Origin: Blautia luti
GTDB lineage: Bacteria > Bacillota > Clostridia > Lachnospirales > Lachnospiraceae
Reading direction: 5' to 3'
Length of the DNA: 64,000 nucleotides
Assembly: GCF_033096465.1 (NCBI RefSeq)
Contig: NZ_AP028156.1
Span: 3,614,501 to 3,678,500 of the forward strand
Below the pieces are notes generated by a model. The model saw only the letters and a list, made by a program, of their open reading frames with translations, made no database searches and was not told where the DNA came from. Both the position numbers and the translations under genes were made by a program. This document shows, piece after piece, positions 1 through 64,000 of this stretch (its first letter is position 1; each line of letters starts with the position of its first letter).

Positions 1-131
1 CGGGCCGTTCCCTGAATATCTGAGACAATTCCCATCATTATGATAATAAGGATAGCCAGAATAACTGCCAGAACACCAATACTGACCTGAATAATACTGG
101 ATTTCTTTTTCTTATTCTTCACTTCGGACAT
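1..131 (-). CDS. N-terminal fragment of a membrane protein (possibly chemoreceptor-like)
   Basis: The minus strand reads from an ATG at 131 off the left edge of the window, so only about 43 residues are visible. The start is well supported by a GGGGGAGGG ribosome site a few bases upstream. The peptide begins with a lysine-rich cytoplasmic stretch (residues 4-10), followed by one hydrophobic segment of about 22 residues rich in Ile, Val and Leu, then a Ser-Asp-Ile-Gln start of an extracytoplasmic region. This short basic head plus one membrane segment is typical of methyl-accepting chemotaxis proteins and of some membrane-bound sensors, but nothing catalytic is in view and the family cannot be settled. 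Confidence 0.6.
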   Translation of the reverse strand, partial: MSEVKNKKKKSSIIQVSIGVLAVILAILIIIMMGIVSDIQGTA

Positions 132-244
132 GGCCCTCCCCCTTCTTGTTTTATTCTGGAAAAGTACTTTCTGTACTCTATCTATTTTACCGTACTTTTT
201 TCATCATGCCTACTAAAATTTGAATGTATTTATTTATAAACAGG

Positions 245-291
245 CAAAAACACCTGGCAGACTACTTTTTATAGTCTGTCAGGTGTTTTTC
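245..291. terminator. Bidirectional intrinsic terminator overlapping a stop codon
   Basis: AAAAACACCTG-GCAGACTA on the left pairs with TAGTCTGTCAGGTGTTTTT on the right, with A and T runs on opposite flanks so it can act on either strand. The stop codon of the NapH-like gene (269-271) sits at the top of the stem, so the last codons of that gene form one arm. Confidence 0.8.
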
Positions 292-1183
292 TAATTCCAC
301 ACTGGATTGCATCTGTCGGACAGGCTTTGCGGCATCTGCCACAGCGGATACATTCCGGACTGTTGGAGTTTTCCACAGGGTCAACGATCATCTGACATGC
401 TTTTGCACATTTTCCGCATTTTATACACTTATCCTTATCCACTCTGTATTTATACAGGGAAACGGGATTAAATACGGAATAAAGTGCTCCCAGAGGACAG
501 ATATATTTGCAGAACGGACGGTAAATCAAAATGGAGAGAATGATCGTTATGATCAGGATCACATTCTTCCATATGTACAGCCAGCCCAGTGCACTGCGCA
601 TGGATTTATTCAGAAGTACCAGCGGCAGTCCACCTTCCAGTGTTCCTGCCGGGCAGATCAGTTTGCAAAAATAGGGCGCCCCCTGTCCCATAATATCCAC
701 AAGGAACAATGGAAGCAGGATCACAAATACTGCAAAAATCACATATTTCAGCTTACGAAGCAGCTTGTCGCCTTTGAATGTGCGGATTTTCTTAGGAAAT
801 GGAATCTTATTCAGCAGATCCTGAATCAGTCCGAAGGGACAGAGAAAACCGCAAATCAGTCTTCCCACCATAGCTCCAATGAAGATAAGAAATCCCACCA
901 CATAATAAGCCATCTTGAAATTCCAGCTCCCTATCACAGCCTGAAGAGAACCGATAGGACAGGCGCCAACAGCACCGGGGCAAGAATAGCAGTTCAGGCC
1001 CGGAACACAGGCATTTTTCAATTTGCCTGTGTAAATTTTGCCTGTGACAAAACCGGTAACATGACTGTTTGTAATGAATGCCCACAGTGCCTGGATTCCG
1101 TGACGGGGCCACTCATTGATCTTCATATTTTTTGTATTTTGTTTCTTATTACTTTTGTTATCGTTGTTCTTTTGATTACTCAT
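269..1183 (-). CDS. NapH/MauN-like polytopic 4Fe-4S membrane protein
   Basis: This 304-residue protein has several hydrophobic segments and repeated cysteine clusters. Early cysteines (residues about 59-75, pattern CxPGLNCYSCPGAxGxCPIG) resemble the NapH N-terminal motif; two short CxxxCP motifs follow the central membrane segments (CGFLCPFGL near 112 and CKYICPLGAL near 227). Two C-terminal ferredoxin-type CxxCxxCxxxC clusters bind 4Fe-4S centres (from about 255 and 278). Such proteins pass electrons across the cytoplasmic membrane. It is the last gene of a three-gene operon with a secreted thioredoxin-fold protein and a CXXC peptide; its ATG abuts the preceding TAA. Inference: it delivers electrons to an extracytoplasmic thiol or peroxide system. 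The exact electron donor is not visible. Confidence 0.85.
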   Translation of the reverse strand: MSNQKNNDNKSNKKQNTKNMKINEWPRHGIQALWAFITNSHVTGFVTGKIYTGKLKNACVPGLNCYSCPGAVGACPIGSLQAVIGSWNFKMAYYVVGFLIFIGAMVGRLICGFLCPFGLIQDLLNKIPFPKKIRTFKGDKLLRKLKYVIFAVFVILLPLFLVDIMGQGAPYFCKLICPAGTLEGGLPLVLLNKSMRSALGWLYIWKNVILIITIILSILIYRPFCKYICPLGALYSVFNPVSLYKYRVDKDKCIKCGKCAKACQMIVDPVENSNSPECIRCGRCRKACPTDAIQCGIRKTPDRL

Positions 1184-1348
1184 TTATCCAATTCCCACAC
1201 ATTCCATACAGATGTTAATGGCTTTTGTAAACACCACTGCCAGCTCTCCGCGGGAAATCCCATATCCCATAAAGCAGGCTCCCACAAACATAAGAATCAA
1301 CGCCGGCCATTTACTGTTCCATATTTTGCTGGTTTTTAATTTATCCAT
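1184..1348 (-). CDS. CD1871A-family small CXXC-containing membrane peptide
   Basis: A 54-residue ORF lies exactly between its neighbours, with TAA-ATG junctions at both ends. It has a basic head (MDKLKTSKIW), one membrane segment (residues about 13-30), then the motif RGELAVVFTKAINICMECVG, whose CMEC pair is the CXXC signature that names this family. The length and motif match the small proteins annotated as CD1871A family in Clostridia, which characteristically sit between a thioredoxin-like gene and a 4Fe-4S gene, as here. The function is unknown. The single pair of cysteines after a membrane span suggests a thiol relay between the membrane iron-sulfur protein and the secreted thioredoxin-like protein (inference). 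Confidence 0.85.
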   Translation of the reverse strand: MDKLKTSKIWNSKWPALILMFVGACFMGYGISRGELAVVFTKAINICMECVGIG

Positions 1349-2545
1349 TTATTTTCCCTCTGTAACATTCTCCAGCTCTTTTTCCACAATCTCTTTCCAC
1401 TCGTCCAGACTGTGGCTTCCGGAGTAAGTTTCGCCTACAATATTTCCGTTCTTATCAACAAAGAAGGTTTCCGGGAAAGCGGAGATTCCATTGAGACGTC
1501 CGTTCATCATTCCGGAATCCGGGATCAGGAATGGATAGGATGCCTTTGTTTTCTCCTGAAGTACCTGAGCCTTTTTCACTGCTTCCTCATCCTGCTTTCC
1601 ATCACTGCCTACTGTATCCAGTGTCACGCCTACTACTCCCACACCTTTATCCTTCATCTCCTGATAAAGCTTCTCCAGATCAGGAATCTCATTGACACAT
1701 GGAGAACACCAGGTGGTGAAAATATTTACCATAGTCAGATCATATTTGCTGAAGATATCCTGTGTGTAGGTTTTTCCGTCAACTCCTGTTGTTTCAAATT
1801 TACCTACATTTGTTCCTTCAGCTGCCTCTGTACTGTCAGAAGTATCCTGTGGCTGATCAAATGCAGAGAGCATCTGGAACGGGGTCATTTCTGTAAGTGT
1901 TACTTCAATCCCCTCCACATCCTTTAACAGGTCTGCATCTGCATCCTTGTTTGTGCTGAGATAATATTTATATTTGCCATCACTGCTGGTACCCAGTTCT
2001 TTATGCTCTGTGCAGCCGGTAATCGTATCCAGATCTTTCTGGGATTCCTCATCATACATTCCGATCACGCCTACTCTGCTGAGACTTTTCAGCCAGTCGT
2101 CATATCCGGTGCCCATCTTGTCCACCTCTGCATCCTTCTGCTCGTCTGTCAGGGTACACCAGCTTGCTGTGGCATATGTGACTGCATCTGCATTGTCATT
2201 CCATCTCTCATCTGTAAACATGGAAATGTTTTTCTTCTTCATCTGCTCTTTCAGGTCTTTGGAAATCCCTAATTTCATTCCAAGGAATGGATATTCATAA
2301 GTATCCTGCGCCGGCTGAGCAATCTCTGACGGTTTAAAGGAACCTGCGATCAGACCTTCAGAAGCTGCCACACTGCCATCTTCTGCTGCCTGAGCATCCT
2401 CACCATCCATCTGGACTACACCTGCTTCATCTGCAGGCACTGCAAGAGCCTCCCCTGCATGTACAGTTACAATACCTCCCATAGATGTCACGCTTAATAC
2501 ACCTGCTGCAAAAATCGCCATTAATCTCATTCTTCTGTTCTTCAT
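1349..2545 (-). CDS. Secreted TlpA/thioredoxin-fold oxidoreductase
   Basis: A 398-residue protein with a signal peptide (MKNRRMRLMAIFAAGVLSV, cleavage around residue 30) and an acidic low-complexity segment to about 75. Residues about 75-230 form a domain with no motif I recognise (it starts near the PFLGMKLGIS stretch). The C-terminal part, about 245-395, is a thioredoxin fold with the active site TTWCSPCVNEIPDLEKL (CxxC) near 280 and a TlpA-like GVTLDT and FPETFFVDKNG pattern. It is the first gene of the operon with the CXXC peptide and the NapH-like protein. It probably reduces disulfides or peroxides at the cell surface. The two-component pair starting at 3078 is transcribed divergently and shares a sequence motif with this promoter region. 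Confidence 0.85.
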   Translation of the reverse strand: MKNRRMRLMAIFAAGVLSVTSMGGIVTVHAGEALAVPADEAGVVQMDGEDAQAAEDGSVAASEGLIAGSFKPSEIAQPAQDTYEYPFLGMKLGISKDLKEQMKKKNISMFTDERWNDNADAVTYATASWCTLTDEQKDAEVDKMGTGYDDWLKSLSRVGVIGMYDEESQKDLDTITGCTEHKELGTSSDGKYKYYLSTNKDADADLLKDVEGIEVTLTEMTPFQMLSAFDQPQDTSDSTEAAEGTNVGKFETTGVDGKTYTQDIFSKYDLTMVNIFTTWCSPCVNEIPDLEKLYQEMKDKGVGVVGVTLDTVGSDGKQDEEAVKKAQVLQEKTKASYPFLIPDSGMMNGRLNGISAFPETFFVDKNGNIVGETYSGSHSLDEWKEIVEKELENVTEGK

Positions 2546-3077
2546 TATAAGTAAGCTCCCTTCATTTTTTACTGTTACGATTTTTATAATATCAGAGTTA
2601 AAAGATCAGAAAGTCGTTCGTGCCTGCACGATAAGACTTTTGAATTTCCCGTATCTGCCGCGGGTCTGGATTTGTCCCCGCATAACAGACATCGTTTTAT
2701 TGATATGCACACATTATAGCATCTGAGAAATAAAATCTGTGTTAAGAAAATAACTTTTTTCAAAATTTTATTCTGTAACCAATCCCAGACAAATCTGAAA
2801 CATCGTCAAGCGGATATTCGCAATCCGCTTTGCTACGCGGCTCTACACCGAATAACTGCTCCGCAGTTTGATTCGGTTAAAAAACTTTATAATCAGATAT
2901 TTTTAATTAATATGAAATCATTTTCTTTTTTACACGAATTTTATACTTAATGTGCTATGATAAAATTGATAATATATCAGAGTCAGAAATTGACTCGTAC
3001 AAACACAAAAGGTCTTTTAGCCTTTTGATTCTGATATTATAAAACTATAAATCTGGAAATTCAAAAAGGAGACTATC
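2546..3077. promoter_or_regulatory. Divergent regulatory region between the redox operon and the two-component genes
   Basis: This 532-bp gap has no convincing gene. It holds three copies of a motif with core ATATCAGARTYA: 2585-2600 and 2969-2985 on the plus strand and 3026-3041 on the minus strand. Copies two and three are inverted and could pair across a leader RNA. Nested between them are GAGTCA-gaaat-TGACTC (2980-2996), which excludes the long pairing, and CAAAAGG/CCUUUUG (3006-3027). A weak TATGAT -10 element lies at 2956-2961. The middle (2811-2884) is a copy of a dispersed repeat. Confidence 0.5.
2815..2882 (+). repeat. Dispersed intergenic repeat, copy 1
   Basis: About 68 bp containing GCAATCCGCTTTGCTACGCG and CCGAATAACTGCTCCGCAGT then TTGATTCGGTTAAAA. 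It matches 39336-39400 over its whole length with scattered substitutions, and 13264-13299 as an internally deleted version. All three copies lie between genes and do not look like coding DNA. Confidence 0.7.
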
Positions 3078-3746
3078 ATGCACATTTTAATTATAGAAGA
3101 CGAAGAACAGCTCTGCCGTTCCATGGCAGAGGGGCTTCGCATGGACGGATATGAAATAGATACCTGCTTTGACGGGGAAGAGGGACTGGAATTATGTATG
3201 ACAGAGAATTACGACCTGATTCTTCTGGATCTGAATCTGCCGGGAATTGACGGTCTGAAAATCCTGCGTCAATTCCGTACCTTCAATACCAATACTCCTG
3301 TTCTCATACTTTCCGCAAGAGTACAGATTCAGGATAAGGTAGAGGGACTGGATCTGGGAGCCAACGATTACCTCACCAAGCCATTTCATTTCGAAGAGCT
3401 GGAAGCCCGCATCCGCAGCCTCACCCGCCGCAAATTTATTCAGGAGGACGTTTGTCTGAGATGCAGCCGTATTACCTTTGACACACGCACAAGAGAAGCC
3501 AGTGTAGATGGCACACCTCTGGCTCTCACCAGAAAAGAAAGTGCACTTCTGGAATACTTTTTGCTTCACCGCGACCGGATCATCAGCCCTGAGGAAATGA
3601 TCGAGCATCTCTGGGACGGCAGCGTGAACAGCTTCAGTAACTCCATCAGGGTGCACATTTCTTCTTTAAGAAAAAAACTGAGAACTGCTCTTGGATATGA
3701 TCCTATACAGAATAAGATCGGACAGGGCTATATTATGGAGGACTAA
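3078..3746 (+). CDS. OmpR/PhoB-family response regulator
   Basis: A 222-residue two-domain regulator. The receiver (1-115) has the acidic pair near residue 8-9 (IIEDEEQ), the phospho-acceptor Asp in the LILLDLNLPGIDG stretch (about 51) and the conserved Lys in NDYLTKPF (about 102). The winged-helix DNA-binding domain (about 125-220) has the usual LTRKESALLEYFLLHRDRI and ISSLRKKL segments. A GGAG site precedes the ATG. The histidine kinase follows after 4 bases, so the two form a cotranscribed pair. Inference from position and shared motif: the divergent secreted thioredoxin operon is a candidate target. Confidence 0.93.
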   Translation: MHILIIEDEEQLCRSMAEGLRMDGYEIDTCFDGEEGLELCMTENYDLILLDLNLPGIDGLKILRQFRTFNTNTPVLILSARVQIQDKVEGLDLGANDYLTKPFHFEELEARIRSLTRRKFIQEDVCLRCSRITFDTRTREASVDGTPLALTRKESALLEYFLLHRDRIISPEEMIEHLWDGSVNSFSNSIRVHISSLRKKLRTALGYDPIQNKIGQGYIMED

Positions 3747-3750
3747 ATCT

Positions 3751-4911
3751 ATGAAATTTTATTCAGAAAAACTTTCCCCCCGCAGGCTTTCCCTCCAGTG
3801 GCGGCTCACATTGCTGATCTCCGGGCTGGTTATCACAGCCTGTGCACTGATGTATTTTTTCATCAGCCGTTCTGCTGTGACCGGTCTGGAAGGGATTTCC
3901 GACTATGTGGTTCTGGTCACCCCAGACAATTCAAACCCAATCTCCATCAATGTAGATCCCAAAATCCTCATCCCTGATCTGGAGAACCAGATCCAGAATA
4001 CCAAAAACAACTTTCTGTTCCAGAGCATGATCGCCACAGGTATCATTATTCTTCTCAGCAGTATCTGTACCTGGTTTGTCACCAGAAGAGCCCTGACCCC
4101 CCTGCGCAGATTCAGCGACAGGATCAGCCAGGTACAGGCTCAGAATCTGTCTGAACCGCTGGAAGTCCCACTCTCAGAGGATGAGATCTCACGTCTGACC
4201 AGATCCTTTAATGACATGCTTGCCCGCCTGGACAATGCCTTCTCTGCACAGAAACAATTCGTGGCAAGTGCAGCACATGAGCTTCGCACTCCCTTAGCTG
4301 TAATGCAGACAAATCTGGAAGTTTTTTACAAAAAGCCGGAGCACGCACCCCAGGAATACGACAGACTTTTCACTATGCTTCAGGAACAGACCGGACGACT
4401 TTCCCATCTTGCAGAAATCCTGCTGGACATGACAGGTCTTCAGACTGTAGAGCGTTCTGACACCATTTCCCTTGCAGCACTCACAGAAGAAGTTTTCTGC
4501 GATCTGGACCCGGTTGCAGACAAGCATCAGATCCGGCTTATTCAGACAGAAGGTGACTGTACTGTTACAGGCAGCTATATCCTTCTGTACCGTGCAGTCT
4601 ATAATCTGGTTGAAAATGCGATCAAATATAACCGTCCTTCCGGTTCTGTCACTGTAAGCATTCATTCTGCAGAATCTGCAGTCCTGGAGGTAACCGACAC
4701 AGGCATCGGTATCTCCCCTGAAAATCAGGAAAAAATCTTTGATCCCTTCTACCGTGTGGACAAATCCCGCAGCCGCGCCATGGGCGGTGCAGGCCTGGGT
4801 CTTGCTCTGGTAAGCGAGATTGCCAGACAGCACAAGGGTCAGGTAAAAGTGACCCAGAGCAGCGAAAAAGGCAGTACCATTGCCCTGATACTGCCTGTAA
4901 CAATCCTTTAA
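3751..4911 (+). CDS. Membrane sensor histidine kinase
   Basis: A 386-residue kinase starting at the ATG of MKFYSEKLSPRR, 4 bases after the stop of the regulator gene; an in-frame start upstream would overlap the regulator and has no ribosome site. It has membrane segments at about 20-38 and 105-128 with a short extracytoplasmic loop of about 65 residues, a HAMP region (about 130-185), the H-box ASAAHELRTPLAV (His near 182), an N-box NLVENAIKYN, and G boxes VTDTGIGI and GGAGLGLALV. The short loop suggests sensing of a membrane or redox signal rather than a bulky ligand (inference). Confidence 0.93.
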   Translation: MKFYSEKLSPRRLSLQWRLTLLISGLVITACALMYFFISRSAVTGLEGISDYVVLVTPDNSNPISINVDPKILIPDLENQIQNTKNNFLFQSMIATGIIILLSSICTWFVTRRALTPLRRFSDRISQVQAQNLSEPLEVPLSEDEISRLTRSFNDMLARLDNAFSAQKQFVASAAHELRTPLAVMQTNLEVFYKKPEHAPQEYDRLFTMLQEQTGRLSHLAEILLDMTGLQTVERSDTISLAALTEEVFCDLDPVADKHQIRLIQTEGDCTVTGSYILLYRAVYNLVENAIKYNRPSGSVTVSIHSAESAVLEVTDTGIGISPENQEKIFDPFYRVDKSRSRAMGGAGLGLALVSEIARQHKGQVKVTQSSEKGSTIALILPVTIL

Positions 4912-4935
4912 ATCAACTGACCATTGATTTTTTCT
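4910..4935 (+). terminator. Intrinsic terminator of the two-component operon
   Basis: AAATCAA-ctgacca-TTGATTT followed by TTTC, beginning at the stop codon of the kinase. It is a short stem, but its position and T-run fit. Confidence 0.6.
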
Positions 4936-4936
4936 C

Positions 4937-5992
4937 TTATTTATTTTTTTCCAGAATCTGAATCAGTTTCTGTGTATCTTCCATTGTAGTAGCCCAGCTT
5001 GTGGCAAAGCGGATCACAGAGTGTGTCTCATCATACTTCTCCCAGAATCCGAACTCCACATCCTGGGCTATTTTTTTCATTACCTCATTGGACACAATGC
5101 AGAAGATCTGATTGGTGGGAGTATCCAGAGAAAGCTGATATCCATACTTCTTCAGTGCATCCTTGATCTGCTCTGCAGCTTCCATTGCAGGTTTACCGAT
5201 CCGCAGGTACAGCCCGTCCGTAAACAGCTCACCAAACTGGATCCCTGCGATCCGTCCCTTGGCAAGCAGTGCTCCGTGCTGCTTGATGATCGTAAAGAAA
5301 TGAGGAATCCGTCCTTTCTGCGGTATAACCACTGCTTCTCCAAACAATGCTCCGCATTTGGTTCCTCCAATGTAAAATACATCGCTAAGTTCTGCCAGAT
5401 CAGTCAAAGTCACATCATTCTCCGGGCTTGCCAGTGCATAGGCAAGACGGGCGCCATCTACATAAAGAGGAAGATGATTTTCCCGGCAGACTTTGCTGAG
5501 AACTGCTAATTCCTCTCTGGAATACAGAGTACCATATTCTGTTGGCTGGGAAATATATACCATCCCGGGCATTACCATATGCTCATAATTGGCATCATCA
5601 TAGAAATCCTTCACCAGCTTTTCAATCTGCGCTGCAGAGATTTTTCCATCTTTCTGCGGTACTGTCAGAACCTTATGTCCACCAAACTCAATAGCACCCG
5701 ATTCATGAGTTGCAATATGCCCTGTATCCGCAGCCACAACTCCCTGATAGGATTTCAAAAGTGCATCGATCACTGTGGCATTGGTCTGTGTTCCGCCAAC
5801 CAGCAGGAATACATCTGCCTCCGGTGCATTGCAGGCTTCTCTGATCTTTTCTTTCGCATCTTCTGTGTATGGATCCTGACCATAGCCCACTGTTTTCTCC
5901 AGGTTTGTCTCCATCAGCTTTTTCATGATTGCGGGATGCGCGCCTTCCATGTAGTCACTGGCGAAATATAAACGTGATTCTGTATTTTCCAT
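4937..5992 (-). CDS. Low-specificity threonine aldolase (beta-eliminating lyase family)
   Basis: A PLP enzyme of the aspartate aminotransferase fold, here 351 residues, predicted to cleave threonine or allo-threonine to glycine and acetaldehyde. The visible signatures are FASDYMEGAHPAIM at the N-terminus, GGTQTNATV (about 64), the ATHESGAIEF stretch (about 92), LYVDGARLAYAL (about 190) with the cofactor Asp, and the PLP lysine in YIGGTKCGALFG (about 217). The ATG at 5992 is chosen over one at 6031 because an AAAGGA site lies about 13 bases upstream of it and none precedes the longer form. Confidence 0.88.
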   Translation of the reverse strand: MENTESRLYFASDYMEGAHPAIMKKLMETNLEKTVGYGQDPYTEDAKEKIREACNAPEADVFLLVGGTQTNATVIDALLKSYQGVVAADTGHIATHESGAIEFGGHKVLTVPQKDGKISAAQIEKLVKDFYDDANYEHMVMPGMVYISQPTEYGTLYSREELAVLSKVCRENHLPLYVDGARLAYALASPENDVTLTDLAELSDVFYIGGTKCGALFGEAVVIPQKGRIPHFFTIIKQHGALLAKGRIAGIQFGELFTDGLYLRIGKPAMEAAEQIKDALKKYGYQLSLDTPTNQIFCIVSNEVMKKIAQDVEFGFWEKYDETHSVIRFATSWATTMEDTQKLIQILEKNK

Positions 5993-6097
5993 TTTTATCG
6001 TTATGTCCTTTCTACTGCAATATCTGCGCATTTGACTTTTTTATTCATAGCTTCTATTCTGTACCGGAACACTATTCATTCTGTTACTCTATTTTTC

Positions 6098-6502
6098 TTA
6101 GCATTTCTCCCATCTGCTCTTCTGACTTTCACAGATGGAGTTCCACTGACAATTCCCACAGATTTCTTTCCTCTTTCCTGATGCCAGGATCTCTTTCTGG
6201 ACAAGTTCTGTAAAATCATCAAATTCTATAATCTGTCCATTCTCCAGGCCACACAGTTCCAACACTGCATTGTCATATGCTTCTACAAGCGAAAAGGAAG
6301 AACAGCATCCTTTTTCATTATTCGGACAGGCAGAACAGATCTCGTCTGTATCTGCATGAAGCTGTATCTTCGCTCCCTTCTGGAAAATATCCAGCATTTC
6401 CTGCATATGTGCGGAAAACCCATTACTGTATCCCTCACCCTTGAAATATGCAAGGCACATTCCATGGTGAGGGCGTAGTGGAATATTTTTTATAAAAGAC
6501 AT
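6098..6502 (-). CDS. DUF1284 cysteine-rich protein
   Basis: A 134-residue cytosolic protein. It opens with the family signature IPLRPHHGMCLAYFKGEGYS. Further cysteines lie in ICSACPNN (about 58-61), GCC (67-68) and at the end ICGNCQWNSICES (about 115-124), an arrangement consistent with binding an iron-sulfur cluster. DUF1284 proteins have no settled function. It stands alone between the aldolase and the EamA exporter, with a GGAGAAGG site close to the start. Confidence 0.85.
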   Translation of the reverse strand: MSFIKNIPLRPHHGMCLAYFKGEGYSNGFSAHMQEMLDIFQKGAKIQLHADTDEICSACPNNEKGCCSSFSLVEAYDNAVLELCGLENGQIIEFDDFTELVQKEILASGKRKEICGNCQWNSICESQKSRWEKC

Positions 6503-6672
6503 CTTTGTGCACCCTTCTCCTTAATTTTTTAACATATTGGATACTTTAACACAAAGCGTTTTTATTGACAACTTTTTTTATTTTATAGTTTACAATCCAA
6601 TAATTCTATATACTGATCGGATTTCATCAGACTTACTGGATAAAATCAGAAAAATCCTTTTTTACTTTTTCT

Positions 6673-7548
6673 TCATTTACCAGCCTTAGATACTCTCATA
6701 TTATAAAAAAATGTTCCCAATGATGCCAGAATGATCAGCACATATCCTGTAAAGCTGTACTTATCCGGAATCTCTCCAAACAGAATAAATCCCAACATCG
6801 TGGCAAAAATAATCTGCGAATAGTCAAAAATGGAAATCTTCCCTGCAGGTGCATAGGTGTATGCAGCCGTAATCGTAAACTGTCCACCCGCTGCAAATAA
6901 TCCTGCCATAAGCAAGGTCACAAGCTGTTTCATACTCATCGGAGTGAAATGAAATACCATCCACGGCACAACCGACAAGCAGGAGAAAAATGAAAAATAA
7001 AACACGATAACCGGTCCCTTCACTCCGTGAGTTCCCAGTACACGCACCATCGTATAGGCAATTCCTGCTCCCAGTCCACCGCAGACTCCGATCAGTGCCG
7101 GAACAAGTGCCGCATTCTGAAATCCCGGTTTCACTACAAATAAACATCCTATAAACGCCAGCACAACACATGCAGCCTGTGCCGGTCTGATCTTTTCCTT
7201 TAATAAAAGGAATGAAAAAATAATCGCAAAAAACGGAGACAACTTATTCAGAATCGATGCATCTGCCACCAACAGATGATCAATGGCATAAAAGTTACAC
7301 AGAATTCCCAGTGTCCCGCACACACAACGCAGGATCAGCGGTCCCCAGTATTTCTTATCCACCTTCGGCACTGTACGATTCTTACAGAGAATTATCGCTG
7401 CAAACACAGCCGCCACCAGATTCCGGAAGAAACTCTTCTCCACAGACGGCAGATCACCTGCCAGACGTACGCTCACATTCATACAAGCAAAGAAAAACGC
7501 CGACAGGATGATCATTATCATACCCTTTATGTAATTTTCCTGTTTCAT
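6673..7548 (-). CDS. EamA/DMT-family metabolite exporter
   Basis: A 291-residue integral membrane protein with about ten hydrophobic segments arranged as two repeated halves, the hallmark of the drug/metabolite transporter family. The first half contains SVRLAGDLPSVEKSFFRN and the second starts around PALIGVCGGLGAGIAYT. The substrate cannot be deduced. The neighbouring genes do not form an operon with it: the 5' side faces the TPP riboswitch unit, which is divergent. Confidence 0.88.
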   Translation of the reverse strand: MKQENYIKGMIMIILSAFFFACMNVSVRLAGDLPSVEKSFFRNLVAAVFAAIILCKNRTVPKVDKKYWGPLILRCVCGTLGILCNFYAIDHLLVADASILNKLSPFFAIIFSFLLLKEKIRPAQAACVVLAFIGCLFVVKPGFQNAALVPALIGVCGGLGAGIAYTMVRVLGTHGVKGPVIVFYFSFFSCLSVVPWMVFHFTPMSMKQLVTLLMAGLFAAGGQFTITAAYTYAPAGKISIFDYSQIIFATMLGFILFGEIPDKYSFTGYVLIILASLGTFFYNMRVSKAGK

Positions 7549-7710
7549 CAGATTTAACCTGCCTTTCTGTCCATGCAGACAGCTTCTTTTTCATAATATG
7601 CTGTCTGTCATCTACCTGTTAATCATAGCACGGACAATCGTTTTAGTACAAATAGATTTTTTATTCCAGCAACACTTTGAAAGGAACTGCTGACCTGATT
7701 TTACATCCCA

Positions 7711-7739
7711 TTGACTTTTCCAGATGCTTGTGTTACCCT
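7711..7739 (+). promoter_or_regulatory. Probable promoter of the thiamine salvage unit
   Basis: TTGACT (7711-7716), a 17-base spacer and TACCCT (7734-7739) lie about 30 bases upstream of the TPP aptamer. The -35 is nearly consensus; the -10 matches only at its ends. Confidence 0.45.
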
Positions 7740-7769
7740 AACACAAGAAAATCTGCATAATGGATAATA

Positions 7770-7850
7770 ACAACGGGAGCCTGTGAAACAGGCTGAGAGG
7801 AAGATAGATCTTCGACCGCACCTGATATGGATAATGCCAGCGTAGGGACT
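7770..7850 (+). ncRNA. TPP riboswitch (THI element)
   Basis: The aptamer shows the conserved parts in order: ACGGGAGCCTGTGAAACAGG, then CTGAGAGG (7793-7800, the pyrimidine-sensing loop), a variable stem with AAGATAGATCTT (7801-7812), and CCTGATATGGATAATGCCAG followed by CGTAGGGA (7821-7848). It stands directly upstream of thiW and thiM, and a terminator hairpin follows it, so thiamine pyrophosphate binding should stop transcription before the genes. Confidence 0.96.
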
Positions 7851-7863
7851 GTATTTGTATATT

Positions 7864-7899
7864 AAAATCTGCCAGTGTGTTATTCCGGCAGATTTTTTT
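7864..7899 (+). terminator. Riboswitch expression-platform terminator
   Basis: AAATCTGCC-agtgtgttattcc-GGCAGATT followed by TTTTT lies 15 bases after the aptamer. A second small hairpin with a UUCG loop (GTCTGC-TTCG-GCAGAC, 7935-7950) lies between it and the thiW ribosome site. Confidence 0.88.
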
Positions 7900-7977
7900 G
7901 CAGGATTTTATCTGTTTCCTGCACAACTGATAATGTCTGCTTCGGCAGACCAAATCTTCATTTCAAGGAGGTTCATT

Positions 7978-8565
7978 ATGAACACAGACAGATCAAAAAC
8001 ACTCAGAATGGTCATGCTCGCCATGATGGTTGCCATCGGCGTTGTCATCTCACCCATTCTGAGAATCGAGGGTATGTGCCCTACTGCACACCTGATAAAC
8101 ATCGTCTGTTCCGTACTTCTGGGACCGTGGTATTCATTGCTTTGTGCCACTCTCATCGGAATCATCCGAATGATGTTTATGGGTATCCCGCCACTTGCAC
8201 TGACAGGTGCCGTATTCGGCGCATTTTTATCAGGCGTTTTCTACCGCGCTTCTCATGGAAAGATTATCTGCGCAGTGATCGGTGAAATCTTCGGAACCGG
8301 TATCATCGGCTCTCTGGTTTCCTATCCTGTAATGGCATTTCTTATGGGCAGAAGCGGACTGAACGCATTTTTCTATACACCAATGTTTCTGGCAGCAACC
8401 TGCATGGGAGGCACTATTGCCTATTTCTTCCTGAAAGCATTAAGTCACGCAGGAATGCTTGCCAAATTCCAGCAAAGTCTCGGAGCAAGAGTATATGATC
8501 GAAAAGCAAACAAAACTCAGGCCGCTGACCAGGTCAGCCCAGCCACTGATACACTGCATCACTAA
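7978..8565 (+). CDS. thiW: ThiW, thiamine-precursor ECF transporter S component
   Basis: A 195-residue membrane protein with about five or six hydrophobic segments, predicted to be the substrate-binding subunit of an energy-coupling-factor transporter for the thiazole precursor of thiamine. The diagnostic region is RIEGMCPTAHLINIVCSVLLGPWYSLLCA, with FRMMFMGIPPLAL-like and GAFLSGVFYR segments following. The ATG at 7978 has an AAGGAGG site 8 bases upstream; longer readings would run back into the riboswitch. It is first in the TPP-controlled unit, and thiM overlaps its 3' end. The generic ECF ATPase and T subunits are not in the window. Confidence 0.93.
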   Translation: MNTDRSKTLRMVMLAMMVAIGVVISPILRIEGMCPTAHLINIVCSVLLGPWYSLLCATLIGIIRMMFMGIPPLALTGAVFGAFLSGVFYRASHGKIICAVIGEIFGTGIIGSLVSYPVMAFLMGRSGLNAFFYTPMFLAATCMGGTIAYFFLKALSHAGMLAKFQQSLGARVYDRKANKTQAADQVSPATDTLHH

Positions 8566-9295
8566 TCCAATTTCTATCCATGACTGTGCCAACATCATTC
8601 TGGCTACAGGGGGACGCCCCATTATGGCGGAACACCCTGCAGAAGTGGCAGAGATTACAAGCCGCGCCCAGGCATTGGCACTGAACCTTGGAAATATTAC
8701 AGACGCACGCATGGAGTCCATGCCGAAAGCCCTGGAAACCGCAGCCAGGCTTCACCTCCCGGTTATGCTTGACCTGGTAGGGACTGCTTGCAGTTCCCTG
8801 CGCTATGAATTTGCACAGAAACTTATGACCATCCACATGCCACAACTCCTGAAAGGCAACATGTCCGAACTCCTTGCCATGTCTGGTCAGACTGCACACG
8901 CCATCGGTATAGACGCAGGCGCACAGGATGTCCTCACAGATGCCAACTGCTCCCACCTGAAGAAGCTTTTCCAGGAAAAAGCAGCCCAGTGGAACACAAC
9001 TCTCCTGATCACCGGCAAAAAAGACATGGTTGTTTCCCCAGACAAATGTGCATTTATTACAAATGGCACTCCTGCCATGTCACAGATCACCGGAACAGGC
9101 TGCATGCTTGGAATGATCTGTGCCACATATCTGGCAGTCACTGATCCTTTCACCGCTGCCGTGACCGCTGCCACTGAATTCGGCATAGCCGGAGAAAAAG
9201 CAGAAAAAAACAGCTCCGGCCCCGGAAGTTTCCAGGTGGAACTGCTTGATCAGTTTTATAATTTGCCAGCACAGGATTACCTTTTCTCACAATAA
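8495..9295 (+). CDS. thiM: ThiM, hydroxyethylthiazole kinase
   Basis: A 266-residue ribokinase-fold enzyme that phosphorylates 4-methyl-5-hydroxyethylthiazole, the salvaged thiazole half of thiamine. Family signatures are IHCITNPISIHDCANIILA (about 25), GGRPIMAEHP, GNMSELLAM (about 118) and the catalytic ITGTGCMLGM (about 203). The start at 8495 is supported by a GGAGCAAG site; it places the gene 71 bases inside thiW, in another frame. With the transporter ThiW it forms a salvage pair under the TPP riboswitch; the coupling enzyme ThiE is encoded at 26 kb. Confidence 0.94.
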   Translation: MIEKQTKLRPLTRSAQPLIHCITNPISIHDCANIILATGGRPIMAEHPAEVAEITSRAQALALNLGNITDARMESMPKALETAARLHLPVMLDLVGTACSSLRYEFAQKLMTIHMPQLLKGNMSELLAMSGQTAHAIGIDAGAQDVLTDANCSHLKKLFQEKAAQWNTTLLITGKKDMVVSPDKCAFITNGTPAMSQITGTGCMLGMICATYLAVTDPFTAAVTAATEFGIAGEKAEKNSSGPGSFQVELLDQFYNLPAQDYLFSQ

Positions 9296-9304
9296 TTTAT
9301 CTTC

Positions 9305-9367
9305 AAAAAAAGTTCCTGTCAGATGACATAGATTAATTTATTCATATCATCTGCAGGAACTTTTTTT
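9305..9367. terminator. Bidirectional terminator between thiM and the MATE gene
   Basis: AAAAAAGTTCCTG-CAGATGA pairs with TCATCTGCAGGAACTTTTTTT across a loop of about 20 bases. A and T runs on the two flanks serve the convergent genes. Confidence 0.88.
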
Positions 9368-9399
9368 ACCCTATATCTCTCAATATCTCTGCCTTTTCA

Positions 9400-10800
9400 T
9401 TATATTACTTCCGCCCTGCGCATCTTCGCCAGCTCTCTTCTCGCAAACACAATTGCCAGCACAAATGCCGCCGCATCCGCAATCGGACCTGCATACATCA
9501 CACCGTCAATTCCCATAAACAGTGGGAAAATAATGATCAGCGGCAGCAAAAAGATCACCTGTCGTGTCATTGACATCACAATACCAAGCTTCGCCATTCC
9601 GATAGAAGTAAAGAAACAGGAAGACATAGGCTGAATGCCATTTGCAAATGTCATAAACATAAAAATCTTCAGATATCGTTCTGCGAACTGGAAATACAGA
9701 TCACTTCCTGTTCCAAAGATACTCACAATCTGATGTGGGAACAGCTGGAAGCACGCAAAAAATATAGTCGCGATCACTGTACAGGCAGTTATTGAATAAC
9801 GATATGTCTGTCGAACTCTGTCGTATTTCTGTGCCCCATAATTGAATCCCCAGATTGGCTGACTTCCCTGGGAAATACCGATGCAAATTGCCATAAATAC
9901 CATATTAACCTTGGAAATAACACCTACACATGCAATAGGAATATCACTTCCGTAGACAGAATTTCCACCATAATAACGCAGAATATTGTTCAGTACGATC
10001 TGAACAACTGCCATTGCGATCTGATTAATACAGGAAGCCATCCCCAAAGAAACAATCGCCTTAAGATAAGAGAGCTTCGGCTTCAGCATCGCCCCTGTCA
10101 GATACATCTTTCGAAACTTACAAAAATATACAATAACCAGAACTCCGGAAACAATCTGTCCAATCACCGTTGCCCAGGCAGCTCCTTTGATCCCCCATCC
10201 AAAACCAAAGATAAACAGCGGATCCAGAATGGTATTAATAATCGCTCCTGTCATGACACAGGTCATAGAATAAGTCGGGCTTCTGTCCGCTCTGACTACA
10301 TGATTTCCACCAACAGACAAAATATAAAACGGAAGTCCCAATGCCGTAATTCCGGTATAATCAACTGCATACGGCATTACATCTGTCGTCGCTCCAAACA
10401 AAATCAGCAGTGGTTTCAGAAACACCAGCACAATCGCCACAAGGATCACACCGCTGATCACCAACGATGACAAAGCCGTTCCCGCGATCCCGCTTGCCTT
10501 CTTCTCCTGCCCTGCGCCCATTTCCAGGTTATAATTCGAAGCCCCTCCGATTCCCAGCAGTAATGCCAGCGAAGTAGCAATGGTCGTAACAGGAAATGCC
10601 ACATTCGTCGCTGCATTTCCCAGCATTCCCACGCCCTGTCCAATAAAAACCTGATCCACAATATTGTACATCGCACTGACCAGCATACTGATGATCGCCG
10701 GAATCGCAAACTTCGCGATCAGGCTGCCCACTGGTGCTGTACCAAGTGGATTCTGCGCCTGTGAATTCATATCCTGCGCATTTTGACTGTTTTTTCCCAA
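9400..10800 (-). CDS. MATE-family efflux transporter (first of two)
   Basis: A 466-residue protein with twelve predicted membrane segments in two homologous halves. MATE signatures are the N-terminal PVGSLIAKFAIPAIISMLVS with MYNIVDQVFIGQGVG, and the second-half GISQGSQPIWGFNYGAQKYD (about 300). It should export cationic or lipophilic compounds in exchange for sodium or protons. It differs clearly from the other MATE protein at 48.7-50.0 kb, so this is not a recent duplication. No regulator lies next to it. Confidence 0.92.
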   Translation of the reverse strand: MGKNSQNAQDMNSQAQNPLGTAPVGSLIAKFAIPAIISMLVSAMYNIVDQVFIGQGVGMLGNAATNVAFPVTTIATSLALLLGIGGASNYNLEMGAGQEKKASGIAGTALSSLVISGVILVAIVLVFLKPLLILFGATTDVMPYAVDYTGITALGLPFYILSVGGNHVVRADRSPTYSMTCVMTGAIINTILDPLFIFGFGWGIKGAAWATVIGQIVSGVLVIVYFCKFRKMYLTGAMLKPKLSYLKAIVSLGMASCINQIAMAVVQIVLNNILRYYGGNSVYGSDIPIACVGVISKVNMVFMAICIGISQGSQPIWGFNYGAQKYDRVRQTYRYSITACTVIATIFFACFQLFPHQIVSIFGTGSDLYFQFAERYLKIFMFMTFANGIQPMSSCFFTSIGMAKLGIVMSMTRQVIFLLPLIIIFPLFMGIDGVMYAGPIADAAAFVLAIVFARRELAKMRRAEVI

Positions 10801-10942
10801 GTAAAATCCTTCCTCTCTTTATCATATTGATATATTTCATCCCTGATAATTCCATAATAAAGCACTTGTCAGAATAAATTTTATTATTCCCCTGCTTTAT
10901 GCCGTATTATTTACTTTAACATTTATTCTCCTTCCCTGCAAC

Positions 10943-10998
10943 GAAAAAAACATGCAAACTCTTTCTGAATTTAAAGATCGTTCGCATGCTTTTTAGTC
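10943..10998 (-). terminator. Terminator downstream of the double-cubane reductase
   Basis: AAAAAACATGCAAAC pairs with GTTCGCATGCTTTTT about 25 bases away. It follows the reductase gene on the minus strand. Confidence 0.6.
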
Positions 10999-11055
10999 TC
11001 TTTTTACCCCAATTACTCTGTACTATAACAACAGAAGGATTTTATCTATATTAGA

Positions 11056-12207
11056 TTACAGCATCTCAATCAGTGCCGCAATACGTGTATTAAGCTGTCC
11101 TATATCAGACTGGGAATAATCTGTCTCTACATGCAGATAAGGAATCTTCTTCTCTTCCCTCACAAATCTTCCAACTTTACCTGCCTCCACGTTATAAGTA
11201 TGACAGGCCTGCAAAGTCATCTCCACAACAGCTTCCACCTGATACTCGTCGATCAGCTCATTCAGCAGTTCAAAACGGTTCGGATTCGGAGTCATAACAG
11301 AACATCCGATATTCAGATAACGTCTTGCAATTGCCTCATAGATATCCGGGTCACTTTCATCAATGAGTCTGTCCACACTCTTCGCACCAGAGCAGTTTTC
11401 AAATGCAACTACCACTCCACCGTTTTCTTCAATGGCTTTTACCACTTTCATGGTAGCACCACCCATTGGACATCCGGTAATTAAGATACGATGTTTCTTA
11501 CCCTCATTCTTACCTGCTGCATATTCTTCTTTCACTTTCGCAGTCAGTGCATCAATCTCTGCCGGAACTTTGGAGCGGTCGAATTTGAAAGTAGTTCCAT
11601 ACAATACATTATAGAGATTCTCGCCCTTCATCGGTGCCGGATCCAGTTTCATCAATTCATAGAAATCTTTCAGTGCACGACGCCCTTCATTACTGATGCG
11701 AACCGCCTCGCGCAATTTCTCCTCTGTGATCTCCACCTCAAATTTCTTCTCCAGATATTCTTTGAATCGGATGATCTCACTCTTCCAGTACTGTAATGCA
11801 GCTTCTGTCTGCTTATGAGGAAGTTCCAGAATAAATACATCTTTAAATTCAGACATAAACTCATACATTTTCTTCTTTCCGTCGCAGGTAGTCTCACCAA
11901 CCACAACATCTGAGAAATAGAAGAATGGACATTTATCTGTCACTGCGAAACCATAACTTGCCTTGATCAGCGGACAGAGATTTTTCGGCAGTGTCTGCTC
12001 TGCTACAGGAATTGTCTCATCAGACATGGAACATAAACCTACAGAAGCAGCTCCCATTGCCATTGCAATCTCCTGTGGGAAATATGTACAGTAAGAACCA
12101 ATAACCGGAATATTCTGATCCTTGATCTTCTTGATGGCAAGAAATGAATTCTTCCTCTGTTCTGCAAACTCCTCAAATACCTCTGGTAACTCTTTAATTA
12201 CTTCCAT
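11056..12207 (-). CDS. Double-cubane-cluster anaerobic reductase (2-hydroxyacyl-CoA dehydratase-like)
   Basis: A 383-residue protein of the HgdB/BadD-like family. Conserved cysteines lie in GSYCTYFPQEI, VGLCSMSDE, KNLCPLIKAS, TDKCPFFYF, GETTCDGKKKMYE and in ITGCPMGG and TLQACHTYN, compatible with the double-cubane [8Fe-9S] protein described in Clostridia. Proteins of this class, when driven by an ATPase activator, carry out very low-potential reductions; the physiological substrate is unknown. The ATG at 12207 is preferred to an in-frame TTG 15 bases upstream, since GAGAGA lies at ribosome-site distance. Its activator is encoded directly upstream (12299-13060), forming a two-gene unit. Confidence 0.88.
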   Translation of the reverse strand: MEVIKELPEVFEEFAEQRKNSFLAIKKIKDQNIPVIGSYCTYFPQEIAMAMGAASVGLCSMSDETIPVAEQTLPKNLCPLIKASYGFAVTDKCPFFYFSDVVVGETTCDGKKKMYEFMSEFKDVFILELPHKQTEAALQYWKSEIIRFKEYLEKKFEVEITEEKLREAVRISNEGRRALKDFYELMKLDPAPMKGENLYNVLYGTTFKFDRSKVPAEIDALTAKVKEEYAAGKNEGKKHRILITGCPMGGATMKVVKAIEENGGVVVAFENCSGAKSVDRLIDESDPDIYEAIARRYLNIGCSVMTPNPNRFELLNELIDEYQVEAVVEMTLQACHTYNVEAGKVGRFVREEKKIPYLHVETDYSQSDIGQLNTRIAALIEML

Positions 12208-12298
12208 CTTTGTGTCTCTCAACTTTCTATATAGTTTTTATATTTTGATGTTTCAACCTTACTCCTACTGCTTTCGCATCATTTTCTACGATGTTCAT

Positions 12299-13060
12299 TT
12301 ATTTCTTTTTCTCTTTAGCAAGCAATGATGCTCCAAATGCTCCTGCATATCTTCCGTCTTTCATAGCTTCAACCATACATCCCAGATTCTCCGAAAGAAT
12401 CTCTACGAAATACGGACATTCACTCAGTCCCCCTGTAAGAATCACCGTCCCGGGAAGCTGCTTTCTCCTGGCAAGCTGTGCAACCTTTTCCGCCACAGAA
12501 TTTACTACTCCCGCAGCTATATCTTCTCTGCTTCGCCCCTCGCCGATCATACTGATCACCTCGGATTCCGCAAACACCGTACACAATGAACTGATCGGTA
12601 CCGCAGTTCCCTTCGCTGCCAGATCAAACAACTCCGCAATCGTAACTCCCAGTCGATTCGCCATAATCTCCAGAAACTTCCCGGTTCCTGCAGAACACTT
12701 ATCATTCATAAGAAAATCCTGGATCATTCCTTGCTTCACCAGGATCACTTTCGTATCCTGGCCACCTACATCAATGATCGCGCAGTCATTCCCCGCCATC
12801 TCTCTGCCACCTCTCCCATGACAGGTGATCTCTGTGATCACAAAATCCGCATAATCCACAGCCACACGCCCATATCCTGTAGCTGCTACACGAACTTCCT
12901 CACTCTTTACATCAATCCCTTCATCCAGAAGCCTTGATGCTATTTCCGATGCCGTTTCCTTACTGCTCCACCCTGTAGGCAGCACAAACTTTATTTCCCT
13001 GTCACCGGTTACAACTGTCTTCGAAGCAGTTGAACCGATATCAATTCCAACGTAATACAC
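12299..13060 (-). CDS. ATPase activator of the dehydratase-like reductase (HgdC/BadF family)
   Basis: A 253-residue ASKHA-fold ATPase. Signatures: phosphate-1 loop YVGIDIGSTASKTVV at the start, the invariant cluster motif NDKCSAGTGKFLEIMANRLG (about 125) where the Cys binds the dimer-bridging 4Fe-4S cluster, a second cluster-type Cys upstream in TEITCHGRG, DVGGQDTK (about 99) and the adenosine motif VILTGGLSECPYF (about 210). It is thought to inject electrons into the partner reductase with ATP hydrolysis. It is first in the operon with the double-cubane protein, with about 90 bases between them. Confidence 0.93.
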   Translation of the reverse strand: MYYVGIDIGSTASKTVVTGDREIKFVLPTGWSSKETASEIASRLLDEGIDVKSEEVRVAATGYGRVAVDYADFVITEITCHGRGGREMAGNDCAIIDVGGQDTKVILVKQGMIQDFLMNDKCSAGTGKFLEIMANRLGVTIAELFDLAAKGTAVPISSLCTVFAESEVISMIGEGRSREDIAAGVVNSVAEKVAQLARRKQLPGTVILTGGLSECPYFVEILSENLGCMVEAMKDGRYAGAFGASLLAKEKKK

Positions 13061-13144
13061 CCTTTCTCATCCACCTTCATTTCTCCGATTTCGTTTTTAT
13101 ATCTTCTATTATATACGAATACTTCTCTAATCAAAAATTTAAAA

Positions 13145-13201
13145 CACAAATAAAAGCAGAGGATTTATTTCATTTGTCAATAAATCACACCTGCTTTTAT
13201 T
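13145..13201 (-). terminator. Terminator downstream of the ClC gene
   Basis: TAAAAGCAG..GATTTATT pairs with AATAAATC..CTGCTTTTA, giving a long interrupted stem with A- and T-rich flanks, about 95 bases after the ClC stop. Confidence 0.65.
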
Positions 13202-13263
13202 CTGACTTTATCTCTTGTCATCTACACATCCATGACCAGTACTTTTCATACAATCATCCGCAA

Positions 13264-13299
13264 TATTTGCAATCCGCTTTGCAGTTTATTCAGTCAAAA
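13264..13299 (+). repeat. Dispersed intergenic repeat, copy 2 (internally deleted)
   Basis: ATTTGCAATCCGCTTTGCAG then TTTATTCAGTCAAAA matches the two ends of the repeat at 2815-2882, with the middle (TACGCGG..AACTGCTCC) missing. It touches the 3' end of the ClC gene. Confidence 0.55.
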
Positions 13300-14628
13300 T
13301 CTCGTATGTTTGTTCACATATCTGGCCTTATACTTGGAATACACAATCGTCTGATCCTTATACAGCCCATAATATCCGGAAGCCGCATAACTGATAGACA
13401 CCGCGATCAGATAAAACGAAACGCCTTTAAACCCAAACATCTCAAACGCGATCAGGATGGACGTGATCGGACAGTTCGTCACACCGCAGAATACTGCTGC
13501 CATCCCACATGCAGCACAGATAGACGGTGAAAGTCCAATCCAGTTACCCATCGTGCATCCAAAAGTTGCACCAATACAAAATGACGGCACAATCTCACCA
13601 CCCCGGAATCCGGCACGCATGGTCAAAGCTGTCAGGATCAGTTTCCACAGGAAATCAAACGTTCTTGCCTGCCCGTCCTCCACTGCTTTCTCGATCAGTT
13701 CCGCGCCGGCACCCATATAATCAGTAGTTCCCAGAAGCATGGTGATTCCAATCACCAGACAGGCTCCCACAACCACACGGATATACGGATTCTTAAAATA
13801 TTTTCCATAAGTTCCTGCAACTCCATTCAGCACCATACAGAACACAATACTGACCACAGCACATCCGGCTGCAACAACGCCCATCTTCAGTCCTGTCTCA
13901 ATGGTCAACTCCGGAATATCCACTACATGAAAGGCCTCCGGTGTAACTCCCATACCAGCTGCAAACCCGGATGCGATCAATGACGCGATCATACATGGCA
14001 TCAGCGCCGTATAATACATAACCCCAACACTCACAACTTCCAGGGCAAATACAGCAGCAGCCATCGGCGTTCCAAATAATGCAGAGAACGCCGCACTCAT
14101 ACCGCACATTACGATCACATGCCGGTCCTCTTCGTCCAGATGGATCCATCGTCCAAGCTGATTCGCAATACTTCCGCCAAGCTGGATTGCTGCACCCTCA
14201 CGCCCTGCAGAACCACCTGCCAGATGAGTAAATGCCGTAGAAATAAAAATCAGCGGTGCAGACAGAAGCGGTACATCATCCTGGGATCTCACCGTAGAAA
14301 GCACCTGATTCGTGCCTCCGTCATCCTTGCCGAACTTCTCATACAGAAACACAATGATCAGCCCCATCACAGGCAGCAGATAAAATATCCATCCATTCTC
14401 TTTCCTGTAATTCGTCACACCTTTCAGCATAAAAGAAAACAGCGTACTGGCTGCTCCTACAATACATCCCACAAGCACCGCCAGCATCAGCCACTTCACA
14501 AGATTTCCTACATCCCTCTGGATCTCACCGCTGTAATATCGCAGCTTTCTTTTCAGTGGCCTTTTCTCTTCCATGCTCTGTTCTTTTGTGCTGTTCTCCT
14601 GAACTACACTCTTTTCCTCTTTCTCCAT
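13294..14628 (-). CDS. ClC-family chloride channel or H+/Cl- antiporter
   Basis: A 444-residue polytopic protein. The ClC signatures are GGSAGREGAAIQLGGSIANQ (about 143-160), containing the gating glutamate in GREG, and FRGGEIVPSFCIGATFG (about 345), the second chloride-binding segment. No C-terminal CBS domains are present, as in many bacterial members. The N-terminal 35 residues are highly charged and cytoplasmic. It may help with acid or osmotic balance. It is monocistronic, with a hairpin downstream. Confidence 0.93.
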   Translation of the reverse strand: MEKEEKSVVQENSTKEQSMEEKRPLKRKLRYYSGEIQRDVGNLVKWLMLAVLVGCIVGAASTLFSFMLKGVTNYRKENGWIFYLLPVMGLIIVFLYEKFGKDDGGTNQVLSTVRSQDDVPLLSAPLIFISTAFTHLAGGSAGREGAAIQLGGSIANQLGRWIHLDEEDRHVIVMCGMSAAFSALFGTPMAAAVFALEVVSVGVMYYTALMPCMIASLIASGFAAGMGVTPEAFHVVDIPELTIETGLKMGVVAAGCAVVSIVFCMVLNGVAGTYGKYFKNPYIRVVVGACLVIGITMLLGTTDYMGAGAELIEKAVEDGQARTFDFLWKLILTALTMRAGFRGGEIVPSFCIGATFGCTMGNWIGLSPSICAACGMAAVFCGVTNCPITSILIAFEMFGFKGVSFYLIAVSISYAASGYYGLYKDQTIVYSKYKARYVNKHTRF

Positions 14629-14687
14629 TTCCCCTCAAACCTTTCTTAAATATAACCCGTTTTCCCCATTTTATCATATATATTTAA

Positions 14688-14724
14688 ATAAAAAAATAAG
14701 AAAGAATCCTGCTTACAGGATTCT
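14688..14724 (-). terminator. Second tandem terminator behind the dlt-like operon
   Basis: AGAATCCTG-ctta-CAGGATTCT (14703-14724) is a perfect 9-bp stem; on the minus strand it is followed by TTTCTTATTTTTTT. Confidence 0.7.
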
Positions 14725-14765
14725 CTGCCTGTGGTGGGCGCTTCAGCGACATAATTCCTCTTATA

Positions 14766-14816
14766 CAAAAAAGACCTTTATTCCAGACATCTCCCGGTAT
14801 CTGGAATAAAAGTCTT
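14766..14816 (-). terminator. Main terminator of the dlt-like operon
   Basis: AAGACCTTTATTCCAGA (14771-14787) pairs with TCTGGAATAAAAGTCTT (14800-14816) with one wobble, followed on the minus strand by TTTTTTG. It begins 20 bases after the carrier-protein gene. Confidence 0.9.
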
Positions 14817-14835
14817 ACGGATCAGCAACTTTCTA

Positions 14836-15060
14836 TCAGCCTTTCAGTCTGCACACCATATCCCACAGTGCTTTCGCAGAATTGAAGTTCTCCGGAATGA
14901 TATCTGCCGGAGTAATCGTGATATCATAAGTATCCTGTAATTCACTTACGATAGACAGGATCGCGAAGGAATCAAGGATTCCGTCATCAATTAAAGTATC
15001 GCAGTTCTCAAAGTCTGCATCCGGCTGGATTTCTTCCAGAAGTTCGATTAATTCTTCCAT
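14836..15060 (-). CDS. dltC: DltC-like aminoacyl carrier protein
   Basis: A 74-residue acidic acyl-carrier protein. The phosphopantetheine-bearing serine lies in DDGILDSFAILSIV (Ser at about 36), with the Asp-Ser of the canonical LDSF motif. The length fits D-alanyl carrier proteins. It is the last gene of a five-gene operon, 22 bases after the PLP decarboxylase. In standard Dlt systems the carrier receives D-alanine from DltA and hands it to the MBOAT protein; here the decarboxylase next door raises the possibility that the cargo is altered on the carrier (inference). Confidence 0.88.
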   Translation of the reverse strand: MEELIELLEEIQPDADFENCDTLIDDGILDSFAILSIVSELQDTYDITITPADIIPENFNSAKALWDMVCRLKG

Positions 15061-15082
15061 TTCGTAATCTCCTTATCTGTTT

Positions 15083-16285
15083 TTATTTTTCTGAATTTAA
15101 AGTGTCTGTATGTATACCATCCCGCACCAGACGTAGTCCCTCTTCCTTCGTCCAGAAATAGATTCTCGGAAGCGGACGGCTTAAGAACAGATAAATTCCC
15201 TCTGTCACGGAATAAGCACCTACCCTTTCGAATACCAGTATATCATGGATCTTCGGTTTATGCAGTGGAAAACGCTTCACAACCACATCGCTTACTGTAC
15301 ATAAGGCACCGCACAGATTCCAGTTCTCCTCTTTCCCTTCTGTCTTCTCTGTTCCGTCAGGAGCAAGCTGTGTGCAGTAGGGCTGTTTCATCGCCATGGC
15401 CTGTCCATAATAATTCAGATGATTGATACCGCCATCCATAATGATATACGGCTGTTCTTTATTTACTTTCATATCTACAATAGAAGTAACATAATATCCG
15501 CAGGCTGCTGCCAGGAAACGTCCCATTTCAAGCACAATCCTGCTCTTGAATTCAAGCCCGTCAAGCAGTGTCCGGAACTCACCCAGCACAGCTTCCATTT
15601 CCTCTGCCTTATCCTTCTTAAAGTACGGTACAAAGAAGCCCGGACCATATTCCAGTACCTGCGCCTGAAAACCACTCTGCTCCTTCAGCTCTCCCATAAA
15701 TCCGTCCAGATGCTCCAGTTCCTCTTTCATCTGTGCCAGATCTTTCTTCTGTGTACCGGAATAGAACTGAAGTCCCTGAATTTCCACACCGCTGAAATCA
15801 TTTCTGTGTGAAATGATCCCACGGATCTCGTCTTCATCTACGCCGAACTGATTTCCGCTGGTAACACGGATCAGTACAGAAATCTTCATCCCCAGCTTCA
15901 TTGCAGTATCATTCAGGATATGCAGATGCTGCATGGATTCTACTGTATAAACACCTTTTCCTTTATAAGTGGAAAGTACGTACTCTATATCTTCCGGATT
16001 CTTATATACACCGGAAAGTACGATACGCTCCATAGGAACTCCCACACGCTCACAGATCCTGAATTCTCCAGGTGAACACACCTCGAAAGAAGGAACCACA
16101 TCCATCATGGGACCTGTCAGAAAAGGATTGGCCTTCATAGCATAACACAACTCTGCCTTTTCTCCAAGACAGCTGTGCACTTTTTCCACAAATTCTTTCA
16201 TCCTGTCCAGATCAAATACATAAGCTGGTGTAGGAGTCTTTTCTTTCTCGATCAATTCTTTGATAAATCCATATGCGGAACTCAT
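15083..16285 (-). CDS. Type III PLP-dependent decarboxylase (LysA/BtrK-like) inside a dlt-like operon
   Basis: A 400-residue alanine-racemase/ornithine-decarboxylase-fold enzyme. The PLP lysine lies in ELCYAMKANPFL (about 50), a phosphate-binding segment is seen in VLEYGPGFFVPYF (about 208), and the C-terminal active-site region reads GALCTVSDVV (about 327), where diaminopimelate decarboxylases usually carry CESGD. From memory, BtrK of butirosin biosynthesis, which decarboxylates glutamate bound to an acyl carrier protein, has a similar LCT..D pattern. The gene overlaps the adenylation gene by 4 bases (ATGA) and precedes the carrier gene, so its substrate is probably the free or carrier-bound amino acid of this operon. 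Plain diaminopimelate decarboxylase is the alternative. Confidence 0.8.
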   Translation of the reverse strand: MSSAYGFIKELIEKEKTPTPAYVFDLDRMKEFVEKVHSCLGEKAELCYAMKANPFLTGPMMDVVPSFEVCSPGEFRICERVGVPMERIVLSGVYKNPEDIEYVLSTYKGKGVYTVESMQHLHILNDTAMKLGMKISVLIRVTSGNQFGVDEDEIRGIISHRNDFSGVEIQGLQFYSGTQKKDLAQMKEELEHLDGFMGELKEQSGFQAQVLEYGPGFFVPYFKKDKAEEMEAVLGEFRTLLDGLEFKSRIVLEMGRFLAAACGYYVTSIVDMKVNKEQPYIIMDGGINHLNYYGQAMAMKQPYCTQLAPDGTEKTEGKEENWNLCGALCTVSDVVVKRFPLHKPKIHDILVFERVGAYSVTEGIYLFLSRPLPRIYFWTKEEGLRLVRDGIHTDTLNSEK

Positions 16286-17802
16286 TTGCCTTCCTCCTGA
16301 TACATTTCAGTAAGTGCTTTTCTGTCAATTTTGCCATTCTTTGTAAGAGGCATTCTTTCTACCTGTCTGAACACATTCGGTACCATAAATGCAGGTACAT
16401 ACTGTCCCAGTGCTCTCGCCAGGGGACGTCTTTCAATCTCGCCTTCATAGAAGGCCACGATCTTACTCTTCGCTGTGTCAAAAATACAGCAGCTTCTTAC
16501 AATCTCCGGAACCTTATCCATAGCTGCCTCGATCTCTCCCAGCTCGATCCTGTGTCCCATATGTTTGATCTGGAAATCTTTGCGCGTTGCGAAACACAGC
16601 TCACCCAGCTCATTGTAATAAGCCAGGTCACCGGTTCTGTACATAGGCTCCAGATATCTGTCATTCAGTGGATTCTGTACGAAAGCTTTCGCAGTCTGTT
16701 CCCTGTTCTTATAATATCCCAGAGCCAGGGCACTTCCGGATACACACAGTTCTCCGTTTTTATTCCTCTCTGTGATCAGCTTATCTTCCTCATCCAGAAG
16801 GAAAACTTTTTCATTAGGGAATGCCTTACCCATAGGAAGTACATCACCTGGCTGGAATTCTCTGTCTACAATGTAATAGGTACAGTTACAGGTGATCTCA
16901 GTTGGGCCGTAAATATTTACATACATTACATCCGGCAGATATTTTCTCCAGATATTCAGATGTTTCACGGGCATTGCCTCACCTGAGAAAAGGATCTTCT
17001 TAATATTATCCGGAACCTTATACTCGAAACCATTTAATGTGGAAATAATGCACAATGCTGATACTGCCCATACCAGAGTTGTTACTTCACGTTCGATCAG
17101 ATAATCGATCAGCTTCATAGGGAAGGAGAACAGCTGTCTCGGAACAATCTGTACTGTAGCTCCTGTTTTCAGTCCAGAATAAATGTCTTTAACAGATACA
17201 TCGAAATCCCACGGTGCCTGATTTCCCATTACATCCTTATCCGTAATGTCAAACAATTCTGTAAAGCAGTCAATGAAATCCAGTACCGATCTGTGTCCTA
17301 CTACAACTCCTTTCGGAACTCCTGTAGAACCGGATGTAAAAATTCCATACAGAGGATCTACATCCAGTGCCTGCTCACGGATAGCTTTCAGTACTTCCGG
17401 ATTCTCCGGTTCTGCTGCAAGTTCCGGTGCCATAAGTACTGTTCCGTGGAAGTCCAGCTTCTCCAGATCCTTTAAATATTTCTCAGAAGTAACGATCACA
17501 TCACTGTCCAGGATTCCCAGGATCTGCTGCAGTCTGCTTGCCGGCTGTTTGGTATCCATCAGTACATAGAAGCATCCCGCATAAACAGCTCCCATGAAGA
17601 TTCCAATTGTTTCTACACTCTTTTCCATAAATACCGGAACCGGATTTCTCGGAGTAAAATGTTTCGCCAGTGCAGTTCCTGTTCTTCTGGCAGTATTCTC
17701 AAGTTCGCTGAACGTACAGGATGTATTCTCATCTGCAAAAGCTGTTTTATCCGGATATTTCTTCGCTGATCCTTCCAGATATTCCAAAATACTTGTTTTC
17801 AT
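16282..17802 (-). CDS. DltA-like amino acid adenylation enzyme
   Basis: A 506-residue ANL-superfamily ligase that should activate an amino acid with ATP and load it on the carrier protein. Core motifs are visible: A3 IFTSGSTGVPKGVVVGH (about 152), A5 YGPTEITCNCTYY (about 291), A7 MYRTGDLAYY (about 383), A8 QIKHMGHRIELGEIE (about 410) and the catalytic A10 lysine in LTKNGKIDRKAL (about 490). Length and motif spacing fit DltA. The specificity pocket cannot be read reliably by eye, so D-alanine is likely but not proven. It is preceded by the SGNH gene (45-base gap) and overlaps the decarboxylase. Confidence 0.85.
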   Translation of the reverse strand: MKTSILEYLEGSAKKYPDKTAFADENTSCTFSELENTARRTGTALAKHFTPRNPVPVFMEKSVETIGIFMGAVYAGCFYVLMDTKQPASRLQQILGILDSDVIVTSEKYLKDLEKLDFHGTVLMAPELAAEPENPEVLKAIREQALDVDPLYGIFTSGSTGVPKGVVVGHRSVLDFIDCFTELFDITDKDVMGNQAPWDFDVSVKDIYSGLKTGATVQIVPRQLFSFPMKLIDYLIEREVTTLVWAVSALCIISTLNGFEYKVPDNIKKILFSGEAMPVKHLNIWRKYLPDVMYVNIYGPTEITCNCTYYIVDREFQPGDVLPMGKAFPNEKVFLLDEEDKLITERNKNGELCVSGSALALGYYKNREQTAKAFVQNPLNDRYLEPMYRTGDLAYYNELGELCFATRKDFQIKHMGHRIELGEIEAAMDKVPEIVRSCCIFDTAKSKIVAFYEGEIERRPLARALGQYVPAFMVPNVFRQVERMPLTKNGKIDRKALTEMYQEEGK

Positions 17803-17847
17803 AAAAATTCCTCCCTCCTGTTATAAAGCCTTGTTCTTCATCATTCG

Positions 17848-18816
17848 TTATTTACTTTCCAGTACCTGTGCAAGGACTTTGGAATAAGCTCTTGCAGCAT
17901 CACCGTTCATATGTCCGTCATAGTCTGTATAAGCTTTCAATTCATGTGTAAACGCTTTAAAATACTGTGTATTAAAGTTTACATATTCCACACCCTGTTC
18001 TTCAAAAAACTGTCCGAAGTATTTCCAGGCTGCATTATAATTATCACTGTAATCTCTCAGTGTATCAATCGGTATCGGAGTTGAAACTGCTACAAATTCA
18101 ATATCATTTGCCTTGCACAGCTCGATCAGTTTCTGAAGATATTCCATATTCTGCTGATTCACTTTACCTTCTTCATAGAGCTTGGGCTCAGATTTCTTCA
18201 GCTTCGTCACATCCACCGGATATCTTTCGATAAATCCACTCTCATGATATTCCTGTGTATCACTCTTTAAATGTGAAACATCATAATCCCCTGTGACCTT
18301 CTGTGTAAAGGTATCTTTCACCTTCGGAACTTCATAGCTCAGTGAATATTCATACCATGGAAACAGGATGGTACGGAAGTTACATTTGGCAATGGAATTC
18401 CAGAAATATTCCAGTTTTGCTTTGGAAAAAGGAAACTCATGATAGAACAGAAGATAGTTATTTCCTTCTTCTTTCTCTGTTACAAAATATCCAGGATCCA
18501 CTTCATAAATGATCCTCTTCGGATTCTGTTTCTCTTTGATCAGCTTGGTAAGATAATAAGCATCAATCCCGTATTCCCCACCTACGCACATGTTATGTCC
18601 GCTGCGGCCTGTAACTTCTTCCATTGTGTCAGGATCAATATCTGTCATTCCATGGGAAGTTCCCAGAATAATATCATCAAATTGCTGTGTTACAACTGTA
18701 TGTACATCGTTTCTCATAAACGTACACGGATAAAGTGCCAGATCCAGTCCCACAAGAAGGGCAATGCAGATCATCAGCACCAGGAACGTTTTTAATGTTT
18801 TCTTAAAATTGTGCAT
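17848..18816 (-). CDS. SGNH-like membrane-anchored protein in the DltD position
   Basis: A 322-residue protein with one N-terminal membrane anchor (about 8-28). The nucleophile motif is IILGTSHGMTDIDP (Ser near 54) and the late Asp-His pair lies in YDGHMNGDAARAY (about 301), giving the SGNH hydrolase/acyltransferase pattern. It occupies the place of DltD but is shorter than typical DltD proteins and shows only these block motifs, so it may be a distinct SGNH branch like those partnered with AlgI-type MBOAT proteins. It overlaps the MBOAT gene by 14 bases. It probably acts outside the membrane in the last transfer step. Confidence 0.75.
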   Translation of the reverse strand: MHNFKKTLKTFLVLMICIALLVGLDLALYPCTFMRNDVHTVVTQQFDDIILGTSHGMTDIDPDTMEEVTGRSGHNMCVGGEYGIDAYYLTKLIKEKQNPKRIIYEVDPGYFVTEKEEGNNYLLFYHEFPFSKAKLEYFWNSIAKCNFRTILFPWYEYSLSYEVPKVKDTFTQKVTGDYDVSHLKSDTQEYHESGFIERYPVDVTKLKKSEPKLYEEGKVNQQNMEYLQKLIELCKANDIEFVAVSTPIPIDTLRDYSDNYNAAWKYFGQFFEEQGVEYVNFNTQYFKAFTHELKAYTDYDGHMNGDAARAYSKVLAQVLESK

Positions 18817-20314
18817 AAATAAATCCTCTCGCTACTGCTGTTGATCCGAAGAAGCCAATGGATGCAAGCAGACAAAAATAAATGATCACTGTAACCGGCA
18901 GGCTCAGTCCTGAAAGTGTTTCTCTTATCTTCATGCCCCGTTCCTGAAGAACACTTACGATAAAGAGGATCACACATCCAACTGCCAGGATTGCCAGTGC
19001 ATAAGGGGTAAATGCTGTTCCTTCTTTTCCCGCCGGGATCAGGAGCAGCTGCGACGGAGTGAACTTCGTAACAGACAGTTTCATCATATGGAAAGCCTGT
19101 CCTACTGTATCCGCCCTGTCAAAGAACCAGCTGATATTTACCAGGATAAATGTACGGATGATCATAAACACATGATACCAGTTTTCTTTTCCTGTGATGT
19201 TCAGTTTCTTTTTCCAGTTTCTGTAGTTCTCTGCCATCAAGCCGCTAAATGCAATGATAATACCATTGTACATACCATAGACAATGTATTTCCATGCAGC
19301 TCCGTGCCACACACCTACTACGAAGAATACGATCAGGTTTGCCAGGCAGATCGGAAGAGTACGTCCGGTTTTTTTGCCGAAGACTTTCTTTCCCCATTTG
19401 CCAAATTTTCCCATCCATCTGGAAAGAGTGACCGGATAGAATACATAATCTTTCATCCAGGTACCAAGTGTGATATGCCAGCGATGCCAGAAATCCGTGA
19501 TGGAAATGGAGAAGAACGGACGCTTGAAGTTCTCATCCAGCTCAATCCCAAACATAGAGGCAATACCAATGACCACATCCATACCACCGGAGAAATCTGC
19601 ATACAGCTGAATGGTATAGAATAATACTCCGAAAAGTGCCAGACCGCTGTACTGATCCGGATTATCGAAGATCGCATCTACGAAAACTGCTGCCCAGTCT
19701 GCCAGGATCATCTTCTTAAAGAATCCCCACAAAATTCGTTCGAAACCTCTGGTAATATTTTTCCCCTCGAATTTATGCGGCTCATAGAGCTGATGGGCCA
19801 GACGGCTGTATCTGCCGATCGGTCCCTGCAGAATCTGTGGGAAAAAGGATACGAACAGCGCATATTTCACAGGATTCTTCTCTGCATCACAGCGCTTCCA
19901 GTATACATCCAGCAGATATCCGGAGGACTGGAAGGTGTAGAAAGAAATTCCCAGAGGAAGAAGGATCTCCATTCCTCTTAAATTCATGTGAAACAGCGCA
20001 TTCAGATTTTCTACAAAGAAATTTGTATATTTTACCACACCCAGCATACCGAAGTTCAGCACCAGTCCCAGAATCAGAAGATTACGGGCACTTTTCTGAC
20101 TTCCCTTGGTCTTCATTTTCTCAACGCCAAGCGCTACAAGCCAGGTAACCAGAGTGGAAAAAAGCAGGAATCCAACGTATTTCACGCCTCCTACCAGATA
20201 ATAAATGTAGCTGAAGCACAGAAGCACCAGCCACTGACATTTCTGTGGCACAATGTAATAAACCAGCACACTTGCTGCCACAAATAACAAAAACAGATTT
20301 GATACTAACGACAT
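18803..20314 (-). CDS. DltB/AlgI-like MBOAT acyltransferase
   Basis: A 503-residue membrane-bound O-acyltransferase with about eleven hydrophobic segments. The MBOAT features are the ISFYTFQSSGYLLDVYW segment (about 125), the DFWHRWHITLGTWMKDYVFYP region (about 277) and the invariant catalytic histidine in VVGVWHGAAWKYIVYG (about 330). It should accept the acyl group from the carrier protein and carry it through the membrane. It is the first gene of the five-gene dlt-like operon, translated from an ATG with a GGAGAG site. Whether the target is teichoic acid is inferred only from family knowledge. Confidence 0.9.
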   Translation of the reverse strand: MSLVSNLFLLFVAASVLVYYIVPQKCQWLVLLCFSYIYYLVGGVKYVGFLLFSTLVTWLVALGVEKMKTKGSQKSARNLLILGLVLNFGMLGVVKYTNFFVENLNALFHMNLRGMEILLPLGISFYTFQSSGYLLDVYWKRCDAEKNPVKYALFVSFFPQILQGPIGRYSRLAHQLYEPHKFEGKNITRGFERILWGFFKKMILADWAAVFVDAIFDNPDQYSGLALFGVLFYTIQLYADFSGGMDVVIGIASMFGIELDENFKRPFFSISITDFWHRWHITLGTWMKDYVFYPVTLSRWMGKFGKWGKKVFGKKTGRTLPICLANLIVFFVVGVWHGAAWKYIVYGMYNGIIIAFSGLMAENYRNWKKKLNITGKENWYHVFMIIRTFILVNISWFFDRADTVGQAFHMMKLSVTKFTPSQLLLIPAGKEGTAFTPYALAILAVGCVILFIVSVLQERGMKIRETLSGLSLPVTVIIYFCLLASIGFFGSTAVARGFIYAQF

Positions 20315-20341
20315 GATATTTTTCTCTCCTGAACCTAAACA

Positions 20342-20373
20342 GGTTGCTGCACTAATTGCTTAATGCAGCAACC
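20342..20373. promoter_or_regulatory. Strong hairpin in the dlt-like operon leader
   Basis: GGTTGCTGCA (20342-20351) and TGCAGCAACC (20364-20373) form a perfect 10-bp stem with a 12-base loop about 30 bases upstream of the MBOAT start. No T-run follows on the minus strand, so it may be a leader structure or an operator rather than a terminator. Confidence 0.45.
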
Positions 20374-20445
20374 CCTGTCTTTTAACAATTATATAACCGA
20401 ATCAGAATCACTTTTTCTGGTTCAGTTTTGAATGTCATTCCGGGC

Positions 20446-21309
20446 TTAGTTTAAAAGTCCGTTATCCAGACATCTGTTTCCACCGTCGTCAGATCCGCCG
20501 TCATCGGAACCACCATCATCAGAATCACCGTCATCTCCGGAATAATCATAGTCATCTCCGGAATAATCATAATCATCTCCGGAATAATCATAATCATTGC
20601 TGTAATCGTAGTCATTACTGTAATCATAATCACTGCTGTTATCATAGCTCTGAGTGGACTGTGAAGATGTCTGTGCCGGTGCTTCTGTTGGCTTCGGTGC
20701 AAGTGCCTGCTCTGTTTCCAGAGTATTGAAGGACTTCTTCTGGCTTGTGCTGTCGAATACCAGGTAAGCTACTTCACCTTCCAGATGAAGTTCTGCTTCT
20801 TCTGTATCACCGAATGGGAATGTGTGGATCTCTGCTGTTGTTTCATCCTCGAAAGTAAGCTGGATATTGTACTTCGGAACTTCTTTCTCAGCTTCTGCAT
20901 CCTTGGAATCTTCTTCCTTGGTTTCCTCAGTATCCTTTGCTTCTGCATCTTTCTCTTCGTCCTTTGCATTCGGATCGAACCAGAGAACTCTTTCCTCATC
21001 TGTCTCAAATTTATCTTCGTCTTTCAGGAAATTGTCCGGATATTTCTCATCTTTTTCATTCTTTACAGTTACACCTGTGATCACCTTGCCTGTAAGGTTT
21101 TTCAGCTTTACGCTGAGTACTCCCTCTTTATCTTCTTCCGGTTTCTCACCGATAGTTTTTAATTCTTCCTCTTTCGCTGCATCTGTGGAATCAGTTTCTG
21201 CTGTGTCCTCTGTCTTGGCTGTATTGTCTGCTGCCATAGCTGCCTGGCTGAAGAGAAGGCTTGTTCCCAGTGCTGCTGTCATCAATGCTGTTACGATTTT
21301 TTTCTTCAT
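20446..21309 (-). CDS. Secreted acidic repeat protein
   Basis: A 287-residue protein of unrecognised family. Residues 1-26 are a signal peptide (MKKKIVTALMTAALG, cleaved near AMA-ADN). A charged stretch rich in Glu, Asp and Lys follows (27-150). A middle region, about 55-190, includes a possible beta domain (VKLKNLTGKVITGVTVKNE and AELHLEGEVAYLVFD). The C-terminus is low complexity: repeats of DYDYSNDYDYSGDD type (about 225-262) followed by SDDGG units and a short CLDN end. Similar Asp/Tyr/Gly tails occur on surface proteins of Lachnospiraceae. It sits between transglutaminase-like genes and the dlt-like operon, so a cell-wall role is plausible. Confidence 0.75.
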   Translation of the reverse strand: MKKKIVTALMTAALGTSLLFSQAAMAADNTAKTEDTAETDSTDAAKEEELKTIGEKPEEDKEGVLSVKLKNLTGKVITGVTVKNEKDEKYPDNFLKDEDKFETDEERVLWFDPNAKDEEKDAEAKDTEETKEEDSKDAEAEKEVPKYNIQLTFEDETTAEIHTFPFGDTEEAELHLEGEVAYLVFDSTSQKKSFNTLETEQALAPKPTEAPAQTSSQSTQSYDNSSDYDYSNDYDYSNDYDYSGDDYDYSGDDYDYSGDDGDSDDGGSDDGGSDDGGNRCLDNGLLN

Positions 21310-21369
21310 GATTTCTGTCCTTTCTGACTGTCTGAATTGGCTTTTCTGTCATTGCTGAGTTTACTCAGA

Positions 21370-22101
21370 TTAGTTTAAACGTTTGTAATCAATATATTTC
21401 AGAGTTTTTGGTGCACCATATTTTAATTTATATCCATTCAGTTTATATTCCTTCTGGAAATTCGGATCATATACATAAGTAGTTCCTTTATAATCAATCT
21501 CTACCCATGCATGTGCACCCTTACCAGATGATTTCTTAAAATATCCTTTTACATAATGTGCATCACTTCCGGATACCTTCGCCATCCAGTAGAATGTAGC
21601 TGCCATAACATAGCAGTCACCTCTCTGTCTCTGGAAACCATAGATTCCGTAATTTCCCGGTGTTTTCTTTGCAACTTTTACATTGGCTGTATACGGAATG
21701 GAAGCACTCCAGTTAAATGCTTTCTTTAAATTTCCTCCGTACATATCCAGTCGTGTTGCTGCAAGAGTTTCTACCTGATTCATCTTTTTCGCTTTGCCCT
21801 TGGAATTAATCTTGTAGTAAACATTCTTTACTTTCTTATATACGACTTTACCCGTTACATCGAAGTGATATTTCACTTTACTGATAGTTTTGGTAACATT
21901 TGTTACTTTCTTACCGTTTACATAATAGTACTTCTTTGAAGAATCCCAGCCGTTCTTCTTGGACGCTGTAGCACTTGATACAGCGATATCTTCGGCATTT
22001 TCAACGCTGTGAACTGTTGTCTCGGAAGCCACGATCGGAGCTGCCGGTGTAAATGCCATTACTGTACTGAGCATTAAAGCTGTTAACTTTTTTCTGTTCA
22101 T
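21370..22101 (-). CDS. Secreted transglutaminase-like protein
   Basis: A 243-residue secreted protein. After a signal peptide (1-26) come short repeats around YYYVNGKKVTNV and YYKINSKGKAKKM, similar to glycine/aromatic cell-wall-binding units. The C-terminal half has a transglutaminase-like triad: Cys in RGDCYVMAATFYWMA (about 163), His in KGAHAWVEIDY (about 198) and Asp in TYVYDPNFQ (about 213). Such domains act as cysteine proteases, peptidases or cross-linkers at the wall. It is the third of three related secreted genes, with 20-60 base gaps on each side, likely cotranscribed. Confidence 0.8.
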   Translation of the reverse strand: MNRKKLTALMLSTVMAFTPAAPIVASETTVHSVENAEDIAVSSATASKKNGWDSSKKYYYVNGKKVTNVTKTISKVKYHFDVTGKVVYKKVKNVYYKINSKGKAKKMNQVETLAATRLDMYGGNLKKAFNWSASIPYTANVKVAKKTPGNYGIYGFQRQRGDCYVMAATFYWMAKVSGSDAHYVKGYFKKSSGKGAHAWVEIDYKGTTYVYDPNFQKEYKLNGYKLKYGAPKTLKYIDYKRLN

Positions 22102-22120
22102 TCTGATTTCCTCTCCTTTT

Positions 22121-22816
22121 CTATCTCCATCTAGTTATAACACTCTCTACCACTTCTGCACTGCTGCCCTCTCCATATGGACGGAACATATTTAACTCGA
22201 TATTTGCATAAGTATAGGTTACATCCCATCCGTTTCCACCCAGGAAGCAGCTTTGTTTACTGATCTTTACTTTTTTTACCTGTTTTCCAAGCAGTTTTTT
22301 CAGCTTTACCGCATTCTGCTGATATTTTGTGGCATTCTTCTGGTACTTTTTACGATCAGGAACAGCTGTATAGGTTCTGTATACTTTGGACTTGGCCTGA
22401 TTATACGCACCTGTCTTGGTATCAAAATAATACAGAATCGCTCTGCCATATGGTTTAGTGCTTGCCATATGGAAACCAGTTACTCTGTGTCCGTATACAT
22501 CGAATCCATAATATTTGTTATCAATCTTCTTAATCACAATACCATATCTTCCCTGGAAATCCTTATCTGCCTGATAAGCTGCTCCATTCTTCTGGAAATA
22601 ATAGATACATCCGGAAGAAGATTTTCCCCACTGGTTTTTAATCATCTTACCTTTTGCATTATAACCGTAACGTTTGCCTGATTTGGTTTTTACCTGTTTC
22701 ACAGCTGTCATTTTTGTGGCAGCCTGTACAGTAACTGCCTGCTGATCTGAGATAACCGGAGTCAGCATCATGAGCAGACAAAGCATTACTGCAAATAACT
22801 TTTTGAATTTCTTCAT
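22121..22816 (-). CDS. Secreted protein with wall-binding-like repeats
   Basis: A 231-residue protein with a signal peptide (MKKFKKLFAVMLCLLMMLTP, cleavage near QAA-TK). Residues about 40-125 hold repeat units (RYGYNAKGKMIKNQW, YYFQKNGAAYQADK, KYYGFDVYGHRVTGF) resembling choline/cell-wall-binding repeats. The C-terminus, about 150-231, is lysine-rich and ends with a short strand-like region (GWDVTYTYANIELNMFRPYG). No catalytic Cys-His-Asp set is seen, unlike both neighbours, although it has a single Cys near 190. It lies 16 bases from the gene before it and 20 from the one after. Confidence 0.75.
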   Translation of the reverse strand: MKKFKKLFAVMLCLLMMLTPVISDQQAVTVQAATKMTAVKQVKTKSGKRYGYNAKGKMIKNQWGKSSSGCIYYFQKNGAAYQADKDFQGRYGIVIKKIDNKYYGFDVYGHRVTGFHMASTKPYGRAILYYFDTKTGAYNQAKSKVYRTYTAVPDRKKYQKNATKYQQNAVKLKKLLGKQVKKVKISKQSCFLGGNGWDVTYTYANIELNMFRPYGEGSSAEVVESVITRWR

Positions 22817-22831
22817 TTTTTCTCTCCTCTT

Positions 22832-23812
22832 TTAAAATTTTATTCTGTGTTCCACTGTATAAGCAGGACGTGAAGCTGCACCAAACAGCGTTCCATACAT
22901 GTTATCATAATAAAGCCCATTGATCATTACGAAACTGTGTCCGTCCGGAATGGTGATCACGTATGGCTGATAGCCCAGCTCCTTCGCAATGGCAGCTACG
23001 CAGCTTGCAATTCCATAACAGTTTCCTGTCAGCCCTGTCCGGAACATCTGTAATGCATATTTATACACCCAGTTCTTCGTCTTGAATTCCTGAGGTGTGG
23101 GGTCCATATATCCTACGAAATTGGTATATGCCATGATATAACGGAAACAGGAACGGAATTTCTCATAATTGCTTGCTCCCGCATTGCTGTGCTGTGCGAT
23201 AAAGCTTCTAGCTGCAAATTTACACTGTACCTGTGTCATATTTGTGGCATATCCGTTCTTATTAAACTTAATGCCCTCCACTGTAGTACCTGCAGCACAC
23301 TTTCCTCTCTTATCAGCATAGTACATTTTACCATTTAGCTCACGCCATCCTGTAAGCGCTCTTCCCCTGGCATTTACCAGGTATTTCACTTTGTTTACAG
23401 TTACAACGGCTGTTTTACCAGGCTCAACCCTCTGGGCCTTTTCATTGAAAACATAAAATACGCCTCTGACTTTATATGGGCCGTCATGAGCAGCAACTGT
23501 ATTGGACTTAAACCAGTAATGCTTTCCATTTACCGTTTTCCAGGTGCTTGTGACCCTTTTGTTTTTTACATAGTAGCGATAAACTCTGCCCTCTTTTACC
23601 AGACCTTTTTTCACAGGTTTGGGAGTTGGCTTGGGCTTCGCTGTTGGCTTCGGCGTGATCGTAGGTTTGGGAACTATTGTGGTTTCCAGTTCAGGTGTTA
23701 AAGCAGCCGACTGTGCTGCGCTGATGCTCACACCGCCTGTACCCAGTATAAGGGTCAATGCACATACTGCCAGACCAAGTTTCCAGGGAACAAATCTGCT
23801 CTTCTTTTTCAT
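22832..23812 (-). CDS. Secreted transglutaminase-like protein with wall-binding repeats
   Basis: A 326-residue protein starting at the ATG of MKKKSRFVPWKLGLA, chosen because AAAGGA lies 8 bases upstream; a longer form would start before any ribosome site. It has a signal peptide, a Pro/Thr/Lys linker (PKPTITPKPTAKPKPTPKP), repeat units such as HYWFKSNTVAA and MYYADKRGKCAAG (about 75-185), then a transglutaminase-like domain with Cys in TGNCYGIASCVAAIAKELG (about 272) and His in IPDGHSFVMING (about 295). It heads the minus-strand envelope cluster, with a good promoter at 23890-23917. Confidence 0.8.
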   Translation of the reverse strand: MKKKSRFVPWKLGLAVCALTLILGTGGVSISAAQSAALTPELETTIVPKPTITPKPTAKPKPTPKPVKKGLVKEGRVYRYYVKNKRVTSTWKTVNGKHYWFKSNTVAAHDGPYKVRGVFYVFNEKAQRVEPGKTAVVTVNKVKYLVNARGRALTGWRELNGKMYYADKRGKCAAGTTVEGIKFNKNGYATNMTQVQCKFAARSFIAQHSNAGASNYEKFRSCFRYIMAYTNFVGYMDPTPQEFKTKNWVYKYALQMFRTGLTGNCYGIASCVAAIAKELGYQPYVITIPDGHSFVMINGLYYDNMYGTLFGAASRPAYTVEHRIKF

Positions 23813-23889
23813 TCTCATTTTCCTTTCATATCCACTGCAGAACTGCCCGGATATTCTGGTTCTCCTTTCCATTTTTATAAAACAATTAT

Positions 23890-23917
23890 ATTATATTCTA
23901 CCCGTAATTTCAATCAA
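23890..23917 (-). promoter_or_regulatory. Sigma-A-type promoter of the envelope cluster
   Basis: On the minus strand TTGATT (23917-23912), a 16-base spacer and TATAAT (23895-23890) precede the start at 23812 by about 75 bases. It is the best promoter match in this region and would drive the secreted-protein genes, possibly through to the dlt-like genes. Confidence 0.65.
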
Positions 23918-24005
23918 GACAGTGTTAATTTTGTATAATTATCACCTTGACGAAAAGGCCGTATAAGGGTGTATCATAATAACGAAGTTAAAGGAGGTAC
24001 ACTAT

Positions 24006-25190
24006 ATGTTTAATACACTTGAAGAAAAGACTGAAGAAAAAGCAATGGTACAGTTCCTTGAACGTTTTACTGATTATCCATTTCTGGTAAAGTTCAAGAA
24101 TTCCGAATATCACATCGGTGAAGGCACTCCCACATTCACAGTTCATTTCAAAAAAGCCATTCCACTGGGTGACCTGATGAAAAGTACTTCTCTCGCACTG
24201 GGCGAGGCTTACATGCGCGGAGATCTTGATATTGAAGGAAACCTCTATGAGGCACTGGATCATTTCCTGGGACAGATGGGTAAATTCTCAACCAATGAGT
24301 CTGCATTGAAAAAGATCATGTTCAGTTCCACCTCAAAAAAGAACCAGGAAAAAGAAGTAACCAGCCACTATGACATCGGCAATGATTTCTATAAATTATG
24401 GCTGGATGAAACCATGAGTTACTCCTGTGGCTATTTTATTCATGAAGATGATTCCTTATATCAGGCCCAGGTAAACAAAGTTGACTATATACTGAAGAAA
24501 CTTTATCTGAAAGAAGGTATGTCCCTTCTGGACATCGGCTGTGGCTGGGGATTTCTCCTGATTGAAGCAGCCAAAAAGTACAAGATCCATGGTACAGGCA
24601 TTACCTTAAGCCATGAACAATATACAGAATTTCAGAATCGTATCAAAGAACAGCATCTGGAAGACTATCTCACCGTAGAATTAATGGATTACAGAGATCT
24701 GCCGAAGCACAATTACCAGTTTGACCGCGTAGTCAGTGTGGGTATGCTTGAACATGTAGGCAGAGATAATTATCAGCTTTTCCTGGATTGTGTGGAAAAG
24801 GTTCTGAAACCTGGCGGATTATTCCTTCTTCATTTCATCAGCGCCCTGAAAGAACATCCGGGTGACCCATGGATCAAGAAATACATTTTCCCGGGTGGAA
24901 CTGTTCCAAGTCTGCGTGAGATCCTCAATCATATGGCTGAAGATAATTTCCACACTCTGGACATCGAAAATCTCCGTCTGCATTATAATAAAACCCTGCT
25001 TCACTGGGAAAAGAATTTCAGAGATAATCTGGATAAAGAAAGAGAAATGTTTGATGAAGACTTCCTCCGCATGTGGAATCTTTACCTGTCTTCCTGCGCA
25101 GCCACCTTCCACAACGGAATTATCGACCTGCACCAGATCCTGATGACGAAGGGAATCAATAACGAACTTCCTATGACACGTTGGTATTAG
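24006..25190 (+). CDS. cfa: Cyclopropane-fatty-acyl-phospholipid synthase family methyltransferase
   Basis: A 394-residue SAM-dependent enzyme that adds a methylene bridge to unsaturated acyl chains of membrane phospholipids. Family markers are the N-terminal segment GEAYMRGDLDIEGNLYEAL (about 70), SHYDIGNDFYKLWLDETMSYSCGYF (about 120), the SAM-binding loop LLDIGCGWGFLLIEAA (about 177), SVGMLEHVGRDNY (about 245) and FLLHFISA (about 280). The ATG follows an AAAGGAGG site. It is monocistronic with a strong terminator. Alone among nearby genes it is on the plus strand. Confidence 0.95.
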   Translation: MFNTLEEKTEEKAMVQFLERFTDYPFLVKFKNSEYHIGEGTPTFTVHFKKAIPLGDLMKSTSLALGEAYMRGDLDIEGNLYEALDHFLGQMGKFSTNESALKKIMFSSTSKKNQEKEVTSHYDIGNDFYKLWLDETMSYSCGYFIHEDDSLYQAQVNKVDYILKKLYLKEGMSLLDIGCGWGFLLIEAAKKYKIHGTGITLSHEQYTEFQNRIKEQHLEDYLTVELMDYRDLPKHNYQFDRVVSVGMLEHVGRDNYQLFLDCVEKVLKPGGLFLLHFISALKEHPGDPWIKKYIFPGGTVPSLREILNHMAEDNFHTLDIENLRLHYNKTLLHWEKNFRDNLDKEREMFDEDFLRMWNLYLSSCAATFHNGIIDLHQILMTKGINNELPMTRWY

Positions 25191-25346
25191 TCATTATAGT
25201 ACTGTTGTTTCGTATATGATATTCGTACTATTGACTCCTGCGGTGTGACAGTAATATAACTGGTACTTCAACGCAACGTGTTCTTGCCAGAGATTCCTTT
25301 GGTATCATAAAAACATTACAAAAGTAATTTTCTATAATTACGGCAC

Positions 25347-25396
25347 AAAAAAGTTCCATACGGTATATAATAAATAATACCGCATGGAACTTTTTA
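25347..25396. terminator. Bidirectional terminator between cfa and the HAD gene
   Basis: AAAAAAGTTCCATACGGTAT pairs with ATACCGCATGGAACTTTTT over a 10-base loop, with one mismatch. The stop codon of the HAD gene lies at its right edge. Confidence 0.92.
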
Positions 25397-26059
25397 TTTA
25401 TGCCCTGCTAACCAGGCATCCATTCTGTCAAAATATTCTTCGCAGATTTCTTTCATTTCCGGCACTGCATCTTTACCGCTCTCATCATAAACTCCCAGCA
25501 CCACGAATCCAGCTGTTTTCGCAGTCTGTGCTGCATGAAGCGCATCTTCCCAGATGATTGTTTCCTCCGGCTTACTTCCCAGAAACTCTGCTGCTGCCAG
25601 ATAAATATTCGGTTCATCTTTCCCCGATCCAATCTCTGTGCAGGTAAAAATCTTTCCAAAATAATCTGCCACACCATTTCTCTCCAATGCAGCTTCCGTC
25701 AGAGCTTTATTTCCAGAAGTAGCTACCGCCATTTTTATGCCCTGTTCCTCAAGCCACTCCAAAGTTTCTTTCACTCCCGGCTTCAGAACAGCTTCATATT
25801 TATAGAAATTTGCTACAATCTTCAGCACATCCTTTATAATTTCCGGTATTGTCTGTTTCAGATCATAGGTCTCCTTCAGATATGCAGCTCCCTGCTCCAG
25901 ACTCACAGAATGGAGCGCTTCTTTCGTTTCCAGTCTGCTCTTCAGCCCCAGACTGCTCAGATACCGCTCACCGATATCATTCCATACAGGCATGGTATCC
26001 AGCAATGTTCCGTCTACATCGAAGATCGCAGCTTTTATTTTCTTCCGGTAATCTTTCAT
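25394..26059 (-). CDS. HAD-superfamily phosphatase (beta-phosphoglucomutase-like)
   Basis: A 221-residue hydrolase with HAD motif I FDVDGTLLDTMPVW (about 14), motif II VATSGN (about 113), motif III Lys in the SGKDEPNIYL region (about 148) and motif IV IIWEDALHAAQTAKTAG (about 168). The helical cap between motifs I and II marks subclass I, as in phosphoglycolate phosphatases and phosphoglucomutases. The substrate is not readable. It lies 1 base from thiE and so may be cotranscribed; some HAD enzymes act on thiamine phosphates or on pyrimidine intermediates, but this is only a suggestion from context. Confidence 0.88.
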   Translation of the reverse strand: MKDYRKKIKAAIFDVDGTLLDTMPVWNDIGERYLSSLGLKSRLETKEALHSVSLEQGAAYLKETYDLKQTIPEIIKDVLKIVANFYKYEAVLKPGVKETLEWLEEQGIKMAVATSGNKALTEAALERNGVADYFGKIFTCTEIGSGKDEPNIYLAAAEFLGSKPEETIIWEDALHAAQTAKTAGFVVLGVYDESGKDAVPEMKEICEEYFDRMDAWLAGHK

Positions 26060-26060
26060 A

Positions 26061-26702
26061 TCATCCTTTCACCATCTCTTCAGAACATTTTTTCAGCTCT
26101 CTGGCAGCACTCTCAATATCCTGCTGTGCAAAAACAGCGCTGATCACTGCAATTCCATCTGCACCGCATCCGGTAAGTTCTTTTACGTTATCTCTGGTAA
26201 TTCCGCCAATAGCCACCACCGGGATCCTGACTGCTTTGCAGATTTCCTTTAATGTTTCATGTGAAACATTTTTCGCATCTGACTTGGTACTGGTGGAAAA
26301 AACAGCGCCTACTCCCAGATAATCTGCACCATGGGCCTGGGCCAAAAGTGCCTGTTCTACAGTTCTGGCGGAAACACCGATGATCTTATCCGGTCCCAGC
26401 CTGTCTCTCACATCCCCGGCTTCCATATCGCTCTGTCCCACATGGACTCCGTCTGCATCAATTTCCCGGGCAATTTCCACATTGTCATTAATGATCAGCG
26501 GAACCTTATATTTCTTGCAAAGAGCCTTGATTTTCCGGGCTTCTTTCATAAAATCTTCTTCATCCAGATTTTTCTCTCTCAGCTGAAGAAATGTCACGCC
26601 GCCTTTCAGCGCTTTCTCTACCTGCTGGTACAAAGTCTCGCCATTAAGCCAGTGTCTGTCTGTAATTGCATACAGTCGTAAATCTTCACTTTTGCAGTTC
26701 AC
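26061..26702 (-). CDS. thiE: ThiE, thiamine phosphate synthase
   Basis: A 213-residue TIM-barrel enzyme that joins the phosphorylated thiazole (the ThiM product) with HMP pyrophosphate. Signatures: LQLREKNLDEEDF (about 40), LIINDNVEIA (about 70), DGVHVGQSDM (about 84), GVGAVFSTSTKSDA (about 132) and VVAIGGIT (about 167). It lies away from the TPP-riboswitch unit and no riboswitch is visible upstream; it is in a run with the Hpt gene upstream and the HAD gene downstream. A near-perfect parS site is embedded in its coding sequence. Confidence 0.94.
   Translation of the reverse strand: MNCKSEDLRLYAITDRHWLNGETLYQQVEKALKGGVTFLQLREKNLDEEDFMKEARKIKALCKKYKVPLIINDNVEIAREIDADGVHVGQSDMEAGDVRDRLGPDKIIGVSARTVEQALLAQAHGADYLGVGAVFSTSTKSDAKNVSHETLKEICKAVRIPVVAIGGITRDNVKELTGCGADGIAVISAVFAQQDIESAARELKKCSEEMVKG
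26253..26268. other. parS-like site inside thiE
   Basis: TGTTTCATGTGAAACA matches the 16-bp parS consensus TGTTTCACGTGAAACA at 15 positions; the only change is in the central CACGTG. It is one of three such sites within 9.4 kb. Confidence 0.5.
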
Positions 26703-26708
26703 GATTTC

Positions 26709-27059
26709 CTAGTCCTCCATCATACGGATGGCATCAGTAGTTTTTTCATACTGCTCTGTCACCTTCGCAAAAAGTTCTTCACATCCGTTTGTATCTCTTC
26801 CTCTCAGCTTCTCTGTAATATCGAAGCTTACTTCATAAAGATTATCAAATCCAAGATTCTGGCATACGCCTTTCAATGTATGTGCAGCACGAAAGGCTTC
26901 CTCTCCGTTCTGTTCCTCCAGACCCTTTTTCAGGCTGGCATAACTTCCATCATCCAGAAATTTCTTTGCAAATTTTTTTATCAGGGCTTCACTTCTCAGT
27001 CTACCGAGAACTCCCTCATAATCAGCACCCATCTGTTCATAACACTCTTTTACTGTCAT
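26709..27059 (-). CDS. Histidine phosphotransfer (Hpt) domain protein
   Basis: A 116-residue all-helical single-domain protein. The phospho-histidine motif is AFRAAHTLKGVCQNLGF (about 47-60), the standard Hpt AHxLKG signature. The ATG at 27059 is chosen since AAGGAGA lies 7 bases upstream; an earlier in-frame start lacks one. It directly follows the large REC-HD-GYP-GGDEF gene and should relay phosphate between a hybrid kinase and a receiver, perhaps that of its neighbour. No hybrid kinase is adjacent, so the donor lies elsewhere. Confidence 0.9.
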   Translation of the reverse strand: MTVKECYEQMGADYEGVLGRLRSEALIKKFAKKFLDDGSYASLKKGLEEQNGEEAFRAAHTLKGVCQNLGFDNLYEVSFDITEKLRGRDTNGCEELFAKVTEQYEKTTDAIRMMED

Positions 27060-27103
27060 AATTTTATCTCCTTCATACAATCTGTTATTTATTTCCAACC
27101 TGA

Positions 27104-29194
27104 TCAATCTATCGGCGATATGGCAGAAAACATTTCTGCCATGGATTCATCATAGAATCTGAAGTCTCCTGTTCCGCTCTTCTTCGCCGCGCTCAGCGCC
27201 TGATCCGCATACTGAAACAGGCTTTCATAATCCATTCCATATTTCTCAGTTCTGGCAGCACCAATGCTTACAGATATTGAAAAATCCCGGTAAAAACCAT
27301 TCAGATTTCTGGAAAGTGTCCTCAGCATTTCCTCGCTACTCTCTGTATACTCCTGGAATACCAGAAATTCATCTCCCCCGGCCCTGGCTTCTACTGCATG
27401 AGTATCTACATTTTTACGTATGACATCACCCACATACCGCAGAACCTGATCACCGAAAAGATGTCCATACTCCCGGTTTGCATTGCTGAAAGAATCCAAA
27501 TCTATAAGCATCAGGATGAATTTCTTATCCGGATATACTTCCAGAAGTTCCTGGATTTTCTTTTTGGCACAGTACTGTGTATATACTCCGGTAACTATAT
27601 CCACTCCCATAATATCATTGATATCAGAGGTGTGGTCTTTATGATCTTCATAAATATCTATGATTTTACCGATGCAGCCCATATATTCCGGAACTTCATC
27701 TTCCGACCAGACGACTCTGGTAATAACATGGTATGTATGCATTTTACCGGATATGTTCATCTCCACATCTGTTTCTATTATCGGTTTATCTACAGAAGTT
27801 TTCCGCATCAGCTGATCAAACCTTTTCATATTTTCCCTGCCGATCACGGTCATAAGCTCTTCATTATCATCAGGCGTAAGATTGATCTCTTTTACCCCAA
27901 GTGTTCTGGATGCCCACTTGGTAAAGGTAAGCATTGCAGGGGAAACTGAATATTCAAATCGCATCTCCTTTGACATTGACACGAAGAAATGATACTTCAT
28001 TCTCTCATATTCCAGAAGGCGTCTCGTTCTTTCTGAAGCTGAAATCTCCTGGGTCTGCAGTACCTCTTCCGCGATATGCTGCGTCTGTCTTTTATTCATT
28101 TCTCCCGGTGATTTCTCCTTCAGCTGTTCCTGTATCTCATCCTGAAGTTCTTCCAGACATTCCAAAAGAAGCGGGTTAAAAGTTCCGCATTCTCCTGCCA
28201 GGATCATCTCCATCGCCTTCTCATGGGAAAAAGCTTTCTTATATACTCGCTCACTGGTCAATGCATCATATACATCTGCCATGGAAACTACTTGTGCGGA
28301 AATTGGAATCTCCTCTCCTTTTAAGCCATCCGGATATCCTTTACCATCATATCTCTCATGATGCCATCTGCATATCTGATATGCAAACTTCACCAAAGGT
28401 TCATCCTTATACTGCTCCAGATTCTCCAGCATGGAGGCCCCGATCATGGAATGTGTTTTCATGATCTCGAATTCCTCTGCTGTAAGTCTGCCGGGTTTAT
28501 TCAGAATCTTATCATCAATTCCTATTTTACCGATATCGTGAAGCGCAGATGCTGTTGTGATCAGAGATCTGTCTGTCCAGGACAGGTTGTATTTGTCCGT
28601 TTTCTGCACCAGACTGTCCAGGAGAAGTCCTGTGATGGTATTGATATGCAATACATGAAGACCACTTTCCCCATTTCGAAATTCAACAATATGACTGAGG
28701 ATATTGATCATAAGACTCTCATTTTTCTCTTTCTCATAAATCTGATCCCGTACCATACCAGCTAGTTTCCTCTGTCTGGCATAAAGCATGATCGTGTTTC
28801 TGACTCTTCGGTACACAATCAGTGCATTATACGGTTTATTAATATAATCAGTCACTCCCAGCTCATATGCTTTCTCCACATATTCCGCTGAATTCTCTGA
28901 AGATATCATAATAACCGGCACTTCTTCGATCCAGTGATTCTTATTCATAAACGCCAGCACTTCAAAACCGTCCATGACAGGCATCATAATATCAAGCATG
29001 ATCAGAGATATTCCACCCTCATACTGATGCAGCATGGCAATAGCTTCTTCACCATTCACTGCTTCTAGAATCTCGTATTCTTTCCCGAGCATTTCTGCAA
29101 GCATGGCACGGTTCATCTCTGAATCATCTGCGATCAGAATCCTGTTTATATCCTTACTCAAATTTTTCTTCTCCCTTTTCACCTTCTGATACAT
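27104..29194 (-). CDS. Response regulator with HD-GYP and GGDEF domains
   Basis: A 696-residue cytosolic regulator. Residues about 15-135 are a receiver (ILIADDSEMNRAML; phospho-Asp in LIMLDIMMPVMDG). About 165-350 is an HD-GYP phosphodiesterase domain (HDIGKIGI and HHERYDGKGYPDGL). About 390-520 looks PAS-like with an alpha-helical link. About 530-690 is a GGDEF cyclase domain with intact RAGGDEFLVF; I see no RxxD inhibitory site before it. Both c-di-GMP synthesis and breakdown are thus encoded on one chain. The first ATG has a poor ribosome site; a TTG 33 bases further in follows GGGAGAAG and may be the real start. An Hpt gene follows immediately. Confidence 0.9.
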   Translation of the reverse strand: MYQKVKREKKNLSKDINRILIADDSEMNRAMLAEMLGKEYEILEAVNGEEAIAMLHQYEGGISLIMLDIMMPVMDGFEVLAFMNKNHWIEEVPVIMISSENSAEYVEKAYELGVTDYINKPYNALIVYRRVRNTIMLYARQRKLAGMVRDQIYEKEKNESLMINILSHIVEFRNGESGLHVLHINTITGLLLDSLVQKTDKYNLSWTDRSLITTASALHDIGKIGIDDKILNKPGRLTAEEFEIMKTHSMIGASMLENLEQYKDEPLVKFAYQICRWHHERYDGKGYPDGLKGEEIPISAQVVSMADVYDALTSERVYKKAFSHEKAMEMILAGECGTFNPLLLECLEELQDEIQEQLKEKSPGEMNKRQTQHIAEEVLQTQEISASERTRRLLEYERMKYHFFVSMSKEMRFEYSVSPAMLTFTKWASRTLGVKEINLTPDDNEELMTVIGRENMKRFDQLMRKTSVDKPIIETDVEMNISGKMHTYHVITRVVWSEDEVPEYMGCIGKIIDIYEDHKDHTSDINDIMGVDIVTGVYTQYCAKKKIQELLEVYPDKKFILMLIDLDSFSNANREYGHLFGDQVLRYVGDVIRKNVDTHAVEARAGGDEFLVFQEYTESSEEMLRTLSRNLNGFYRDFSISVSIGAARTEKYGMDYESLFQYADQALSAAKKSGTGDFRFYDESMAEMFSAISPID

Positions 29195-29314
29195 GTATCC
29201 GTAGTTTACTCATTTTATCATTCTCTCTCTGTTCAAACTATGTATTATTTTATCATACCCTTGGTTTCTTCACAAGTAACCGCGCAGAAAAAGGTCGGAA
29301 ATGAGAAAAAATAG

Positions 29315-29659
29315 GTTACTGTTCACTTTCCAATGGTATTTAGATAATCTATACCCTTAGTCAGTCTTAAGGGTCTAAGTTACTGTTCACAGGTAATATC
29401 CCGCGAGGTGTTTTTTTTGAGCAAAGCTCACAGAAAACCCGAGACATACCGCGCGAATTTATGCGATTAGCATAAATTCTGTGCATCGCGAAGCATGTTA
29501 CTGTGCACGGAGTGAACAGTAACGAGTCTAACAAAAAATTACAAAAGTCTTGACTTTTAAGCTGGAATATGTCAAGTGTTATATATAAATTTTTGTTAGA
29601 TCCTTATAATATTAAATCAGGAGTCGTTATCTAAATACCATTGGAGAGTAAACAGTAAC
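29315..29659. mobile_element. MITE-like element with 33-bp inverted ends and 8-bp target duplication
   Basis: The left end (29315-29347) begins GTTACTGTTCACTTTCCAAT and is inverted at the right end (29627-29659) with 2 mismatches in 33. Both ends are flanked by AAAAATAG (29307-29314 and 29660-29667), a probable 8-bp target-site duplication. The 345-bp interior has no gene but more copies of the TTACTGTTCAC motif (29380-29390 and, inverted, 29511-29523) and a nested stem CTAACAAAAAATTA/TAAATTTTTGTTAG (29528-29541 and 29586-29599). It fills most of the 594-bp gap between the regulator gene and htrA. Confidence 0.8.
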
Positions 29660-29674
29660 AAAAATAGTATGAGC

Positions 29675-29724
29675 AAAAAGGAACATCCGCATATCAATTT
29701 TCTCATTGTATATACGAATGTTCC
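29675..29724 (-). terminator. Terminator of the htrA-like gene
   Basis: GGAACATCCGCATATCAAT pairs imperfectly with ATTGTATATACGAATGTTCC; on the minus strand TTTTTGC follows. It lies 65 bases after the htrA stop. Confidence 0.75.
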
Positions 29725-29788
29725 ATGATTTATATTCACTATTCAATTTACAGTTTCGGCATTCTCTGCTTTCCCTCAGTGAATTCCT

Positions 29789-31282
29789 TTATCTGAAAAA
29801 TCCCTGGCTCTCAAAATACTTAATGAATGGATTGTCGTCATCACTGTTGTCCTGGGAATCATCCTGACTATCGGATTCTTCAGCATCTGAATCATCTTTT
29901 TTATCTTTCCTGTCACTCTTCTTACTGTCGTCAGATGTATCCTGGCTGTCACTCGCATCAGTGTTTTCATCCAGAGTTACTGTTATGGTATCTTCTTTAT
30001 ACTCAGTACCATTCGGAACTGCTACAGTAAGTTCAACCTCTTCACCTGGTTCATAGTAAGAAAGATATTCGATCAGCTGATCAATACTGGAAACGGATTT
30101 GCCTTCGAATTTCGTAATAACACTGTTTGCTTTCAGGCCAGCTTTCTCAGCTGCACCGCCCTCAACTACTTCGTTTACGAAAACACCTGCCGGGATACTG
30201 TACATCTGAACTGCTTCTGAACTTACAGAACGTCCTTTGATTCCCAGTACGCCATGGTCCGCATCTTCCAGTTTATCTCTGGTAGTCTCATTCATCAGAT
30301 TTTCAAGAATATCTGTTACATCAGAAATAGCAATGGCATATCCCATGCCCTCAACTTCTGTAGATGCAAGTTTCGCAGAGTTGATACCTACAACTTCACC
30401 ATTCATGTTCAGCAGAGCACCGCCGCTGTTACCAGGATTGATAGCTGCATCTGTCTGGATCAGGTTTACACCATCGCCTGTATCACTGCTGTCATCTGTT
30501 ACTGTATTGTTGCTGGAATCCATTCTGCGGTTCTTCGCACTAACGATACCAGTTGTTACGGACTGTCCATATCCAAGAGCATTACCAATGGCAACTACCT
30601 GCTCACCAACTTTAAGGTCATCTGAGCTGCCTACATTGGCAACGGAAATGGCATCCATAGTATCGCTGTCAATGTCATCCAGTGATACAGATACAACTGC
30701 CAGGTCTTTCTCTTCATCGAATCCCTTTACAGTAGCTTCTACTGCATTACCATCTACAAATGCTACAGATAAAGTATCTGCACCAGATACTACATGATAG
30801 TTGGTAGCGATCAGAAGTTCATCATCATTCTTACCAACAATGATACCGGAACCGCTACCCTCTACTTCCTGCTCTTCCTGCTGTGGAGCATATCCATACA
30901 TTCCGTACATTCCATAATAAGACTGTACCTCCTGTACAGATTTGGTTGTGATAGATACGATAGATGGAAGTGCTTCTGCTACAATATCAGAAACATCCAT
31001 GCTTCCTGTTGCCTTTGTACTGCTGTCGGATGTATCCTCACTGGCATCTGACTTTAAATCGTTTTCTTCATCTGCTTTCTTCTCAGATTTCGCATAAGTC
31101 AGTTTATTTTCATTATTGGATGCTGCCTGAACAGTGGTTCCTTCATTCCATCCTGTAAGTCTGTTCACGCCTTCGAAACTTCCTGCGGCCAGACCGCCTG
31201 CCAGAACTGCACACAGGCTGAGTGTAAGACCTTTCTTTACAATTTTCTGTATTTTATCATTTTTATTATCTTTATTCATCAT
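29789..31282 (-). CDS. HtrA/DegP-family membrane-anchored serine protease
   Basis: A 497-residue trypsin-like quality-control protease outside the membrane. Residues about 18-40 form the single membrane anchor, followed by a Ser/Asp-rich linker. The catalytic triad is readable: His in IATNYHVVSGAD (about 162), Asp in EKDLAVVSV (about 193) and Ser in INPGNSGGALLN (about 285). One PDZ domain follows (about 345-440, GVFVNEVVEGGAAEKAGLK). The tail (450-497) is strongly acidic with Asp/Ser repeats and ends in a hydrophobic-aromatic peptide. It is monocistronic, with a GGAGAG site before the ATG. Confidence 0.93.
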   Translation of the reverse strand: MMNKDNKNDKIQKIVKKGLTLSLCAVLAGGLAAGSFEGVNRLTGWNEGTTVQAASNNENKLTYAKSEKKADEENDLKSDASEDTSDSSTKATGSMDVSDIVAEALPSIVSITTKSVQEVQSYYGMYGMYGYAPQQEEQEVEGSGSGIIVGKNDDELLIATNYHVVSGADTLSVAFVDGNAVEATVKGFDEEKDLAVVSVSLDDIDSDTMDAISVANVGSSDDLKVGEQVVAIGNALGYGQSVTTGIVSAKNRRMDSSNNTVTDDSSDTGDGVNLIQTDAAINPGNSGGALLNMNGEVVGINSAKLASTEVEGMGYAIAISDVTDILENLMNETTRDKLEDADHGVLGIKGRSVSSEAVQMYSIPAGVFVNEVVEGGAAEKAGLKANSVITKFEGKSVSSIDQLIEYLSYYEPGEEVELTVAVPNGTEYKEDTITVTLDENTDASDSQDTSDDSKKSDRKDKKDDSDAEESDSQDDSQDNSDDDNPFIKYFESQGFFR

Positions 31283-31384
31283 AATGAAGTCTCTCCTTTA
31301 GAACTCTCTCTGTTTCCTTTTGATGCTTCTAAGTATAGAAATGATTTGTGTTCTTTGTGTGGGAAAAATGTGTTTAATTTGTGA

Positions 31385-34117
31385 CTAATTTCTATACATC
31401 TTATAAACCCTTGATGCCTTATATCCGGGAACAAGAAATTTCCAGTTTCCAACCTGGCTGTTCAGGATTTTCTCTGTATATTTGAGGGAACTGGAACTGT
31501 CCATATACCTGAATACATTATAGACCTTTTTCGCCTTTCCATTGCTGGTCTTCAGCCCCAGAGCAAGTCCCTGGGCCACTTCATGACTTTCATCCATATA
31601 ACTGCGAATGATAAATCCATCAATCATAGGGTTACATGCCGCTTTATAGTAAGCCAGTGCCATGGATGCCGCCTGATTTACCTGACCGCCATAAGAAGAT
31701 GAAAATCCCTGTTCAGACAGGAATACTCTTTTATCTGATCCGTAATGGTTCTTCACATAGCTTGTCAGTGCCTCAATATTGTACATGGTAATAAATGTGG
31801 CAGTCTCGCCGCTCTTCGTCAGCAGCGGTTCATTGACACTGGACCAGAATTTCGCCTCTGTCAGTGGCTGGCTGTATGCATGGTATGCCACATTCCAGCT
31901 GATGCCTTTCTGCAGTTTCGATACTGTTGATGCAAACTTATCCAGCGTAGATTTCGAGGTGTAGCATACTGAGAATATATTTCTCTGGTTCCAGCAGTTA
32001 TCCAGACAAATAAATACTTTTGAGCTTGCCCTTGTGCTGCGCACTGCATTATGCAGGCAGCGGAACGCTTCACTGTACATGGAAATATATTTGGAGAAGC
32101 TCACATTTCCTAGATAATAATAACAGCTGGCACTGTTTACTTCATTTCCCAGAATCCAGTTACTGATATAACATCCATTACTGCCGAAGGTTTCCCCCAG
32201 ATATGCAAACAATGCTTCCATCTTCTGTCTGGCTGCACTGTTGTCTGTGTTCCATCCATAATAGGCAGTTTCCCCGTAAGGGCTGTTTGCCCTTCTCAAA
32301 CTCTGGGTGAGTGAACTGTTATTCAGGCTGATCTGCGCTGTCACCTGGATTCCTTTCTGGTTGCATTCTGACACAAGATTTTTGTATCCATACAATGCTG
32401 CGAAATAATATTTCTTCCCATTGTATTTATATTCATTATATCCATATCCTGTATTCAGAATATCCGATGCGAAAAAGTTTACAAATACATTCTTACTCTT
32501 GGTCTCTGTGATCTGATTAATATCTGTGGCCTGGATCCCCTTCTTGGTTTTTGGTATGAAATAAGCCGCCTGATAACTTGCCAGTTTCTCCGGATTACTC
32601 ACATAACTTCTGTTGCTGATCACGGAATAACTGCCTTTGGAATTTTTCGCTCCTATGGCAAATTTACCCTGGATATACTCCGGATGGCCTTTGGTCTTTA
32701 ATTTAAATGTAAGTTTCTGGTTTGCCAGATCAGATTTCTTTATTTTGTCTACTGTTTTTTTCACTTTACCTGTAGCAGAATCCAGATACAGCAGATAATA
32801 ATAGTTGTCCCAGGTTTTCACATACTGAGGGACTGTCGCTGATACACGGATCTGTCCTGCGGAATATCCTTTTACGTATTTCAGTGAAGCCGCTTTGGAA
32901 GAAATTTTTACAACTTTAGTCCAGCGGGCATATAGTGTAATGTTCTTCGCGGTTCCTTTTTTGATAGTGGTGATCTTTGTTTTATATTTACTGTCTGTAT
33001 ACCAGCCGGCGAAATGATATCCGGAGCGGGTTGGTTTTTTCAGTTTCACTTCTGTATTCTGTTTATAGGTTTTCGGGTTTGCAGAATTGTTTTTGCCTCC
33101 ATTCAGTTTATAAATAATCTTATAAGAAGCTGCTTTCTGCCAGATGGCATACAACACAACTGTATCTGAATCCTCCTCTACCCCTGCTGCAGTTTCTTCT
33201 ATATTCTGGTTCTGGGATTCACTGTTGTCAGAAGTTTCTTCCTGCACGGCAGGTTCTGTCTGGGCTGTGGAGTTTTCTGTACTCTGAGCTTCTGTACTCA
33301 AATCGTTGTTCTGAGCTGTGTCTACACCTGGAGTTTCTGAATCTCCTGCTGATACTGCATCCGCGCCTGGGACTGTATTTTGAACTGCGGCATCCCCTGC
33401 TGATGGCTCTTCGGTATTCTCAACTACATCCTCTGCTGACGGTTCTTCAAGATTCTGTACTGCAATCTCTTCAAACAATTCGTCAGCTGTGTTTTCTTCA
33501 TTATCTGTATTTACGTTCTCCGTATTTACATTTTCTACATCTGCCGATTCCACATTACTGTTCTTTAATTCTTCCTCCTGCCCGACTGGCAGCTCTGCTT
33601 CTGATGATACACTGTGCAGAAGCTCCGCTATAGAGTCTCCTGGTTTATAAGAAGTACCTTTTCCATCTTTCTGTGTGTTCCACTCTTTGAAAATATATCC
33701 GCTTCTGGCTGCAGGAGCTTCCGGTGCTTTGGCATCTTCTGCTTTTTCACGTGAAACAGTATAGGTCTTTTCCAGTTTCCCATTACTGTAAAGTTTGATC
33801 TTATAGCCATCCTCTGTTCCTGCCGATTCAGTAATGTCTTCCCCTTCGTTCTCTTTCAGATCCGGGATGTCCTGGGAATTATCATTTATTTCCTCTGCTT
33901 TTCCTGTGGAAAAGTCCTCTGAGCCAAATAAATCTTCTATATTTTCTGCTTCAGTCTCATCGCAATCATTCCCCATTCCATCGTCAAACTCACTGACTTC
34001 TGTTACCTGAGTCTGGGTTCCCTGGGTGAATTCCGCCCCCATTATCGTCTGGGGTATCCCTGATGGCACTGCCATACAAAGCGCCATTGTTACTGCCATA
34101 AGCTTCTTCCAGTTCAT
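31385..34117 (-). CDS. Large secreted protein with InlB-type repeats and a DUF5722-like domain
   Basis: A 910-residue protein starting at MNWKKLMAVTMALC; GGAGGAG precedes this ATG by 6 bases and a longer reading lacks one. A signal peptide and an acidic Glu/Asn/Val-rich low-complexity region occupy about 1-300, interrupted by an incomplete Listeria-Bacteroides (InlB B) repeat, GYIFKEWNTQKDGKGTSYKP (about 140). A full InlB B repeat follows (about 325-400, KIIYKLNGGKNNSANPKTY to ITLYARWTK). The C-terminal 400 residues resemble the DUF5722 family, with a glycosidase-barrel look (SNWILGNEVNSASCYYYLG with a candidate acid Glu; FLSEQGFSSSYGG with a second Glu). A surface glycoside hydrolase is plausible but not demonstrated. 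Confidence 0.75.
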   Translation of the reverse strand: MNWKKLMAVTMALCMAVPSGIPQTIMGAEFTQGTQTQVTEVSEFDDGMGNDCDETEAENIEDLFGSEDFSTGKAEEINDNSQDIPDLKENEGEDITESAGTEDGYKIKLYSNGKLEKTYTVSREKAEDAKAPEAPAARSGYIFKEWNTQKDGKGTSYKPGDSIAELLHSVSSEAELPVGQEEELKNSNVESADVENVNTENVNTDNEENTADELFEEIAVQNLEEPSAEDVVENTEEPSAGDAAVQNTVPGADAVSAGDSETPGVDTAQNNDLSTEAQSTENSTAQTEPAVQEETSDNSESQNQNIEETAAGVEEDSDTVVLYAIWQKAASYKIIYKLNGGKNNSANPKTYKQNTEVKLKKPTRSGYHFAGWYTDSKYKTKITTIKKGTAKNITLYARWTKVVKISSKAASLKYVKGYSAGQIRVSATVPQYVKTWDNYYYLLYLDSATGKVKKTVDKIKKSDLANQKLTFKLKTKGHPEYIQGKFAIGAKNSKGSYSVISNRSYVSNPEKLASYQAAYFIPKTKKGIQATDINQITETKSKNVFVNFFASDILNTGYGYNEYKYNGKKYYFAALYGYKNLVSECNQKGIQVTAQISLNNSSLTQSLRRANSPYGETAYYGWNTDNSAARQKMEALFAYLGETFGSNGCYISNWILGNEVNSASCYYYLGNVSFSKYISMYSEAFRCLHNAVRSTRASSKVFICLDNCWNQRNIFSVCYTSKSTLDKFASTVSKLQKGISWNVAYHAYSQPLTEAKFWSSVNEPLLTKSGETATFITMYNIEALTSYVKNHYGSDKRVFLSEQGFSSSYGGQVNQAASMALAYYKAACNPMIDGFIIRSYMDESHEVAQGLALGLKTSNGKAKKVYNVFRYMDSSSSLKYTEKILNSQVGNWKFLVPGYKASRVYKMYRN
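33743..33758. other. parS-like site inside the DUF5722-like gene
   Basis: TTTTTCACGTGAAACA matches the parS consensus at 15 of 16 positions, with the central CACGTG intact. Confidence 0.5.
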
Positions 34118-34235
34118 GAAATTTCTCCTCCTTCTTGTTTCCTGCCTAACTGACAAAATTATCCGCATTCGCTGCCTGATCATGGCTGCACAACTGATAT
34201 GCCGTTTATTTGGTCAACTCTGTCAGAACATCTGT

Positions 34236-34292
34236 TAGTACAGCGAACATTAAGTAACCGCCCTATTGACTTGTCTGATTTTCGCTGTACTA
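34236..34292 (-). terminator. Inverted repeat spanning the stop of the mutarotase-like gene
   Basis: TAGTACAGCGAA (34236-34247) and TTCGCTGTACTA (34281-34292) are perfect complements with a 33-base loop. The right arm contains the stop codon. There is no clear T-run, so termination is uncertain. Confidence 0.4.
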
Positions 34293-34616
34293 GTTGTGCC
34301 ATGCAAGTCTTCTGCTTGCAGGATGCCACTCTCCTGTCATCCAGTCCACATCATTGGTGATCCAGTCCATGATTCCCAGCTGCCGTGTCTCCCAGGCCAC
34401 TGTTGCTTCTCTGTCTTGTGGTGTTTCATCGATCTCCGTAGTCGTATCGATTTCATCATATCCGAAAATATATCCACCTGCATTCCAGATACTGAAATTC
34501 TTTATCTGATTTCTGTCCAGAAATGCTGTAAGATCCTTCCAGATTTCTCCCAGTCTGGTACGATACGCATTCATCTGACCATCCTTTACTTTCATCGCAA
34601 ATGCATGTCTCTCCAT
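34290..34616 (-). CDS. L-rhamnose mutarotase-like protein
   Basis: A 108-residue single-domain protein. The opening MERHAFAMKVKDGQMNAYRT and the central IKNFSIWNAGGYIFGYDEID segment match the RhaM/YiiL ferredoxin-like fold family, including the conserved early His and the Trp-rich end (WMTGEWHPASRRLAWHN). RhaM interconverts the alpha and beta forms of L-rhamnose. No other rhamnose genes are in the window, so this gene is an orphan; it may act on another deoxy sugar. A GGGAGG site lies near the ATG. Confidence 0.82.
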   Translation of the reverse strand: MERHAFAMKVKDGQMNAYRTRLGEIWKDLTAFLDRNQIKNFSIWNAGGYIFGYDEIDTTTEIDETPQDREATVAWETRQLGIMDWITNDVDWMTGEWHPASRRLAWHN

Positions 34617-34732
34617 AATATAAAAACCTCCCTGATATTTTATGTCCTGACTTATTTCCGTCAGTCTCTGCCATTTATATAGTCTGCATGACCTGCCATT
34701 TCACAGTCGCCCGATCCGTACATATAACAGCA

Positions 34733-34790
34733 AAAAAAATGCTACAATCTTTAACATTTAAAATGTAAAAAACTATAGCATTATTTTACC
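34733..34790. repeat. AT-rich inverted repeat upstream of the mutarotase-like gene
   Basis: AAAAATGCTA and TAGCATTATTTT form the outer stem and ACATTTAAAATGT a nested palindrome. It could be a terminator for lepB read-through or a regulatory structure; no gene is seen from 34617 to 34862. Confidence 0.4.
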
Positions 34791-34837
34791 ATCTGATATT
34801 CCCTGCCGCAACAGACATTCGTCTGTGCAGACATAAT

Positions 34838-34869
34838 AAATTAGTACATCGTTTTCGATGTACTAATTT
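34838..34869 (-). terminator. Hairpin containing the lepB stop codon
   Basis: AAATTAGTACATCG-tttt-CGATGTACTAATTT is a perfect 14-bp stem. The TAG stop of lepB (34863-34865) is part of the right arm; TTTATTATG follows on the minus strand. Confidence 0.65.
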
Positions 34870-35432
34870 ACTGTTCCTATTTTATTTAATGGCCAATACC
34901 TTATCGCCACTTCTGCCTCAATGGCATCTTTCTCTACAAACGTATTCATCCAGTAACGGGAATCCATACTGTGATTTCGATTATCACCCAGCATGAAATA
35001 GCAGCCTTCCGGTACCTCGTATGGTCCGAAACTTCCCTGAGGTGTTTCCGGACAGAAACTGTCATCCAGTGGTTCTTCTGAATCGTTGATATAAACCTTA
35101 CCATCTACAATATTTACAGTTTCTCCCGGCAGACCGATCACTCTCTTTACGAAAAGCTGAGAAGGATCATCCGGATATTTAAAGATTACAATGTCAAATC
35201 TCTCCGGATCCTTAGTCTTATACGCCAGTCTGTTTCCAAATACTCTGTCACCGGTCATGATCGTCTGTTCCATGGATCCTGATGGTACTCTCGCATTAAT
35301 ATATACAAAATGTCCCAACAGAAATGCAATCACAAAGACAACGATAATGATCTTCGCATAGTCCCAGAGTTCTTTCCACATAGACTGTGCAGGCTGTTTC
35401 TTTTCTTCCTGGTTTTTGTCTTCATTTTCCAT
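34863..35432 (-). CDS. lepB: Signal peptidase I
   Basis: A 189-residue type I leader peptidase of the Gram-positive size class. One N-terminal membrane segment (about 22-45) is followed by the catalytic Ser in RVPSGSMEQTIMTGD (about 54) and the general-base Lys in QLFVKRVIGLPGETV (about 95), then the GDNRNHSMDSRYW box (about 150). It removes signal peptides from exported proteins, fitting the many secreted products in this window. It is monocistronic; GGAGGTAA precedes the start. Confidence 0.95.
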   Translation of the reverse strand: MENEDKNQEEKKQPAQSMWKELWDYAKIIIVVFVIAFLLGHFVYINARVPSGSMEQTIMTGDRVFGNRLAYKTKDPERFDIVIFKYPDDPSQLFVKRVIGLPGETVNIVDGKVYINDSEEPLDDSFCPETPQGSFGPYEVPEGCYFMLGDNRNHSMDSRYWMNTFVEKDAIEAEVAIRYWPLNKIGTVN

Positions 35433-35525
35433 CTTAAGTTTCTTACCTCCAGAAATTTTTACTGTTTCTATTCTATCACACCTCTTTGGGATTCACCACT
35501 TAATTTTCTATAAAATTCTACAGCA

Positions 35526-35571
35526 TTACTGTTTACAGTAATATGCTTCGCGGGATATTACCAGTAAACAG
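35526..35571. repeat. Short palindromic repeat related to the MITE-like element
   Basis: ACTGTTTACAGTAATAT and ATATTACCAGTAAACAG flank GCTTCGCGGG. The minus-strand reading CTGTTTACTGGTAATATCCC and then GCGAAGCAT resembles two interior pieces of the element at 29315-29659 (29383-29406 and 29488-29500). It lies between lepB and the aminotransferase gene. Confidence 0.6.
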
Positions 35572-35601
35572 CAGCCTTCACTTCATGCACAGTAACAATC
35601 C

Positions 35602-35667
35602 CTGTGTAACAAATAAAAATGGCAGATGTTTCACGTGAAACATCTGCCATTTTTATTTGTTACACAG
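35602..35667. other. 66-bp perfect palindrome centred on a perfect parS site; terminator of the aminotransferase gene
   Basis: Every base from 35602 to 35634 is complementary to its mirror at 35635-35667, with no loop. The centre (35627-35642) is TGTTTCACGTGAAACA, identical to the ParB/Spo0J parS consensus. Arms contain GGCAGA flanked by A-rich (AAATAAAAAT) and T-rich tracts, so as RNA it forms a stem followed by TTTTTATTTG on the minus strand, suited to terminate the aminotransferase transcript, whose stop codon is at 35660-35662. Confidence 0.85.
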
Positions 35668-37222
35668 TCTGATGATACGTGCTCAGGAAGTCTCTGATCT
35701 TACCTGCTGCCTCTTTTAATACTTCGATTCTCGGCAGATACACAACACGGAAATGATCTGGCTGTCCCCAGTTGAATCCACCTCCATGCACCAGAAGAAT
35801 CTTCTTCTCTTTCAAAAGATCCAATGCAAATTTCTCATCATTTACAATGCCAAATTTCTTCACATCAATCTTCGGGAACATATAGAACGCAGCCTTCGGT
35901 TTCACGGCTGTAATTCCAGGAATATCTGTCAATGCATTATAAATATATTCTCTCTGCTCATAAATACGTCCCCCCGGAACAATGTAATCATTTACACTCT
36001 GATGACCGCCCAGAGCAGTCTGAACGATGGACTGTGCCGGAACATTGGAGCATAATCTCATATTAGAAAGCATCTTAATTCCTTCGATGTAATCTTTCGC
36101 CACGTTCTTATTTCCACTTAAGATCATCCATCCAATTCTGAATCCTGCAATCATATGTGACTTGGACAGACCACTGAATGTTACACAGAACAGATCCGGT
36201 GCCAAAGATGCAATGGATACATGCTCTTCTCCATCCATAACCAGACGGTCATAAATCTCATCAGAAAAGATAATCAGCTGATGTTCTCTGGCAATATCTA
36301 CAATCTGTTGAAGAACTTCCCTTGGATATAATGCCCCTGTAGGATTATTCGGATTGATAAGTACAATCGCCTTGGTACGTTTGGTAATCTTTCTTCTGAT
36401 ATCATCCATATCAGGATACCACTCTGCCTGTTCGTCGCAGATATAATGAACTGCTTTGCCGCCTGCCAGAGTAGCACAGGCAGTCCACAATGGATAATCT
36501 GGTGATGGAATAAGAATCTCATCTCCATTGTCCAATAAAGCGGACATACTCAAATTAATAAGTTCGCTGACACCATTTCCTGTATAAATATCATCTACAG
36601 AAACGTTCGGAATCTTTTTTAACTGCGCATACTGCATGATTGCTTTTCTGGCAGAAAATAAACCTTTGGCAGGGGAATATCCCTCACAGTCTATAAGCTG
36701 ATCTCGCATATCATAGATAACTTCATCCGGTGTACGGAATCCAAAAGGTGCCGGATTTCCAATATTCAGCTTCAAAACCTGAGTTCCTGCTGCTTCCATT
36801 CTGGATGCTTCCTCAACTACCGGTCCTCTTACATCATATAAAACATTATTCAGCTTTGATGACTTTTTAAACTCCCGCACTGCGCTTTCCTCCGTTTCCT
36901 GACTCTCCAGGTTCTTTTTCTCTGGATCTTCTGTTTTCTTTATCATCTTTTCTTTTGGTTCAACATTAACTGTCTTTTCTTTCGTTCTTTCTGCTCCTTT
37001 TCCCACTGTTCGGACATTTTCGTCCAATAACCAGGACTCTTCTACTTGCAATGTCTCTGCAATAAAATGAAGAATCTCAGCTCTGGGAATTGTTTTTCCG
37101 CTTAAATACTGGCTTACATGGCTTTTTCCAAGTTTCACACCTTTTTCCTGCGCACATCTCACAAGGTCTATCTGTTTCATATTTTTATTATTCAACGCTT
37201 CTTTTAATCGATCTGCAAACAT
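35660..37222 (-). CDS. XRE-type HTH fused to an AlaT-like aminotransferase
   Basis: A 520-residue fusion. Residues 1-65 form a Cro/C1-type helix-turn-helix (MFADRLKEALNNKNMKQIDL with KSHVSQYLSGKTIPRAEI). A charged Lys/Glu linker (66-120) leads to a fold-type I aminotransferase (about 125-520) resembling alanine aminotransferases: LNIGNPAPFGFRTPDEVI, YSPAKGLFSARKAI, the ILINPNNPTGALYP segment, and the PLP lysine in FSGLSKSHMIAGFRIGWM. Fused GntR-aminotransferase (MocR) regulators are well known; an XRE head is unusual. The start at 37222 has GAAAGGA 12 bases upstream. It may sense an amino or keto acid, or be an enzyme that also binds its own promoter. Confidence 0.88.
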   Translation of the reverse strand: MFADRLKEALNNKNMKQIDLVRCAQEKGVKLGKSHVSQYLSGKTIPRAEILHFIAETLQVEESWLLDENVRTVGKGAERTKEKTVNVEPKEKMIKKTEDPEKKNLESQETEESAVREFKKSSKLNNVLYDVRGPVVEEASRMEAAGTQVLKLNIGNPAPFGFRTPDEVIYDMRDQLIDCEGYSPAKGLFSARKAIMQYAQLKKIPNVSVDDIYTGNGVSELINLSMSALLDNGDEILIPSPDYPLWTACATLAGGKAVHYICDEQAEWYPDMDDIRRKITKRTKAIVLINPNNPTGALYPREVLQQIVDIAREHQLIIFSDEIYDRLVMDGEEHVSIASLAPDLFCVTFSGLSKSHMIAGFRIGWMILSGNKNVAKDYIEGIKMLSNMRLCSNVPAQSIVQTALGGHQSVNDYIVPGGRIYEQREYIYNALTDIPGITAVKPKAAFYMFPKIDVKKFGIVNDEKFALDLLKEKKILLVHGGGFNWGQPDHFRVVYLPRIEVLKEAAGKIRDFLSTYHQTV

Positions 37223-37454
37223 ATATATCTGTAATCCTTTCAGCATTTATTTTTATTATATCTCGATGTATATCGGTTTGGTTTGAACTTTTTAACTAAA
37301 TTGAACTTTTTTTATTCCAATCAAATTTATTGAACAAATTATAGCACGTATCCTTTATAATTACAAGATGTTTGTTCAATTTTAGCGTTTTTATTTAGTT
37401 GAACTATATGTCCGTGTCAGAAAGACGTTTTTTATGAAACATTTTGTATTCATA

Positions 37455-37490
37455 CACAAAAGCAGGAAAATCATACGATTTTCCTGCTCT
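37455..37490 (-). terminator. Terminator of the LeuCD gene run
   Basis: AGCAGGAAAATC-atac-GATTTTCCTGCT is a perfect 12-bp stem 22 bases after the stop at 37512; TTTTGTGT follows on the minus strand. Confidence 0.88.
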
Positions 37491-37511
37491 CAGCCATCTG
37501 AATATCGTTTT

Positions 37512-38762
37512 TTATTCTACGTTCGGAACTACAATCTTACCTGCCACAGCACAGGAAGCTGCTGTTCTCGGAGATGCCAGATAAATTTGAACTTTGGATG
37601 TTCCCATACGACCCAGGAAGTTACGGTTATTCGTAGCCACTACACGTTCACCATCTGTAAGGATACCTCCTGTACGTCCACAGCACAGTCCACATCCAGG
37701 ATGCGTAATAATAGCACCAGCCTCTGCCAGAGTATCCATAATGCCCATTTCCACTGCCTGTCTGTAGATCTTGCGGCTTGCAGGAGTTACAATAAGCTTC
37801 ACGAAATCAGCTACTTTTTTGCCTTTCAGCACCTCTGCTGCCGCCTGCAGATCCTCCAGACGTCCGTTTGTACAGGATCCGATAAATACCTGATCGATTT
37901 CTGTACCTTCCAGTTCGCTTACATCCCTGATCTTATCAACCTGGGACGGGCATGCCATAACCGGAACGAAATCCTCAGCACGATAAGTAACTGTTTTCAT
38001 ATATTTAGCATCTCCGTCGCCTTTCAGGCTTTTCTGGAAGTCATTTAATTCGATTTCGCAGTATTCTGCAGTCTTTTCATCCGGTGTAAACAGTGCACAC
38101 TTGGCGCCTGCCTCAATTGCCATGTTTGACATGGTCATACGACTTGCTACAGACATTTTTTCGATGGTGCTGCCTGTGAATTCCAGAGCACGATAAGTTG
38201 CCCCGTCAGCGCCCAGATCGCCGATAATACGAAGGATCACATCCTTTGACATTACATTCTCAGGAAGTTCGCCGTCAATAACAATCTTGATTGTTTCCGG
38301 AACCTTAATCCACATAGTTCCGGTTCCCAGAATACTTGCCATCTCTGTATATCCGATACCGGAAGAAAATGCACCTACACATCCGTATGTGGTAGTATGG
38401 CTGTCTGTACCGAACACAATGTTTCCAGGTTTCACGTAGCCCGCTTCTGTCATTAACTGATGACAGATTCCATCGCTTCTGTGTACATGTGTCATGCCAT
38501 ATTTCTTCGCAAATGCATCACCTGTATGGAAATGTCTTGTATCATCCAGCTGGCTTGCAGGCACAAGATGATCGTAGATCAGGATCACTTTTTCCGGATC
38601 CCAGAGCTTCGTAAAGCCCATTTCCTCGAATTTCTCTGCTACAAAAGGGATAAAGATATCATGGATCATCACTCTGTCCACATTGACAGTGACAATATCG
38701 CCCGGTCTTACACTTTTTCCCACATTATTTCTGATAATCTTTTCGATAACTGTCTCGCCCAT
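37512..38762 (-). CDS. leuC: 3-isopropylmalate dehydratase-type large subunit, pair A
   Basis: A 416-residue aconitase-superfamily large subunit of the short (archaeal/clostridial) class. The 4Fe-4S ligands are in FIGSCTNGRLEDL (about 293) and HPGCGLCCGRTGG (about 355), with GTDSHTTTYGCVGAF (about 105) in the active site. The start at MGETVIEKIIRN follows AAAGGAG. It lies 19 bases after its small subunit gene. Expected reaction: isomerisation of 2- to 3-isopropylmalate in leucine synthesis, but a second paralogous pair sits immediately upstream, so one of the two may work on another 2-hydroxy diacid (citramalate, homocitrate or dimethylmalate are precedents). Confidence 0.85.
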   Translation of the reverse strand: MGETVIEKIIRNNVGKSVRPGDIVTVNVDRVMIHDIFIPFVAEKFEEMGFTKLWDPEKVILIYDHLVPASQLDDTRHFHTGDAFAKKYGMTHVHRSDGICHQLMTEAGYVKPGNIVFGTDSHTTTYGCVGAFSSGIGYTEMASILGTGTMWIKVPETIKIVIDGELPENVMSKDVILRIIGDLGADGATYRALEFTGSTIEKMSVASRMTMSNMAIEAGAKCALFTPDEKTAEYCEIELNDFQKSLKGDGDAKYMKTVTYRAEDFVPVMACPSQVDKIRDVSELEGTEIDQVFIGSCTNGRLEDLQAAAEVLKGKKVADFVKLIVTPASRKIYRQAVEMGIMDTLAEAGAIITHPGCGLCCGRTGGILTDGERVVATNNRNFLGRMGTSKVQIYLASPRTAASCAVAGKIVVPNVE

Positions 38763-38781
38763 CTGCTTCTCCTTTCCCTGT

Positions 38782-39273
38782 TTAATCCAGACCATTTAAT
38801 TTACGCATGGCTTTTACCAGACCGCCGGCCTGGATAATGCTCATCAGATTCTCAGGCAGGGAAGCAATCGGATATGTTTTTCCATTGTAATCTACATGCT
38901 CATTCATCACTACTGTTACTTCATCGCCTTCTTTGATGTCATCATGAAGATCCGGCTGTTCAATAAGCAGAAGGCCGTTATTAATAGAATTACGGAAGAA
39001 AATTCTGGCAAAAGATTTCGCGATCACGCACTGAATGCCCAGTGCCTTGATGATCTCCGGCGCCTGCTCTCTGGATGATCCGCAGCCGAAATTCTTTCCC
39101 GCCACGATAATATCTCCTTTGGAAATCTGTCCTGCCAGTTCCGGGCGAAGAGGACTGAATCCATACTGTTTCATATCATCTATTGTTTTCAGTGCCAAAT
39201 ACTCTGTAGGAATAATGATATCTGTATCAATATCGTCTCCCAGTACCCACACCTTTCCTGTAAATTTTTCCAT
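38782..39273 (-). CDS. leuD: 3-isopropylmalate dehydratase-type small subunit, pair A
   Basis: A 163-residue swivelling-domain subunit. Markers: WVLGDDIDTDIIIPTEYLAL (about 8-27), the invariant FGCGSSREQAPEII (about 62) and AKSFARIFFRNSINNGL (about 83). The substrate-discriminating loop after the IIP motif reads YLALKT, unlike the YLRT of homoaconitase or the YLVY of archaeal isopropylmalate isomerase as I remember them. The partner large subunit follows. A dispersed repeat fills the gap to the upstream pair. Confidence 0.85.
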   Translation of the reverse strand: MEKFTGKVWVLGDDIDTDIIIPTEYLALKTIDDMKQYGFSPLRPELAGQISKGDIIVAGKNFGCGSSREQAPEIIKALGIQCVIAKSFARIFFRNSINNGLLLIEQPDLHDDIKEGDEVTVVMNEHVDYNGKTYPIASLPENLMSIIQAGGLVKAMRKLNGLD

Positions 39274-39335
39274 CGTATTTACCTCGTATTATGTATGTAT
39301 TCCTTGCATTTTTTCACTCAAACAGATCAAGTACA

Positions 39336-39400
39336 TATTCACGACCCGCTTTACTACGCGACTCTGCACCGAATAACTGCTTCACAGTTTGATCCGGCAA
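39336..39400 (+). repeat. Dispersed intergenic repeat, copy 3
   Basis: CCCGCTTTACTACGCGACTC, then CACCGAATAACTGCTTCACA and GTTTGATCCGGCAAAA, aligned end to end with 2815-2882. It sits in the 137-bp gap between the two LeuCD-type gene pairs. GGCAAAATGCC next to it forms a small hairpin. Confidence 0.7.
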
Positions 39401-39410
39401 AATGCCGGCC

Positions 39411-40661
39411 TTATACCTGGCTGGCCAGTGCGATCTTACCTGCAATGGCAGAAGCTGTAACAGTCGCAGCTGATCCCAGATATACCTTGGAGCTTGGATG
39501 TCCGGCACGTCCTTTGAAATTACGTGTACCAGTGCTGATCAGAACTTCGTTTTCACCGATAACGCCCTGGCAGCTTCCCCAACATACACTGCAGTTCGGG
39601 TTCATTACAATAGCCCCTGCTTCCATAAAAATGTCAATAAGGCCTTCTTTTAATGCCTGTCTGTAGATGGTCTGGCTTGCAGGTACAACGAGAAAACGAA
39701 CGCCCTCTGCTACCTTTTTACCCTTAATAACTTCAGCGCCTACACGAAGGTCTTCGATACGTCCATTATTACAGGATCCCAGGAAAGCTTCGTTAATGGC
39801 GATTCCGCAGGTTTCTTCTGCCGGGACTACATTATCTACGAAGTCTGGTTTCGCAACTACAGGGCGGACCTTGGACAGGTCAAATGTATATTCACGGGCA
39901 TATACTGCATCCGGGTCACTATGATATACAGCTTTCGGCTCACGTCCATGCTCTTTCAGATACTCAATAGCTTTCTCATCTGCCTCGAAGATACCTGTCT
40001 TAGCGCCAGCTTCCACAGCCATATTGCAAAGTGCCATACGGTCACTGATACTGAGTGTTTTCGCACCTTCTCCAGTGAACTCCATAGCCTGATAATTGCA
40101 GCCATTTGCACCGATCTCGCCAATAATGGTAAGGATCAGGTCTCTGGCATATACGCCTTCCGGAAGCTTGCCGATCAGGTTGAATTTCACAGATTCCGGC
40201 ACCAGAACCCATGAGGTTCCTGTTACCATACCATAAAGGAAATCTGTACATCCAACGCCTGTTCCAAAAGCCCCAAGTGCTCCATAAGAGCATGTATGGC
40301 TGTCTGCGCCGAAAATCAGCTCGCCCGGGCGTACATAATTCTCGATCATTACCTGATGGCACACGCCTTTGCCTTCCCAGAAATCAATATTGTTTTCTTT
40401 TGCAAAGTCTCTCATCTTCTTCTGGGATGCTGCTGTTTTCGGGCTGTCAGATGGCACATTATGATCCACGATAAACACAAGTTTCTTTGTGTCAGCAATA
40501 TGGGGATTTTTTAATTTATTACGATACATATCAACAGTCAGATGAGTAGTTCCGTCATTACTCATAAGACGGTCCAGTTTTACTGTATGGATATCTCCTG
40601 GTTTTACACTGTCTACGCCAGCTGCAGCTGCGATGATTTTTTCTGCGATTGTCATTCCCAT
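39411..40661 (-). CDS. 3-isopropylmalate dehydratase-type large subunit, pair B
   Basis: A 416-residue paralogue of the pair A large subunit, with ligands in FLGSCNNGRIEDL (about 290) and NPNCSVCWGSCQG (about 353) and the active-site segment GADSHTCSYGALGAFG (about 117). The Asn and Trp around the cluster cysteines, and an insert near YLKEHGREPKAVYHSDPDA, distinguish it from pair A, so this is an old duplication or a gained copy. Its small subunit gene lies 3 bases upstream. The two pairs share the order small-large. Confidence 0.85.
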   Translation of the reverse strand: MGMTIAEKIIAAAAGVDSVKPGDIHTVKLDRLMSNDGTTHLTVDMYRNKLKNPHIADTKKLVFIVDHNVPSDSPKTAASQKKMRDFAKENNIDFWEGKGVCHQVMIENYVRPGELIFGADSHTCSYGALGAFGTGVGCTDFLYGMVTGTSWVLVPESVKFNLIGKLPEGVYARDLILTIIGEIGANGCNYQAMEFTGEGAKTLSISDRMALCNMAVEAGAKTGIFEADEKAIEYLKEHGREPKAVYHSDPDAVYAREYTFDLSKVRPVVAKPDFVDNVVPAEETCGIAINEAFLGSCNNGRIEDLRVGAEVIKGKKVAEGVRFLVVPASQTIYRQALKEGLIDIFMEAGAIVMNPNCSVCWGSCQGVIGENEVLISTGTRNFKGRAGHPSSKVYLGSAATVTASAIAGKIALASQV

Positions 40662-40664
40662 ATC

Positions 40665-41150
40665 TTATTTCTCCTCCTCACGGTTCAGAGACGCGATCAG
40701 TCCGCCCTGATTTAAAATTCCCTGCATATATTCAGGAAGCTTGGTGCAGGAATATATTTTTCCATTTGCCTCTGCAGTTCCTTCAGACATATGCAGCACC
40801 ATAGTATCTCCTGTCTGTACTTCATCCGGAAGATCTTTACAGACAATAGCCGGAAGGCCGATATTAATAGCATTTCTGAAGAAAATACGCGCAAAAGATT
40901 TCGCAATAACGGCCTGTACTCCTAATGCTTTCAGAACACCTGGAGCCTGCTCTCTGGAAGATCCACAGCCAAAGTTCTCTCCGCCTACTACGAAATCTCC
41001 TGGTTTTACTTTTTTCGCAAAATCCGGATCCAGAGATTCAAAAGTATGTCCTTTCATTTCGTCCAGGTTCGGAAGCAGCAGATACTGAGATGCAATGATC
41101 TGGTCTGTATCCAGGTCATTATGAAATTTAAAAATTGTTCCTTTTTCCAT
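40665..41150 (-). CDS. 3-isopropylmalate dehydratase-type small subunit, pair B
   Basis: A 161-residue small subunit with FHNDLDTDQIIASQYLLLPN at the start, FGCGSSREQAPGVL (about 60) and AKSFARIFFRNAINIGLPAI (about 82). The specificity-loop sequence YLLLPN differs from YLALKT of pair A, which suggests different substrates for the two enzymes. It is the first gene of the four-gene run 41150-37512. No riboswitch or T-box was recognised in the roughly 230 bases upstream. Confidence 0.85.
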   Translation of the reverse strand: MEKGTIFKFHNDLDTDQIIASQYLLLPNLDEMKGHTFESLDPDFAKKVKPGDFVVGGENFGCGSSREQAPGVLKALGVQAVIAKSFARIFFRNAINIGLPAIVCKDLPDEVQTGDTMVLHMSEGTAEANGKIYSCTKLPEYMQGILNQGGLIASLNREEEK

Positions 41151-41316
41151 AATAATTTCCCTTTCTGTTTCTATTTCAGGTATGCCTCTACCATTGCCGG
41201 AGGCTTATCTACTTATAAGATAAAATCACCAGTTTCTCAGGCTGATTACAATCTTTTTCTATTTTATCACAAAACAGGTCATATTGAAAATGAATGTTTG
41301 CAATAAAGTACGCCAA

Positions 41317-41358
41317 AATCCCTCCGACGGGACATATATCAGCTCTGCCGGAGGGATC
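41317..41358 (-). terminator. Terminator of the surface protein gene
   Basis: ATCCCTCCG (41318-41326) pairs with CGGAGGGAT (41349-41357) with TTTTGG following on the minus strand, about 25 bases after the stop at 41381. Confidence 0.8.
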
Positions 41359-41380
41359 TTTCTCTTTTTACTTATTTAAT

Positions 41381-44300
41381 TTATTTTTTTACCTTAATTG
41401 TGATCACTGCTTTTTTGCCGTCTACACTTACAGTTATTTTCGCTGTTCCTGCTTTTTTGGCTGTGATCTTTCCGTTCTGATCTACAGACACAACCTTTGT
41501 GTTGGATGATTTCCATTTTCTCGCAGAGGTTGCTCTCTTCGGTTCAGCACTCACACTAAGGAACTGTACTGTACCTTTCTTTAATGTAAGGGATTTCTTG
41601 GCAAATTTCAGGCTCTTTGCCTTGATCGTATCTTTCTTTACATTTACTGTGATCTTCTTTGTAAGTTTTCCTGCTTTTACTGTAATAACTGCCTGTCCGG
41701 CCTTCTTCGCAGTAATCTTTCCGGAAGAACTTACAGTGGCAACAGATTTCTTACTGGATTTATAGGTTACTTTATCTGTAGTATTGGACGGACTTACGAT
41801 TGTTCCTATTGTAGCTGTCTTTTTCGCTTTCAGATAGATTACAGATGTATTAACTGTCAGTTTCTTTGCCGGAACCTTTTTCGGCGGTTTCGCTGTTGGT
41901 GTCGGCGATGGTGTTGCACTTGGGGTTATTGATGGAGCTGGTGTTTGTGTTGGCTGCGGTTCCGGTGTAGTTGTTGGTTCCGGTACCGGTGTTTCTGTTG
42001 GTTCCGGTGCTGGTGTCACAGTGATTTCAATATATGGCAGAACCATACTTGGTACACTTTCATTAGCCACTGTCTTTACTACATAATTTCCTGTGTTCGG
42101 AATATTAAATGTAAATTTTCCTTCTGCATCAGATTTGGCAGATGCGGTTACGGTTTCTTCTGTTTCTGTATTTACCAGAGTAACTTCATAACCTTCTGCA
42201 GGGCTGTATTCATTACGTCCCTGTGTTTTATTTACATCTGTATTCATATAATATTCGTCGCCTGTAAGAGTAAGAGTAAAATCCTGATTTTGCTCTACAC
42301 TTACACTGTTATCTGTAAATTGCAGATAAACCGGATTTTCACTTGAAGTTGCGGAGAATACAGAAAGTATATCTCCCTCTTTCAGTGCACACATTCTTGG
42401 GTCATTTCCAACCCATTTTCCATTTACACGGAAAGCAACCATATTTTTATAACTTTTCTGACCAAGAAGTATTCCTATACCGGCTCCCTTCAGTCCACAC
42501 ATGAGATATCCTGTAGGGTTGCTCAGATACTCTTCTCCAAATAATTCTTTATGGATATCTGCCATTGCATCAATAACTGCAACCTTCTTCTTTGTCTCAT
42601 ATCCTTTATCATAATTGCCTTTTTTGGCGCCTGTAATCTCTATTCCTGCAGCATCTTCCGAAGTTACCTTCATAGTCATCTTCTGAGGTGCTTCTCCTGG
42701 TTCTTTATTTACAAGTACTGTAATCTCAGCAGTTTCTGCATTCTCATCTGCATAAATCTGTGTGATAACACTGCTCAGTGCTGTTCTTGCAGCCTTATAT
42801 GTATCATCTGTACCATTTTCATCTGTCAGAGCAGTTTCCGCATCTGTGATCGCTTTATTTAAAGTTTCCTTCGTTCCTGTCGGCCACTGTCCAGGTGCAT
42901 CACCTTCTGTGATTTCATCATATAATGCCTTCGCATCTTTGATATCACCCTCCAGAAGTGCTTTTACAGTTTCATTGGAAAGAACAGCCTCAAGTTCCAC
43001 GTTTAACTCACTTCCGGATGCTGTCCACGGTTTGGAAATGGTTGTTTCTACATAGTTATCAGCAGTATAAGTATAGGTATAATTATTATTTTCTACCATC
43101 TCATATACGCCGTCTTCTGAAGGAGAAACAGTTAATGTTTCGCCGCCTTTTTTATATGTAACAGATACCATTCTCGGGTTTATCGGTTCCTGATGTCCGG
43201 ATTTCGCACGGATCTTAAATGTAACCTGATAATGGTTCAGTCTGGTCATGGTAACTGCAATATTTTCATCCTGAGCAGGTATAAAGTTTCCTGATACAGA
43301 GCGATAATCTTCTGCTTTCGCAGAATAAAAATATCTTACACCGTCCCATAATGTATAACTGCCATCTTCTGCCGGTGTTTCGCCTGTTATGGTCACATCA
43401 GCTCCCTCTACAGGATTTCCTTCAGCATCAGCAATACTGAATGTAATTTTGTGCTTGCTGTCAGCTTCTGCTGTAAGAGATAAGTTCACAGTCTCATCAA
43501 ATGCTGCAGTAAAGCTCTGTGATAATACTGCTGTACCTTTCGTTCCAGCTGCAATATAGCCATCTCTGGATGCCGTTACAGTATATTTCTTTCCCGGAAT
43601 CAGTGTATAACCATTCTCTGAAGAAGTTACTTCATTCTTAGTACTGTCTGTTACAGTAATCGCTGCATCCGGGATCACTTCTCCGTTCTTGCTGTTTACA
43701 GCCTGAAAAACAACCTGGCAGCTATTGGTCTGTGGTTTGACTTCGAATGTATACGTATGCTCTGCCAGTGCTTCTGCTGTATTATCATTGATCGCTGCAT
43801 CCTCCACAGATGGATCATATAATTTCAGAGTTGCAGTAAATGTCTGTTCTTCTGTTCTCTTAGTCTGATCCAGATAATAAGTCTGCTTCTTCGCAGGTTC
43901 CTGCTTTACTGTGCTTCTAAAAGCACTCCAGTCAGAGAAGAACCAGCCACTCTTGTATTCTTTTACATTCGGACGGTTCAGCTTAATACTGGAAACTGCA
44001 TACTTCTTCGCATCGTAATAAGATACTATATAGGTATCATCTTTTCTTTCTATTCCGGATGTAGTTGTAATTCCCGCATCAACATAATTTCTGTACAGGT
44101 ATTTCAATGCTTCTGCTTTTTCATCCGGTTTCTGCACTTCATCGCTTACCTTCTGTACAGAAGATGCCACGATCTTCGCATAATGGTCTGTCCATACCTT
44201 ATCATCACTCCTGCGGGCTGCGATTTCAAACAGGCTGTCCAGTTTCTCTACCGGTACAGACCAGAAAATATGCTTTGCGCCATCTTCAGATGGAATATAT

Positions 44301-45151
44301 GCAGCCATATTTTCCTCTTTTGCAGTTTCAGCATCCAGAGCTTCTCCTGCATAAAGTCTGTCATAATCTGCATTCTTTAATGTCATAATCGCATTGATCT
44401 GTCCATCTTCCACATATAAAGTGCAGGCCTCTACCGGCAGACCGCTGTCTGCACGTACATTGGCTGTATAAGTACCAGTTTCCAGCACGTCCGGAGCTGG
44501 TGTCACAACAGGGATTGTAGTCAGTTTAATATGAATCGTATATATAATATCATGCACCATTGTCATGGCAGTGGTTGTTCCGGTAATCTCCATATCCTGA
44601 TTCAGGACAGCCGGAACTTCAAAAACAGACCCTTCATAAGAAGTTCCGGTAATCGGAAGATATTCATTATCTCCAACTACCAGTTTCGTATACTTGGAAC
44701 TGCTGAATACAACAGTGGCATAAATTTTTCCTCTTTCAACCTTTACTTCCGGACAGGTGATCGTTGTTTTTCCAGATCCTCCTTTGAACGAAAATTCTTC
44801 CGGCGTATAAGTTCCATCCTGATACTGATCTTCAGATGCACCTGCTGCTGAAATCTCTGCTTCTGTCAGAACATCATCTTCGGAATCTGTAAACTGTACA
44901 TCTTCCTGCAGTTCATCTGTCTGTTCTCCATCTGAAAACTCATAGTTATCGTTTCCGTTGTCCTGTGATGTTTCTTGTGAAAACATACTCAGCTCGTCTT
45001 CTGCCAACTCCTGCTCAGATGTCTCCGGAGTATGATCCGTAATCTCAGTTTCCCCATCTGAGAAGACATCAGCGCCCCACACTGGTGAAATTCCAGTTAC
45101 TGTCATGGTTGCGGATAACATCAGTGCCAGAAAAGCTTTTGATCTTTTCAT
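41381..45151 (-). CDS. Giant surface protein with a DUF4430-like domain and Big_2 repeats under a cobalamin riboswitch
   Basis: A 1256-residue exported protein starting at MKRSKAFLALMLSATM, where AGGAGG lies 9 bases upstream. Order: signal peptide; acidic linker (to about 95); two similar beta modules starting DGTYTPEEFSF and ETGTYTANVRADSG (about 100-330); a further beta region; three carboxypeptidase-regulatory-like modules (about 500-740, for example DAAITVTDSTKNEVTS); a helical bundle (about 740-805); a DUF4430-like domain (about 805-935, KVAVIDAMADIH to VNGKWVGNDPRMCALKEGD); a Pro/Thr linker (about 1040-1088); two Big_2 domains (1088-1256, TAKKAGQAVITV). DUF4430 is related to the cobalamin-binding beta domain of transcobalamin. 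With the riboswitch upstream, surface corrinoid capture is the natural hypothesis. Confidence 0.82.
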   Translation of the reverse strand: MKRSKAFLALMLSATMTVTGISPVWGADVFSDGETEITDHTPETSEQELAEDELSMFSQETSQDNGNDNYEFSDGEQTDELQEDVQFTDSEDDVLTEAEISAAGASEDQYQDGTYTPEEFSFKGGSGKTTITCPEVKVERGKIYATVVFSSSKYTKLVVGDNEYLPITGTSYEGSVFEVPAVLNQDMEITGTTTAMTMVHDIIYTIHIKLTTIPVVTPAPDVLETGTYTANVRADSGLPVEACTLYVEDGQINAIMTLKNADYDRLYAGEALDAETAKEENMAAYIPSEDGAKHIFWSVPVEKLDSLFEIAARRSDDKVWTDHYAKIVASSVQKVSDEVQKPDEKAEALKYLYRNYVDAGITTTSGIERKDDTYIVSYYDAKKYAVSSIKLNRPNVKEYKSGWFFSDWSAFRSTVKQEPAKKQTYYLDQTKRTEEQTFTATLKLYDPSVEDAAINDNTAEALAEHTYTFEVKPQTNSCQVVFQAVNSKNGEVIPDAAITVTDSTKNEVTSSENGYTLIPGKKYTVTASRDGYIAAGTKGTAVLSQSFTAAFDETVNLSLTAEADSKHKITFSIADAEGNPVEGADVTITGETPAEDGSYTLWDGVRYFYSAKAEDYRSVSGNFIPAQDENIAVTMTRLNHYQVTFKIRAKSGHQEPINPRMVSVTYKKGGETLTVSPSEDGVYEMVENNNYTYTYTADNYVETTISKPWTASGSELNVELEAVLSNETVKALLEGDIKDAKALYDEITEGDAPGQWPTGTKETLNKAITDAETALTDENGTDDTYKAARTALSSVITQIYADENAETAEITVLVNKEPGEAPQKMTMKVTSEDAAGIEITGAKKGNYDKGYETKKKVAVIDAMADIHKELFGEEYLSNPTGYLMCGLKGAGIGILLGQKSYKNMVAFRVNGKWVGNDPRMCALKEGDILSVFSATSSENPVYLQFTDNSVSVEQNQDFTLTLTGDEYYMNTDVNKTQGRNEYSPAEGYEVTLVNTETEETVTASAKSDAEGKFTFNIPNTGNYVVKTVANESVPSMVLPYIEITVTPAPEPTETPVPEPTTTPEPQPTQTPAPSITPSATPSPTPTAKPPKKVPAKKLTVNTSVIYLKAKKTATIGTIVSPSNTTDKVTYKSSKKSVATVSSSGKITAKKAGQAVITVKAGKLTKKITVNVKKDTIKAKSLKFAKKSLTLKKGTVQFLSVSAEPKRATSARKWKSSNTKVVSVDQNGKITAKKAGTAKITVSVDGKKAVITIKVKK

Positions 45152-45256
45152 TTCAATACTTCCTCCTTTGAATTTTGAAATATACATATACTCCGCGATA
45201 AAGCTTTTCTTTCTTATGGATAAAAGCAGATAAAAAGGACAGCATTCAGGGCTAAA

Positions 45257-45292
45257 CAAAAAAGACCTGTTTTCGCACGAAAACAAGCCCTT
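45257..45292 (-). terminator. Riboswitch expression-platform terminator
   Basis: On the minus strand CTTGTTTTCG-tg-CGAAAACAGG is followed by TCTTTTTTG. It lies between the cobalamin aptamer and the surface-protein start, the expected position for transcription control. Confidence 0.88.
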
Positions 45293-45365
45293 TAATCCTA
45301 TTATATCCAGTTATTCATCCTTGACATAATTAATGAAAAAGCTTTCATCGGAAGCGTCTCATCAG

Positions 45366-45525
45366 ATATTTTCAGCAGGTTTCCTGGCTGACAGATCTTC
45401 GCTCTGCTGCACCTTCTCAGCAAAATGCCAATGGCACCTTCAGCATCACTCCCTGTTCACAGTGACCGGATCGCTCAGGACTCACACCTGATTCCCTTTT
45501 AACCTTTGGTAATATTTTTACAAAG
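45366..45525 (-). ncRNA. Cobalamin riboswitch
   Basis: Read on the minus strand, the conserved parts appear in order: AAAGGGAATCAGGTGTGAGT, CCTGAGCGATCCGGTCACTG, TGA and later GTCAGCCAGGAAACCTGCTG (the B12 box, about 45374-45393). Between them lie the variable stem GGTGCCATTGGCA and the CTGAGAAGGTGCAGCAGA region. The spacing and motifs fit the adenosylcobalamin class; the 5' boundary is approximate. It controls only the giant surface protein gene, which has no metabolic enzyme nearby. Confidence 0.93.
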
Positions 45526-45615
45526 GCACTGAAAACAATGTATTTATTTTTATTTTATCAACTATATTCCAAAAATCAAGCTTTATTTTCTATATTTTTG
45601 TCAAGGGATAATTAC

Positions 45616-45891
45616 TCATCCCAATCCATTTCTGTACATTTCACTGATCACAGCCTGGGCATGTTCTGATTCTTTCTTCTCAATAATCTGATTTCTGTCA
45701 CTGAGGATTGCCAGCATCTCATCTACCAGATCTTCGATCTTGGGATTCGTATATCTGTATAAATATCCCAGCATTCTCGTTGCTGTATAATCTGTATTCA
45801 TGTTTTTATAAGCAACTTCTGCGCAGAATTCTTTAGGATACCCTTTGCTTAGCAGAACTCTATATAGTTCCTTCGTTCTCTCTGATGCCAT
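45616..45891 (-). CDS. Conserved small hypothetical protein
   Basis: A 91-residue, mostly helical cytosolic protein with Tyr/Lys-rich surfaces (LYRVLLSKGYPKEFCAEVAY, YTATRMLGYLYRY). It has one Cys and no membrane segment. I do not recognise the family by function. An independent ribosome site and a plausible length argue that it is real. It is followed on the minus strand by the cobalamin riboswitch unit, without an obvious link. Confidence 0.65.
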   Translation of the reverse strand: MASERTKELYRVLLSKGYPKEFCAEVAYKNMNTDYTATRMLGYLYRYTNPKIEDLVDEMLAILSDRNQIIEKKESEHAQAVISEMYRNGLG

Positions 45892-45948
45892 AAATGTATC
45901 ACCCCGTCTGTCAGTTAACAGAGATTCTTAGTCGTTTCCTGATATAAA

Positions 45949-46161
45949 TCACAGTACATCTGCAATTACTTCTGATGCATCTTCCAACGCATCTAACGCC
46001 TCTGTCAAAGCATCCAATGTCCGTTCCTCTGTAGTATTCTCCTCATCGAACTCACTGATCATATCAGCCAGAGTATCCTTTATCTCTTCAATGCTGTTAA
46101 AGATCTTCTGTATTTTTTCCTTTTTCTCAGTCTGTATTTTAATATTTACTATTTTACTCAT
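45949..46161 (-). CDS. Small acidic coiled-coil protein, function unknown
   Basis: A 70-residue protein with a basic N-terminal third (KIVNIKIQTEKKEKIQKI) and an acidic helical remainder with heptad-like Leu/Ile spacing (LDALTEALDALEDASEVIAD). It is probably a short helical hairpin. It lies 57 bases upstream of the 91-residue gene and may be cotranscribed with it. A GGGAG site precedes the ATG. Confidence 0.6.
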   Translation of the reverse strand: MSKIVNIKIQTEKKEKIQKIFNSIEEIKDTLADMISEFDEENTTEERTLDALTEALDALEDASEVIADVL

Positions 46162-46255
46162 CTGATTTTCTCCCTGTTTTTTTATGCTTCTTAAGAAGAT
46201 TTACCAAGCCTTCCCGAATACATGCAGCCTCTGCAAAGACATACGAGCTCTTTGG

Positions 46256-46795
46256 TTATAGCATACTTTTAATCTCCCTGATTACACTTTCCCCCGTCAA
46301 TGGCTTTGAAATATGTTTATTCATTCCTGCCTTTATGCTACGCTCCACATCATCCTGAAAAGCATTTGCAGACATGGCTACAATAGGGATCAGTTTTGCA
46401 TCAGGACGATCCATTGCCCGAATCTGTCTTGCTGCTTCCTGATGATAGCCCACAAGCCTGATCATATTGTCTGGGGATGGGACTCTCCTTCCTGTACATC
46501 GTATATAAATGACTCCCTTTACAGGATGCATGTAACGGTAAACAGCTTCTGATTCATGACTTTTCAGTTCTTCCATGTAATCCCAAAAGCACTCCCTTTC
46601 CTGCGGATAAATATGTTCTGCCACATACTCCATGCATTTTTCCGGAGACAGGTCTTCTGTAATTCCAAACAGTTCATTTGTGATCTCATCCGTGTACAGT
46701 CTTGTCTTTTTTCCTTCTTCAGACTCTACTTTCCAGAATCCGGAATTTCCTGCCTGAAAGTATGCCTGTATGTCCTCATTGTTCAACTTTTTCAT
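46256..46795 (-). pseudogene. Internally deleted hybrid histidine kinase remnant (PAS + end of receiver)
   Basis: A 179-codon open frame whose first 125 residues look like a PAS sensor region (AYFQAGNSGFWKVESEEGKK to GVIYIRCTGRRV), then jump directly into the last third of a receiver domain: ARQIRAMDRPDAKLIPIVAM, ANAFQDDVERSIKAGMNKHI and SKPLTGESVI. The kinase core, ATPase domain and the phospho-Asp half of the receiver are all missing. The receiver end closely resembles that of the intact hybrid kinase at 52.4-54.4 kb. The frame is intact across the junction, so a short protein could still be made, but it cannot phosphorylate. Confidence 0.75.
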
Positions 46796-46935
46796 AAGCC
46801 TGTCCCTCACATATATTATTTTTAGATACACAGATACATGTATCTTGCTACCTGTTTCAACTAACAGGCTTTATAACTGATCTTTTCCCATGTTAACTCT
46901 GTATAAAAAACTATTTTGATTATAAAATAAACGTT

Positions 46936-47955
46936 CACCAGTTTACAACTTTATAAATGGTAGACTTGCTGGCAAATCAGCTGTTTTAGAGCCTTTGCCA
47001 TAGCATTTGATTTTATATGTGTTTCAATATTTTGCACGAAAGTAGCAAAAAATATCTGGCTGCGAATGCCCTGACTTAATTCAAAACGAAATTCCTGTAC
47101 ACTCTTTGTTCGGTATTCAGAGAAATGTTCGTTCCGATAGGGCAGAATCTTCATGGCACAGTAACTGATATTGATCAGGTTGACCAGCATTTCAATCCCT
47201 TTGCAGCTTCGCGCCATATAGTTGCAGAAAGACCAGAAAGTTTTCTGCTCATAGTAGCTTACTTCAATATTCCACCGAAATGAGTACAAAAACAGCGGAA
47301 TGTATTTCATACGGTCACTTCCGGTCTGGTTCAGTGGCGCTTTTTTCTGCCACATACGATAACCAAGGGGAACGGAAAGATAAGATACCTTATCCCCATT
47401 CCAGACGGGTACGCAGAGCATGACACTTACAAAGCAGTGTCCATTCAGGTAGTTGGAACCGTTGTGTGCGGCATGGTCAAACAGTTTTGAAACATTTTCA
47501 AATTTTGTGCCAAATTGGGATACCATTGTATCATCCACACACAGAAATACCGGCTACGTCTGCAAGGAATCCAGTATCAGCTTCAAAGCAATCCTGACAG
47601 TGGTATTCATAAATCTGGAATAATCAACCTTTGCATAGGAACATGCATAATAAAATACATTCAGTTATTTCTCCGTTATTCCGAATAAAAAATGTTCATA
47701 CAGAAACCGGATGGAATGCGCCGATTCCAATGCCAGTATGGATAGTAACTGCAGAAACAGAGTATCTGCTGTCGGAACAGAAAAAGTTTCAAAATAAGTC
47801 AAAAAATATTTATGAAGTCTACCAATCAGTGTTTTTTCGTTGTATAATGCTTTTTGTCGTACAGGGTCGCTTTCCTTTGTAATGTTTTTCACAAACTCAT
47901 TATACATCAGAAAGTCCTGTACGATATTTTTTTATGAAAAAGTTGTAAAGTGGTG
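46936..47955. mobile_element. Decayed insertion sequence with 17-bp terminal inverted repeats
   Basis: CACCAGTTTACAACTTT (46936-46952) and AAAGTTGTAAAGTGGTG (47939-47955) are inverted with one mismatch and bracket a 1,020-bp segment holding a single transposase frame. No clear target duplication is seen. The transposase has two stop codons, so the copy is inactive. Confidence 0.75.
46951..47907 (-). pseudogene. DDE transposase pseudogene (IS4-like)
   Basis: One continuous frame of about 319 codons from MYNEFVKNITKESDPVRQ to a C-terminal LKQLICQQVYHL, interrupted in frame by TAA at 47665-47667 and TAG at 47554-47556. The first catalytic Asp region reads VFLCVDDTMVSQFGTKF just after the TAG, and the RWNIEVSYYEQKTFWSF segment carries the late Glu of DDE enzymes. 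Both nonsense codons lie upstream of, or beside, the catalytic core, so no active enzyme can be made. It fills the IS between its inverted repeats. Confidence 0.78.
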
Positions 47956-48281
47956 TAGCCATAATATCTTAGCAATAAAAATCCCGATTGAGCTTGCCCT
48001 TATTGTTTCCCTTGTGTTATATCGTCCCACCAGTGTTTACGAACTCTGATAAGGGCAAATACAAGGGCAAGAAAATCCTATAAAACAGTATAACACAAAA
48101 TAAAAGTGACATGGTGAACTGATTGAAATGCTTCTAATTTTTGTCGCAAATAATTGATTAAACAATAAGGAGCATTCCTGTAATTCATTAAAAGCGCCAA
48201 TTGAATAAAAAAAACCTCAAGGTAAGATTGAGTTGCATCTTGGCGGATGTAAACAAAACAATCAAACACCGGAGGTTCCAA
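47956..48281. other. Intergenic remnant between the IS and the IS110 stub
   Basis: This 326-bp stretch is AT-rich and holds no convincing gene. Its last 60 bases belong to the 5' flank of the IS110-type gene, including a GGAGG ribosome site at 48271-48275. Confidence 0.4.
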
Positions 48282-48392
48282 ATGAATTATACACAGAATG
48301 AAAAGATTGAGCAAGTAACAGATTCAACAATAGTTGTCGGAGTTGATATCGGAAGCCAGATACATTATGTTTGTATTTACTTCACACTTTAA
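48282..48392 (+). pseudogene. IS110-family transposase stub
   Basis: An ATG with an excellent GGAGG site opens a 36-codon frame, MNYTQNEKIEQVTDSTIVV then GVDIGSQIHY, which is the typical N-terminus of IS110-family (DEDD) transposases, including the first catalytic Asp in GVDIG. The family likeness ends after SQIHY and the frame stops a few codons later. The rest of the gene (about 370 codons) is absent, so this is the left stub of a deleted element. Confidence 0.75.
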
Positions 48393-48585
48393 AAGACATA
48401 AAATTTACGGATATAGAAGAATAGGGCTTCATGCCGGTATATGAACGTCAGGAAATCACTGATGATCTCCATGAAACCTGCGGATTCAGAACGGACTATC
48501 AATTCATAACAAAACGGAAAATGAAAGGAATTCAGAAAAAAGTAAGCGGAGATAAAACACTACTATATTTCGTGTATGCAGATAA

Positions 48586-48634
48586 AAGTGCCACACCCCT
48601 TGTATTTACAGGGATTGTGGCACTTTTTTAACTA
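48586..48634. terminator. Strong bidirectional terminator downstream of the second MATE gene
   Basis: AAAAGTGCCACA pairs with TGTGGCACTTTTTT, and CCTTGT with ACAGG inside. It lies 57 bases after the MATE stop on the minus strand. The 298-bp gap 48393-48690 otherwise holds no convincing gene. Confidence 0.85.
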
Positions 48635-48690
48635 ATCAACTGTCAAATATGAAATTATATAGAGAAACGGCTGTTTTGTCAAATTATATA

Positions 48691-50031
48691 TCAAATTGAA
48701 TCCACCTTATCAATCGGCCATAATTTTCTGAGTGCCGCATAAGAAATCAAAAAGTTTGCGAGCCATCCAGCCGGTACAGCAAGCCAGACAAATGCAATAC
48801 CAAAACGAGGGGCACAGATTAAGGCAACTGACAATCTTATTGCAAGATTTACCATATTTGCAATAAGAAATGGCCGCATGATTCCAAGCCCACGAAGGAC
48901 TCCATCTGTTGCCATCTTGATACCCATGAAAATGAAAAAGTAGCCTAGCCATCTCATATAATCCCCTGATACCTGATAAGCTAAAGCAGTTCCGTCTTTT
49001 CCTAAGAATAACGAAGAAATTTGCGTATGCAATGTCTCAATAACTATAAAAGCAAGAACTGCAAAACATAAATCTAACACCAGTGCAGCATGATATCCTT
49101 TTTTGATACGTTCGATTTTCTTTGCACCAAGATTTTGGGAAACATACGGTGAAACTGCATTTCCAATAGATATAAATATCAGTGAAAATACATTCTCTAC
49201 TCTCATCGTTGCCGAATAACCCGCTAGTGCCTGTGTACCAAATGGATTTACAACCGCCTGTACAATCATCATCCCAATTGACACTGTAGACTGCTGAAGA
49301 ACCGAAGGTACAGCAATTCGAAGCATTGAACGTAACTCCTGCCCGTCAAACCAGCTAAAGTGACTTTTATATCGACGCATCCGACTAAAGAAAATCAAAA
49401 GTGAAAATACTGCAGAAATTCCTTGTGCAATAAGAGTCGCAAGGGCTGCACCAAACACACCAAGACCAAGTCCAGCCACCATCCAAAGGTCCATAAATAT
49501 ATTTAAAACCGAAGAAAATATTAAAAGACCTAACGGAATCTTTGATTCGCCGATTGAAGTGAACATCGTTGAAAGGATATTGTACATAAACAGAAACGGA
49601 AATCCCACAAAATAAACTCGAAGGTACAGTACCGCTTCATCCAATATATCAGCAGGTGTCTGTAATAAACTCATCATTGGATGGGAAAAGCAAAATCCAA
49701 ACAGACCCAGAAGTATACTTAGAATCAGAAAACTAATTAATGATGTCGACACAATCGTTTTCATTTTGCTATAATCCCGGGCACCAAAATAACGGCTTAC
49801 AAGAACCCCTGCACCTACACCTGCACCCAATGCTATACAAATGAATACATTCGTAAGTGCGGCGCAGGCACCAACTGCAGCAAGTGCAGATGAGCCAACA
49901 AACTGACCAACAATAATAGAATCAGCCATATTATATACTTGTTGAAAAAAACTGCCTAGAATCATAGGCATTGCAAAAACAGTCAGCGCTTTAAGAGGCG
50001 CATCTGTAATTAAATATTCATCTTTTGACAT
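48691..50031 (-). CDS. MATE-family efflux transporter (second of two)
   Basis: A 446-residue transporter with twelve membrane segments: PLKALTVFAMPMILGSFFQQ with VYNMADSIIVGQFVGSSALA at the start (the MATE signature) and the second-half GNAVSPYVSQNLGAKKIERI (about 280). Closest in feel to the MepA/DinF-like group of Firmicutes pumps. It is an intact gene surrounded by mobile-element debris, so it may have arrived with that DNA. Substrate unknown. Confidence 0.92.
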   Translation of the reverse strand: MSKDEYLITDAPLKALTVFAMPMILGSFFQQVYNMADSIIVGQFVGSSALAAVGACAALTNVFICIALGAGVGAGVLVSRYFGARDYSKMKTIVSTSLISFLILSILLGLFGFCFSHPMMSLLQTPADILDEAVLYLRVYFVGFPFLFMYNILSTMFTSIGESKIPLGLLIFSSVLNIFMDLWMVAGLGLGVFGAALATLIAQGISAVFSLLIFFSRMRRYKSHFSWFDGQELRSMLRIAVPSVLQQSTVSIGMMIVQAVVNPFGTQALAGYSATMRVENVFSLIFISIGNAVSPYVSQNLGAKKIERIKKGYHAALVLDLCFAVLAFIVIETLHTQISSLFLGKDGTALAYQVSGDYMRWLGYFFIFMGIKMATDGVLRGLGIMRPFLIANMVNLAIRLSVALICAPRFGIAFVWLAVPAGWLANFLISYAALRKLWPIDKVDSI

Positions 50032-50438
50032 TGTCTTATTTTCCTTCTATAGAGATTTATTTTATATCTTTAAAACACAAAATGCAAATGTTGTTATGAT
50101 CAATCAACATTTTCTGATAAATTGATTATAACATGTATTATCCTTTTTTCATAATAAAAGGTTTTATACTAATTCTTTTCTAATTCTTTTTCTAAATTTA
50201 TAAACATAAACAAGGCTCAAAAGGGCACTTTCCCTTATGAGCCTATACACTTTATCATCTAACGTATTTTGCTTTCATTTTTCCATGTCTACACATGGCA
50301 TTTTTCTCTTAAATCGCGTTCTATGATGGTTCTTTCATCTTGCTGATATCCTTTGCTTGCATTTTTCTTGAAGTACTATAGGGCGGAACCAGTTTTAAAG
50401 ATAATCGTCTCTTTTTCACACTTTAACCTTCGTATATT
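50032..50438. other. Gap with small hairpins upstream of the MATE gene
   Basis: A 407-bp stretch without a gene. AGGCTCA-AAAGGG and CCCTTA-TGAGCCT form a hairpin (50213-50244), and CCATGT-ct-ACATGG another at about 50283-50298. Otherwise nothing is recognised. Confidence 0.4.
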
Positions 50439-51740
50439 CTACCCTCGCTTTCTTTCTAGTTCCTGATCCAGGTACTTTGGTATCGGCTTTCCGGATCGGC
50501 GAGCAATAGCAATCTGTTTCTGATCGATTGTAATGCCATCTTCTTTGACCATTGCCATATTCATAAATAAATGTTGTTTTCCAGGTGTGTCTTCATCCAC
50601 GTGGTAAATCGCATAGCGGTCACCATTACCTCTGAACATTTCTTCCTCTAGGGTATAATCATACTTAAATGGGTACATAGCCCTATCAACTCTCTCCGAA
50701 ATATCCGTTCCTTCTGTAATCGTGTCTTCCAGCCAGTTTTGGATATCTCCCCATGATTCAAACTGTAGATAGCCGGCAATTTCATGCGTCCCATCCGGTG
50801 CCAGTTCAATATGTCCCGGTTTACTTTCCTGATAATCATAACGGTATCCGGCTGCTTCCAGTGCATCTACCAAAATGCCATATTTTTCATGTAATTCCGT
50901 TTGCTGTTTTTCTTCAAGAATGATTTCCAATTCTTCTGTAAGCTGATTAATCATTTCACCAGCTGTCTTGCGGATCACATCCATAGATGCTTTCATTTCC
51001 TTCATTTCCCGGCTGCTACTCCAACCTGCAATGTAAGGAAAACTATAATCCGATGTATCCAAACCAAAGGAAGAGCACACACAGTAAGCAACGGATTCTG
51101 CTTCAACCTCTTTTGTCAGTCGGTCTTTTTCTACACCAAGACTTTCCATGATCTCCCTGTCATGCAGTTTTACATGGGCGGTTTCATGAATAGCAGTCTT
51201 TAAGGTCTAGCTTTCACTGAGTCCTTTTTTTATCACGATTTCCTTGTCTGCATTGTGATAATATCCATTGGCATTGCCCTCGATCTCATCGAATCGTATC
51301 GGCACTGGGGATATTTTTTGGATAGCCTGCATGAAAGAATCAAAATCCTGTACAGCTGCAGTCAGTAATTCTGGTGCCAGTGTCTGGATTGGTTCCCATG
51401 ATCGGTCGCTGATTTTCATCCAGGACTTTTTTTTCCTTCATTTTCTTATATGGTGCTGGTGCGATAATTGTAATTCCTTTTTCACCTTTCATGACCTGTC
51501 TACCCATGGACTGCCAGTTTTTGTAGCTGGTAACAAGTGTGGCATCCGGTCGCTGCATGGCGATCAGCATTGTATTATTAAAAGAATAATTGTGAAACTT
51601 TGCCATGGTTTTAAGAAATTCCTGATAGCGGTTACTTGTAAAAAGCTCTTCCACACCGGATTCCAGTGACTGCATAATGCTGCCATATCTTTTCCCTGGA
51701 CCGGCAGTGGAATAGTAGTAGTTTTATTTTGTTCTGTCAT
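50439..51740 (-). pseudogene. ArdC-like antirestriction / ssDNA-binding protein, decayed
   Basis: Three consecutive frames together make an ICE-type ArdC protein of about 430 residues: the ATG at 51740 (MTEQNKTTTIPLPVQG, with AAAGGAG), a frameshift into SLESGVEELFTSNRYQEFLK (51340-51675 frame), a second frameshift near 51400 into ELLTAAVQDFDSFMQAIQKI, and an in-frame TAG at 51207-51209. Downstream of this stop come the zinc-protease motif HETAHVKLHD, EVEAESVAYCVCSSFGLDTS and a YodL-like end. The pattern matches ArdC/DUF1738 proteins of Tn1549-type conjugative elements. Two frameshifts and one nonsense codon make it a pseudogene. Confidence 0.8.
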
Positions 51741-51756
51741 AATACTCCTTTCCAAA

Positions 51757-51800
51757 AACGCCCCACGACATTGTGCTTATGCCGCAGGGTTTTTTATTAG
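51757..51800 (-). terminator. Hairpin and T-run in front of the ardC-like gene
   Basis: On the minus strand CCCTGCGGCAT-aagcaca-ATGTCGTGGGG pairs with wobbles and is followed by CGTTTTTGG just upstream of the ribosome site. This may be a leader attenuator. Confidence 0.4.
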
Positions 51801-51822
51801 TTGATGAGATGATTATTTTTTA

Positions 51823-52011
51823 TTAGAGTTCCATATCGTGCTTCTTTGTTTTCGGTTTCTGATCTGGCTGTTCTTTTCCTGCTTTCTCTGTTTTTGCAGC
51901 CTGTGCTTCTTTTTCTTTCTGACGTTCTGTGAATCTATCTGCCTTTTCAAAGACATGATCCTTTTGTCTAAATTTGATGTATCTCCCGGAAGTGTATAAT
52001 GAACATTCCAA
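51823..52011 (-). pseudogene. C-terminal fragment of an unidentified conjugative-element gene
   Basis: A 62-codon frame beginning with TTG, very rich in Lys, Glu and Gln (KADRFTERQKEKEAQAAKTE) and ending in KTKKHDMEL. Charged tails of this kind are found on relaxase or replication genes of Tn1549-like elements. No ribosome site supports an independent start, so it is probably a leftover of a longer gene. Confidence 0.4.
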
Positions 52012-52396
52012 TGATCATTTTCTGCTGAATTTACTCTTTATAATAAAAGTATCAAAATGAAAAAAATCACAGCAAATTTCAAATTATTTTATTTTTGTAC
52101 AATATCACTATAATTTGTCTCAGGGTAAAGAAACAAATGCACCTGTTATAGTGGCTCCGCCGTAGTTCCAACTTTTACATGGAATGAAAGGAAAAGGACA
52201 GCACAAAAAAGGAGAAACTGCACTGCCTTTCCTGGCCAGATACAGTTCCACCTCTTTGCATTCCTTTTTTGTTATTTAATGTATTCTTTTATTAACATCT
52301 GATCTTTTAGACAATGCTTAAATACTTTGTTATAAGGGATTCAGATACCGTCATTTTTTTCTCACTAATGATGCGATTTTCCTGGTGCTCAGGCAT
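52012..52396. other. Gap with no recognised feature
   Basis: 385 bp between the fragment above and the hybrid kinase. A GC-richer block (about 52130-52270) stands out against AT-rich flanks, but I see no gene, tRNA or clear terminator in it. Confidence 0.4.
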
Positions 52397-54376
52397 TTAT
52401 CCGTCATTTTGTTTCTGCTTCAGTTCCTTTGCCAAACATGTGTCACGTTTAATGTATTTAGCGATTGTATCAGTTAATTCCTCCATGTTAATCGGCTTGG
52501 AAATATGGTCATTCATGCCTGAATCCAGGGATTCCTGAATATCATCTATAAAAGCATTTGCAGACAAAGCTATAATTGGAATCGTAACTGCATCGGATCG
52601 CTCTATACCTAGGGCTCGAATGGCTTTCGTTGCTTGGTGTCCATCCATGTTTGGCATCATAATATCCATCAAAATAAGATCGTATGTGTCTCGTGGATGA
52701 TTTTTAAACAAATTCACGACTTCTTTTCCATCTGATGCGCGTGTTACGGTCATACCGGCATCTTCTAGCATTATCGTAGCAAGTTCAGCATTTAGATCAT
52801 TATCCTCTGCCATAAGAACATGAACACCTGTCAAATCTCTATGTAGAGGTTGTTTTTGTTTTGATTGAATAACTTGTTCTGTCAACTCCAGTGGAATCTC
52901 CACAGTGAATGTAGTACCTACACCTTTTTTGCTCTCAACAGCAATTGAACCGCCCATCATATCTATATGTTTTTTTGTGATGGCCATGCCAAGACCGGTT
53001 CCCTTATATTTGGTTCTGGCATTAGCATCATCTTCTTGTGAAAACGGCTTGAATAATTCTTTCTGGAACTCTTCACTCATGCCAATACCATTATCTTGAA
53101 CAACATAACGAATTATGATATGTTTCTCATCCGTTCCGGGGTAACTGCTGATATCCAAAGTAATCTTTCCACCGTCCTTTGTGAATTTCACAGCATTGCC
53201 AAGAAGATTCACCAGGACTTCTCGAATACGCGTAACATCCGCAAGGACATATGGGTTCTTTGGTCTTTCTCGATGTACTTCAAACTTAAGATCTCGGTTA
53301 TAAAGAAGTCCATTCATAATCGCCTGGACGTTATCTGTCAATTGAGTAATATCCACTGGCTCAGGCGAAATGATAACTTTTCCACTTTCAATGCGACTAA
53401 AATCCAGAACGTCATTCAACAAAGAGAGAAGATGATTCGAACTTTTTTGAACTTTCTCCAAGCTATCATGAATATCTGAAACCGTGTTCTGATGAAGCGC
53501 AATGTTTGTAAATCCAATAATGGCATTCATCGGCGTTCTGATGTCATGGCTAATATTAAGCAAAAACGCAGATTTTGCTTTGTTGGCAGCATCTGCTTCC
53601 TCAGCGGCGTTCATTAATAATTGTTTTTGTTTTTGCTCTTCTGCCTTGCTTTTCTGGTAAACATAATAGGTATATAGACAAATTAAAAGCAATACAGCTC
53701 CTGCGACTAAACCGCAGATGATGGAAATATGATTCGTCTCTTCAACCATTCCATAAGCTGATTGCATATCCATTTCAATGCAAAATGCGCCAATGATTTC
53801 TCCTGTCCCATCATGATTTGCGCTTACAGGATAGCAAGCCGTAAAAATCGGACCCCATGTTGTATCAATGATATCCTGAGAGTACACATTCTCCCCAGAA
53901 ATAGCCCTATCAATATACGGAACCATTTCTTCCTCAATATAATCTCCAGGTCGTCTTACATCATCCGCATCCGGATCCAAACCGTCTACCACATAAACGA
54001 GTTTTCCTTCTTCATTTTTTGTAGCGGTGTAAATATATCGAGTAGAATTCAGTGTTCTGATTTCATTGAAATATGAAGAAATATCCTTATATAATTGCTT
54101 CTTTTCATCAGATTGATCTTTGATTTGAGCAAAATCTTCTTTTCCAATTTTTCCATTCACAAGCTTATGTACTGCATCTGCACTCTCTGTATCACGCGCA
54201 ATTTCTGTTTCAAGGGCGGTCTTAGTGTAAGAACTTTGCAGGATAAATGTATACAGTGCTATTACAAAAATTATCAAAAGCCCCATAAGCACAAGGATAC
54301 TACCTGTATTCTTCAGTCTAAGGAATTTCTTTTTCTTCAAATTAACTCCTTCTTTTGTTTTCTTCATGTCGTTCAC
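52397..54376 (-). CDS. Membrane hybrid sensor histidine kinase with C-terminal receiver
   Basis: A 659-residue sensor. Membrane segments at about 25-47 and 210-232 enclose an extracytoplasmic sensing domain of Cache/CHASE type (RYIYTATKNEEGKLVYVVDG). The kinase core has the H-box FLLNISHDIRTPMNAIIGF (His near 279), N-box EVLVNLLGNAVKFTKDGG, and G boxes VQDNGIGMSEEF and KGTGLGMAITKKH. The receiver (about 520-640) has AEDNDLN, the phospho-Asp in LILMDIMMPNMDGHQ and SKPINMEEL. The frame starts with GTG at 54376, 6 bases after GAGAGG; an ATG 9 bases further in is the alternative. It lies between ICE fragments but is intact. A Hpt protein (26.7 kb) could be its partner. Confidence 0.9.
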   Translation of the reverse strand: MNDMKKTKEGVNLKKKKFLRLKNTGSILVLMGLLIIFVIALYTFILQSSYTKTALETEIARDTESADAVHKLVNGKIGKEDFAQIKDQSDEKKQLYKDISSYFNEIRTLNSTRYIYTATKNEEGKLVYVVDGLDPDADDVRRPGDYIEEEMVPYIDRAISGENVYSQDIIDTTWGPIFTACYPVSANHDGTGEIIGAFCIEMDMQSAYGMVEETNHISIICGLVAGAVLLLICLYTYYVYQKSKAEEQKQKQLLMNAAEEADAANKAKSAFLLNISHDIRTPMNAIIGFTNIALHQNTVSDIHDSLEKVQKSSNHLLSLLNDVLDFSRIESGKVIISPEPVDITQLTDNVQAIMNGLLYNRDLKFEVHRERPKNPYVLADVTRIREVLVNLLGNAVKFTKDGGKITLDISSYPGTDEKHIIIRYVVQDNGIGMSEEFQKELFKPFSQEDDANARTKYKGTGLGMAITKKHIDMMGGSIAVESKKGVGTTFTVEIPLELTEQVIQSKQKQPLHRDLTGVHVLMAEDNDLNAELATIMLEDAGMTVTRASDGKEVVNLFKNHPRDTYDLILMDIMMPNMDGHQATKAIRALGIERSDAVTIPIIALSANAFIDDIQESLDSGMNDHISKPINMEELTDTIAKYIKRDTCLAKELKQKQNDG

Positions 54377-54457
54377 TCATATCCTCTCTTCATTCTCTTC
54401 CAAATGTTCCGAACATTTTATTATATCACAGCAACATATTGTTCCGCTATTATTTTT

Positions 54458-55003
54458 TCAAGACATATGTCTATGACAAATGCTCAGTATCTCTTCTTTC
54501 ATTTCTGCCGGGGTATATGATTTCGGAAAATACCGATACAGTTGTTCGTTGTTAAACATCACTCTGGTAATTTCCCCTTTTTTGATCTCACCCATGATCT
54601 CTCTCATTTTTGTTCCAGTCAGCTTTTTCTCCCGGCTTAATTTCTTTATTCTCTGTGCCTGGGAAATGGATGGGACTGCCTGTGTATACTCCATAGCATC
54701 TATAAATTCCTTTTGTTCCTCTATCGTTAAATACGAAAGTTCCACAGCCGGGTTAAATGAAAGTTCTCCGTTATCCAGCTTTTCCAGTAACTCAGAAATC
54801 AGATCCGTCAACTTCAGATACCGCTGTACCTGTTTTGCACTGTCACCAAATTCTTCACCAATGATTTCTACTGTCTTTTTTCCTTTCAACGGGTAGTCAG
54901 ACTGGCTACTTTTTCTTCTTCCTCCGGTTCGCTTCATAGCTTCATTCTTCATCTTATAAGCAAAAGCCTTTTCACTGAATGTGATCTGCTGCCTCTGTAA
55001 ATT
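54458..55003 (-). CDS. ParB-like partition protein, second exon
   Basis: This is the 3' part (181 codons plus stop) of a ParB-family gene whose first part lies at 59481-59801. The exon starts AATTTACAGAGGCAG (residues NLQRQQITFSEKAFAYKM), exactly continuing the first exon's ...MVDS to give the ParB box-like DSNLQR motif. It holds the helix-turn-helix region (GDSAKQVQRYLKLTDLI) and the NPAVELSYLTIEEQ segment typical of ParB proteins of Tn1549-like elements. A 4,477-bp group II intron arrangement separates the two exons, and the frame is kept if the intron is removed at its consensus ends. Confidence 0.8.
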   Translation of the reverse strand, partial: NLQRQQITFSEKAFAYKMKNEAMKRTGGRRKSSQSDYPLKGKKTVEIIGEEFGDSAKQVQRYLKLTDLISELLEKLDNGELSFNPAVELSYLTIEEQKEFIDAMEYTQAVPSISQAQRIKKLSREKKLTGTKMREIMGEIKKGEITRVMFNNEQLYRYFPKSYTPAEMKEEILSICHRHMS

Positions 55004-55120
55004 GTAGGCTAAGACCACAGCGCCTTGCCTTGTTACCAAGGTAGGTTTCCATAGCCTCGCCCCGAAACCGTACGTACACCTCTCGATGTATACGGCTTCC
55101 CATTTATCATAGTCTTTCAG

Positions 55121-55990
55121 TTATTTCGTAATCATGGCATAACAGTTTGGACAAACTGCAAGTGTCTTGCGACGCTTAGTCAACATAATAGTGTTCCATT
55201 CATTGTCCGCTTTGATTGATTTCAAAGACTTCACATGATGCATGCATATATCTCCTGTGTTTTCTCCACATAGTTCACATACACCCAGCTTAATCCTTGT
55301 TCTCAAATAATTTGGATTATCATACTTGACGTATTGTGGTAAGAGGTCGGGTTCGAAGCTACAGGCGTAGCGTTTCTTCTTGAATCCATCATGATAGAAC
55401 TCACAGTATTTTAACCCTTTCTTTGTATTATAAGGAACCATAAAAATTCCATTCCTACGGTATTTTCTCTGTATCTTGTAAACGCTCTTTTGATATTTAA
55501 GTCCAAAGGTCTTATACATGCTATATTCCAAGATGAATGCAAAGTTTTTGATGACTGTTGCATTTTCCGCTATCGAATAGTAATTATATATACCTCTAAT
55601 CTCGGCATTCACCTGTGATACTATTTCCACATCGGTCATGTGAACCATATTGCCTCTGTGGTGAGAATCCCATATTTCTTTGCCATTTTCATCATACCTA
55701 ATCCTAAGTGCACCATACTCTATTAGCTTAGCTTGCCACTTATCCCTTGGAGCGTATAATTTGATTCTGCCCGTATGAGTTTTCCTTAACTGATGCTTTG
55801 AATCATACATTAGTGCTGAATTCTTGGCTGTAGTAATGTCGTAGCCTAGGAATCTGGCTTTATCTTGACTATGCGTGATTTTGGTCTTTTCTTCGGACAT
55901 CTCAAGATGCAGAGTATCCTCGAGAAATACTCTGAATTTATCTTTTATTTCAGAGGCATCCTCGAATGAACCAATGACTCCTATTAAGAA
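55121..55990 (-). CDS. ltrA: Outer-intron maturase, C-terminal part (thumb, domain X, HNH)
   Basis: This 289-residue part begins in frame with FLIGVIGSFEDASEIKDKF, the residues that follow YADD in LtrA-type reverse transcriptases, then LEMSEEKTKITHSQDKARFL (thumb), domain X with KLIEYGALRIRYDENGKEIW, and a C-terminal HNH endonuclease: CELCGENTGDICMHHVKSLK and CPNCYAMIT. It lacks its own start and fingers/palm; these are encoded at 57863-58816 across the inner intron. It would only be made by splicing of the inner intron, or by internal initiation at the Met of MSEEKTK (55900). Confidence 0.82.
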   Translation of the reverse strand, partial: FLIGVIGSFEDASEIKDKFRVFLEDTLHLEMSEEKTKITHSQDKARFLGYDITTAKNSALMYDSKHQLRKTHTGRIKLYAPRDKWQAKLIEYGALRIRYDENGKEIWDSHHRGNMVHMTDVEIVSQVNAEIRGIYNYYSIAENATVIKNFAFILEYSMYKTFGLKYQKSVYKIQRKYRRNGIFMVPYNTKKGLKYCEFYHDGFKKKRYACSFEPDLLPQYVKYDNPNYLRTRIKLGVCELCGENTGDICMHHVKSLKSIKADNEWNTIMLTKRRKTLAVCPNCYAMITK

Positions 55991-57862
55991 GTAGGTAGAC
56001 CCAAGGAACCTCCCCTTGAGTCCCCATCAGAACCGTACGTGAGCCTCTCGACTCATACGGCTCCCTCTCCAACAGATGGTAATATTCCAAATTTCCAGTG
56101 TGCAAACAAGTTTCTGTCTCTTCTGGCTACTGCACCAAGCCAGTGCTCGGCTCTGCTTCTCGTGTTTTTCTTTTTATAACTTCGTCGTACCCATTTAATC
56201 AGACATTGATTGATATAACGCAACACCTCATAAAATTCTGACTTATAATAGTGTGTGTAGTAGTTAATCCATCCTTGCACTACTTTGTTTATCATGTTCC
56301 CAATATCTTTTAATGAGAGATCCGCCTTTAACTGTATCTTCCATTCTCTGATCTTCTGTTTCATAGCAGTTTTGGCTTTTTCACTGACCGCAGGCGTAAA
56401 GCCTACAAAGAACTTTCCTTCTTTATTCTTATTTAGCCTTGGTCTGAACGTATATCCCAGAAAAGTGAATTGGGTACAACTATAGTTTTGTGGCCTTCGG
56501 TTATCCTTGCAGTAGACAATACGTGTCTTTTCTTTATTCAGTTCCAATCCAAACTGCTGAAAACGTTCTTCCAGTTTCTGCTTTATAAATGCAGCCTGCT
56601 TGTACGATTGGCAGTGCAGTACTCCATCATCAGCATATCTTTCCCACCAGATGTTCGGATATGCTTTTGTCATAAAGTCATCAAATACATAGTGAAGAAA
56701 TAGATTTGCAAGCACAGGACTGATAACTCCACCCTGAGGTGTTCCTGACCTGCGTTCAGCAACCGAGCCATCACTCATGATGAACGGCACTGTAAGCCAA
56801 CGTTTTATATAAAGTATCAGCCATTTTATTTGCGTATGTTTCTCAACCATGTACATCAGATATCCATGTTTGATGTTATCAAAGAGCCCTTTGATATCTA
56901 ATTCCAATACCCAGTCTCTTTTAAAACATCTTTCCCTTGCTTGTCCTACTGCCTGAATTGCAGATTTGTTCGGACGGTATCCATATGAGTCATTGTAAAA
57001 CATTGGTTCAACCAGCGGTTCAAAGTACATCTTCGCAACCATTTGTGCGATTCTGTCTTCTACTGTTGGAATTCCCAAAATTCTGATTCCACCATTTTTC
57101 TTGGGTATTGCTACTGCCCTTACAGGCTTCGGGAAATAACTTCCTGATGCCATCCGGTTCCATAGTTTATACAGGTTGTTATTAAGATGCTCCTCAAACT
57201 CTTTTATGGTTTGTTCATCTGCCCCGTAACTTCCTGCGTTTTCCTTTACCGCCTGAAAAGCTGCAATTACAGCCTTCTTTGAAATATCAAACTGTTTTGC
57301 TTCGCTCATAAGCTCCTCCTTATTCCTAAGTTGACTTATTTACTCTGCTTGGATACTGTGGCTTCTTCGCTCTGTTTTCTTTTCAGAAACCCTCTTCACT
57401 ACTACAAGCCACTCTGCCCCTATGACTGTATCAGTACTCTGTACCTTGCGGTTCGTCCACTTGGCACTCTCCCTTAACACCAGCCCGTAGGTTCCCACGT
57501 TCCATATGAATGCCTGAACAGTGTTCATGCCACCTTTACGCCGTCCACCGCATAACCAGTAAATAGGCTCCCGTTATGCTTATCCCAGGTTAACGACTGA
57601 CCCCCTGGTTTTGATGGAGTCTCTACGCTTTCGACGTTTTCGTAAGTGGTTCACAGCTTCGTTCATCTCCACTGTCCACACCTGACTGTTTTGTACAGCC
57701 TTTTCTCTGACGCTCAGTACCATAGCTTTTGACTACAGCACCTCAGAGTGATTTGAAACCTCCACCTATATAGCGGTTCCGATGGGCCTGCCATCATCAT
57801 TCACACAGCATGGCTATACTTGTTTGACATCATGTCACAAGTTTCCGCCTTCGTGGCGCACA
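55991..57862 (-). mobile_element. Inner group II intron inserted in the YADD region of the outer maturase
   Basis: On the minus strand it begins GTGCGCCACGAAGGCGG just after GCGGATGATT and ends ...GGTCTACCTAC just before TTCTTAATAGG. Removing 1,872 bp restores the codons for YADDFLIGV; the exact junction is ambiguous by one T. Domain V (56030-56063) reads GAGCCGTATGAGTCGAGAGG then CTCACGTACGGTTC. The 5' 550 bases (57310-57861) are ribozyme domains with GGGATAAGCATAACGGGAGC. It encodes its own complete reverse transcriptase. Confidence 0.85.
56053..57309 (-). CDS. ltrA: Inner-intron reverse transcriptase/maturase
   Basis: A 418-residue group II intron protein without an HNH domain. The reverse-transcriptase blocks are visible: RILGIPTVEDRIAQMVAKMY (about 75), SYGYRPNKSAIQAVGQA (about 105), VLELDIKGLFDNI (about 135), GTPQGGVISPVLANLFLH (about 190) and the catalytic RYADDGVLHC (about 225). 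The maturase end includes the GWINYYTHYYKSEFY segment (about 350) seen in GIIM domains. The ATG follows AAGGAGGAGC. The stop codon lies within domain V of the ribozyme. Confidence 0.93.
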   Translation of the reverse strand: MSEAKQFDISKKAVIAAFQAVKENAGSYGADEQTIKEFEEHLNNNLYKLWNRMASGSYFPKPVRAVAIPKKNGGIRILGIPTVEDRIAQMVAKMYFEPLVEPMFYNDSYGYRPNKSAIQAVGQARERCFKRDWVLELDIKGLFDNIKHGYLMYMVEKHTQIKWLILYIKRWLTVPFIMSDGSVAERRSGTPQGGVISPVLANLFLHYVFDDFMTKAYPNIWWERYADDGVLHCQSYKQAAFIKQKLEERFQQFGLELNKEKTRIVYCKDNRRPQNYSCTQFTFLGYTFRPRLNKNKEGKFFVGFTPAVSEKAKTAMKQKIREWKIQLKADLSLKDIGNMINKVVQGWINYYTHYYKSEFYEVLRYINQCLIKWVRRSYKKKNTRSRAEHWLGAVARRDRNLFAHWKFGILPSVGEGAV

Positions 57863-58816
57863 ATCATCCGCATATCTACAGTAGACCAAACTTTTGTAGT
57901 CTTCATTATTTGCTCGCTTACTTGGTAAGCTGTGCTTATAGCTAATGGCATCTTTTTGCAGACGCAGAGCTTCTTTTCTTTGTTGCTCATTCCAACTGTC
58001 CCAGTTTGCTCGGTTTCTTCTTCTGATGTAGTACAGCTTGCTTGCGGCTCGTGAGTATTCAAGGTTATCCTTTGATTTTCCCTTGCTAAATTCTTTCTTT
58101 AGACGTTCTGCAAACTCATCCAATTTTGACAGATAGATATTTGCTAACATAGGGCTCACGCCTGAACCTTGGGGTGTTCCTGAAAATGTACAATTGTACA
58201 CCCATTGCTCCATATATCCAGCTTTCAGCATTTTCCATATGAGAGCCAAGAAGTTTTCATCCTCGATTCTCTCCCTCAGAATGTTTACTAGCACATGATG
58301 GTCGAAGCTGTCGAAGCATGCATGTATATCACCTTCTACGAACCAAGTGATTCCGGTGAACTGATTTTGTATCTGCTGTAAAGCAGAGTGACAGCTTCTG
58401 TTAGGTCTGAATCCATGAGAATAATCTGAAAAGTTAGGCTCATATATGCTCTCAAGAATCATTTTGACCACTTCTTGTACTAATTTGTCTTCTGTTGATG
58501 GTATTCCTAGCGGGCGTTTCTTTGTGCTATTTTTCTTTTCAATGTACACACGCCTTGCAGGGTTTGGCTGATAGCTGAAATCTTTGAGACTTTCTATAAG
58601 CGCATTGATACGTTTTTCACTCATTCCGTCTAAGCTTTTGCCATCTACACCAGGTGTCATACTTCCTTGCGATTGGCTTATGTTTTTATAAGCTAAGAAG
58701 TAAAACTCTGGGTTGTATAAATTCCGATATAATCTCTTGAATTTATACTCTTTGTTTGTTGTTTTTTCTGAAAGACTTTTCAATACCTTTACTGGTTCTC
58801 TCAATGTCTCACACAT
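57863..58816 (-). CDS. ltrA: Outer-intron maturase, N-terminal part (fingers and palm up to YADD)
   Basis: The first 318 residues of an LtrA-type reverse transcriptase, from MCETLREPVKVLKSLS through GSMTPGVDGKSLDGMSEKRI, RPLGIPSTEDKLVQEVV, WFVEGDIHACFDSFDHHVL and GTPQGSGVSPMLANIYLSKL to the catalytic YCRYADD, where the coding sequence is cut by the inner intron. Unspliced, it would read a few codons into the intron and stop (CAPRRRKLVT). Joined to 55121-55990 the protein is 607 residues, close to the 599 of LtrA. Confidence 0.85.
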
Positions 58817-59480
58817 CCTTCCTCGTTTTAGTATTGAACGATAAACTGCCGCCCTTCGCCATGTGGGCGTTATTATTCGCTTCCGTTTTTACGGCTATCC
58901 TTGTCAATCCAAGGTCCGCGGACTACTACGACGGCTCCGTTACCATGCTGAATATTCAGAGTCATCTCTCTTGCTTTTTACACTTGAGATTTATCACCTT
59001 TCGGCATTACTCATAGCCCATGGGCATTTCAGTTTAGGTAATCCCCGTTTAGCATCATTATGATAAGTTGTACTATTGTCGGTATGGGAGTTTTTGTCAT
59101 TTTCCATTACTTATGGCTAGCTTGCATCGATTATCCCACGGATTGCAGACAGCAAAATACTAATCCGCCAATGCACCACCGTAACATCTTCCCTTCGGTG
59201 TGGAGATGGTTAGCTCCAGCCTCTGACTTTCCTTCAAGCAGTGTAGCCTTCATCCTCATATAGTACCTTTCGCCTCGACACTCAGTCGCAGCTTGGAAGC
59301 TTCGCTGACTTGTGCCTTTACAAACGTGCTGTTGTCCCCTTTATGTTTCCACTCGAGGTTAGTTGTTGGCGATAAGATTGTGTTTTTCACACTTGATAAT
59401 TTTTCTTATTGCTTTCTCAGAGCAAAATCATAATGACCCACGCCGCTTGGGTGTCCACCCCAAGCGCCTTACGGGCGCAC

Positions 59481-59801
59481 GGAATCCACCATACTTAAAA
59501 TGGAATCATCTTCACTTAATACTCGGATAATTACCGGTACTTTACGGTATCCCAGCTTCTCCGCAGCATGTTTTCTTCTGTGTCCGGAAATAATCTCATA
59601 AACACCATCTGGAATCGGTCGTACAATCAGCGGATTTATGATTCCGTATTTCTCAACACTCGCACTGAGCCGAATCATTTCCTGATCCATCCAAATCTTA
59701 AACGGAGGGTTCTTAAAGGTCCGCAGACGTTCCAGCTGAATCTCTATGATTTTTTCGCCATTTTCTGGAACTGATGCACTTCGTGTATCCACTGTATCCA
59801 T
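59481..59801 (-). CDS. ParB-like partition protein, first exon
   Basis: 107 codons of a ParB-family gene, starting at the ATG of MDTVDTRSASVPENG with GGAGGA 5 bases upstream; an earlier GTG in frame lacks one. The ParB nuclease-like fold is seen in IQLERLRTFKNPPFK, MIRLSASVEKYGIINPLIVRP and the signature YEIISGHRRKHAAEKLG. The exon ends in SEDDSILSMVDS, right at the group II intron boundary. The joined protein is 288 residues, a normal size for element-borne ParB. Whether it is made depends on splicing of the outer intron. The partner parA is not in view. Confidence 0.82.
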
Positions 59802-60152
59802 ATCTTTCCTCCATTTCTTATCTGCAACAGGCTTTCTGTTGACCTTAGTTCTCACTAAGCAAAGATTCTATTGTATTCACACCTAATAACTTACCGCCGG
59901 ATATTTCCCTTCCTCTTTTTTCTTATCTGAGCTTGAATTTACATCCACTTTCTCAAATAAACAGCTGGCTTTTCTCTTTTATTAGAATTTCGATTTATTT
60001 CCAGCTATTATACCAGCAGTGCGTTTTATTAGACAGCGGCTAATAGGATTCTTTCCGTATTAGCTGATATTCCATTCCATTTTCCCTCTGAAAAAACAAA
60101 AAAGCGGAAATTATATTAGAAATTTTTCTAATACATTCCGCTTTTGATAGGA
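59802..60152. other. Upstream gap of parB with a terminator-like hairpin
   Basis: 351 bp without a gene. AAAAAAGCGGAA and TTCCGCTTTT (about 60106-60145) flank the nested TATTAGAAA/TTTCTAATA; this bidirectional terminator-like hairpin lies at the border to the tRNA fragment. Confidence 0.55.
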
Positions 60153-60193
60153 CGTCCCGTGCGGGAATCGAACCCACATCTAGTGCTTAGGAG
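60153..60193 (-). other. tRNA-Arg(CCU) 3' fragment, probable attachment site
   Basis: On the minus strand the 41 bases CTCCTAAGCACTAGATGTGG to the acceptor end CCCGCACGGGACG contain an anticodon loop (CUCCUAA, anticodon CCU), the 3' anticodon stem, a T arm (GTGGG-TTCGATT-CCCGC) and a 3' acceptor strand ACGGGAC. The 5' half of a tRNA (starting GTCCCGT) is missing: the sequence upstream of the anticodon loop (GTATCTCGAG) does not pair. Integrases often leave such 3' tRNA copies at the far end of an island. By polarity the inserted element lies to the right of 60193. Confidence 0.75.
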
Positions 60194-60544
60194 CTCGAGA
60201 TACCACTGTAAATACATACAATGATTAGTCAACCTAAGTCAAGGAAATCCTTGGTTTTCCTAACTATTCTGTTACTCCCTGTCAAAATAAGAAAACCTGT
60301 TTTCATCTCTGTAAAGCACCTTTCGGTGCTCGGAGCACCCGGAGGATATAACCATTCCGTTCCATCGAGTTCACTCAGTTGGCCACCATTACGATTCAGC
60401 TTCGTAACAATGATCACTTGGTTTTCTTATTAGATTAACTATATTATAACGTGCTGTAGGTCGGATGTCGATGATTTTTTGACCATATTTATTGTTTTAT
60501 ATGTTATTTCTCTACTAGTTCTGTAAACTGGAATCTGATGCTGT
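60194..60544. other. Element-end region between the att fragment and arsC
   Basis: 351 bp with no convincing gene. It holds a small hairpin AGCACC-tttc-GGTGCT (about 60316-60331). A 62-codon minus-strand frame (60229-60417) has no ribosome site or recognisable family and is not called. Confidence 0.4.
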
Positions 60545-60949
60545 CTACCTCTTATCCAATCCATTTTTTAATTTCAAAATATCTTTTCTGATTTTTTCAA
60601 TGACTGTCTTAAATTCCTCATCACTTTTTCCTGTTGGATCTTCAAGTCCCCAGTTATCATCAAACGGTCTTCCTATAAATGGACATCCCACATTACACCC
60701 CATTGATATTGCAATATCCGGATTTGGAATATCACTAACCAGCTTACTGAACTGCCCATCTGCTTCCATATCTATATTATATAATTCCTTCATAATACGG
60801 ACAGCATCTTGGTTAATCTGTGGTTTTGTTTCTGTACCCGCCGAATAACTTTGAAACACATCTGATGCCAGATGTCTTCCAAAAGCCTCAGCAATCTGAC
60901 TTCGGCAGGAATTATGGACACAAATAAATGCCACTTTTACATTACTCAT
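60545..60949 (-). CDS. arsC: Thioredoxin-type arsenate reductase (low-Mr phosphatase fold)
   Basis: A 134-residue enzyme. The P-loop is FICVHNSCRSQIAEAFGRHL (Cys near 10, with Cys near 15), and the redox pair lies in ISMGCNVGCPFIG (about 82 and 86), the three-cysteine arrangement of thioredoxin-coupled ArsC proteins such as that of Bacillus. The downstream Asp is in the DPTGKSDEEF region. It reduces arsenate to arsenite. It overlaps the DUF5714 gene by 8 bases and is led by an ArsR-type regulator, forming a three-gene unit. No arsenite pump is seen in the window. Confidence 0.9.
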   Translation of the reverse strand: MSNVKVAFICVHNSCRSQIAEAFGRHLASDVFQSYSAGTETKPQINQDAVRIMKELYNIDMEADGQFSKLVSDIPNPDIAISMGCNVGCPFIGRPFDDNWGLEDPTGKSDEEFKTVIEKIRKDILKLKNGLDKR

Positions 60950-61496
60950 GAAATGGACACCTCTCCTTTATACACTGCTCATTAAAATCTGTGAATCCAC
61001 ATTGCATTTGTTCGTATTGCAATGTTACTCCATAATGAGCATTCACATAATCAATACCATTCTTAAATGCTATCATTGCATCTCTCTTACAGCATCTTGG
61101 TCCGTTTATGGCTCCTAATTCTCCGATTGCTTTCGAGGTAAACTGCATATGATTTCCCCATGTTCCATCTGTTGAAAGCGGACCTGTTCCGTCGATGATT
61201 GCAAGTGCAGCGCCAATGGATGTGATTGCTCCGCATATTCCCCATAAACCACACATTGCTCCCGGCATCCGAAGTCCTTCTGACATCAGCCTGTCCAATG
61301 CCTGTTCTAAGTCTATCTCTCCACCTGCGTTTTTGTAGGCTACTAGCAAACTTGCACCATCTAATATATGGTGTTCCGGTCCATGAATGCTGATATATTC
61401 CTTCTCTGCAATCTGCTTAAAAATAACAACCGGATTTGTTCCCTGTTCTTTCTTTATATCTTTTACAATCAGTTCTGCTTTTTCTCTTACTGTCAT
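60942..61496 (-). CDS. DUF5714 cysteine-rich protein in the ars unit
   Basis: A 184-residue protein of the DUF5714 family. The Cys-rich features are GAMCGLWGICGAITSIGAAL (about 77-90), GPRCCKRDAMIAF (about 133) and the C-terminal CGFTDFNEQCIKERCPFH (about 163-182), a likely metal or cluster site. His residues in IHGPEHHILDGASLL could add ligands. Function unknown; it travels with arsR-like regulators and low-potential redox genes in anaerobes. Here it stands between arsR and arsC and overlaps arsC. Confidence 0.8.
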   Translation of the reverse strand: MTVREKAELIVKDIKKEQGTNPVVIFKQIAEKEYISIHGPEHHILDGASLLVAYKNAGGEIDLEQALDRLMSEGLRMPGAMCGLWGICGAITSIGAALAIIDGTGPLSTDGTWGNHMQFTSKAIGELGAINGPRCCKRDAMIAFKNGIDYVNAHYGVTLQYEQMQCGFTDFNEQCIKERCPFHE

Positions 61497-61598
61497 AGAA
61501 ACCTTCCTTTCGTCTTATTTGCAATACACCGATGATCATGCATAGAATGACCCACACAGATAAATACTTTTGAAAAACTTCATCTTAGCATTTCCCAT

Positions 61599-61901
61599 CT
61601 AACAACAGCTATCTTTTTTGTCACAGCATGACTCACATGTCAAACTGCCAATAAAATTCTTGAATTCTAATAAAGTATCACAATTCAAAGAGTAATGATG
61701 CCATTTACCTTCTTTGCGATCATTTACCAATCCACATTCCACCAGTATCTTCATATGATGAGACAGGGTTGGCTGTGTAATTTCAAATTTTTCCAAGAGC
61801 CTGCATCCACATTTTTCGCCATCTGACAACATTTGCACTATTTCTAATCTGTTTGAATCTCCAAGTGCCTTGCAGATTAATGCAACATTTGTTAGTTCCA
61901 T
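61599..61901 (-). CDS. arsR: ArsR/SmtB-family metalloregulator
   Basis: A 100-residue winged-helix repressor. The metal-binding segment is GEKCGCRLLEKFEITQPTLS (CxC near 31-33), followed by the recognition helix QPTLSHHMKILVECGLV. An extra Cys-rich C-terminus (SLTCESCCDKKDSCC) could form a second metal site. It should repress its own operon until arsenite or another thiophilic metal binds. A palindromic operator lies directly upstream (61915-61968). Confidence 0.93.
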   Translation of the reverse strand: MELTNVALICKALGDSNRLEIVQMLSDGEKCGCRLLEKFEITQPTLSHHMKILVECGLVNDRKEGKWHHYSLNCDTLLEFKNFIGSLTCESCCDKKDSCC

Positions 61902-61914
61902 TTCATTTACCTCG

Positions 61915-61968
61915 CATTGATATTTATCTATGTGTGTAGATTAGCATATACATAGATAATTATCAATG
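61915..61968. promoter_or_regulatory. Operator-like inverted repeat of the ars unit
   Basis: CATTGATATTTATCTATG (61915-61932) and CATAGATAATTATCAATG (61951-61968) are inverted with 1 mismatch in 18. They start 14 bases upstream of the arsR ATG and cover the promoter region, as expected for ArsR binding. Confidence 0.82.
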
Positions 61969-62022
61969 TGTTTTTATAAAATAAAGCCATACATTTTCAT
62001 GTACAGCTTTAAAAACTTGAAT

Positions 62023-62931
62023 TTAGCGATTTCTTTTTCCGGTATTCTCTGTCCCACGGATTTCCTCATGATAGAAATAATCTACGATCACCGGATGCCC
62101 CTGCGGGACTCTGCCATAAGGCATTTCATTATCCACAAAGGCACAATCATACTTCTTAGCCATTTTCTCAGCTTTTACTTCAAGTGCTTCAAAGTAGCTG
62201 CGGTTATGCTTGTTATAGATCTCGTCGTAAAGTGGTACAAGATCAGGATATTTTCCGGCGATATAATCCATAATTGTCTTTTTGAAACCGCCTCGAAGAT
62301 TGAGATTTTCGAGCCAGAACAGATCGCACTGATTCTTTACCCGCTCAAAGATTGCTTCAAAATCCGTGATACCGGGGAATACCGGGGATACGAAACAGAC
62401 TGTACGGATACCTGCTTCATATACCTGCTTCATAGCAGAGATACGGCACTCAATGCTCGAAGCAGAGTCCATATCGTTCTTGAAATTTTCATCTAGTGTG
62501 TTGATCGACCATGAAACGGTTACACGTCCAAGCTTCTTCAGCAGATCAATATCCCGTACCACAAGATCCGACTTTGTGCAAATCAGAATATCTGCGTCAC
62601 TGCCGATCAGCTGCTCCAGAAGTTTTCTGGTATTCCCGAATTGCTCCTCCTGTGGATTGTAGCCATCTGTCACAGAACCGATGACCACCCGCTGTCCGGC
62701 ATATTTCTTCGGATTTTTAATTTCCGGCCAATGCTTCACATCAAGGAAAGTGCCCCATTCCTCCTTGTGCCCGGTAAAGCGCTTCATAAAAGAAGCATAG
62801 CAATACTTGCAGGCATGTGTACAGCCCACATAGGGATTGACCGAGTAACCGCCTACCGGCAGACTAGACTTAGTCATGATGTTCTTTGTTTCTACCTCAC
62901 GAATGAGGATTCCATTCATTACTTCTTCCAT
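62023..62931 (-). CDS. SPL-family radical SAM protein
   Basis: A 302-residue radical SAM enzyme with the cluster motif VNPYVGCTHACKYCYASFMK (CxxxCxxC, about 35-42), a SAM-binding GSVTDGYNPQE (about 85) and SWSINTLDENFK (about 140). Overall it resembles the spore photoproduct lyase-like family, though the sporulation-linked residues cannot be checked by eye. Its start at 62931 (GAGG about 10 bases upstream) or at 62919 (TAATG overlap with the gene before) are both possible. It is third in an operon with a MarR regulator and a DUF5131 radical SAM protein. Confidence 0.85.
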   Translation of the reverse strand: MEEVMNGILIREVETKNIMTKSSLPVGGYSVNPYVGCTHACKYCYASFMKRFTGHKEEWGTFLDVKHWPEIKNPKKYAGQRVVIGSVTDGYNPQEEQFGNTRKLLEQLIGSDADILICTKSDLVVRDIDLLKKLGRVTVSWSINTLDENFKNDMDSASSIECRISAMKQVYEAGIRTVCFVSPVFPGITDFEAIFERVKNQCDLFWLENLNLRGGFKKTIMDYIAGKYPDLVPLYDEIYNKHNRSYFEALEVKAEKMAKKYDCAFVDNEMPYGRVPQGHPVIVDYFYHEEIRGTENTGKRNR

Positions 62932-63608
62932 GATTTCTGTACCTCTAACACTTTATTAAATTCTTCCGGCATTTCCTGAATCATATTTTCATCCCCTATG
63001 ATAGGGACAAGGTCTTCCTTCATAAACACCGGAATGCCGAACTTATGTGCCTGGTCCGCCAGAGACCATGCCCATTCCGGCTCCGTATGAATCTTCCTGC
63101 TCTGAGCTCCGGTCATGGTGCCGACAACGATCCAATTGATTCCGGAAAGGTCAACTGTGCCGGGATCGTCGAATAACGGCTCAAAGGTAACATGGTAATG
63201 TTTTGCTCTGACGTTTTTCCGAAGGGCGTCGATACGCCACAGTTCTGCTTTCCTCGTCACCGTAACGCCAAACCATGCGTTTTCCAGATCGGTATCAAAA
63301 TTCAGCAAATCAGGTCGCTTGGTAAGGAACAGGAACTGATGCTGTGGATTTTCACGGATCTTTGCAAATACCTCGTCTCTCCATTCCGGCTTCCATCCGG
63401 AGAGATCGCTCATCCCGGTAAGAAGAAAGTTCTGCGGACGTTTCTTTTCCATCATCTTGAACTTACCCGGAAAGAATTCAGGGTCAGCGAAGTCATCAAT
63501 CATATGCCAGCGTTTCACGTTGTTGCGGGCATAGCAATATGTACACCCCACTGTGCAGCCAATGACGATATTCATGTTCTGAATCTGATCTTTGATACAA
63601 ATACTCAT
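62919..63608 (-). CDS. DUF5131 (phage Gp37/Gp68-like) radical SAM protein
   Basis: A 229-residue protein. The motif MNIVIGCTVGCTYCYARNNV (CxxxCxxC near 19-26) marks a radical SAM domain; FLLTGMSDLSGWKPEWRDEV, HQFLFLTKRPDLL and the VTFEPLFDDPGTVDLSGI with IVVGTMTG segments match the DUF5131 family, first noted in phages. The ATG at 63608 overlaps the MarR stop as ATGA, and its own stop overlaps or abuts the next radical SAM gene, so all three are cotranscribed. The substrate is unknown; DNA-related roles have been suggested for relatives. Confidence 0.85.
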   Translation of the reverse strand: MSICIKDQIQNMNIVIGCTVGCTYCYARNNVKRWHMIDDFADPEFFPGKFKMMEKKRPQNFLLTGMSDLSGWKPEWRDEVFAKIRENPQHQFLFLTKRPDLLNFDTDLENAWFGVTVTRKAELWRIDALRKNVRAKHYHVTFEPLFDDPGTVDLSGINWIVVGTMTGAQSRKIHTEPEWAWSLADQAHKFGIPVFMKEDLVPIIGDENMIQEMPEEFNKVLEVQKSWKK

Positions 63609-64000
63609 GACTTCTGCCACTCCTCAAGATTCTTTCTGATGCGGTCGAGGCATTCCTCAAACCGGGTAATTTCTTCCTCTGAAAAACCTTTGTAGTAAAT
63701 ACTGCCCATCTCATCAGATACAGAATCGTACTCGCCCTTTAAGGCATGTGCTTTCTCAGTCAGAAACAGGAGTGTTTTCCTTTTGTCCGTTTTAGACTGA
63801 ACACGGCTTATCAGCCCTTGATTTTCCATTCTTTCCAGCATCGTAGTAAGAGATGTTATCGCTAATCCGCATTTAGTCGAGAGTGACCTGATTGAGATAC
63901 CATCCTCCTGCCACAGCACATAAAGAATACGCCCCTGGGCTCCATTAAACGCATCAATATTCTTTTCGCTGAGAATCTTCTCAAAAATCCGGTCTCCAAG
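63605..64000 (-). CDS. MarR-family regulator, 5' end outside the window
   Basis: At least 131 residues of a MarR-type winged-helix repressor; the frame is open to the window edge, so its start lies beyond 64000. Visible parts are KNIDAFNGAQGRILYVLWQE, the recognition helix GLAITSLTTMLERMENQGLI, the wing SRVQSKTDKRKTLLFLTEKA and the C-terminal dimerisation helix FEECLDRIRKNLEEWQK. It overlaps the DUF5131 gene and presumably controls the two radical SAM genes. Confidence 0.9.
   Translation of the reverse strand, partial: LGDRIFEKILSEKNIDAFNGAQGRILYVLWQEDGISIRSLSTKCGLAITSLTTMLERMENQGLISRVQSKTDKRKTLLFLTEKAHALKGEYDSVSDEMGSIYYKGFSEEEITRFEECLDRIRKNLEEWQKS

Follow-up and report, generated by a model that had tools for sequence, protein, structure and literature searches.

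A five-gene operon of Blautia luti combines homologs of the D-alanylation (dlt) machinery with a decarboxylase of its own and can be read as a self-contained surface aminoacylation system in which aspartate is loaded on a carrier protein, decarboxylated there and delivered as a beta-alanyl group to a surface polymer; we put the chances of this complete scheme at about even. The operon spans positions 14836-20314 of the analyzed window (the whole stretch of 64,000 nucleotides from contig NZ_AP028156.1), all on the minus strand, and encodes a DltB-like MBOAT acyltransferase (503 aa; 18803..20314), an SGNH/GDSL-like protein (322 aa; 17848..18816), a DltA-like adenylating ligase, hereafter A (506 aa; 16282..17802), a fold type III PLP decarboxylase, hereafter DEC (400 aa; 15083..16285), and a carrier protein, ACP (74 aa; 14836..15060). 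The gene coordinates agree with the original prediction of five tightly coupled genes, with overlaps of 14 and 4 bases and gaps of 45 and 22. A pattern scan places terminator-like hairpins, all on the minus strand, upstream of the operon (15 pairs; 20341..20374) and downstream of it (19 pairs with a T tail, 14771..14816, and 11 pairs, 14701..14726), with 8 terminator-like sites in the region versus 3.9 (s.d. 2.1) in shuffled sequence.

D-alanylation is the best-known amino acid esterification of Gram-positive cell walls and governs charge, peptide resistance and immune recognition. The module described here shares with the dlt operon the ligase, the serine-bearing carrier, the MBOAT histidine pair and an SGNH-type protein, but differs in the addition of the decarboxylase and in a ligase pocket and model scores that are unlike those of Dlt proteins. 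The B. luti genome contains no match to DltD (PF04914), whereas the control genomes of B. subtilis and L. lactis do. A limited search of open-access papers turned up no description of this module.

DEC was found in 89 of the 397 genomes of the same family (B. luti included), 67 of the 92 DEC loci have the full set of five genes in one orientation and no more than 7 kb apart, and DEC immediately follows A in 77 of the 89 loci that contain A; complete modules are also present in two genomes from other families. Recurrence of the unit in so many genomes indicates that the arrangement is not due to chance and, together with the family matches of the gene products, bears out the proposal of a dlt-like operon with a built-in decarboxylase that is conserved well beyond this strain. 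The module DEC is absent from 8 other genomes of the same genus, four of which are 81-86% complete. MBOAT is missing next to DEC in 17 loci; when 9 of the respective genomes were searched, 8 proved to encode a module-type MBOAT elsewhere, in 6 cases with an adjoining SGNH gene. The neighbors of the operon vary between loci, with no constant additional flanking gene seen; the most common one is an OmpR-type response regulator (13-14 of the 61 scanned downstream neighbors), and a response regulator is encoded within 7 kb in 26 of the 92 loci. In an unsystematic look, a transglutaminase partner was seen only in the window, in a few similar neighbors and in two fusions; a scan of genome contigs yielded three loci only. 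The possibility that the module substitutes for canonical dlt was considered and found unsupported: a dltA gene scoring at least 428 bits is present in 18 genomes, 5 of which (G082, G090, G388, G152 and G383) also carry the module, close to the chance expectation of 18 x 89 / 397 = 4.

DEC matches PF02784 and PF00278 and contains the PLP-binding Lys51 as well as Cys329 and Asp333 within an LCT..D motif (GALCTVSD, residues 326-333), which are conserved in 92, 91 and 91 of the 92 module enzymes, respectively. Its best match among the NCBIfam models is TIGR03099, at 178.4 bits, under the cut-off of 478.45. In the phylogenetic tree, the 24 sampled module enzymes form one clade (support 100/100), separate from the clade of LysA-type sequences (100/99), an outcome in favor of the original prediction. 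The surroundings of the module clade are made up of BtrK and of enzymes of the VinO-like, exosortase and siderophore types; the VinO-like proteins are the closest partner, with support of only 83/87. A score of 152.8 bits with the LysA model might suggest that DEC is a housekeeping diaminopimelate decarboxylase that came to lie inside a dlt-like operon by chance, but the score is below the cut-off of 297.9, the tree separates the two groups, DEC has CT in place of the CE in the LysA CE..D motif and lacks the LysA RP pair, and the B. luti genome encodes another, LysA-like gene; we rejected this reading, the probability of which is negligible. The resemblance of LCT..D to the motif of BtrK, which the original prediction pointed out, is apparent in the alignment with BtrK (2j66). 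The use of this motif as a pointer to a carrier-bound substrate fails, however, because LCT..D is also present in SbnH and in two siderophore-locus enzymes (L186 and L187) and thus is not carrier-specific.

The ligase A shows a highly significant match to AMP-binding (1e-56) but scores below the cut-offs of both DltA models (278.2 against 559.85 bits for TIGR01734 and 286.7 against 476 bits for NF003417). Its pocket consists of D199, D201, V202, K205, W245, L271, S273, I297, C305 and N306, and the protein also contains K491; the codon for the basic Lys205, computed from the gene start, lies at 17188..17190 on the minus strand. Position 205 is basic in 85 of the 87 module ligases (Lys in 79, Arg in 6), position 273 is Ser in 83 of the 87, as in the window, and 76 of the 87 share the code DVKW..S.CN, whereas canonical dltA genes of the same family mostly have DLMSLCTVA; every one of the 18 canonical rows (L133-L150), and 26 of the 30 comparison rows overall, has Cys at the counterpart of position 273. 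A Cys preceding GE belongs to the D-alanine pocket of DltA. The suggested comparison of the two pockets thus sets A apart from D-alanine-specific DltA by the basic residue and the replacement of this Cys by Ser. Six subtype 2 ligases have Ile in place of the Asp201 that subtype 1 keeps, indicating that not every module uses one and the same substrate.

Ligases encoded away from DEC were coded in 39 hand-picked loci. Lys205 is present in 19 of these and was accordingly rejected as a mark of decarboxylation, and 7 have the module code DVKW..S.CN with no DEC alongside, so the ligase substrate does not demand decarboxylation. Sister ligases with the code DAKW[AC]GLGM also have Lys205, and in 10 of 10 such loci, a gene for an aspartate-type racemase is located immediately upstream; within the stretches examined, no such racemase was detected in the 29 loci with other codes or in the 92 DEC loci, and 9 of the 19 Lys205 loci away from DEC contain no racemase. 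Two of the racemases were tested and passed the asp_race model (205 bits, cut-off 93) but not the glutamate racemase model (38.2 and 34.3 bits, cut-off 146.65). The combination of Lys205 with an aspartate-type racemase points to an acidic amino acid as the substrate and, judging from these sequence comparisons and the basic pocket of A, aspartate would fit the module at least as well as glutamate. In some sister clusters, a formyltransferase-like or GNAT gene occupies the slot between A and ACP, an exchange of enzymes that is to be expected if tailoring happens on the carrier.

The MBOAT protein matches PF03062 (5.7e-21) and scores 179.7 bits with the DltB model, below the cut-off of 375; its C-terminus is FIYAQF. 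The two WH pairs characteristic of DltB-like MBOATs are present (W279-H280 and W336-H337), and these histidines, each conserved in 74 of the 75 module MBOATs and matched by motif rather than by structure, are the counterparts of DltB His289 and His336 (PMC11035591). The SGNH protein from the window has no Pfam match and a predicted model with a mean pLDDT of 43.6; Lipase_GDSL_2 (PF13472) matches 12 of 36 proteins sampled from the 74 members of the family. Across all 74, the residues corresponding to Ser54, Asp298 and His302 are conserved in 71, 66 and 72 proteins, respectively. The match of ACP to PF00550 barely exceeds the cut-off (21.9 versus 20.8 bits) and its scores with the DltC models are below theirs, and the phosphopantetheine attachment site, Ser31 within LDSFAIL, is conserved in 88 of 88 carriers.

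From this gene content and these residues, we infer the following substrate, order of reactions, product and acceptor. The amino acid that A adenylates would be small and acidic, the best candidate being L-aspartate, activated via the side-chain carboxylate while Lys205 grips the other carboxylate; A would then load it on Ser31 of ACP. DEC would then strip the alpha-carboxylate on the carrier, converting beta-aspartyl-ACP to beta-alanyl-ACP (or a glutamyl group to GABA-ACP), whereupon the MBOAT protein would move the omega-aminoacyl group across the membrane. Together with the SGNH protein, it would leave this group esterified to a polymer of the cell surface, for instance lipoteichoic acid. 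Decarboxylation on the carrier is probable and, given that, aspartate is the substrate that we would moderately favor, glutamate being rather unlikely; that the end product is an ester on a surface polymer we expect with good confidence.

The original prediction named GABA as a possible product, and in its full form, this alternative posits that glutamate is loaded via the gamma-carboxylate, converted to GABA-ACP as by BtrK and displayed as 4-aminobutyryl surface esters. It draws on the relationship of DEC to BtrK, which, according to PMC7857480, acts on glutamyl-BtrI in antibiotic synthesis, and on Lys205, which suits glutamate and aspartate equally. The kinship with an enzyme whose substrate is an amino acid bound to a carrier holds, but aspartate and a beta-alanyl product are at least as fitting, and it is an aspartate-type rather than a glutamate-type racemase that accompanies one group of sister ligases with Lys205. 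GABA thioesters also cyclize readily, and we consider this route unlikely. Another scheme retains aspartate but has it loaded via the alpha-carboxylate and deprived of the beta-carboxylate, which would yield alanyl-ACP and so lead to alanyl esters with no free D-alanine step. The presence in subtype 1 of Asp201, a residue that normally binds the alpha-amino group, and of a DltB-like transferase to take the product is compatible with this scheme; nevertheless, subtype 2 lacks Asp201 and, to our knowledge, there is no precedent for beta-decarboxylation in this fold, making the scheme very unlikely.

DEC could also be a racemase, or act on a free amino acid, with A loading the product afterwards. 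The sole named relative among the 120 listed for DEC (P0081) is called alanine racemase, and DEC matches the alanine racemase N domain (PF01168) at 36.9 bits, above the cut-off of 24.1, but it has both the cysteine typical of decarboxylases, Cys329, and their C-terminal sheet domain (PF00278). In addition, the enzyme-naming matches among the best 50 of 239 (E <= 0.001) in a fold search are decarboxylases, as far as a model of modest quality (mean pLDDT 62.9, with a poor C-terminal part) can indicate, and the basic pocket of A seems poorly suited to a substrate that is already decarboxylated; this order of events is quite improbable. It is improbable, too, that the group ends up on a lipid, a glycan or a secreted small molecule instead of teichoic acid: the exosortase-type parallel sits among glycosyltransferase genes and a sister locus (L153) contains, by eye, a chain-length-type polysaccharide protein, whereas the operon itself encodes a DltB-like MBOAT and an SGNH protein, and the B. 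luti genome encodes one sulfatase-domain protein that looks LtaS-like by eye.

Under the aspartate to beta-alanyl scheme, this widespread gut family seems to hold a parallel to D-alanylation that employs a different amino acid and decarboxylation on the carrier. More tentatively, with somewhat less than an even chance, Lachnospiraceae might possess a modular family of dlt-like systems that decorate the surface starting from acidic amino acids, in which a ligase-carrier-MBOAT-SGNH chassis is combined with an exchangeable tailoring enzyme (decarboxylase, formyltransferase or acetyltransferase) or an aspartate-type racemase, so that beta-alanyl, formyl-aspartyl and D-aspartyl esters would be among those written on the surface of gut bacteria. 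Should the parallel to D-alanylation be real, a novel surface chemistry is predicted for common gut bacteria, a function is suggested for proteins that general models put near DltA and alanine racemase, and the three soluble proteins make up a simple assay set; the ligase code and the slot enzymes yield testable predictions for each genome.

Three known systems resemble parts of the module. In butirosin synthesis (BtrJ/BtrI/BtrK), the likeness lies in the decarboxylase, as DEC belongs to the BtrK subfamily and has the common Y-[ST]-GTQ and DGG..H segments; we know of no MBOAT or SGNH partner in that system. The exosortase A-associated TIGR03098/TIGR03099 system has the same order of ligase, decarboxylase and carrier, but A and DEC score far below the respective cut-offs (173.3/592.35 and 178.4/478.45 bits), the ligase belongs to another clade than A, and no MBOAT or SGNH protein is annotated in the 13 kb read around the exosortase-type locus. 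VinN and VinO load a beta-amino acid starter in macrolactam synthesis, and there too, the adenylating enzyme adjoins a type III decarboxylase, the VinO-like one being the nearest to DEC; VinN-type ligases, however, form a different clade (100/98), and their late pocket Arg is absent from the module. A VinN/VinO-type locus (L184) also encodes methylaspartate mutase and a polyketide synthase, and the A-DEC-ACP order recurs in a Sinorhizobium locus together with glycosyltransferases.

The five genes lie on the minus strand at 14836-20314 as first placed, with overlaps of 14 and 4 bases and gaps of 45 and 22, and terminator-like hairpins on both sides (20374-20341 upstream; 14816-14771 and 14726-14701 downstream; pattern matches only) fit a single transcription unit. 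Among curated NCBIfam models, the MBOAT protein is closest to DltB, the ligase (A) to amino acid adenylation domains and DltA, the carrier (ACP) to DltC, and the decarboxylase (DEC) to the exosortase A-associated decarboxylase followed by LysA, all with scores below the curated cut-offs. The WH pairs of the MBOAT protein correspond, by motif, to Trp288-His289 and Trp335-His336, the WH residues of DltB (PMC11035591). The SGNH protein of the window has no Pfam match; of the 36 members scanned (the window member and about half of the family), 12 match PF13472, and Ser54, Asp298 and His302 are conserved in 71, 66 and 72 of 74 proteins, respectively.

A DEC relative (E <= 1e-30) is encoded in 89 of 397 same-family genomes, the source genome of the window included. 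We compared 92 loci, namely 89 neighborhoods from outside the source genome (two of them from one genome), loci L038 and L039, and the window. The neighborhood is conserved well beyond the strain, contrary to the outcome originally named as refuting: 67 of the 92 loci contain the complete five-gene set on a single strand within 7 kb. The set spans 7.2-7.9 kb, with DEC fused to a longer protein, in loci L064 and L070, and some module genes are on the opposite strand in L086 and L121; among the remaining 21 loci, 16 have neither an MBOAT nor an SGNH gene nearby, some of these loci being on short contigs. The most common order is A-DEC-ACP-MBOAT-SGNH (41 loci), followed by MBOAT-SGNH-A-DEC-ACP (14 loci, including the window). 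A draw of 398 genomes from across the phylum yielded only four with a DEC match at E <= 1e-40, namely the source genome, one same-family genome and two genomes of other families, both with the full five-gene set. Module DEC was absent from all eight other same-genus genomes examined (four of which are 81-86% complete), and a Blautia record (L039) encodes a 73% identical DEC. Thus, the module is centered on this family, taken to be the Lachnospiraceae on the basis of L039, and is patchy within the genus. In the L064 and L070 fusions (L064:6713-10057, L070:5741-8560), DEC is joined to a membrane segment and, at the C-terminal end, to a portion resembling by eye a secreted transglutaminase-type domain. 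Of the 61 downstream neighbors scanned, 13-14 are OmpR-type response regulators encoded on the module's strand directly after it (for example, L103:12521-13237, where a kinase-like gene follows).

Seventeen loci lack an MBOAT gene beside DEC, and all nine of their genomes that were searched with the window MBOAT contain a match. In eight of these, the match is of the module type (at least 590 bits with our own profile), the ninth scoring 317 bits, compared to 385 bits for an unrelated MBOAT of the source genome (L130). An SGNH gene lies within 1.5 kb on either side of the distant module-type MBOAT in six of eight cases; the loading and transfer genes thus tend to co-occur even when unlinked.

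In a bootstrapped tree of 40 sequences, the 24 sampled module decarboxylases form one clade (100/100), outside the seven LysA-type sequences, which lie on one side of a branch (100/99) and include the LysA-like protein of the source genome; the proposed separation from LysA is thus borne out. The module clade falls among BtrK, VinO-like, exosortase-type and siderophore enzymes; its placement beside a VinO-like pair has support of only 83/87. In a quick tree of 108 sequences, 92 of the 93 DEC-locus sequences cluster together (SH-aLRT 94). The remaining one, from locus L128 of genome G108, groups with BtrK (89), and L128 appears to be a separate BtrK-like locus, which may represent a butirosin-like gene cluster of this family. 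Carrier and ligase matches are present in the same locus. The PLP-binding Lys51 is found in all 92 sequences and Cys329 in 91; according to PMC7857480, this cysteine is conserved across PLP-dependent AR-fold decarboxylases and serves as the catalytic base in ODC, and BtrK decarboxylates BtrI-S-glutamate.

The LCT..D motif (GALCTVSD), likened to that of BtrK in the original prediction, is present in DEC; as a mark of a carrier-bound substrate it fails, because SbnH and two siderophore-locus enzymes share it, so that it sets the wider group apart from LysA (CE..D). The segments common to DEC and BtrK are more telling: by eye, both have [ST]-GTQ preceded by Y or F, and DGG..H with a G[QR] stretch where LysA has RP. 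The fold matches listed for the DEC model (modest quality) are decarboxylases where named, with SbnH ranked 1 and BtrK ranked 22. Since PF01168, the alanine racemase N domain, scores above its cut-off, a racemase role for DEC is retained as a rival to decarboxylation.

The ligase pocket was read by motif alignment in the 87 module-locus ligases longer than 450 amino acids, in columns that we take to match the published A-domain positions, with W245 possibly off by one. In 76 of these, the pocket is D201 V202 K205 W245 x271 S273 x297 C305 N306, unlike that of the canonical dltA of the family (mostly D L M S L C T V A). Position 205 is Lys or Arg in 85 of the 87; the two exceptions, L128 and L120 (whose DEC is among the module sequences on a long branch), belong to a VinN-like/exosortase-type ligase clade. 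Some glutamate-activating A domains are known to have lysine at the position-239 equivalent. A second subtype (L066, L088, L106, L109, L113 and L129), with the order A-ACP-DEC, the pocket I-A-R-W-C-S-Q-A-S and Ile at 201, probably has a different substrate; Asp199 is present in 6/6 ligases of this subtype and in 77/81 of subtype 1 and others. In the ligase tree, the module ligases join the family's other DltA-like ligases and are separated from the VinN-like and exosortase-type ones (100/98), indicating that DEC and A stem from different partnerships. This decarboxylase lineage is elsewhere partnered by VinN-type ligases and here by a DltA-like ligase.

A clue to the substrate comes from 40 further, hand-picked DltA-like loci not beside DEC, of which 39 yielded a pocket code. 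Ten of these (L213, L216-L221, L224, L239 and L241) have the code DAKW[AC]GLGM, and in all ten an aspartate racemase family gene is located directly upstream of A, with carrier, MBOAT and SGNH genes following in nine; neither the remaining 29 coded loci nor the 92 DEC loci have such a racemase gene within the stretch fetched. Two racemases tested pass TIGR00035 (asp_race; 205 bits vs a cut-off of 93) and also the cysteate racemase CuyB model (203.8-204.6 vs 190), and do not reach glutamate racemase TIGR00067 (34.3-38.2 vs 146.65). Accordingly, the Lys205 pocket seems to accompany an aspartate-sized acid in this group, possibly for D-aspartyl decoration, and the lack of a racemase in the module loci suggests the L form. 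Against a tight link, 9 of the 19 coded loci with Lys205 have no racemase, and the module code DVKW..S.CN occurs in 7 of the 39 loci without an adjoining DEC. Other loci carry, between A and ACP, a formyltransferase-domain gene (L207:5322-6185, L214:5306-6178, L240:2925-3803) or a formyltransferase-like gene (L237:5477-6331), possibly yielding an N-formylated aminoacyl group; in L206, a relative of this gene follows ACP, and none was seen in L211, L228 and L232. The slot is occupied by GNAT-domain genes in L202 and L233 and by a gene of similar appearance in L236. We read these arrangements as a single chassis with interchangeable tailoring enzymes.

Building on the observed genes, residues, ancestry and co-occurrence, we infer that aspartate would be loaded on the carrier through its side-chain carboxylate, as VinN does with methylaspartate, that DEC would remove the alpha-carboxylate on the carrier, and that MBOAT and SGNH would place the beta-alanyl group onto a surface polymer. 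Decarboxylation after loading is suggested by the basic pocket, which fits a substrate with the second carboxylate still present. Loading plus decarboxylation has precedents, as does dlt transfer; the titles and abstract openings listed in the literature searches (a weak negative) describe neither such an operon nor this combination. The source genome contains neither a DltD match nor another DltA-like ligase (E <= 1e-20); its one sulfatase-domain protein (676 aa), LtaS-like by eye, makes lipoteichoic acid a possible acceptor. Upstream on the same strand (21370-23872), three proteins have signal-like N-termini, one with a transglutaminase core (PF01841) and one with weak choline-binding-repeat matches; the stretch at 11056-13060 appears, by eye, to encode a putative 2-hydroxyacyl-CoA dehydratase-type subunit and its activase.
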